A stretch of DNA of 26,273 nt from a virus. How positions within the stretch are numbered: the stretch's first letter is position 1; every line of letters starts with the position of its first letter. The notes beneath the pieces are model-generated. The model saw nothing but the letters and a program-made list of their open reading frames with translations, made no database searches and had not been told where the DNA came from. Positions 1 to 26,273 of the stretch are shown one piece after another. The position numbers and the translations under genes were made by a program. Location: positions 1 to 26,273 of IMG/VR virus record IMGVR_UViG_3300021425_000163. One strand, written 5' to 3'.

Positions 1-463
1 CACCAGATTGCAGGTCAAACACAGCATTGTCTGTAGAAAATGTAGTTTGCGACCCTAGCCGTACATATCTAAGCCCTGCGTTATTAGCTTCTGTAGGTAG
101 CTTAACAAAAACAGATGCTGTATATGCTGTGCCACTGTTAATAGGAGCATAATTGTACCAGTAACCTGATGCTTGTTCAGATATTTTCCACGAATGAGCA
201 GTTGTTTCGCCTGTTGGAGATGTAGTGCTTTCAGAAATAAGCCTGCCAAAAGGCACTATCATATCTTCGCTGTCAGAAACAAGGTTTGTTCTCTGCTCTT
301 CTATCAGCAAGCCTTTTAGATTACCGTCTGCATCATATTCTATTCTAGGCTCATTAGTATTAGCAGTTTTTAGTAAACCATCAGAACCTAAATATGTACC
401 TGTAGTAGACCTAGTGAATGTGATTAGGTCTGTGGCTTTACCTGTAGTTACTGTCTTAGTCAT
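1..463 (-). CDS. Tail fibre/receptor-binding protein, partial (C-terminus beyond window)
   Basis: An open frame starts at the ATG at 463 and stays open to the window edge, giving 154 N-terminal residues without a stop. An AGAGGG Shine-Dalgarno lies 5 bases upstream, inside the end of the preceding fibre gene; the two genes overlap by 8 bases. Residues 14-48 carry the segment TFTRSTTGTYLGSDG, then TNEPRIEYDADG and GLLIEEQRTN, shared almost word for word with the upstream fibre. A Ser-Pro-x-Gly-x-x-x-Thr-Ala segment and a beta-rich stretch (YTASVFVKL, FDLQSG) follow, typical of repeated modules in phage fibres. The likely role is host-surface binding at the virion tip. The length, C-terminal domain and any chaperone or enzymatic part cannot be seen. 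Confidence 0.8.
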   Translation of the reverse strand, partial: MTKTVTTGKATDLITFTRSTTGTYLGSDGLLKTANTNEPRIEYDADGNLKGLLIEEQRTNLVSDSEDMIVPFGRLISESTTSPTGETTAHSWKISEQASGYWYNYAPINSGTAYTASVFVKLPTEANNAGLRYVRLGSQTTFSTDNAVFDLQSG

Positions 464-2033
464 GTAAACCCTCTACTAATTCACTGGTTGCTTGTCCATC
501 AAATGTTAGGCTCATTGTAGGTGAGGATGATGGCTTGGTTAGTTCTACTAACTCATCGTTAGATAGACGTTTAGAAAAGTATTGGATACGCTTAATGTGT
601 CCGTTTATATGCTCGTTATTAGAAAAACTTTGCCCTATTTTTAACTCACTACAGTTAAGATTGACATCGCCATTTGTGTCTGTAACTGGCGTATTGCCAT
701 CCTTAGATATTGCAAAATCGTTAGTAGCGAACCTTGTTCCTAGCTTTGCAAAACTACCTGTTTCTATGTCACCTACGTCTAGTACAGCAGTGTCCGCGTT
801 ACTAACCCTGACACGCAAATGTTCTGCAGTATAAAATTTACTAAACATTCTGTCACTACTATTAACAGCTAACTCAAAAGCATAAACACCTATAGCAGGC
901 TTATTTGATTGAGCGTAAACAACAATACTACCTTTAGCGTTGCTGTAACCAAATCTTTCAACAGGAGTGTCGCACACATCCTTATTACGAGTAACTGTAC
1001 TGCCACTTGTAGGGATATAGGATGTAGGGAATGCGCCTTGTTCTAACTGTGCGCCATATACAAATACGCTACCTACTGCTCCACTACGTCTTGTGCTAGA
1101 CATACTATCTATAGGCGTGACGCTGAAACCGCCCGAACCAAGTGTATTAAAAGGCAAAGTGCATCGATACCAACCGTTGCCAACATCAGTAATTGTTGCG
1201 CCTGTTCCTAGTATGTGCGTAACAGTACTGTTTACTAAGTCAAAATTAGCAACGAAGTCAGTAGTCAAATAACCAACATTTAACTGTGCATAATTTAAAG
1301 TATCCGCTTTTAAGTATATGCTGTTAGAATAGTTCCCACTTAAACCTGATGGCATAGGAAACTGCCAAACTGAAGCTGACCCACCACTGCACGTTAGTTT
1401 AGAGGCATTTATACTTCCGTCAGGCGATGTTGTAGAGTCTGTAGTTATTGTGCAGTTTGTTCCACTCCATGCGCTACCTGACAAAGAGTTACTGTATAGC
1501 ACTTTATTCGTTCTCTGCTCTTCAATCAACAGACCTAATGGTTGACCACTAGCATCATACTCTAGGCGTGGCTCGTTAGTATCTGCTGTTCTAAGTAGGG
1601 GTGTGCCACCTGCTGTGCTTGTGACTTCAACAACCGATACGTTAATTGTTCCTGAGCTGTTTGTCCTAACATACGCATCAAGCGATACTGCTGTAGCTGT
1701 AAAGAATAACGTAACAGTACCGTTACTAGCCAGTCGAACAGATGAGCCAACACCGCCTGCACTGCCCATACCTAAGTTATTAGTTCCTGCATAATTTGTT
1801 ATTGTTAAAACTATTTTATATTGTGCGCCTATAGTTAAACCAGAAACAATACCTGTGAAGTAAGAAAGGGCAGAAGGCTCTGTTGCAGTTACTGTATTCT
1901 TGTCAACAACAGTCCAATCATTGCCGCCAGAGCCTGCAAATGCGTTAGCCTTGTCCTCGCCATACACAACACTGTCTAAGTATGTACCAGTAGAAGAGCG
2001 TGTAAAGTCTATTAATTCACTGAATGTACTCAT
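456..2033 (-). CDS. Tail fibre/receptor-binding protein with inserted beta domain
   Basis: This 525-residue protein starts at an ATG in a 4-base ATGA overlap with the stop of the preceding fibre gene. Residues 7-19 (LIDFTRSSTGTYL) and 147-176 (LLRTADTNEPRLEYD, GLLIEEQRTN) are contiguous in the downstream paralogue but split here by about 120 Gly/Ser/Thr/Val-rich residues (22-143), which look like an inserted beta-sandwich. Residues 179-345 form the recurring module, with SPDGS at 203-207, DVGNGWYRC at 283-291 and VYGAQLEQGAFPTSYIP at 325-341. Residues 366-525 resemble a C-terminal LamG/concanavalin-like domain, judged by pattern only. The protein probably binds host surface glycans or receptors. 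No catalytic motif was seen. Confidence 0.8.
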   Translation of the reverse strand: MSTFSELIDFTRSSTGTYLDSVVYGEDKANAFAGSGGNDWTVVDKNTVTATEPSALSYFTGIVSGLTIGAQYKIVLTITNYAGTNNLGMGSAGGVGSSVRLASNGTVTLFFTATAVSLDAYVRTNSSGTINVSVVEVTSTAGGTPLLRTADTNEPRLEYDASGQPLGLLIEEQRTNKVLYSNSLSGSAWSGTNCTITTDSTTSPDGSINASKLTCSGGSASVWQFPMPSGLSGNYSNSIYLKADTLNYAQLNVGYLTTDFVANFDLVNSTVTHILGTGATITDVGNGWYRCTLPFNTLGSGGFSVTPIDSMSSTRRSGAVGSVFVYGAQLEQGAFPTSYIPTSGSTVTRNKDVCDTPVERFGYSNAKGSIVVYAQSNKPAIGVYAFELAVNSSDRMFSKFYTAEHLRVRVSNADTAVLDVGDIETGSFAKLGTRFATNDFAISKDGNTPVTDTNGDVNLNCSELKIGQSFSNNEHINGHIKRIQYFSKRLSNDELVELTKPSSSPTMSLTFDGQATSELVEGLHD

Positions 2034-4480
2034 AGTACGCTCCCATTGCTGTTTCTAGCTGTATATGTGTTAGCACCAAAGTTTAAGTCTAGTGTAGCCA
2101 GTCCTACTACTTCTGACTTTAATCCTGTCTTGATAGCTACAAACTCTTCTGCTTGGTCTATTTCTTTGTCTGTTGATGTAGCACCGCGTATAACAAGCTG
2201 ATACATATTCCCATTAGTAAGCTGTGTGGTATAGTCATAACGCGAGAATATAGCTATTTCTCCTTCTATAGGCACGTTAGCTAAAGCACCTGTGCGTTCA
2301 ACTATGCCATCTCTACGATAATCTGCATTTGTACCATCGGAAACAACTGTAGACACTCCTTTTGCGGTAGCATCTATATTTGTACCGTTTTGCCAATTTG
2401 ATGCAGTGGTGTAATAACCTGCGCCTGCAAGCAAGAACCGACCACTTTCTATATCTAAAAAATACCCTGATGTACTAGTGTTACCTTCAGTATCATGCCC
2501 CATAAACACACTTATTGGAGCAATTGTACTTGTCACTGGTTGGACAGTCATAGTGTCATTAACACCATCAAACTGTAGATAGTAAACAGACTTATAACCA
2601 CTCTCTGTAATGTCGTAATCGTCTACTACTTTTTGATAGCCTGTAGCTTCGTTGGCTTCTTCTAGTTGTGCGCCCCAGATGTATATACCTGATGAACCAT
2701 CGCCTTGATAGCTATTTGTTGTGCCAGTAGATGGCGATAAGAACATTTGCACCTTGCCTGCTGTGCCGCCTAGTGTTCCTTTTACTTGTATCCTATACCA
2801 ACCGTTCCCAACGCTTTCACTGCTATATGAAATATTTGTTGGCTCTGTGCCACCATTTGCTGTTGCAGTGTGCGTACCTGTAGACAAATTAAAGTGTATG
2901 AGCGTACTACCAATATAGCTACTACCGCTTGTATTCTGCTGTAATCCTACAGCCGCAAAACCTGTAGACTTGTCTTTAACGTAGCCAGATGCACTGAATG
3001 TTGTGTTAGGCGAGCAATCAAGTGTAGCAACAACATAGTGCGAACCGTTGTCAGTGTTTTCTGTAAAAGTATCTGCTGTGTCTGTGCCGTCTGGCGCAGT
3101 TGCAGTGTTAGCTTGCACTGTCCCTCTGCCCTTGCCCCAAACGCCATTATCAAACTCTTCTGTATACTTTAGAAGATTAACTCTACCGCGTTCAGGATGT
3201 CTTGCGAATACAGGGCGTTTAGTAGAATCTGATTGTGTAGCGTGCGAGCCTGATACTTTTTTTACAGATATATCATCAAATGTAGCTGAGTCTCCTGCTC
3301 CAAAACCATACAAAGTAATCCACATTGTGCTTGTAGTTGGAACAACAATCATGCTTACATTGCCGAATGAGTTGTTAGAGTCTAGTGTTCCATAACTTGC
3401 ACTGGTGTTTGTGCTACCTGCCCGACACTGTATGCTACTGCCTGTGGTAGAAACCAAGTTAGCAGATACTTTGTATGACTCACCCTGCACTACAGTAAAA
3501 GACTGGCTCATTGCGTATGCGTCATCTGTAGGGTTATTTGAGGTAATTACTAATTGACCATTAACTACGTTACCTACGCCACTACTGGCAGATGACCACC
3601 CAGTTGTTCCATTGCTGAAGTCACCATTAGTTACTAGTTCATTGCCTAACGCAATACCCTCAGACTTATCTAGCATAAGCCCTACAGCCTGCCCTAAGCC
3701 TGATACAGGTGTCACACCTTTTATATCTTGATACAGTGTATGTTTAGGGAAAGCCTGCTTAAACGTATTATCAAACGTAGTACGGATAGGTTGATATTCT
3801 GTAGCTGTAGAGCCTTCTTCTAGCTGTGCGCCCCAGACTAAGAAATTGTCAGTGCCGTTTCCTGAGAAGGCTGTTAAGGCTGTACCACCATCCCAGTTTG
3901 CATTTCCATCATCCATGAATAACGTAGCATTTAGCGCAGAAGTATAGTGGTCTAATTTTATTGTAAGGCGATACCAACCATTACCTGCATTAGCTATTTC
4001 ATATTCTTTGAATGGCGGGTTACCTACAACATATTCTGATACAAAAGAGCCTGTAGAAAGATTTATAATAACTGCATATCTATCATTGCCAAAACTATCA
4101 TTTACAAGCCTTAAACCCGCGTAATTACTTGTGCCTGCTTTGAGATGCATACTAAAAGAATATCTACCTGCATTTGGTGAAATTTGTGCGCCAAGAAAAT
4201 GCAAATGCCCACCTGAACCTACAGTAACTTTGTCTGCTGTTGTAGACCCATCAGGTGCGGTTGCGTTGTTAGCAGTAACAGATAACCCAGTCTTACTCCA
4301 ATAACTATTATCAAAACTCTCTGTGTACTCAAACAGATTCCTACGCCAAGTTAGTGATGCTTCAACGTCACTAGGGTCATACCACACCCCTGCTTCACCA
4401 TTGGAAAACAGTTTTTTTGGGGTAAAGCCTACCCCTGCTTTTGTAGCAAGCCTTTGTAATGATATGCCCGTATTTAACAT
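2030..4480 (-). CDS. Large tail fibre protein, two tandem modules plus binding domains
   Basis: This 816-residue protein starts directly next to the stop of the spike-base gene. Domains read in order: an N-terminal anchor (1-47, with GEAGVWYDPSD at 28-38); fibre module A (48-231: NLFEYTESFDNSYW, APDGSTTADKV, NGWYRL, WGAQLEEGS); a linker with TLYQDIKGVTPVSGL and QAVGLMLDKS; a CBM4/9-like beta-sandwich (280-411, starting NELVTNGDFSNGTTGW and ending FDDISVKKV); RPVFARHPERGRVNLL at 422-437; module B (434-617), clearly homologous to module A; and a LamG-like C-terminus (about 632-816, starting YYLQFDGVNDTMTV). The build suggests a multi-domain glycan-binding fibre attached through its N-terminus to the spike base or tail. 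Domain names are pattern-based inference; the internal duplication is direct observation. Confidence 0.8.
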   Translation of the reverse strand: MLNTGISLQRLATKAGVGFTPKKLFSNGEAGVWYDPSDVEASLTWRRNLFEYTESFDNSYWSKTGLSVTANNATAPDGSTTADKVTVGSGGHLHFLGAQISPNAGRYSFSMHLKAGTSNYAGLRLVNDSFGNDRYAVIINLSTGSFVSEYVVGNPPFKEYEIANAGNGWYRLTIKLDHYTSALNATLFMDDGNANWDGGTALTAFSGNGTDNFLVWGAQLEEGSTATEYQPIRTTFDNTFKQAFPKHTLYQDIKGVTPVSGLGQAVGLMLDKSEGIALGNELVTNGDFSNGTTGWSSASSGVGNVVNGQLVITSNNPTDDAYAMSQSFTVVQGESYKVSANLVSTTGSSIQCRAGSTNTSASYGTLDSNNSFGNVSMIVVPTTSTMWITLYGFGAGDSATFDDISVKKVSGSHATQSDSTKRPVFARHPERGRVNLLKYTEEFDNGVWGKGRGTVQANTATAPDGTDTADTFTENTDNGSHYVVATLDCSPNTTFSASGYVKDKSTGFAAVGLQQNTSGSSYIGSTLIHFNLSTGTHTATANGGTEPTNISYSSESVGNGWYRIQVKGTLGGTAGKVQMFLSPSTGTTNSYQGDGSSGIYIWGAQLEEANEATGYQKVVDDYDITESGYKSVYYLQFDGVNDTMTVQPVTSTIAPISVFMGHDTEGNTSTSGYFLDIESGRFLLAGAGYYTTASNWQNGTNIDATAKGVSTVVSDGTNADYRRDGIVERTGALANVPIEGEIAIFSRYDYTTQLTNGNMYQLVIRGATSTDKEIDQAEEFVAIKTGLKSEVVGLATLDLNFGANTYTARNSNGSVL

Positions 4481-4753
4481 TTAAACCACCAGTGCGTGAA
4501 TACCAGATGCAGTAGTGCCTGTAGACCTTACACGTTTTACAGAACACACAAGATAGAAGTTGTCAGGAACAGCAACAGTTCTAGTAGAACCATCTTTGTT
4601 CAAGAAACTAACATCGCCTGCACTCTCAATGTATAAGCCAACAGCTACGTTACCAGTGCCAACATTATCACTGCCATCGTTAGGTGTTACCTCAATCATA
4701 TCGTAGACTAAGCCATGTAAATGACCGCCTACATTCTTAAATGGATTTGACAT
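4481..4753 (-). CDS. Spike base protein, RCAP_rcc01079-like
   Basis: This is a 90-residue protein. I chose the ATG at 4753 (MSNPFKNV) over one four codons earlier because GAGG lies 6 bases before it. The core pattern is VTPNDGSDNVGTGNVAVGLY, ESAGDVSFLNKDGSTRTV and VCSVKRVRSTGTTASGIHAL. It matches my memory of the small spike-base proteins first named in the Rhodobacter gene transfer agent: VTPsD, aLYv..aGdl and V..TGTTAtGI.AL. Those proteins are beta-rich and join fibres or spikes to the particle. Its position immediately before three fibre genes fits an adaptor role. No search was run; the assignment rests on motif recall and context. Confidence 0.62.
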   Translation of the reverse strand: MSNPFKNVGGHLHGLVYDMIEVTPNDGSDNVGTGNVAVGLYIESAGDVSFLNKDGSTRTVAVPDNFYLVCSVKRVRSTGTTASGIHALVV

Positions 4754-4788
4754 TTTTTGCCTCAATTAATTAATTTACAATTAGCCCA

Positions 4789-4794
4789 ATTATA
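4789..4794 (-). promoter_or_regulatory. Possible -10 element before spike/fibre genes
   Basis: The 84-base gap between the internal virion gene and the spike-base gene is AT-rich and contains a perfect TATAAT on the minus strand, about 36 bases before the spike-base ATG. No convincing -35 hexamer sits 16-18 bases upstream, so it may be weak, activator-dependent or a chance match in AT-rich DNA. A separate promoter here would let fibre expression be set apart from the internal virion proteins. Confidence 0.28.
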
Positions 4795-4837
4795 CTATTT
4801 TTCACGTTTTCATTCATTATTAACTTACAAACTATTG

Positions 4838-7800
4838 TTACAAATCCCCTAAACGCTCTTCTAAAGCATCTACAGCCTTTCTAAAACCACTTAGGTTGTT
4901 ATAGGGCATCATTCTTCTAATGTTCCTTATATCGGATTCTGTAAGCTCTCCTTCGCTTGTAGCTGAGTTTAATGCCTTAAATGTATCTGTTAGCAGACTG
5001 CCAAAGGTTGGTCCTAGTATAGACTGCGATATACTGTGCGCTACAAACTTAGAACTAGGCGCATCGATGTCTAACAATGGTCGCATACCTAGAGTATTAC
5101 CTGACACTTTTTCAAGCATCATGTTGGCTTCGCCAAGTATGCCTGCCGCACCTGAACGGTCTATGCCTTCCATAACCCATGCCGCAGGGTCATCAGACAA
5201 TGGCTGTCCGCGCTCAAGTTGTTTAATGTAGTACACAAACATACCCATGCTAATCAAGCTAAATGCACCACCCAGTGCATTATGGTCTTGCCCTTGCAAA
5301 CCTGCTATTAAAACTCTCTGAGTTGAAGAAAAAACAAACGACCTAAACTGTCCAATAACCTGTCCCATCTCATTTGACATGAATAATGGCTTTTCCTGCC
5401 CCGGAATTACAATAACTCTATCGCTTTCTTTACGCATTGCCGCGCCATACATCTGCGCTAAATCAGGGCTATCCCAGTTTCCTGCGTTAGTAATCCATAC
5501 GCCATCTACTTTTTTGCCATGTTTTCTAACTTGTTGGTACATAGCGTCAGCATTGTCTTTCGATATACCCAGTCTGCCTAAACGCTTGTCATACTTCCCT
5601 TTTTCTAAATCGTCAAATATGCGATTCTGCATTGTTACTGCATGAAGTTGTTTCATGCCGCCTGTCCAGTAATCTAGTACGTTAATTTTACCAAACTTGT
5701 CTGCGGCTGAACGTAAGCCACGCTCAATAGCTGTACCGCCTTGTGTGTAGTTAGCAATATCAGCAATTATCTCTGACTTACCTGTAACACCACCGATAGC
5801 GTCAACGCCAATACCGTAGGCTTGTAATTCTTCTTTAGCTATATTGAATGCTTTAGTATTAGCTATAAGGGGCTTTAGCCCTCTAGTCATTGTTTTAGTA
5901 AATCCTTCTGCCATAACAACACGCATAATATCTGGCAAACTAGATATAGTTACACCACCCATAAATCTGAGGTAGTTCAAATCTCTAGCAGAGCGACCAA
6001 TGCGCGACCACACACTATCCGATGGTAATGAGTAAATGCCACGCATTCTTTCAAGCATACCAGTAATATCTGCTAAATCTTTTTGACGCTTTTTGTCTAA
6101 ATCTAACCTCTGCTTTTCAGTTAGTTTAGGGTCATCCATTTTTTCAAGATACCAATCATCTAGCTTTTTCTTTTCAGCAGTAAGGTCAACACTATCAAAC
6201 GCTTTCTGTAACTCAATATCTGTTGATGTTTGCTGTATGTATCTCGATGCTAACAACTCTATGTCATTAACTAAAAACTCTTCTATGTCTGCGTCATCAA
6301 TAGTAAACACTCTGCTTTTCAATGGACCACGCAAAGCATAATTGACGCTTTTGACATTACCCTGACGCTGTGAGCCTTCACCTATTTTCCAGTCATAAGG
6401 CAGTCTGCCATCTGGCGTACCCATAATTCTTTGTGCTATTTGTCTAGCAAGTTCATTATAGTCTTGCGGCTCAAACTCTTTTCCTGCTTTAAATTCTGCC
6501 TTGTCTATGAGTTCTTGTAGCTTTGTAGCTTCTTCCCCTGTAGCTTTTTCTAATTTAGTTTGCGCTAACTTAGCTTGCTCAAATAACTCCAAATCTTTAT
6601 TTTGTAACCATTTAGATACTTTCGATACAAACGCAGGCAAATTAGCCGCTATTTTGTTAGTGTCATATATTCTGTTTACATAGTTTACAGCAGTAGTCAC
6701 ATCTACATCTTCTGTAAGCATACGTTGGTCAACTAATTTATCCTTAATAGGGTTGTATAAGTTAGCATTCCAATAGTCAGCCGCTTCCTTAATTTCAGAT
6801 ATATCGCTTTTGCCAGACCGTAATGCTTTAGCTACTTCTTCATTGAAGGCTACTCTACTCAATCTAGTTTTTCTGTCTGTGCGTTTTTTGTATTGTCTGT
6901 ATAACCGCGCATTATTCTTAGCTGACTTAGCTAACAGCCCTGAATAGGTTTTAGCTAATGACTCCACAGATTGACCTACAAAGTTATCAACCATGATTGG
7001 GCTTTCTGCAAGTTGTACTGCAAGCTGTCTAGTAATAGGGTTAATACTAGATAGCGTTCTTGATAGCGGGTCAAACGATGTAAACTTAACTAGCTTTTTA
7101 GCCAAATTGCCTGATATTTGTACATCACCATAAACTGCCTGTGCGCCTACTGAGTCTTCACCAACTTTAGGTGTAGGCTCATTCACTGTAGGATTTACAC
7201 CATCTTTAATTTTTTGATTATGCTCAAACTGGTCATCAACCTGCTTAAACATATCTTCAGTAACGCCATACTTTTGTGACATCTTTGTCAATGGCACACC
7301 TAACACGCCACCGAATATCATCGAGCCAGTAATGTTTAATGCTGACTCACCGTATGTTCTTGCTACTTGCTGTTGCTGTAATACAGTTTCTTGTATTGTT
7401 GCATCTGCACCTGCTGTAGCACCTAACGCTAGACCACCTTTTAAAATGCTTTGACCACTTTTGATAGTTTTATAGGCTAATCCACCTACAGACAGAAATG
7501 TCACAGGGTCAGCTAACATAACAGGCAGTCCAACAAGAAACCCTTTGCCGCCACCTTGCGATATAGTTTCTTTGTCTTTTAACTCTCTAGCATACTGCTT
7601 GCGATATGCGTCTAACTCGCTTTCATTGTCAGCATACATAGCCCCCATGACAAACATCTCATCTTCTTTTTCTTCTTCTGAAAATGCGTCATAAGGGTCG
7701 TAATCAGGGTTGAATCTGAACTGGTCTGGCAGACCCTCTACTCTTGATATAGATGACCCTACGAGGTTTTCTTGACGAAAATAAGCACCTGCCAACTCAG

Positions 7801-7891
7801 ACAGTGTAGGCTCTTTTACTGGCGCACCTAAAGGTTTTGGCTCAGATATAAGCCCTTGATACTCAAAGCCCCTGCGAGATTTTTCAAGCAT
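4838..7891 (-). CDS. Large internal virion protein (gp16-like position)
   Basis: This 1017-residue protein follows the 759-residue gene with a one-base TAATG stop/start overlap. Its size, its place after two other internal-protein candidates and its hydrophobic patches fit the ejected core proteins of podoviruses, which form a channel through the cell envelope. Hydrophobic stretches lie at about 117-160 (GFLVGLPVMLADPVTFLSVG onward), 185-201 (LNITGSMIFGGVLGVPL) and near 875-890 (FSLISMGMFVYYIKQL). Most of the rest is charged and helical. DDPAAWVMEGIDRSG near the C-terminus is a segment I associate with podovirus internal virion proteins. I see no N-terminal lytic transglycosylase motif like that of T7 gp16, so any peptidoglycan activity must come from another protein. 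Confidence 0.7.
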   Translation of the reverse strand: MLEKSRRGFEYQGLISEPKPLGAPVKEPTLSELAGAYFRQENLVGSSISRVEGLPDQFRFNPDYDPYDAFSEEEKEDEMFVMGAMYADNESELDAYRKQYARELKDKETISQGGGKGFLVGLPVMLADPVTFLSVGGLAYKTIKSGQSILKGGLALGATAGADATIQETVLQQQQVARTYGESALNITGSMIFGGVLGVPLTKMSQKYGVTEDMFKQVDDQFEHNQKIKDGVNPTVNEPTPKVGEDSVGAQAVYGDVQISGNLAKKLVKFTSFDPLSRTLSSINPITRQLAVQLAESPIMVDNFVGQSVESLAKTYSGLLAKSAKNNARLYRQYKKRTDRKTRLSRVAFNEEVAKALRSGKSDISEIKEAADYWNANLYNPIKDKLVDQRMLTEDVDVTTAVNYVNRIYDTNKIAANLPAFVSKVSKWLQNKDLELFEQAKLAQTKLEKATGEEATKLQELIDKAEFKAGKEFEPQDYNELARQIAQRIMGTPDGRLPYDWKIGEGSQRQGNVKSVNYALRGPLKSRVFTIDDADIEEFLVNDIELLASRYIQQTSTDIELQKAFDSVDLTAEKKKLDDWYLEKMDDPKLTEKQRLDLDKKRQKDLADITGMLERMRGIYSLPSDSVWSRIGRSARDLNYLRFMGGVTISSLPDIMRVVMAEGFTKTMTRGLKPLIANTKAFNIAKEELQAYGIGVDAIGGVTGKSEIIADIANYTQGGTAIERGLRSAADKFGKINVLDYWTGGMKQLHAVTMQNRIFDDLEKGKYDKRLGRLGISKDNADAMYQQVRKHGKKVDGVWITNAGNWDSPDLAQMYGAAMRKESDRVIVIPGQEKPLFMSNEMGQVIGQFRSFVFSSTQRVLIAGLQGQDHNALGGAFSLISMGMFVYYIKQLERGQPLSDDPAAWVMEGIDRSGAAGILGEANMMLEKVSGNTLGMRPLLDIDAPSSKFVAHSISQSILGPTFGSLLTDTFKALNSATSEGELTESDIRNIRRMMPYNNLSGFRKAVDALEERLGDL

Positions 7892-10170
7892 TATTGGTTA
7901 CTCAAGTCTGCTATAGTAATTTCAACTTCTTCTTTGCCACTAGCTTTTTGCAATCTAGCAATATACTCTTCATTCCAGTTATACATTGCTTCTTGTAGCT
8001 GACGCGATTGTTCTTGTTTCATTTCGCGGCTTTGACGCAACTCGTTTTGTGCGCCTTCAAAAAACTTAGCAATAAATTCTGGCACTTCATCTATATTGCC
8101 TACACCCTGACCAATTAATCTAAATACGTTATTATTACTTAACAGCTTTCTTGCTTTAGCCGCCTGCTCTGGGGGCATCTTATATTCTTCTAAGAACCTT
8201 CTCCTGTTAAGAATTGGTCTTTGCGCCTGCTCTTCCAAACCTTTGACATACTCATCCTGCACAGCAGGATAATCTATGCTTGGATTTGCTCTTTCATCTA
8301 CAGGTTGCAATGAGCCATCTGGCATTCTTATCATTACAGCGTAAGTTGGTGTACGTTTTTTTGCCATAGTTGCAGTCTCAGTATCAGATATTAATATAAT
8401 ATCTTCAGGTGCAAACCCATCACCGTACTTAGCCACCAACTCTTTGTGTAAACTTTCTCTAATCCAAGAGGCATCTTTTGTTTTGCCAAGACCATAAAAA
8501 TCTTCTGGAGCGTGTCGTAAAAAACCAAACTCACCAACTTTATAGCTATTTTGCATTTTCTTAACAGCGTACTCAGATGCTCTGTCTGCTTCAAACCCTA
8601 GTAAATAATTATCTTCAGTCAGAGTTTTTAGGTCAGCAATCATTTCGTCTCTATTAATGTCGCTTGGGGTAAACTGTGTACCAAATCCAAATACACCTGT
8701 TTCAAACGCATCGTCAATTATTTTAGCATACCCCTCATATCTTTCAGTCTTATCAACTGAGAGTTCTGCTTTGCGAGCCTCTACTAAAGCTTGGCGTGTG
8801 CTGTTGGGTGGAAATGCAATATCTTTTGCTCTTTGTAACGCTTCATCAAAATCATAGAACTCCATATTTCTTTGGATAGCGTCTGCATATACTAAATCTT
8901 GCCCACTAAAGGCATCTGGCATCCCTTGTAAGGCATTTAATTCTGTAATAGTTTGTGCCGCCACAATAACTGCATCAGGCTCGTTAGAACGCAAATCTGT
9001 GAGTATTTCAGTCTTCATTGTTTTTGGCATAGCACGAACTTGATTAACGTAATCTATACGCTCATCCATACGCATTTCTATGTTTTCTGAAAACTGTGTG
9101 CGTTGTTCGTTATAGTGGTTATCAATATCTGTGTCTGTGATTACATCTGAAGTAACTGCAGGTTCATCTGTGAATCTTGCTGATACGTTTGCTATACCGT
9201 TTGCTTTGCGTATTTCAGCATCAGACATCTCAACAGTTTTATTATACTCAGTTACATACTGATTTACTTGTGTTTCAAGTTGTTTGCGTAGCGTTTCGTT
9301 TTGTTGTGCATCTAACTCACTCAAAGGAGTTGTGCGTAATTCTGCTAACACGCCATTAGCTATCTTAATAATATCTTCTGGCTTTTGGTCTGAATCAAGC
9401 AGTCTTTGGAACTGCCCTTTTTGTGTTGCTATAGCTACAGAGTCTTCAAGTTGCTTGCGTCTTGATGCTATTTCTTTAGGCGTTAATAACCCTACAGCAC
9501 TGTCCAAATCGCTATTAACTTTTTCTAATGCTTCTTGTAATGAGTCTGTTTCGCCTGTGAAGGCAAGGTTACTTGCTTGGTCAACGCTAGAGTTGAATCC
9601 ATCTAGCAAATTACCTTTAACTTGTGCGTCTACAATCCTTTGTTCTTCTTTTTGTACGCGATTAAAATATGTTTTTTGTGACCTATTAGCATAAGCATCT
9701 ACATCAAGGGTTGCCCACTCAGGTAAAGCCTCACGAATACCTTTAAGACCTTCATTAACAATCTTATTAAAGTTTGCAGTATCATTTGGGTACTGGGCTT
9801 CAGCATCAGCAAATATTCTGTCTACTCTTGGATACGTTCCATTAATATAAGCTTTCATAACAGTAGTGTTATATTGTGAATCGCCAATATTTCCACTCAT
9901 CCTCAACTCAGGTGCTACGCCCTTTTCTGCTATTTCTGCACCTTCTGTCATGCCTTCGATTCTAGCTTCTTCTCTTGTTTTTCTTTGTTCCTGTGCCTTT
10001 TCTTCTCGTTCTTTTTCTGCACGTTCAGTAAGTTCTTTACGAACCATCGTGTCAGTAATGCCGCCCAATGTGTCCCCCAATCCTGCTAAGGCTCGCATAC
10101 GAATCTCACCCGAACGGTCTAATGCGCCCGCAGTAAATGTGCCATATCGTTTGATTGGTTTTATAGCCAT
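7891..10170 (-). CDS. Internal virion protein (gp15-like position), helical
   Basis: This 759-residue protein starts 5 bases after the stop of the 135-residue gene and overlaps the next gene by one base. It begins MAIKPIKRYGTFTAGALDRS and is then strongly helical and charged. Residues about 45-75 form a likely coiled coil rich in E, K and R (TERAEKEREEKAQEQRKTREE), and a second Glu/Gln/Arg-rich stretch lies near the C-terminus. No signal peptide or membrane segment is seen. Size and place between a small hydrophobic-N-terminus protein and a very large internal protein match the gp14-gp15-gp16 order of T7-like virions. The role is inferred as part of the ejected core. Confidence 0.65.
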   Translation of the reverse strand: MAIKPIKRYGTFTAGALDRSGEIRMRALAGLGDTLGGITDTMVRKELTERAEKEREEKAQEQRKTREEARIEGMTEGAEIAEKGVAPELRMSGNIGDSQYNTTVMKAYINGTYPRVDRIFADAEAQYPNDTANFNKIVNEGLKGIREALPEWATLDVDAYANRSQKTYFNRVQKEEQRIVDAQVKGNLLDGFNSSVDQASNLAFTGETDSLQEALEKVNSDLDSAVGLLTPKEIASRRKQLEDSVAIATQKGQFQRLLDSDQKPEDIIKIANGVLAELRTTPLSELDAQQNETLRKQLETQVNQYVTEYNKTVEMSDAEIRKANGIANVSARFTDEPAVTSDVITDTDIDNHYNEQRTQFSENIEMRMDERIDYVNQVRAMPKTMKTEILTDLRSNEPDAVIVAAQTITELNALQGMPDAFSGQDLVYADAIQRNMEFYDFDEALQRAKDIAFPPNSTRQALVEARKAELSVDKTERYEGYAKIIDDAFETGVFGFGTQFTPSDINRDEMIADLKTLTEDNYLLGFEADRASEYAVKKMQNSYKVGEFGFLRHAPEDFYGLGKTKDASWIRESLHKELVAKYGDGFAPEDIILISDTETATMAKKRTPTYAVMIRMPDGSLQPVDERANPSIDYPAVQDEYVKGLEEQAQRPILNRRRFLEEYKMPPEQAAKARKLLSNNNVFRLIGQGVGNIDEVPEFIAKFFEGAQNELRQSREMKQEQSRQLQEAMYNWNEEYIARLQKASGKEEVEITIADLSNQ

Positions 10171-10175
10171 GTTAT

Positions 10176-10583
10176 TTATCCGTAGTAGACTTTTGCGGCT
10201 TTTTCACCGCCACCTAATAATGAACTTGCCGCGCCCACTGTACCTGCAAACCTTGCGGCTTCTCCTTCACGACGCAATCTGTCTTGTTTGAGACGCTCTG
10301 TAAGAGATATAGCTTCTTCAGACGCACCAATCGTCTTAGATGCTTTTAAGGCTATACTAGCAGGTGTGCCTTCTGACAAAATACCACTAGTTGCCATAGC
10401 AAGCGTGTTAGCCGCAATCTGTTTGTTTAACTCTTCGCGTCTAGCTAACTCTTCAGTTTTAGCTTGCAACCGCTTTTCTTCTGCCTGTCGCTTCAAAGCC
10501 GCTTCTTGAGCCTTACCTGTTTGGTATTGCCCATACGCTGAAACTGCTGAACTGACACCTATTGCCGCATATAACCAAAACAT
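10176..10583 (-). CDS. Small internal virion protein (gp14-like position)
   Basis: This is a 135-residue protein, 10 bases after the nozzle-like gene. It opens with a hydrophobic helix (residues 1-17, MFWLYAAIGVSSAVSAYG), continues with a long charged helix (about 24-55, rich in Lys, Glu, Ala and Gln), then an Ala/Ser/Gly region (SGILSEGTPASIAL at 66-79) and a second charged helix, and ends in a Gly/Ala-rich tail. This profile, a small Ala-rich protein with an N-terminal membrane-like helix ahead of two large helical proteins, fits the smallest ejected core protein of podoviruses, which enters the outer membrane in T7. The assignment rests on profile and order. Confidence 0.6.
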   Translation of the reverse strand: MFWLYAAIGVSSAVSAYGQYQTGKAQEAALKRQAEEKRLQAKTEELARREELNKQIAANTLAMATSGILSEGTPASIALKASKTIGASEEAISLTERLKQDRLRREGEAARFAGTVGAASSLLGGGEKAAKVYYG

Positions 10584-10593
10584 TATCTTACCT

Positions 10594-13539
10594 CTACGAT
10601 GATTCTATCTCATATTCAATCGCCTGTATGTGCATAGGCGTATTATCTGTATTGGTAATAGTTGGTGCTACATCAATGCCCCAACCTATACCACCATTGT
10701 TATCCTGTATTATACCAGTGCGCGGTGTTCTATCTGTCTGCTCACCTGCATCTGGGTTGCCATCTTCTAGTATGCCAGCCTCAATGCCTTCTACGCGCAC
10801 TTTAGATGTCTCATGCACTCGCATATTCATGCGTGTAATCTTCTTCTCTCGCATAACATTCAAACCACTGCCCATGTTCGAGTTTACTGGCATTGGTTTA
10901 ACTGTAGCATCTATACTAAAACCAATCTCTAGGTTGTCAATAGGCAACTCATTCTGACTAAAGGTAATGTATACAGGTATAGTACCTGACAAAACTGTCT
11001 TACTTGGTAACACTACTCCATCAGCTATAGGAGTAACTACTAGACCTGTTATGTTATCTACTGTTAAACCTAAATTAGTTGAGTTCACGTTAGTAAACTT
11101 CAAGGAAAAGTCTAGGTTATGGTCAAAGCTATAACGACACAATGAGCGTACAATGTCATTTTGTATCTCACGTTTGTAAATAAGATACAGTTCGTTATTA
11201 ACAGTACATACACGCTCAATAAAAGTATCCGTTTGACCTGTGCCAATACTGCAAGCCGCACCAAATGGGAATGAGAATAAGTCGTTAGGGTCGCGCAACT
11301 GCCAGTAACCACCAAAACCTTGCTTGCTCCACAACACATTAAATTCATCAGCGTTAGTAGGTGGTGTATTCCATGTAAGCGTTCTACTGTATGTCCCACC
11401 ATCAACTTCTATATCACCGTAAGTATCAAACTCAGGGTCAGTAAATGGTATCTCTAACCCATCTACAGGGGTGCTGTCAGCACTAGTAACAGATACTTTA
11501 ATAGAGTTAGCACTTATAGTCTCTACAGTTAGGTATACTGCATCACCTGCTAGTGGGGCAAAGTGTCGTGCCAATGTATTACAGTATGGCGATTCTGTGC
11601 CTGATGCTGACTGTGTATGCTTAGTAAAGCCGTTAATATCCTGTGAGCGTAACGTGTTGAGGACAGCCATAGTGCCGTCATCATTAACAATGTACACCCA
11701 ATTACTATCCTCTGTAGCTGTACCGCTTAATGCCGCCATGTCTACAGGGTTCTTGATTAAGTGTGATGACAACACAGACAAGTCATTAGAGGTGTACGCA
11801 TCCTCATTGAATGAAAATAGGAACTGTCGTAATGTCTTACCATTTCTATCTAGGAATAGTGTCGCTCCATCCATAGCCTGTGGCTGTATCTTTAATGAGC
11901 CATGTTGTGTTTGTGAGACAACATCAACTGTAGCAGGCGTGTTGCCCTTAACGATGAACTCAGCACCTACACAAAATACTTGTAGTGCGCGGTCAGATAC
12001 TAGGTTCTGTATTTCAGTTAGCTTGTCAGACGCAATAGTAACAAAGATAGCTTCATCATCTTCACCGCCACGAATCTCGAAGTTAAAGAAAGACCCTGCG
12101 CTAGAAGCAAACAGTGATTGTGGTTTTGACTTAGTGCCACCAAACCATAAGCGACCTGCATGGAATGCACCCATGCGAGGATAGCCTCTTGTATCACTCC
12201 ATATATCTTCTTTGCGTGACGTACCTACTGTAGTTGATTCAAACGTAATTTCGTGCTGTACTGCACCTGTAGTAAAATACCCAGAAAACAACTCATAACT
12301 GTTAGCAGAGTCATTTGCCATTGTTATGGTGTACGTTGTGCCTGAAGTGTATGTAACAGATATGCCTGTATCACCAAAAACAGGCATTTCTTGTAAATGT
12401 CTTCTAAGATTTTCAGCCGTTGCCGCTTGCTCGTCAGTAGTTGCACTGCCTGCGTAAGATGTATTTTTACTTAACACGCCATCAACATCTACTTGGTACT
12501 GGTCACCTATTTTTGCGCTAGAACCAAATGCAATCGTTTGTACAGCACTTACAGCAGTGGGGCTTAACTCATCGTTATAGTCAAACTGCGGAACATGAAT
12601 AAATGGTATAGCATCTGTTAAACAGCTATCTTTGCCATCAGAGTCTTTGTCTTTAATTATACGTCTAGGCGCGTGCTCCTCGTGGAACAATAGTATAACG
12701 TTCTCATAAGATACAACACGAACATCCTGCATCTGTGGACTAGTGTATGGTGTCCATACATCTGCGACCAATGTAGTGTCTGTAGAGCCTGCGTGTGGTA
12801 TGCGATATAACGCTAAGTTACCTGCGGTTAATACACACAGATAATGTTTGTTTTCTGCTATAGAAAACTCATGTAACTTCACATCGCCAAATACAGGCAA
12901 GCCTGAACCTGCGGCTGTTTCTTTTCTGAACAGTTGAAACTGTCCACATTTAATGTATGCGCCTGATGCGCTACCATGTGTATTCTCTACAACTAAACGC
13001 CAGTATTGTCTTTCATAAGAGCCTGAAAACTGGTATGGCACTCTAATTCTTAGTGACTTTTTGTTATTGTTTATTGTAAATGTATCCAAAGTTCCCCATC
13101 CAGTAGTACCATTTATACTGTACTGCACCTTCATGGTTATATCTTCGTTATTCGGATTTTGTACGCTTGTATAAATATTCTGTATATCAATAATCTCAGG
13201 CGTTCTAGCTAAACCTAAATCATAACGGCAGAAAACGTGGGTAATGTTTACACCAATAGCACCTAGCGTCACATACGTTTCAGGGTCGTTATCATCAATA
13301 GCTGATGTAACCGTACCCATAGTAGACGTTTTAGAGCCTGTAAGCTGTTGTAGTGAGGGTATAACACTACCGAGGTTTTCCGTACCGCCACGCTTCTTTA
13401 GCCCGCCCTGTGGGACTATAAGTACGTTGTCAGCAGTCTCTACACCCTGATAGTATTGGTCTAGGTCTGTACGCCCTTTTAGTAAAGGAGATAACTCACC
13501 ACTGGCAAAGTTAGTTTGAATTGAACGTGACTTAGCCAT
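10594..13539 (-). CDS. Tail nozzle / tail tubular protein B-like
   Basis: This 981-residue protein has a one-base TAATG overlap with the tail tubular A-like gene. Its N-terminus (IQTNFASGELSPLLKGRTDL, then YYQGVETADNVLIVPQGGL and KKRGGTENL) is the signature opening of large podovirus tail proteins with the pattern NF..GELSP.L.GR.DL..Y..G......N..V.P.GG...R.GT. The rest is beta-rich. RRIIKDK, PRMGAFHAGRLWFGGTKSKP and a late segment GFGGYWQLRDPNDLFSFPFG are recognisable landmarks of this type. It probably forms the tail nozzle beyond the adaptor ring, filling the role of T7 gp12. The ending at 10594 is unambiguous. Homology to gp12 itself is inferred from role and order, not from sequence similarity that I can show. 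Confidence 0.75.
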   Translation of the reverse strand: MAKSRSIQTNFASGELSPLLKGRTDLDQYYQGVETADNVLIVPQGGLKKRGGTENLGSVIPSLQQLTGSKTSTMGTVTSAIDDNDPETYVTLGAIGVNITHVFCRYDLGLARTPEIIDIQNIYTSVQNPNNEDITMKVQYSINGTTGWGTLDTFTINNNKKSLRIRVPYQFSGSYERQYWRLVVENTHGSASGAYIKCGQFQLFRKETAAGSGLPVFGDVKLHEFSIAENKHYLCVLTAGNLALYRIPHAGSTDTTLVADVWTPYTSPQMQDVRVVSYENVILLFHEEHAPRRIIKDKDSDGKDSCLTDAIPFIHVPQFDYNDELSPTAVSAVQTIAFGSSAKIGDQYQVDVDGVLSKNTSYAGSATTDEQAATAENLRRHLQEMPVFGDTGISVTYTSGTTYTITMANDSANSYELFSGYFTTGAVQHEITFESTTVGTSRKEDIWSDTRGYPRMGAFHAGRLWFGGTKSKPQSLFASSAGSFFNFEIRGGEDDEAIFVTIASDKLTEIQNLVSDRALQVFCVGAEFIVKGNTPATVDVVSQTQHGSLKIQPQAMDGATLFLDRNGKTLRQFLFSFNEDAYTSNDLSVLSSHLIKNPVDMAALSGTATEDSNWVYIVNDDGTMAVLNTLRSQDINGFTKHTQSASGTESPYCNTLARHFAPLAGDAVYLTVETISANSIKVSVTSADSTPVDGLEIPFTDPEFDTYGDIEVDGGTYSRTLTWNTPPTNADEFNVLWSKQGFGGYWQLRDPNDLFSFPFGAACSIGTGQTDTFIERVCTVNNELYLIYKREIQNDIVRSLCRYSFDHNLDFSLKFTNVNSTNLGLTVDNITGLVVTPIADGVVLPSKTVLSGTIPVYITFSQNELPIDNLEIGFSIDATVKPMPVNSNMGSGLNVMREKKITRMNMRVHETSKVRVEGIEAGILEDGNPDAGEQTDRTPRTGIIQDNNGGIGWGIDVAPTITNTDNTPMHIQAIEYEIESS

Positions 13540-14132
13540 TAGTACCTCACATCAATAAAGGGTCTGTCCTGAATCGGTGTAATTGGATGTTGTTGTGAAT
13601 CTGTGTAACGCGCCATGCGTGATGCGTTTTGATACTGCTCTGCCATCAACTGCATAGATGCCGCACTGTCACGAATAGATGGTGCAAAATCCATAGCTAG
13701 TCTGTACTCTAACATCTTAGAAAAGTAGACAGGAAAATCTGCTTCTGTAATATTAGCAATGTAATCGCAAAACAATTCACCAGTGTGATTAGTCAATAAG
13801 TGCTGACCTGTGAATGAGCCACCGCTACCAGTGCTTGTACTTCTGTACAATAAATAATCAACTTTAGGATTAGTTGTTACTAATACAAGGAAATCATTTG
13901 GCAGTACATACTGATATTTGTACTGAGTTCCTTCTGGCGCAGAAGAAGCCTCGACAAGTTCATCTTTCTTTCTAGCAAAGCCCCAACGATACTTAGTCAA
14001 CTCATTCTGAACGATGTTGTCATACAGGTTGAGTGCGACTTTGTGAGCGCGAGAGTTGCCTGATAGAGAATCCAATGGCATATCACCAATTAGAATCAAC
14101 GCATTGTTAATTAAACCTAGCTTAGTAGCCAT
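13539..14132 (-). CDS. Head-tail adaptor / tail tubular protein A-like
   Basis: This 197-residue protein is the first gene after the capsid terminator. The N-terminus MATKLGLINNALILIGDMPL, followed by an ALNLYDNIVQNEL and KYRWGFARKK pattern, is typical of tail tubular protein A-like adaptors: a start with N.AL..lG, then a tyrosine-containing helix, then W.FA.... YVLPNDFLVLV at 76-86 and a C-terminal helical part (YFSKMLEYRLAMDFAPSI) also fit. The length matches T7 gp11 (196 residues). It would form the ring between portal and nozzle. It is immediately followed by the nozzle-like gene with stop/start overlap, which fits translational coupling of two partner proteins. Confidence 0.78.
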   Translation of the reverse strand: MATKLGLINNALILIGDMPLDSLSGNSRAHKVALNLYDNIVQNELTKYRWGFARKKDELVEASSAPEGTQYKYQYVLPNDFLVLVTTNPKVDYLLYRSTSTGSGGSFTGQHLLTNHTGELFCDYIANITEADFPVYFSKMLEYRLAMDFAPSIRDSAASMQLMAEQYQNASRMARYTDSQQHPITPIQDRPFIDVRY

Positions 14133-14146
14133 CTTATCTCCAAAGG

Positions 14147-14168
14147 AAAAGGGGGGCGAACCCCCCTT
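14147..14168 (-). terminator. Rho-independent terminator after the capsid gene
   Basis: Read on the minus strand, this is an 8-base stem, AAGGGGGG pairing with CCCCCCTT, closed by a TTCG tetraloop and running into TTTT, 11 bases after the capsid stop. The six G:C pairs and the UUCG-type loop make it extremely stable. It sits between the capsid gene and the tail adaptor gene, so it would cap capsid transcripts while allowing some read-through into the tail genes. Confidence 0.88.
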
Positions 14169-14178
14169 ATAAGCCTAA

Positions 14179-15015
14179 TTAGGCAGGTGTTGCATCGTAA
14201 TTGACTTGAATCAAGCCTGCAGTGTCGCGAACAGCCGCGCCTGCTTTCAACATACCGTTACAAAGGTGAGAAACTTTCTCTGGAATGTAATCGATAGTAG
14301 TTTTGTTATCAATGCCGATAGCAAGACCAATAGCATCTTTAGCAAATGCGTAGCCTGCAGTTACGTCACCAGTAGTAGTTAGACCACCAACTGTACGGTC
14401 TTCAATAACAATCACGTTGAAGCCTGCAAATGTGTTTACTTCACCATTCACAAGAGCCTTAACATTTTGGTAATCAGCGTTTGATACTTTATCATCAGCT
14501 AATAGACCTGCAAGACCTGCACCACTGATAGCACAGTATAGGTCAGCAGAACCAACACCACCTTTAACTAATTCAACTTTAGCATCGATGAGGTCTTCTG
14601 CGGCAAGAGCAGTAGTGCCAACACCAACAGTAGCGGCAGGAGTAGCGGCATCCATTGCAGAGATAACGATGTCATCAAGTCTACGACCTAATGCGCCCGC
14701 AATAGTTTTAGCTAGTTCTTGCTTCTCATCAAAGTTTACTTCAGCCGCATCAAAGATGTCTGTGTACTCAGGCGCAACATAGTTGGCTAGAGTAGCAGTA
14801 ATCATGCTGTGTGCAACATCCATTGGAGTTACGTCAGTTTGAGTAGTGCCACGAGCAGTAGCAGTACCTTTGCCCATTGCGCGGAACTTGTAAGTGTCAC
14901 CAACTACGTTATTGCGTACGGTAACAGCGTTTCTTAGAAGTGAAGCGTTTTGGTAAGCATGCTTCACCATGCTGTCAAATTCTGTGACAGCTACAGGAGA
15001 TAGATTTACACTCAT
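14179..15015 (-). CDS. Major capsid protein
   Basis: This 278-residue protein lies directly after the scaffold gene and before a strong terminator, the standard place of the major capsid protein. An N-terminal arm (MSVNLSPVAVTEFDSMVKHAYQ), a beta-rich part with VGDTYKFRAMGKG, a helical spine with GALGRRLDDIVISAMDAA and an Ala/Gly-rich remainder are consistent with a compact HK97-fold capsid of the Phage_capsid_2 kind found with Bbp19-like proteins. The start at 15015 is supported by the GAGGATATTAAA leader. There is no sign of a protease domain or of a long cleavable delta domain, so scaffolding is supplied by the separate upstream gene. The gene has its own likely promoter and terminator, expected for the most abundant virion protein. 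Confidence 0.85.
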   Translation of the reverse strand: MSVNLSPVAVTEFDSMVKHAYQNASLLRNAVTVRNNVVGDTYKFRAMGKGTATARGTTQTDVTPMDVAHSMITATLANYVAPEYTDIFDAAEVNFDEKQELAKTIAGALGRRLDDIVISAMDAATPAATVGVGTTALAAEDLIDAKVELVKGGVGSADLYCAISGAGLAGLLADDKVSNADYQNVKALVNGEVNTFAGFNVIVIEDRTVGGLTTTGDVTAGYAFAKDAIGLAIGIDNKTTIDYIPEKVSHLCNGMLKAGAAVRDTAGLIQVNYDATPA

Positions 15016-15114
15016 TTTAATATCCTCGAAAAAGAGATTTTAATTTTAAAAGTTTTTCAAGGTTTTCGCTGAGTACCCAGTAAATTGGTCAGCATCCAAC
15101 CTAAATTTACCGAG

Positions 15115-15143
15115 CCTATAAGATAGGGTATTCGATGTGTCAA
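15115..15143 (-). promoter_or_regulatory. Sigma70-like promoter of the capsid gene
   Basis: On the minus strand a perfect -35 TTGACA (15138-15143) is separated by 17 bases from TATAGG (15115-15120, 4 of 6 to TATAAT). It lies in the 161-base gap between scaffold and capsid genes, about 100 bases before the capsid ATG. The long untranslated leader also has a GCTGA...TCAGC pairing near 15070-15095 that may fold. The promoter would raise capsid expression above that of the upstream genes. Confidence 0.55.
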
Positions 15144-15176
15144 TTATACACCGAACACCCCATAGAAGGCAATACG

Positions 15177-15890
15177 CTAACGCCCCTCAAATGAAGCAAG
15201 CATTTGCTGTATCTTTTTCTCGTGATTAACGTCTACACTACGCAGATAGTTACCATTGTCATCCATCTTAAACATCTCAGCTTCTACGTCTGCCCACGTT
15301 AGTCCTTGTGGATGCTCACCACCCTCGATAGGTAGTTTGGCAGGTACAGTAGCTTTGACGATAGTTTCAATCAACTTGATACTGTCAGCAGTAGTCACAA
15401 GGTCTTGCACTTGTGTGTACGTCTCAGCGTCTAAGTTGTTCTTTAAGAAGCCCTCAACATTCTTGATACGCTCACTAGCATTATCGCCTAGCTTGCGTAA
15501 CTCATTCTCTTGAGTAACTTCTTCTACTGCTTCTGTCTGCGCGTTTAATAGTTCCCATGCTTTGTCAAAGTTGTCCTGATTCATATTAGATTCAGTAGCA
15601 AACTCAACTAATGCTTCAGCTAGGGCATCATCTTGCGGTACGCCCTCTCCTAGTTGGTAACCATCTTTGGGTGCGCCAGTAAAGCCACCGAACTTCTTTT
15701 CTAGTTCAGTATAGGCTTTGGCTTGTTCTGCAACTGACTGATACTTGTCACCCTTGTACCATTCAGGTGTGTCTCCACTACCCTTAATACCTTCTGCTAG
15801 AAAATACTCACCTTCACTTAACGTGGGTGCGGCATTGTCTAACAAGGTATCGGTAGTAGTTTCTTCTACTACGGCTTGTTCTTCGGACAT
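15177..15890 (-). CDS. Scaffolding protein
   Basis: This 237-residue acidic protein starts one base after the Bbp19-like gene stop and directly precedes the capsid gene. It is rich in Glu, Asp, Gln and Ala, with a disordered acidic N-terminus (MSEEQAVVEETTTDTLLDN). A PEWYKGDKYQSVAEQAKAYTE-type segment and FGGFTGAPKDGYQL follow at about 41-83, a pattern I associate with podovirus capsid assembly proteins (GapPeeY). Helices fill the middle, and a C-terminal mixed-charge helix (VNHEKKIQQMLASFEGR) could bind the capsid protein, as in other scaffolds. It would act inside the prohead and leave before or during packaging. Confidence comes from composition, motif and position. Confidence 0.8.
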   Translation of the reverse strand: MSEEQAVVEETTTDTLLDNAAPTLSEGEYFLAEGIKGSGDTPEWYKGDKYQSVAEQAKAYTELEKKFGGFTGAPKDGYQLGEGVPQDDALAEALVEFATESNMNQDNFDKAWELLNAQTEAVEEVTQENELRKLGDNASERIKNVEGFLKNNLDAETYTQVQDLVTTADSIKLIETIVKATVPAKLPIEGGEHPQGLTWADVEAEMFKMDDNGNYLRSVDVNHEKKIQQMLASFEGR

Positions 15891-15891
15891 A

Positions 15892-16173
15892 TTAACCTCT
15901 TATTTTAGCTTGCTGTATTTGATTGATTACAAACTTAACCACGCCTGACTCACCATTATGGTAAGCAGATTCGTAATTAATATTTTGTGAACCAAAAGGA
16001 GTGTCGTTGTTATAGATAAATCGTGATGTTAAGTCTTCCAGAACCTTCTTTCCTTCAGACGTAGAAAAACAGGCACTATATGCTTTCGCTATCTCTAGTG
16101 CCTTCATGCGTTGTTCTTCTTTCAGTTTTGATACAGCTTCTTTATTCTCTGTATCTATACTGTCCCAACTCAT
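15892..16173 (-). CDS. Bbp19-like phage protein
   Basis: This 93-residue protein overlaps the portal stop by 4 bases (ATGA). The conserved layout is a helix with YSACFSTSEGKKVLEDLTSRF (residues about 32-52), then a Tyr-rich stretch (NINYESAYHNGESGVVKFVINQI). It matches the small Bbp19 family named after Bordetella phage BPP-1: a short helix, T.eG..VL.dL, an aromatic, then a .GrR.VV..I helix. These genes regularly lie between portal and scaffold in podoviruses. The molecular role is not established. Its coupling to portal translation suggests a structural or assembly function. Confidence 0.65.
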   Translation of the reverse strand: MSWDSIDTENKEAVSKLKEEQRMKALEIAKAYSACFSTSEGKKVLEDLTSRFIYNNDTPFGSQNINYESAYHNGESGVVKFVINQIQQAKIRG

Positions 16174-17750
16174 ACTTGAGTCTGTCCCTGCATAGGTTGA
16201 CTACTTGCTTCCATCCCTGCTTGCTGTGCTTCTGCGCCTGCTTGGATTATCTGTTGTTTCTCACTGTCAGAACGAACTAGCATAGCAGGTACACCTGCCT
16301 TCTCTGCTACCCACGTTCCAAAGTCTTCCAACTTGAATCCAATCTTCGCTTCGTCTGGACCTGCATTCTGAAGTACAAACTGTACTGCTTGCTGTACATT
16401 CAAGATGTCTTCACTGTCCTGTGACCTAGCCAACGGTGATGTAAACTTAATATCAATGTCTCTACCATCTAACTGTAAAGGCTGTATAAGCCCTCTACGA
16501 GTTAATATAGCAACAACACGCTTAATGATAGGGATTAATACTTCTGTCTGCAAGCGACCAAATGCAGAACCTATGCGTTTTGCTAGTTCTCGTGACTCGA
16601 TAGCTACCTCTGTAGCTGACCTTACTGCACCTGTAGGGTCGCGCAGGTCGTTGAATAGAGCCTTTTTAATGTTCATTTGTAGGTCATTAATTACAAATTG
16701 CGATAATTGTAGGTTAGCACCAGTATCTAAACGCTGAATTGACGGATTTGACGAGTTGTTAGAACCAACTGGAATAACAACCCCTGGGCTTATACTAATA
16801 TTGTAGGGGTTTGTAACGCCATCATCAGTAGCAGTGTACATACCTGCAAGGTCAATAGCCGCCTTTTGTAAGGTAAACTCTTTAGCCTTGTTCAGTGATT
16901 TAACATCAGGCAGTGCTTGTAGTGCAGGACCACGACCACGCACCTCACCTGCTACCTTAGAGTAACGACCAGTCACCCAAGGTGATGATGTGCCAAAGTC
17001 TTGCATCCAACTAACGTGGTTTTCTTTGTTACACCACAGGCAACCATAGTATGTTTTAGCTTTAGGTAGATAAACAACACCTTCACTAACATTAACCATT
17101 TCTTCTGGCTTATTCTTGATTCTACTAGCCATAGAAGGGGAAGGCTTAAATCCTTTCCACTTTCGTTCTAGGTCTTTCGCTTTGACCTTAAACCTACGCC
17201 AATGTGTCTCAACATTTCCATACGGACTTTCCTCAAACGCGATACCTTTTTGTGGTATGGCATGGAACACGATTGGCATATCATCGCTATCATCCTCATC
17301 AATTCTAATTGTGCCTGTACCAATCAAAAGGTCTAGGGCGTGTTCATAGAACTGTGTTGCGAAGTTAGAACGGTTAATAAAGTCAAACACAACCTCTGCT
17401 TGTTCTTCTAGGTTGCGTCTAATGTCTTCTTCAGAAACGTCAAACTGCCCAGTCTCAAGTAACTTAGTTACACGAAGTGATGGCTCAAACGTAGCCCAAC
17501 GCGACCAGATAGGTGCAATGTTTTCCTGTAGCTTACTAGCACCTTGTTGAATAGCCTCAAGCGCAGTAGAGTCAAAGATTCTATCCATCTTCTTCTGACC
17601 AACAGCTTCAGTCTCGAACAAGTTACGGTTAGGCAAGAAGTATTCATAGGCATCTTCTAAGGTGTCATGCCAGTATGTATTATGCTCGAAGGCTTGTTTC
17701 TCGCGTCTTTTAAGGTCTTGAAGCGACCCTAACTCTGGTGGTAGCTTCAT
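16170..17750 (-). CDS. Portal (head-to-tail connector) protein
   Basis: This 526-residue protein is in ATGA overlap on both sides. MKLPPELGSLQDLKRREKQ is followed by a helix, YFLPNRNLF, then MDRIFDSTALEAIQQGASKLQ and NIAPIWSRWATFEP, the characteristic opening of the podovirus head-tail connector family, in which D.T......A...L......P.W F is well kept. WIRFK-like and WKGFKP segments, PWVTGRYSKVAGEVRGRGPA at about 257-276 and a C-terminal helical region with a Gln/Ala-rich tail also fit. Length is typical (about 500-550 residues). Twelve copies would form the ring through which the terminase loads DNA and to which the adaptor attaches. Confidence 0.9.
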   Translation of the reverse strand: MKLPPELGSLQDLKRREKQAFEHNTYWHDTLEDAYEYFLPNRNLFETEAVGQKKMDRIFDSTALEAIQQGASKLQENIAPIWSRWATFEPSLRVTKLLETGQFDVSEEDIRRNLEEQAEVVFDFINRSNFATQFYEHALDLLIGTGTIRIDEDDSDDMPIVFHAIPQKGIAFEESPYGNVETHWRRFKVKAKDLERKWKGFKPSPSMASRIKNKPEEMVNVSEGVVYLPKAKTYYGCLWCNKENHVSWMQDFGTSSPWVTGRYSKVAGEVRGRGPALQALPDVKSLNKAKEFTLQKAAIDLAGMYTATDDGVTNPYNISISPGVVIPVGSNNSSNPSIQRLDTGANLQLSQFVINDLQMNIKKALFNDLRDPTGAVRSATEVAIESRELAKRIGSAFGRLQTEVLIPIIKRVVAILTRRGLIQPLQLDGRDIDIKFTSPLARSQDSEDILNVQQAVQFVLQNAGPDEAKIGFKLEDFGTWVAEKAGVPAMLVRSDSEKQQIIQAGAEAQQAGMEASSQPMQGQTQV

Positions 17751-18031
17751 AGTTTGCCCTGTCTTTGTAGCATACGTTTTTTAAATAAGTGCATACCTGA
17801 TATGTCCCTAGACCTTTTAGCTTCCTTGAGTTCCTGAATAGACTTTACCTTAACTTCTTTCTTTTCTACAGGCATAGCTAATAGAGACTGTGCGCCAAGC
17901 TGTTTCCTAGCCTGTGCCTTCAGTCTTCTCTCAGATAATCCGATTTCTTCATCAAGACGCTTTTCTGTTCTGCGCTCCATCGCCAACTCTTGTGCAGTTG
18001 GTGGTGGTGGTTTAGGTGCTGACCCGCCCAT
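17747..18031 (-). CDS. Small proline-tagged protein before portal, unknown
   Basis: This is a 94-residue protein. GAGGAAGC lies 4 bases before the ATG, supporting the start, and the stop overlaps the portal start by 4 bases. The N-terminus MGGSAPKPPPPTAQELAMERR is a short Pro-rich tag followed by a long basic/acidic helix (about residues 13-48), then KKEVKVKSIQELKEAKRSRD and a basic C-terminus. Genes with this GG.P.PPPP opening between terminase and portal are frequent in podoviruses, but I know of no proven function. No membrane segment or catalytic motif is seen. The first 20 bases overlap the end of the 118-codon gene, indicating tight coupling. Confidence 0.7.
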   Translation of the reverse strand: MGGSAPKPPPPTAQELAMERRTEKRLDEEIGLSERRLKAQARKQLGAQSLLAMPVEKKEVKVKSIQELKEAKRSRDISGMHLFKKRMLQRQGKL

Positions 18032-18368
18032 TTTGCTTCCTCATGTATTTATACAGTTGATATGGTGTCCAGATAAAAGGTTTGTTGATACCTAGTATCT
18101 GCTTTGTATGCCCTACACAAGTATTAAGCATGAACAAAAAGCGTTTACACTGTTTGGGCTTATAACGTAATAGAATAAAATTTTCGTCAATTATACCATT
18201 TTTTGCGTCAATCGTGAATAAATCATAACTTTTTGTTGACTTACCGCAAATAATTAGCCGATTTTGCGATGGTTTAGCGATATAACAGTGTCTTATCCCT
18301 TTTTTTAGGAATAGACTCCACCAGTTAGATGAGTCATTTTTGAACACTACATACACATCAGAAGACAC
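18012..18368 (-). CDS. Conserved protein with H...NxC pattern, possible permuted papain-like fold
   Basis: This is a 118-residue protein starting at a GTG at 18368 that overlaps the large terminase stop by 11 bases; AAAGG lies 8-9 bases upstream. An alternative GTG at 18437 would add 23 residues inside terminase and seems less likely. DVYVVFK (4-10) is followed by GIRHCYIAKP (24-33), FTIDAK, then a Cys-rich FMLNTCVGHTKQILGI (79-94) and a closing FIWTPYQLYKYM (98-109). The Cys-Val...K..LGI...TPYQLYKY ending is one I recall from small genes next to terminase in podoviruses. His before Cys, with Asn two residues before the Cys, resembles circularly permuted NlpC/P60 and LRAT-type proteins; this is inference. 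The gene is visibly AT-richer than terminase. Confidence 0.7.
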   Translation of the reverse strand: MSSDVYVVFKNDSSNWWSLFLKKGIRHCYIAKPSQNRLIICGKSTKSYDLFTIDAKNGIIDENFILLRYKPKQCKRFLFMLNTCVGHTKQILGINKPFIWTPYQLYKYMRKQNGRVST

Positions 18369-19818
18369 TAAAGTTGACCTTTGCTGTTGTAGGTTTAGTA
18401 AACTTGCCTGTACCTCGTAATGCTGAACGACCTTCACCTTCTCCTTGTAGTGCGTACTCTAAGGCTTCCACAGGGTGAGAGTATTCGTTCTTATCAGGTT
18501 CATCAGTGTAGTGTTCCCCTGACTTCTGTACTCTTCTATAACAGAACCCACCTTGTAGACCTTTACGAATCATAGAGGCTTTTGGCAGTACCATAAATCG
18601 AGGCTTACCATCCATGCACATCTCTTTCATAGGCACTTCTAGTGCGGCTCTACGTTTTAATGGGTCATTTGTGGGAGTAGGTTGACAGGGAATGCCTGCG
18701 GCTCGCATTATCTGGAATGGCGTGTCACTGTTTGATTGGTTTTTATTGTTCCCTGAAGGGTCACCCCAACCTTTGAACTTGAAGTCTGGGTAATGTTCTT
18801 CAATGTAGCGTTTAAGGGTTGGTGCAAAATCAATAGCACCACTGTCGGTAAGAACCATCTCATCAAAGCATACCCATCTGCCTATGGCAGTTCGTTGTAG
18901 AAACGCACACGCAGGTGTACGACCAAAGTCAAAGCCAAGTATTATAGGGCTATCTTGGTCTGGCTGAAAGTCTAAATGTTGACAGTGTACAGAGTCAGTG
19001 TACATAGGGTGGACAGGCTTACCGTTAGACACGAATCCGTATTCGTTAGCTAGGTTCACCTTTATCCAGTCATTAGTCTTACCATTAAGACCACGCTTAT
19101 AGTAACCATCGGGTAGGTTCTTCAAGTTCTCAGCGTTAGGGTTTATCTTCCAATCTTCCCCATCTTTGAATACACCACCTGCCTGCCTAAAAAATGACCA
19201 ATCTTCAGGTCGTTCAATCTCAGCTAGTTTAAAATACCAGTGGTCTTCATCAGGGGCGTTAGAGTCACCTAACATCCCATGATGTGTTGGCTTGATGCCT
19301 TCTTTAGGAGAGGGGTAACGACCATGACGTAGGTCTAACATATCTAAAACGGCTTTAGAATGCTCTTTCGTCTCGTTTAGCCACACCCAAGTACATTGGA
19401 TACCCCTTGCCTTTTTAACGTGTTCAGGGCGGTCAAAGGCGATAAATACGACATCACACTCAACCTCTGTACCATCTTCTAGGTTGAATCTCATGAAGTG
19501 TGTAGGGGGTTCTTTGTTACCTTGTTTGAAGTCACCTAGCTCACCATGTATCTCTAGCCAGTCTTTAATTGTGGTAGAGAACAGTTCAGAGTAAGTGTTA
19601 CGAGCCGCAATAACTCGTGATAGACGTTTATTGTAGTTTTTGTGTTCAGGGTCAGAGACAGGCTCTTGTTCACAGATAAGGTCTAACAGTTTAAGAATAC
19701 ATTGTACTGTTTTACCAGAACCTAAAGGTCCCATGATGAAGGAGTTTCGTGCGCGACAATCAGAGAAGTCTTGGAGAACTTGTCCCTGTGGGCATAGGTC
19801 GTATTGTATTTGGCTCAT
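18358..19818 (-). CDS. terL: Terminase large subunit
   Basis: This is a 486-residue packaging motor. The Walker A motif GPLGSGKT is at 30-37 and the Walker B-like VWLNE with catalytic Glu at 145-149. The C-terminal nuclease shows GFDFG (Asp297), GDPSG (Asp353) and HPVEALEYAL (448-457), where the third acidic ligand would be Glu451 or a neighbour. Length is near the usual 450-600. The ATG overlaps the stop of the 50-residue gene by 4 bases. The protein would dock on the portal, pump DNA with ATP and cut concatemers. It belongs to the podovirus-type group whose members pair with the connector-family portal. The N-terminus begins only about 30 residues before Walker A, so the adenine-binding lead is short. 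Confidence 0.93.
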   Translation of the reverse strand: MSQIQYDLCPQGQVLQDFSDCRARNSFIMGPLGSGKTVQCILKLLDLICEQEPVSDPEHKNYNKRLSRVIAARNTYSELFSTTIKDWLEIHGELGDFKQGNKEPPTHFMRFNLEDGTEVECDVVFIAFDRPEHVKKARGIQCTWVWLNETKEHSKAVLDMLDLRHGRYPSPKEGIKPTHHGMLGDSNAPDEDHWYFKLAEIERPEDWSFFRQAGGVFKDGEDWKINPNAENLKNLPDGYYKRGLNGKTNDWIKVNLANEYGFVSNGKPVHPMYTDSVHCQHLDFQPDQDSPIILGFDFGRTPACAFLQRTAIGRWVCFDEMVLTDSGAIDFAPTLKRYIEEHYPDFKFKGWGDPSGNNKNQSNSDTPFQIMRAAGIPCQPTPTNDPLKRRAALEVPMKEMCMDGKPRFMVLPKASMIRKGLQGGFCYRRVQKSGEHYTDEPDKNEYSHPVEALEYALQGEGEGRSALRGTGKFTKPTTAKVNFSVF

Positions 19819-19967
19819 TTTTTCTTACCAAATATCTTGTCCCAGTTATCATGATATTTCTTCCTAGACTCAGCAGTAGAGTTTCTAGGCTTGCTACCCT
19901 TACCACCATTTGATTCAGGGAAATGTCTATCCCTAGTGGCTTTATCTAACTTATGTAAGTGACTCAT
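19815..19967 (-). CDS. Small basic protein before terminase, unknown
   Basis: This is a 50-residue protein. I chose the ATG at 19967 (MSHLHKLD) because GAGGA lies 5 bases upstream, while earlier ATGs in the frame have no site. It is very basic (KATRDRHFPESNGGKGSKP, RKKYHDNWDKIFGKKK) with a Lys-rich tail, so nucleic-acid binding is plausible but unproven. Its stop overlaps the terminase ATG by 4 bases and its start overlaps the preceding tiny gene by 17 bases. No family recognised. Confidence 0.68.
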   Translation of the reverse strand: MSHLHKLDKATRDRHFPESNGGKGSKPRNSTAESRKKYHDNWDKIFGKKK

Positions 19968-20127
19968 AATCTTCCTCATCAACAAAGTCTGTTGCCATCT
20001 TATCATATACAATGTCTAAGATTTCACGCATCAACATCTCATCTTTGTCTATTAAAGCATTAGCGAAGTTATGAATCAACTCTAACACAGTGTCACTAAC
20101 GTACTCATCTGTCTCAATCGTCACCAT
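19951..20127 (-). CDS. Small acidic helical protein, unknown
   Basis: This is a 58-residue protein read from the sequence: it begins MVTIETDEYVSDTV and ends DFVDEEDYESLT. GGAAGG lies 5 bases before the ATG. It overlaps the preceding gene by 14 bases and the following one by 17, so all four genes from 20314 to 18358 are stitched together. The composition is acidic and helical (LELIHNFANALIDKDEMLM). Its partner-like opposite charge to the basic 50-residue neighbour is notable. No family recognised. Confidence 0.65.
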   Translation of the reverse strand: MVTIETDEYVSDTVLELIHNFANALIDKDEMLMREILDIVYDKMATDFVDEEDYESLT

Positions 20128-20314
20128 AAATACCTTCCAATGTATCTCTCATTATAATATGTTTACAAAGGTCAATATAGAATACCGTTTTTTCATCGAT
20201 TAGAGAGCTTGCAACTTCAACTTGACCCTCTGCTATACTAATGACTATTAAATCGCCTGTAAAGTCATCTGTGGGCGTTTTACGCATATTAGGGCGAATA
20301 GGGGTTACTTTCAT
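20114..20314 (-). CDS. Small protein between terminase genes, unknown
   Basis: This is a 66-residue protein from the ATG at 20314 (MKVTPIRPNMRKTPTDDF), with GGAG 5 bases upstream deciding the start. The frame is open further upstream, through an odd GC-rich stretch into the small terminase gene, but no start there has a good site. The second half (IVISIAEGQVEVASSLIDEKTVFYI) is a mixed alpha/beta pattern. No family recognised. It begins the overlapping four-gene chain that leads into the large terminase. Confidence 0.65.
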   Translation of the reverse strand: MKVTPIRPNMRKTPTDDFTGDLIVISIAEGQVEVASSLIDEKTVFYIDLCKHIIMRDTLEGIYGDD

Positions 20315-20384
20315 AAGACTCCAATTTTTTTTTGAGTGGCATATATATACACACAACACGCGCGCCTTCGGGACAGGGGGGGTG
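20315..20384. other. Unusual 70-base intergenic stretch, candidate packaging (cos/pac) site
   Basis: Between the small terminase candidate and the next gene lies a stretch unlike its surroundings: near-perfect purine-pyrimidine alternation from 20339 to 20365 (GCATATATATACACACA, then ACACGCGCGC), a GCGCGC palindrome, CTTCGGGAC, a run of seven G at 20376-20382 and a run of nine T at 20325-20333. Sites recognised by small terminase often lie in or beside its gene. The location fits a packaging site, but no cut site can be shown. Confidence 0.35.
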
Positions 20385-20708
20385 CTACTCCTCACCCTCT
20401 TTATTATCGTTTTGCAAACCATCAAAGCGTTTCCTTTGCAGTGATACAGTAACGCCTGCATCGCCTGACATCTCAACGGCTTTTAATGTTGGTTGGATAT
20501 ACTTGCTCACTCTATCGAATGCATCAACGCTTGCTTTGTAGTCGGCAATGTCTCCGGTTGATTCTGCTATCTCTTGTATCTTTAACGCTGATTCTATTGC
20601 ATTGATTACCGGGTTGAACTCGCCTTTATATTTGCGCTGTAAGTATTCATCGAGTACGCGCCTATATGGTTTATTTGTACTGCCTTTTGGTCTACCTGCT
20701 TTCGCCAT
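20385..20708 (-). CDS. terS: Putative terminase small subunit
   Basis: This 107-residue protein is the first gene of the packaging operon. It begins MAKAGRPKGSTNKPYRRVLD, a basic GRPKGSTNK head common in phage small-terminase-like DNA-binding proteins. Helices follow (EYLQRKYKGEFNPVINAIESAL), then VDAFDRVSKYIQPTLKAVEMSG at about 65-86, a helix plus Y..P.LKA.E.SG segment I associate with podovirus small terminases. The tail is acidic (NDNKEGEE). Length is within the usual 100-200. It would recognise the packaging site and hand DNA to the large subunit. Three tiny genes separate it from the large subunit, which is unusual. Assignment is by motif and place. Confidence 0.6.
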   Translation of the reverse strand: MAKAGRPKGSTNKPYRRVLDEYLQRKYKGEFNPVINAIESALKIQEIAESTGDIADYKASVDAFDRVSKYIQPTLKAVEMSGDAGVTVSLQRKRFDGLQNDNKEGEE

Positions 20709-20765
20709 AATTAATCTTTTAACCTCTTGATATGTTTAATGTAAATATTGTTCATATTTTAACCA

Positions 20766-20813
20766 ATTATATCACATATACCCCTCTTATCGTATTTATA
20801 TCCCCTCTTATCG
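20766..20813. promoter_or_regulatory. Divergent promoter region with two identical 12-base repeats
   Basis: The 149-base gap between the leftward packaging operon and the first rightward reading frame (20858) contains a perfect minus-strand TATAAT at 20766-20771 but no recognisable -35. Upstream of it sit two identical repeats CCCCTCTTATCG (20781-20792 and 20802-20813), 21 bases apart, thus on one face of the helix. They fall near -27 and -48 of the leftward promoter, as expected for an activator, and the second sits at the -35 place of a weak rightward TATGCT (20827-20832). The rest of the gap is AT-rich. Confidence 0.45.
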
Positions 20814-20857
20814 CAAATAGACGTTTTATGCTTGATTTACACATGCAAAGGATTAAT

Positions 20858-20896
20858 ATGGGAACCACATTCACTTATAAAGGTAATACATTATGA
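20858..20896 (+). CDS. Possible 12-residue leader peptide
   Basis: An AAAGGATTAAT leader precedes an ATG, and the 12-codon frame (MGTTFTYKGNTL) ends in TGA that overlaps the next gene's ATG as ATGA. The next gene has no obvious ribosome site of its own except AAAGG within this frame, so translation may be passed on by coupling. Coding is inferred only from the site and overlap. Confidence 0.35.
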   Translation: MGTTFTYKGNTL

Positions 20897-21153
20897 ATAC
20901 ATTAACTAATAACCAAATTAAAGCTACTGAATTATTAAATGCTCAAATAGTAGAGGGCTCCGATTTTGATGATGGCGGTTATGCTTTTATGGATGAGATG
21001 CTTGATTGTTTAGTAGACAATGGATGGACTAGAAAAGAGGCAGAAGGAACAATCGGGAGCTTGCTAGATAATGATGATTCAAAAATCCAATATTGGGATG
21101 ATGTTGAAGGTTACAATGGCAAGGAAGAAAAACTTTATTGGATGCATGCATAA
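20893..21153 (+). CDS. Small acidic protein, unknown
   Basis: This 86-residue protein is the first full gene of the rightward island. It is strongly acidic (19 Asp/Glu against 6 Lys/Arg). Residues 9-20 (IKATELLNAQIV) and 45-58 (WTRKEAEGTIGSLLD) resemble the two helices of a small winged-helix protein in which T.kEa.g.i.sL forms the recognition region; DSKIQYWDD could be the wing. This is a weak, pattern-only suggestion. High acidity would also suit a DNA mimic that blocks a host protein. The gene is followed by its own terminator. No family recognised with certainty. Confidence 0.7.
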   Translation: MNTLTNNQIKATELLNAQIVEGSDFDDGGYAFMDEMLDCLVDNGWTRKEAEGTIGSLLDNDDSKIQYWDDVEGYNGKEEKLYWMHA

Positions 21154-21165
21154 GTAATTATATCG

Positions 21166-21190
21166 AGCCACTTCAATGAGGTGGCTTTAT
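21166..21190 (+). terminator. Rho-independent terminator in the rightward island
   Basis: AGCCACTTC pairs with GAGGTGGCT (one G:U pair) around a 3-base loop and is followed by TTATTATAA. It lies 12 bases after the stop of the 86-residue gene, and would lower expression of the next genes relative to it. Confidence 0.7.
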
Positions 21191-21222
21191 TATAATTATT
21201 TAACTTAACTAGGAGTAACAGC

Positions 21223-21414
21223 ATGAAAGATTTAAGAGCATGGTCAGACAATGAATTAGCCCTAATGGCTTTAAACGATGAATATTTCTACAGTGAAATA
21301 AATCACGAAGATTACTTTTTTGCGCTGATAGCTGAAGAGTTCATTTATACAGGCGAGCAATTAGACGCGCTAAAAGATGCAAGAAACTTACTACTAAAAG
21401 ATGGAGTCGCGTAA
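21223..21414 (+). CDS. Small protein, unknown
   Basis: This 63-residue protein begins MKDLRAWSDNELALMALND. AGGAG lies 7 bases before the ATG. It is acidic and helical with an aromatic patch (EYFYSEINHEDYFFALIAEEF). The stop codon overlaps the next ATG by one base (TAATG), so it is coupled to the following gene. No family recognised; the neighbours are equally small early-type genes. Confidence 0.68.
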   Translation: MKDLRAWSDNELALMALNDEYFYSEINHEDYFFALIAEEFIYTGEQLDALKDARNLLLKDGVA

Positions 21415-21590
21415 TGATTTGGAAAATTAACGAAAAAGGTCAGGCGTTAGCCACTGTGGAACAATTCCTAAAAGTTCACCCTGACTTTAGAGGCGAAACC
21501 GATGGCGTTAGCTATGTAGTTAACTACGATGAAACCAGTCAGGCTACAGTTAGATACCCAGTAAAATTTATTAAACTAGAGGATAAATAA
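21414..21590 (+). CDS. Small protein, unknown
   Basis: This is a 58-residue protein (MIWKINEKGQALATVEQFLK start, VRYPVKFIKLEDK end). GGAG lies 7 bases upstream within the end of the preceding gene. The sequence alternates short strands (YVVNYDE, ATVRYPVKFIKL) after one helix. No family recognised. Confidence 0.62.
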   Translation: MIWKINEKGQALATVEQFLKVHPDFRGETDGVSYVVNYDETSQATVRYPVKFIKLEDK

Positions 21591-21591
21591 A

Positions 21592-21762
21592 ATGAATAAA
21601 CATACTTACTACATAGTAGACGCTGACGGCTATATTTTGCTTACAGTTGAATCTCAAAACACTACGCGCGATTTTGATACAGAGGCTAAAATTTCAATTA
21701 GCCCATTGCTACCAGTAATCGCTAATCAATACGGCTTAGACGCTGTTTATTACACTAAATAG
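21592..21762 (+). CDS. Small protein, unknown
   Basis: This 56-residue protein begins MNKHTYYIVDADGYILLTVE and ends QYGLDAVYYTK. It starts one base after the preceding stop, with AGAGGATAAA as ribosome site. It opens with two likely strands and is rich in tyrosine. No family recognised. Confidence 0.6.
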   Translation: MNKHTYYIVDADGYILLTVESQNTTRDFDTEAKISISPLLPVIANQYGLDAVYYTK

Positions 21763-21772
21763 AGGAAATAAA

Positions 21773-21934
21773 ATGAGTATATACGATAGAAAATGTAACG
21801 CGACCCGATACCTAGCACTCAAACAATGGGAGCGCAAACAATCGAGAAAATCCATCAGGGCGCATCTATGGCTAGTGACTGGACTTGGCTTGTATATATG
21901 CCTAGCAATTCAAATTGTGAGGGTAGTGCTATGA
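21773..21934 (+). CDS. 53-residue membrane microprotein, unknown
   Basis: A GAGGAAAT ribosome site lies 4 bases before the ATG. The first 30 residues are basic (MSIYDRKCNATRYLALKQWE, then RKQSRKSIRA), and residues 31-53 form one hydrophobic segment (HLWLVTGLGLYICLAIQIV) that ends at the stop. By the positive-inside rule the N-terminus would stay in the cytoplasm. The stop overlaps the next ATG (ATGA). Inner-membrane insertion is inferred. It could act on the host membrane, or in lysis or exclusion, but nothing proves this. Confidence 0.55.
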   Translation: MSIYDRKCNATRYLALKQWERKQSRKSIRAHLWLVTGLGLYICLAIQIVRVVL

Positions 21935-22083
21935 AATATGTAGTAGTTTGGTTTACTGATGCGGGGCAACATGCGCTCCGCTTTCCAACCCTTGAACAGG
22001 CAAACAAGTTTAAGGATATTCTAATAGCTGATGAACATGATGAAATCTATATAGCTGAGATAGTAGAGGAGATTAAAAAATGA
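21931..22083 (+). CDS. Small protein, unknown
   Basis: This 50-residue protein starts at the ATG at 21931 (MKYVVVWFTDAGQHALRF), with GAGGG upstream and an ATGA overlap with the membrane microprotein. Longer versions of this frame lack a ribosome site and would overlap that gene out of frame. A strand-helix-strand pattern (VVVWF, LEQANKFKDIL, IYIAEIVEEI) suggests a small alpha/beta fold. No family recognised. Confidence 0.6.
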   Translation: MKYVVVWFTDAGQHALRFPTLEQANKFKDILIADEHDEIYIAEIVEEIKK

Positions 22084-22268
22084 TAGCGCATAAATTAAAT
22101 GATGATGGGAGCTTATCCCATAAAGCAGTATTGAATGACATACATGAGTTAAATACTTGGACTTGGAAAAATGATTTTAATTTAATCCAAATTGAAAGTG
22201 AATCGACTGGGGTTATTCGAGTATTTAAAAAGAATCGTACAGGCGCTTATATCGAGATTGAGGATTAG
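22080..22268 (+). CDS. Small protein, last gene of the rightward island
   Basis: This 62-residue protein starts in ATGA overlap with the preceding stop. It begins MIAHKLNDDGSLSHKAVLND and contains ELNTWTWKNDFNLIQIES, then RVFKKNRTGAYIEIED. It looks like a small beta-rich protein. No family recognised. A strong terminator follows 30 bases downstream. Confidence 0.62.
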   Translation: MIAHKLNDDGSLSHKAVLNDIHELNTWTWKNDFNLIQIESESTGVIRVFKKNRTGAYIEIED

Positions 22269-22298
22269 CCCTGTAGGTTGGTATACCCTTACCCATTA

Positions 22299-22332
22299 AA
22301 CGCGCTTAGAAATCCCTCTAGGCGCGTTTTTT
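22299..22332 (+). terminator. Strong rho-independent terminator between convergent genes
   Basis: ACGCGCTTAGA pairs with TCTAGGCGCGT (one G:U pair) around AATCCC and runs into six T. It ends the rightward island. The opposite strand has the same stem but only TTTA after it, so it may also stop transcription of the convergent phosphoesterase gene less efficiently. Confidence 0.88.
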
Positions 22333-22354
22333 GCGCTTCCAAGTATAGACTTGC

Positions 22355-23125
22355 CTACTTGCCTTGATATTTATCCCTGAGATAATTCATAGAGACTGGC
22401 AATTCATCACAGCTACCATCTTGTACTTCATTAAGTATCCAAATGCCACGCCATGAGCCATTGGTTTGAGCAGTCAAATAGTCTTCATCATGTTGGTAGA
22501 AAATGCCTGAGAACAAGCCCAACATATTCTTTCCGTCAGCCCTGCGACCATACGCAATGTCCCTATCTTGAATATGTCCGCAAACACAACTCATATACTT
22601 CTTGGATAACATTGCCTTAGCTGAACTACAGGGTCTGCCCATGATGCCTGATGTAAAGTAATGACTGTAAGCTATCCCATCAATGACTGCTACTTCCAGA
22701 AAATCATAGACCTCAAACCCAAACTCATCTAGTTTGAAATCATCGTAACCAATCAGTCCATCTAGTTTAGGGTCAGATTCAATAGCGCGTTCAATTCTTT
22801 GTTCATGGTTTCCGATAGTGAATACCAGTCGTGGATTCCATTGTCGCTGTTTGTTCTTGATGAGTCTACGCTGTTCTTCCCTAATGGGTGCGATGAATGC
22901 TTCCATTCCCTTGATGCCTGACTCAATGTCATCTGTGTAGCGTCTGCCCTCAAAGGACTTCTTGCCGATGTCCCATGCACTAAGGCTAGGCATATCAAAA
23001 TGGTCGCCAATATGAATGATAACGTCTGGTTTTTTATCGACAGCATATAGTCCTGCCCATCTTAGATGGTCAATAGGTTGGTTAGGTTTAACTTGGGTAT
23101 CAGGTATTACAAGATGCTTGGTCAT
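22355..23125 (-). CDS. Calcineurin-like metallophosphoesterase
   Basis: This is a 256-residue enzyme. Metal-site motifs appear in family order: PDTQ (Asp9), HIGDHFD (Asp41, His42), GNHE (105-108), SHYF (His155) and GHIQ (His184). The first motif has Gln where many members have His (DxH), a variant I recall from phage homologues. GAGGTAAGAG before the ATG supports the start. Such enzymes hydrolyse phosphomonoesters or diesters, with nucleotides or nucleic-acid ends as possible substrates; the actual substrate is unknown. It stands alone, separated from the recombination operon by 139 bases with a LexA-type box, and converges on the rightward island. A DNA-repair or nucleotide-metabolism role would suit SOS control, by inference. 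Confidence 0.85.
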   Translation of the reverse strand: MTKHLVIPDTQVKPNQPIDHLRWAGLYAVDKKPDVIIHIGDHFDMPSLSAWDIGKKSFEGRRYTDDIESGIKGMEAFIAPIREEQRRLIKNKQRQWNPRLVFTIGNHEQRIERAIESDPKLDGLIGYDDFKLDEFGFEVYDFLEVAVIDGIAYSHYFTSGIMGRPCSSAKAMLSKKYMSCVCGHIQDRDIAYGRRADGKNMLGLFSGIFYQHDEDYLTAQTNGSWRGIWILNEVQDGSCDELPVSMNYLRDKYQGK

Positions 23126-23145
23126 TCTCTTACCTCGCGGGGTGT

Positions 23146-23174
23146 ATTATAGTGATTCCAAAAATTAATTCTAA
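23146..23174 (-). promoter_or_regulatory. Possible promoter of the phosphoesterase gene
   Basis: A perfect TATAAT (23146-23151) lies 17 bases from a weak TTAGAA (23169-23174), about 20 bases before the ATG. A second -10-like TATACT (23191-23196) overlaps the SOS box next to it. Either could serve the gene. Confidence 0.45.
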
Positions 23175-23194
23175 TGCTGTTTATCTATACAGTA
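23175..23194 (-). promoter_or_regulatory. LexA-type SOS box
   Basis: Minus strand TACTGTATAGATAAACAGCA agrees at 17 of 20 positions with the E. coli LexA consensus, including the invariant CTGT-N8-ACAG. It lies directly beside the phosphoesterase promoter and overlaps an alternative -10 (TATACT). Repression by host LexA and release on DNA damage is the expected effect. Confidence 0.65.
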
Positions 23195-23264
23195 TATACC
23201 AAAATGTAATGGTTCGTTTCGGTTACTGGTGAACCACGCCAGTTACACAGGCTAACGCCCTAAC

Positions 23265-23468
23265 CTAGAGGAGTATTAGTGTTGCAATGACAACTGCTAC
23301 GCCACTGCCCAAAACGATTAACTCAGAACGCTTGAACGTGTACTCTTTCTTGAGCCACGCCATAACTTCTTGTCTTGTTTCCCTGAGTTCTGCTTGTGCT
23401 TCATCGATAGCCTTGTCTGCCGAATCGTGAGCATCTTTGATTGCTTTTTCTACGCTTTTCTTAGCCAT
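23265..23468 (-). CDS. Small tail-anchored protein, DUF883-like
   Basis: This is a 67-residue protein. AGAGGTGAAAC before the ATG supports the start. Residues 1-47 form one long amphipathic helix (VEKAIKDAHDSADKAIDEAQ, then AELRETRQEV), and 49-67 are hydrophobic (ELIVLGSGVAVVIATLILL), ending at the stop, so the protein is likely held in the inner membrane by its C-terminus with the helix in the cytoplasm. The layout recalls the ElaB/YqjD (DUF883) proteins, which link ribosomes to the membrane; that is resemblance only. It is the last gene of the recombination operon. Confidence 0.65.
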   Translation of the reverse strand: MAKKSVEKAIKDAHDSADKAIDEAQAELRETRQEVMAWLKKEYTFKRSELIVLGSGVAVVIATLILL

Positions 23469-23478
23469 GTTTCACCTC

Positions 23479-23778
23479 TTAAAATGGTACATCTTCACTT
23501 AGAAAGTCATCTTGTTTTTTAGGTTGCCCACCCTCAGTGTAGATAACCTTACAGTTACCCAGAATAGGTGGTCGCTCTGCACCAGACTCACGTTCTTCTT
23601 TTGTTTGAGACTGTGCAATGAACCCATGATTACCGTACTGGTCTTCCTCAGTAGGGTTAATAAAGGTAGTCAGGTTTAGATACTTAGCTACTGACCCATC
23701 TTTTTTAGTTACTTCTTTCAATCTTGCTTTATCAATCTTAGTTACATCTAGCGACAATGATACGCCTATCTTACTCAT
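23479..23778 (-). CDS. Phage single-stranded DNA-binding protein candidate
   Basis: This is a 99-residue protein in ATGA overlap with the exonuclease stop, with GAGGAA upstream. It has a strand-rich body (KIGVSLSLDVTKI, KYLNLTTFIN, YGNHGFIAQS, GNCKVIYTEG), as expected for a small OB fold. It ends in DDFLSEDVPF, an acidic tail closing with D-V-P-F, very like the D-I-P-F tip by which bacterial SSB recruits partners. Between a Sak annealase, an exonuclease and this tail, a role in coating and presenting single strands is likely. Fold assignment is inferred from composition; the tail is seen directly. Confidence 0.68.
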   Translation of the reverse strand: MSKIGVSLSLDVTKIDKARLKEVTKKDGSVAKYLNLTTFINPTEEDQYGNHGFIAQSQTKEERESGAERPPILGNCKVIYTEGGQPKKQDDFLSEDVPF

Positions 23779-24371
23779 GTTAAATTCCTCACTTCTGATT
23801 TGATTTCCTCTACGGCTAGACTAATTTGTTCAGCCAGTTTACTTATAAACTTTTCATCACGCTCAACACGCACAATGAAAGGCTTCATCTCAGGGTGATA
23901 GGACATAAAATCCCACCATTCTCTGCCTGTAATATACAAGCAACCCTGTACCTGAGCATAATGCTTACTCGGACATACGCCCTTTCTACTCCATGCTATG
24001 TGGTTCTTTGGCGATGGGCATTTAAACTCTACACCCCCATCATCATTAATTAATCCATCAGGACTGCAACCGAACTCGCCTGAGTCATCTAGTATAAAGC
24101 CTACTTCCTTTACGTCAACACCATGAATAAACTCATAGGTTGCCCTAGCTTCAGGCTCTAACTCAGTCCCTCTCTGCATCCACTCATTCACAAAGATTGG
24201 CTCACGCTCACCTGTGATTCTCTCTGCAATCATCTCACTAATGTAATCATCAGCCGATGCACTAGGCTTGCCTGATGTAGTGATTAGCTTTGAGAACTGA
24301 CTAGCACTAGGTCTTCCTAACCTAGCGTCTAGCCATTCCTGTGTGCCTTGTTCAGCTTCCAGTATTCTCAA
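23775..24371 (-). CDS. YqaJ-type recombination exonuclease
   Basis: This PD-(D/E)xK nuclease is predicted at 198 residues from a TTG at 24371 with GGAG 7 bases upstream; the ATG at 24404 would give 209 residues but lacks a ribosome site. In the TTG numbering, QEWLDARLGRPSAS (11-24) is the substrate-side motif, RGTELEPEARATYE (67-80) follows, then SPDGL (Asp105), GVEFKCP (Glu115, Lys117) and the YAQVQG helix (138-143). These match the lambda exonuclease/YqaJ family, which degrades one strand from a double-strand end to make tails for the annealase. The gene lies directly after the Sak-type gene with 20 bases of overlap, the usual exonuclease-annealase pairing. Confidence 0.88.
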   Translation of the reverse strand: MRILEAEQGTQEWLDARLGRPSASQFSKLITTSGKPSASADDYISEMIAERITGEREPIFVNEWMQRGTELEPEARATYEFIHGVDVKEVGFILDDSGEFGCSPDGLINDDGGVEFKCPSPKNHIAWSRKGVCPSKHYAQVQGCLYITGREWWDFMSYHPEMKPFIVRVERDEKFISKLAEQISLAVEEIKSEVRNLT

Positions 24372-24903
24372 GTTTCTTCTCCAACATAGACAATGCTCGG
24401 TCATACTGCGCTACTGATAACTCATCAACAGTCTTACACTTGAACACCTGACAGAACTTTCTAACATCACTGTCTGTTTTCTCAAGCAAACCTTTTAACT
24501 TAGATGACTGGTCAGAACCAATAGGTGTATCCATCACAGCTAGTGGCAGGTCTTCCCCTGCGTAGATGTAATGACCCAACCCAAACATAGCTATACACTT
24601 AACTAGGCATCGCATTCTAGCATCACTCACATCTCTTGATGTTGGGTTTACTACTGCCTTGTTTCTATTATCCATCACAGGTAGCCACATACGTCTAGTG
24701 ATACCCTCGATAGTCAACTCCACCTCTACCTCGACAGTGCCATTCTCATCTATTCTAGGCTCAAAGTAACAGTAACTAGCATCAGGGTAATACTTCATCA
24801 GTGTACCCCAAGCGTACGCCCATGAAAGGTAACTCAGGTTACCCTTCTTCTCGATGTGCTTAGATACATCAATCGCTGACAGTGTTGTCCATACGTTACT
24901 CAT
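24352..24903 (-). CDS. Sak-type single-strand annealing protein (DUF1071)
   Basis: This is a 183-residue protein. The diagnostic segment KGNLSYLSWAYAWGTLMKYY (residues 20-39) is that of the Sak/DUF1071 annealases first described in a lactococcal phage. PDASYCYFEP, VEVELTIEGITRRMWLPVMD and RDVSDARMRCLVKCIAMFGLG (a helix with conserved Arg/Lys) follow, also as in the family. The C-terminal third is helical and charged. AGGGGG before the ATG supports the start; the start overlaps the preceding stop (TAATG). It would pair complementary single strands made by the YqaJ exonuclease next to it, giving RecA-independent recombination. Confidence 0.88.
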   Translation of the reverse strand: MSNVWTTLSAIDVSKHIEKKGNLSYLSWAYAWGTLMKYYPDASYCYFEPRIDENGTVEVEVELTIEGITRRMWLPVMDNRNKAVVNPTSRDVSDARMRCLVKCIAMFGLGHYIYAGEDLPLAVMDTPIGSDQSSKLKGLLEKTDSDVRKFCQVFKCKTVDELSVAQYDRALSMLEKKLENTGS

Positions 24904-25085
24904 TATGCACCCCCTAAGATTTCTTGAAACTGTTTCTCACTATACCATGTGGCACTAGCTTCTTTAGCATACGCATCTGCATAGCCGTTGTAGTAGGCTT
25001 CTGGTTCGCACTCACGAGCAGGATAGCCATGTACGCAATCGAACTCGCCCTTCTCATAATCATTTAGCTTATTTAAATCACTCAT
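24903..25085 (-). CDS. Small protein with Cys/Tyr motif, unknown
   Basis: This is a 60-residue protein. GAGGTTGC lies 3 bases before the ATG. FDCVHGYPARECEPEAYYNG followed by YADAYAKEASATWYSEKQF gives a compact pattern of Cys, His, Cys and repeated Tyr-x-x-Gly-Tyr-x-x-Ala-Tyr. Cys17, His19 and Cys26 could bind metal, but a fourth ligand is not obvious. It overlaps both neighbours in the recombination operon. No named family that I can assert. Confidence 0.6.
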   Translation of the reverse strand: MSDLNKLNDYEKGEFDCVHGYPARECEPEAYYNGYADAYAKEASATWYSEKQFQEILGGA

Positions 25086-25422
25086 CTCGCAACCTCATTT
25101 GTGTAATGTGTTCATCAATATAATCAATGGTCTTTTGATTAAATGTATTAAAGGCATCCTCTACTAACTTACCTACTTTCTCATAGTTTAATTCTGCCAG
25201 TGCTTGCAGTACATCCTGATGGTACTTCTCCATCTCTTCCATGCTTTCATAATACTCACCTATCAATGCTTCCTGCAAAGTAACAGGGTCGTTACGCAGT
25301 AGGTCAATAGTGTATTGCCATGCGGTATCATCTATATCTTTGCCTGAACTTCTAGGATTGATTAGGGGAAACTGTGTCTCTGCCCTATCATGGTGATAAT
25401 AATCAAATATTATTGGTTTCAT
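25078..25422 (-). CDS. First gene of the recombination operon, unknown
   Basis: This is a 114-residue protein. I chose the ATG at 25422 (MKPIIFDYYHHDRAETQF) because GAGGAGAAG lies 4 bases upstream; two earlier ATGs would add up to 13 residues. It is acidic and mostly helical (VTLQEALIGEYYESMEEMEK, then YHQDVLQALAELNYEKV). It overlaps the next gene by 8 bases. No family recognised. Confidence 0.65.
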   Translation of the reverse strand: MKPIIFDYYHHDRAETQFPLINPRSSGKDIDDTAWQYTIDLLRNDPVTLQEALIGEYYESMEEMEKYHQDVLQALAELNYEKVGKLVEDAFNTFNQKTIDYIDEHITQMRLRDE

Positions 25423-25450
25423 TTGCTTCTCCTCATGTTTGTGTACTGAC

Positions 25451-25479
25451 ATATTAGTCAATGTTTACACCCATGTCAA
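25451..25479 (-). promoter_or_regulatory. Leftward promoter of the recombination operon
   Basis: A perfect -35 TTGACA (25474-25479) is 17 bases from TAATAT (25451-25456, 4 of 6). It reads toward the 114-residue gene, whose ATG is about 30 bases downstream. The -35 lies within the left operator-like site. Confidence 0.65.
25464..25479. promoter_or_regulatory. Left operator-like site
   Basis: TTTACACCCATGTCAA shares the frame TTTACA-N4-TGT-x-A with a second site 35 bases away. It covers the leftward -35. The likely ligand is the adjacent Cro/CI-type protein, by inference. Confidence 0.42.
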
Positions 25480-25487
25480 CAAAAAGT

Positions 25488-25516
25488 TTGCAATTTATTT
25501 TACAATGGTGTAATCT
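25488..25516 (+). promoter_or_regulatory. Rightward promoter of the regulator-replication operon
   Basis: TTGCAA (25488-25493) is 17 bases from TAATCT (25511-25516), both 4 of 6 to consensus. The HTH gene ATG is 26 bases downstream. The -10 overlaps the right operator-like site. Confidence 0.5.
25499..25514. promoter_or_regulatory. Right operator-like site
   Basis: TTTACAATGGTGTAAT contains the perfect inverted repeat TTACA-N4-TGTAA and overlaps the rightward -10, so binding here would block the promoter of the HTH gene itself. Confidence 0.45.
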
Positions 25517-25541
25517 GACAACTCACAACTAAGGAGACATC

Positions 25542-25748
25542 ATGGATATTAACAAATCGCTAGACCATTTTATGAAAGAACACTGCATGACACAGGCAGA
25601 TATAGCTAGAGAGGGTGGATTATCTCCTGCTACTGTTAGTTTGATTAGGAATAACCACAGAGAACCAAGCTGTGCCACACTAATCGCACTGTCAGACCTG
25701 TTCCAAGTGCCAGTCAGTGAGTTCATCAGGGCAGGTGAACATGGATAG
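25542..25748 (+). CDS. Cro/CI-type HTH transcriptional regulator
   Basis: This is a 68-residue protein, essentially one XRE-type domain. MTQADIAREGGLSPATVSLI (16-35) is the helix-turn-helix, with Gln18, Ala21 and Ser32 in typical places; EPSCATLIALSDLFQVPVSEF (41-61) forms the following helices. AAGGAG 5 bases before the ATG supports the start. It is as short as Cro proteins and has no LexA-like cleavage or oligomer domain, so Cro-like control of the divergent promoters is the best guess. A CI-like partner is not in the window. Its stop lies 8 bases inside the replication gene, so the two are coupled. Confidence 0.85.
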   Translation: MDINKSLDHFMKEHCMTQADIAREGGLSPATVSLIRNNHREPSCATLIALSDLFQVPVSEFIRAGEHG

Positions 25749-26273
25749 AGGTTACTACGCAATCATCCCTGCTAACGTCAGATACGATGAGAGTCTAACA
25801 CCTAACGCCAAACTTTTATATGGTGAGATAACTGCACTGTGTAATGAGAAAGGATATTGTTGGGCAACTAACAATTACTTTGCAGAACTGTACAAGGTGA
25901 GCAAGGTATCTATCAGCAAGTGGATAGGCAATCTAAAAGACTCAGGCTATATAACTGTAGACATGGAGCAGGATAGGGCTACTAAACAAATCTTAAATAG
26001 GTATATAAGAATTGTTAAAGACCCTATTAAAGAAAAGTTAAATACCCCACAAAGAAAAGTTAATGGGGGTATTAAAGAAAAGTTTAAGGATAATACTACA
26101 GTTAATACTACAGTTAATATTACAAGTAATATAGACCATTTTGATTCATTCTGGTCTGTGTATCCTAGAAAGGTAGGCAAGGCTCAAGCTAGAAAAGCAT
26201 GGGATAAAATCAAACCTACTGATGATGTTGTTAAACAAATAGCTGAGAACATCGCACTCAGGCTAAAGCATGG
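25741..26273 (+). CDS. O-like replication initiation protein, partial
   Basis: An open frame runs from the ATG at 25741 to the window end without a stop, 177 residues. Residues 1-70 (GYYAIIPANVRYDESLTPNA, then KLLYGEITALCNEKGYCWAT, YKVSKVSISKWIGNLKDSGY) form the winged-helix head common in phage replication proteins of the DnaD/O type (HTH_36-like). A Lys/Asn/Thr-rich linker (about 90-130) follows, then HFDSFWSVYPRKVGKAQARK and AWDKIKP, the W..YP.K..K..A...W segment typical of the C-terminal part of such proteins. It would bind the origin and load the helicase. The linker DNA itself carries origin-like repeats. It lies behind the Cro-like gene as O does in lambdoid order. Confidence 0.82.
   Translation, partial: MDRGYYAIIPANVRYDESLTPNAKLLYGEITALCNEKGYCWATNNYFAELYKVSKVSISKWIGNLKDSGYITVDMEQDRATKQILNRYIRIVKDPIKEKLNTPQRKVNGGIKEKFKDNTTVNTTVNITSNIDHFDSFWSVYPRKVGKAQARKAWDKIKPTDDVVKQIAENIALRLKH
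26025..26133. other. Candidate replication origin inside the O-like gene
   Basis: Three copies of AAAGAAAAGTT(T)AA begin at 26029, 26051 and 26074 (22-23 bases apart). AATACCCC (26041-26048) and GGGGTATT (26066-26073) form a perfect 8-base inverted repeat between them. Directly after come three 12-mers at 26092, 26104 and 26116: AATACTACAGTT twice and AATATTACAAGT once, all AT-rich. Iterons next to an AT-rich unwinding element inside the initiator gene is the lambda arrangement. Confidence 0.55.

Follow-up and report, generated by a model that had tools for sequence, protein, structure and literature searches.

A putative phage replication origin embedded in its initiator gene, with iteron bases that co-vary with the initiator recognition helix

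The window analyzed here is a stretch of 26,273 bases from a podovirus-like phage (IMG/VR virus record). Its large terminase is closest to that of Burkholderia phage BcepC6B, and the relatives include Pelagibacter phage Hodr as well as Methylophilales phage MEP301. The leftward genes serve structural and recombination functions, and include those for a RecE-like exonuclease and a Sak-like annealing protein. At approximately 25.5 kb the direction of transcription flips, and a small Cro-like gene is followed by a replication initiator gene that leaves the window (Table 1). The two genes overlap by eight bases at the initiator start, and this arrangement suggests that they are probably co-translated through translational coupling. 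The whole initiator gene encodes 235 amino acids in a relative (L002) that is 99% identical to the window at the protein level. The minimum of the cumulative GC skew falls at position 25593, only 0.4 kb from the repeats described below, but GC skew does not discriminate between origin positions because this minimum follows the switch in gene direction, with which it coincides.

Table 1. Coordinates of genes, domains and repeat elements at the initiator locus
Feature	Position	Strand	Basis or remark
Small Cro/CI-type HTH gene, 68 aa	25542..25748	+	ORF; HTH_3 E=1.3e-9
Replication initiator gene, ATG 25741, cut by window end	25741..26273	+	PF13730 HTH_36 E=9.8e-13; phrog_270 replication initiation protein E=2.2e-32
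Winged helix-turn-helix DNA-binding domain, residues 19-71	25795..25953	+	Pfam; AF2 model
Recognition helix start VSKVSISKW, residues 53-61	25897..25923	+	V56, S59 and K60 co-vary with iteron bases
Weak phased iteron-like site CTAAACAAATCTTAAA	25982..25997	+	phase scan peak at -45
Weak phased iteron-like site TATAAGAATTGTTAAA, within wing codons	26004..26019	+	phase scan peak at -23
Iteron 1, TTAAAG-AAAA-GTTAAA, CCC before (26022-26024)	26027..26042	+	
Iteron 2, ACAAAG-AAAA-GTTAAT, different frame (QRKV), CCCC before (26045-26048)	26049..26064	+	
8-base perfect dyad AATACCCC (26041-26048) / GGGGTATT (26066-26073)	26041..26073	.	not conserved in family
Iteron 3, TTAAAG-AAAA-GTTTAA, GGGGG before (26065-26069)	26072..26087	+	
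AT-rich 12-mer ladder, presumed strand-opening, encodes N-T-T-V repeats	26088..26135	+	12-mers span 26091-26126

The initiator carries an HTH_36 winged helix near its N-terminus, as do all 72 relatives scanned, and the phrog_270 profile spans residues 3-171, which is the whole of the available protein. An AF2 model of the N-domain (pLDDT 91.5) exhibits a recognition helix and a two-strand wing, and the linker that follows is predicted to be disordered (pLDDT about 23-29 in the full model). A fold search placed the RepA_N initiators 5kbj (DNA-bound), 4pql and 4pt7 near the top, along with DnaD, none of them at E<=0.001; the best match is weak (E about 5e-3, TM about 0.6), with comparable scores for other winged helices. 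Searching the PDB with the initiator sequence gave no useful match. The original prediction had called this gene O-like, which is apt for its layout and mechanism but not for its family membership. Specifically, no Pfam match to Phage_rep_O (lambda O) is found for the window protein at E<=0.1, and an hhalign profile comparison with lambda O likewise yields no match. RepA_N (PF06970) also gives no Pfam match at E<=0.1.

Among the 72 relatives, the C-terminal domain matches Phg_2220_C in eight, DUF6017 in three and DnaB_2 in one, whereas most have no Pfam family there. These domains are exchanged among relatives (L002-L281) right past the AT-rich ladder, and therefore the putative origin marks a recombination boundary. 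Members of the initiator family are present in contigs assigned to Bacillota, Spirochaetota, Bacteroidota, Alphaproteobacteria and Patescibacteria, and also in marine podoviruses. We rejected an apparent fusion of the initiator domain to an enzyme in Enterococcus phage SEsuP-1 (L289, record positions 8951-9808) as a likely misannotation: the gene is annotated as the methylase subunit of a type II restriction enzyme, yet it resides in the usual replication cluster and adjoins RusA. Also set aside was r1t orf11, which its sequence identifies as a different initiator type.

In the linker-coding portion of the gene, AAAGAAAAGTT is present at positions 26029, 26051 and 26074, with spacings of 22 and 23 bases, which confirms the three near-identical 13-14-mers at about 22-base spacing on which the original prediction was founded. 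Two features had been overlooked. Each repeat is a 16-bp imperfect palindrome with 6-4-6 arms and an AAAA center, and two weak upstream copies (25982 and 26004), residing in wing codons, keep the 22/23 phase of the strong iterons. Iteron 2 is degenerate, as is the third 12-mer of the ladder. The longer identity claimed earlier, TATTAAAGAAAAGTT at 26025 and 26070 (45 bases apart), is indeed present, but as a sign of constraint beyond peptide coding it is weak on its own because the peptide itself repeats. When the linker codons were redrawn synonymously at the phage's own codon usage, an exact 15-base repeat arose in 2.2% of draws (P=0.022), whereas the number of repeat pairs in the window, 22, compares with a mean of 3.3 under the same procedure (P=0.0005, 2,000 draws). 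We consider the window sequence alone to be moderate evidence; it is the comparison with the family that makes the case.

For this comparison, 80 homologues were collected by peptide patterns, and 20 representatives were used for a codon test on 138 pairs with less than 70% amino-acid identity in the N-domain. Loci recovered by the DNA iteron pattern were left out. Codon identity is 85% in the iterons and 86% in the ladder, versus 44% and 53%, respectively, that these amino acids alone would predict; the excess has bootstrap intervals of 0.33-0.48 and 0.24-0.41, both far from zero. The N-domain that adjoins the iterons is synonymously saturated between homologues, with identical residues using identical codons in 40% of cases over the same pairs. 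Alignment of homologous genes had been put forward as a check on the origin, and it shows that the repeats are kept as DNA, with iteron and ladder codon identity far above that of the flanking domain. By blastn, 107 bp of the region also match Lactococcus phages at 79-83% identity.

The array is also confined to this gene. An 18-base iteron pattern matches 55 stretches in 2.9 million viral contigs, and all but one are inside HTH_36 initiator genes (54/55); the sole match outside (L128) is a single isolated site. A search of the loci for a second origin or for decoy arrays found none above chance (80 iteron-like sites versus 68 expected). There is no clear array in homologues L182 and L098, and its presence is doubtful in L094, L137, L189, L190, L195, L198 and L199; some of these array-poor homologues represent partial loci or derive from Brachyspira. 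The Brachyspira homologues L189, L195 and L199 have Arg60 and a linker without a clear iteron array, and their origin may be located elsewhere.

A second sample comprised 92 representatives (<85% identity) from a genome scan and further viral scans, and the 83 with clean arrays were kept. Spacings of 22 and 23 bases place neighboring iterons in different reading frames, such that at least two frames are used among the iterons of one origin in 50 of the 83. In the window, the encoded peptide is IKEK for iterons 1 and 3 but QRKV for iteron 2. The left arm of iteron 2 is ACAAAG (TTTAAG in other phages) because TTAAAG would give an in-frame TAA stop at this place. With a spacing of 24, the copies share one frame and are nearly identical (L038, L142, L151). 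In a few relatives the frame closes early. The initiator ORF ends inside the iterons in L176 (136 aa) and L181 (129 aa), with iterons and ladder running past the stop, and the 115-aa frame of L077/L280 terminates within the iteron array or immediately past it, with the ladder extending beyond. These early stops may represent a split gene, a frameshift or an assembly error.

Past the window iterons, TAATACTACAGT occurs at 26091 and 26103 and is followed at 26115 by an imperfect third copy, TAATATTACAAG; the three AT-rich 12-mers noted originally are thus all present. This ladder lies within the least stable 0.1% of stretches. The motif AAT(AAT/ACT/ATT)ACA, at 12- or 15-base spacing, is found no more than 75 nt past the last iteron in 70 of the 83 origins, where its density is 26 per kb downstream of the iterons versus 0.02 per kb in the remaining gene. 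The ladder stays nearly constant across origins, even those with wholly different iterons. Two longer relatives have one of their most AT-rich 60-mers directly 3′ of the initiator N-domain, which is the expected place of the ladder. One could propose, tentatively and against the odds as we judge them, that the AAT-AAT-ACA ladder is a sequence-specific opening element recognized by a conserved factor (initiator or host) and not merely easily melted DNA. If so, its role would be comparable to that of the DnaA-trio element of bacterial origins.

The 8-base dyad of the original prediction is perfect in the window but is not a family trait, since only 9 of the 83 origins carry an 8-bp GC-containing dyad, and we rejected a functional hairpin on this basis. 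The CCCC/GGGG dyad is instead a by-product of the GC block, which differs between units (CCC or GGG). Ahead of the iterons, CCC is found in 132 units and GGG in 69, and the block switches between alleles, with L016-L018 and L020-L024 swapped relative to the window.

The most specific evidence comes from a comparison of iterons with the protein proposed to bind them. Iterons were extracted without using the helix, and the 16-mer register was chosen by a score that rewards palindromy, such that palindromy is in part a product of this choice whereas co-variation is not imposed. Among 1,264 residue-by-base tests, the top 20 all fall within recognition-helix residues 54-60, and the strongest are at symmetric base pairs. 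Specifically, V56 pairs with bases 14 and 3, K60 with bases 5 and 12, and then S59 with bases 16 and 1. The positions in each pair sum to 17, as expected for a dimer on a palindrome. Val or Ile at residue 56 accompanies A3 in 24 of 26 cases, and Lys or Arg accompanies G3 in 22 of 22. Residue 60 is Arg in 24 of the 83 origins, and base 5 is C in 22 of these 24 versus 2 of the other 59 (Fisher p=1e-15). When the helix columns were excluded from tree building, 15 of the 17 substitutions at residue 60 shared their branch with the base change, when 2.1 would be expected and the maximum in 20,000 draws was 7. Similarly, the Arg codon that overlies the weak upstream site at 26004 is CGA in 6/6 Arg60 phages versus 6/26 others (p=0.001), and other Arg codons do not differ between Arg60 phages and the rest. 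A synonymous codon choice over a weak site that tracks residue 60 supports the residue-base correspondence.

The apparent correspondence (V/I56 with A3, K/R56 with G3, R60 with C5) appears to be new across phyla, and the literature searched, which was mainly open-access, contains no report of one for HTH_36 phage initiators. The co-variation strongly implies that the initiator binds the iterons. When considered with the codon constraint, the restriction to this gene and the use of different frames, it indicates that each iteron, as an imperfect palindrome, is probably bound by a dimer of the protein that the same gene encodes. Codon identity and helix co-variation therefore support the core of the original prediction, namely an iteron origin with a strand-opening region that lies within an initiator gene and is conserved at the DNA level.

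The anatomy of the locus, the DNA-level constraint on iterons and ladder, the restriction of the array to one gene and the two-fold-symmetric co-variation are best explained, with a probability that we place near 90%, by a phage replication origin within the initiator gene. This origin would be embedded where the gene encodes a disordered linker. The N-terminal winged helix would bind each 16-bp iteron as a dimer, with one recognition helix per half-site, and residue 56 appears to read bases 3 and 14 while residue 60 appears to read bases 5 and 12. On phased sites at intervals of 22-24 bp, of which three are strong and about two weak, a nucleoprotein array would form and put the adjoining AT ladder under strain until it opens, and the C-terminal domain, swapped between relatives, would bring in the helicase-loading machinery. 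Binding itself, dimer stoichiometry, ladder opening and helicase recruitment are the steps that we infer.

Alternatively, the array might serve as an intragenic operator through which the initiator or the Cro-like protein encoded upstream represses transcription, with replication starting elsewhere. Operators are likewise phased palindromes, and a Cro-like gene is located directly upstream and overlaps the initiator start. However, the iteron bases track the recognition helix of the initiator itself, the sites are located some 280 bp into the gene and are usually followed by an AT ladder, and no comparable array is found elsewhere in the loci, all of which makes an operator quite unlikely. The DNA identity across hosts could also be attributed to a small cassette that was recently transferred horizontally, and not to selection on binding sites, given that the blastn similarity to Lactococcus phages (79-83% identity) centers on 107 bp of the repeat region and that relatives exchange C-terminal domains past the linker. 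Recombination may also contribute to this identity, but with an adjoining N-domain that is synonymously saturated and iterons that follow the recognition helix in its changes along many branches, transfer is a very improbable explanation. Finally, that the repeats are a protein feature only, a tandem-repeat linker with similar codons from recent duplication, fits the repeated IKEK peptide and the P of 0.022 for the exact 15-mer but is barely credible when the same DNA motif encodes different peptides in two frames, synonymous identity persists where the neighboring domain is saturated, and the linker is predicted to be disordered.

If the residue-base correspondence of the proposed origin is true, then for any phage that carries an initiator of this type, sequence alone would suffice to locate the origin and to predict its specificity group. 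How phage origins shift specificity yet stay functional would thereby become directly testable. Moreover, the putative binding sites within one stretch of DNA fall in two different reading frames, and this dual-frame coding, together with the correspondence, makes the locus more useful than a routine annotation.

Systems in which the origin resides inside the initiator gene are already known, and RepA_N plasmid initiators are the closest analogue of the one described here. In pSK41 and pTZ2162, an N-terminal winged helix binds Rep boxes in the center of the rep gene, and a linker joins it to a separate C-terminal domain; pSK41 Rep binds boxes inside its own gene, whose ori-encoded middle is the linker (PMC5703833). 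RepA_N iterons converge on a poly-A tract (PMC7145576). In contrast, the window initiator is phage-borne, lacks a PF06970 match and matches the fold weakly. Origins within the initiator gene have also been described for staphylococcal phage 80alpha (ORF20) and for SPP1 (G38P) (PMC5499656).

The lambda origin is likewise located within its initiator gene, with four A-tract-centered imperfect inverted repeats at 20-24 bp spacing that are bound by dimeric O, and an adjoining AT-rich region; two iterons and this region are enough for unwinding (PMC7466680). The lambda iterons have another sequence, and no direct profile match connects the window protein with lambda O, although both match phrog_678, 345 and 391. 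Among lactococcal P335-type initiators (BK5-T ORF49, phi31.1 Orf269, ul36.1 ORF235 and that of 63301), those of BK5-T and 63301 belong to the same PHROG 270 as the window protein. BK5-T has an annotated repeat_region at the same place, but with a different iteron sequence. The repeat regions of phi31.1, ul36.1 and 63301 resemble that of the window at the blastn level, whereas the initiator proteins of 63301 and phi31.1 have diverged (about 32% identity).

In the PLE satellite of Vibrio cholerae, a RepA_N DNA-binding domain and its origin co-vary as a module (PMC8263062), similar to the pattern proposed here, although the PLE origin is in a noncoding region and its initiator belongs to the RepA_N family. 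An origin-targeting nuclease exploits this RepA_N/origin specificity (PMC8263062). By analogy, nucleases of this kind could be one reason why iteron specificity has diversified among the phages that carry the origin proposed here.
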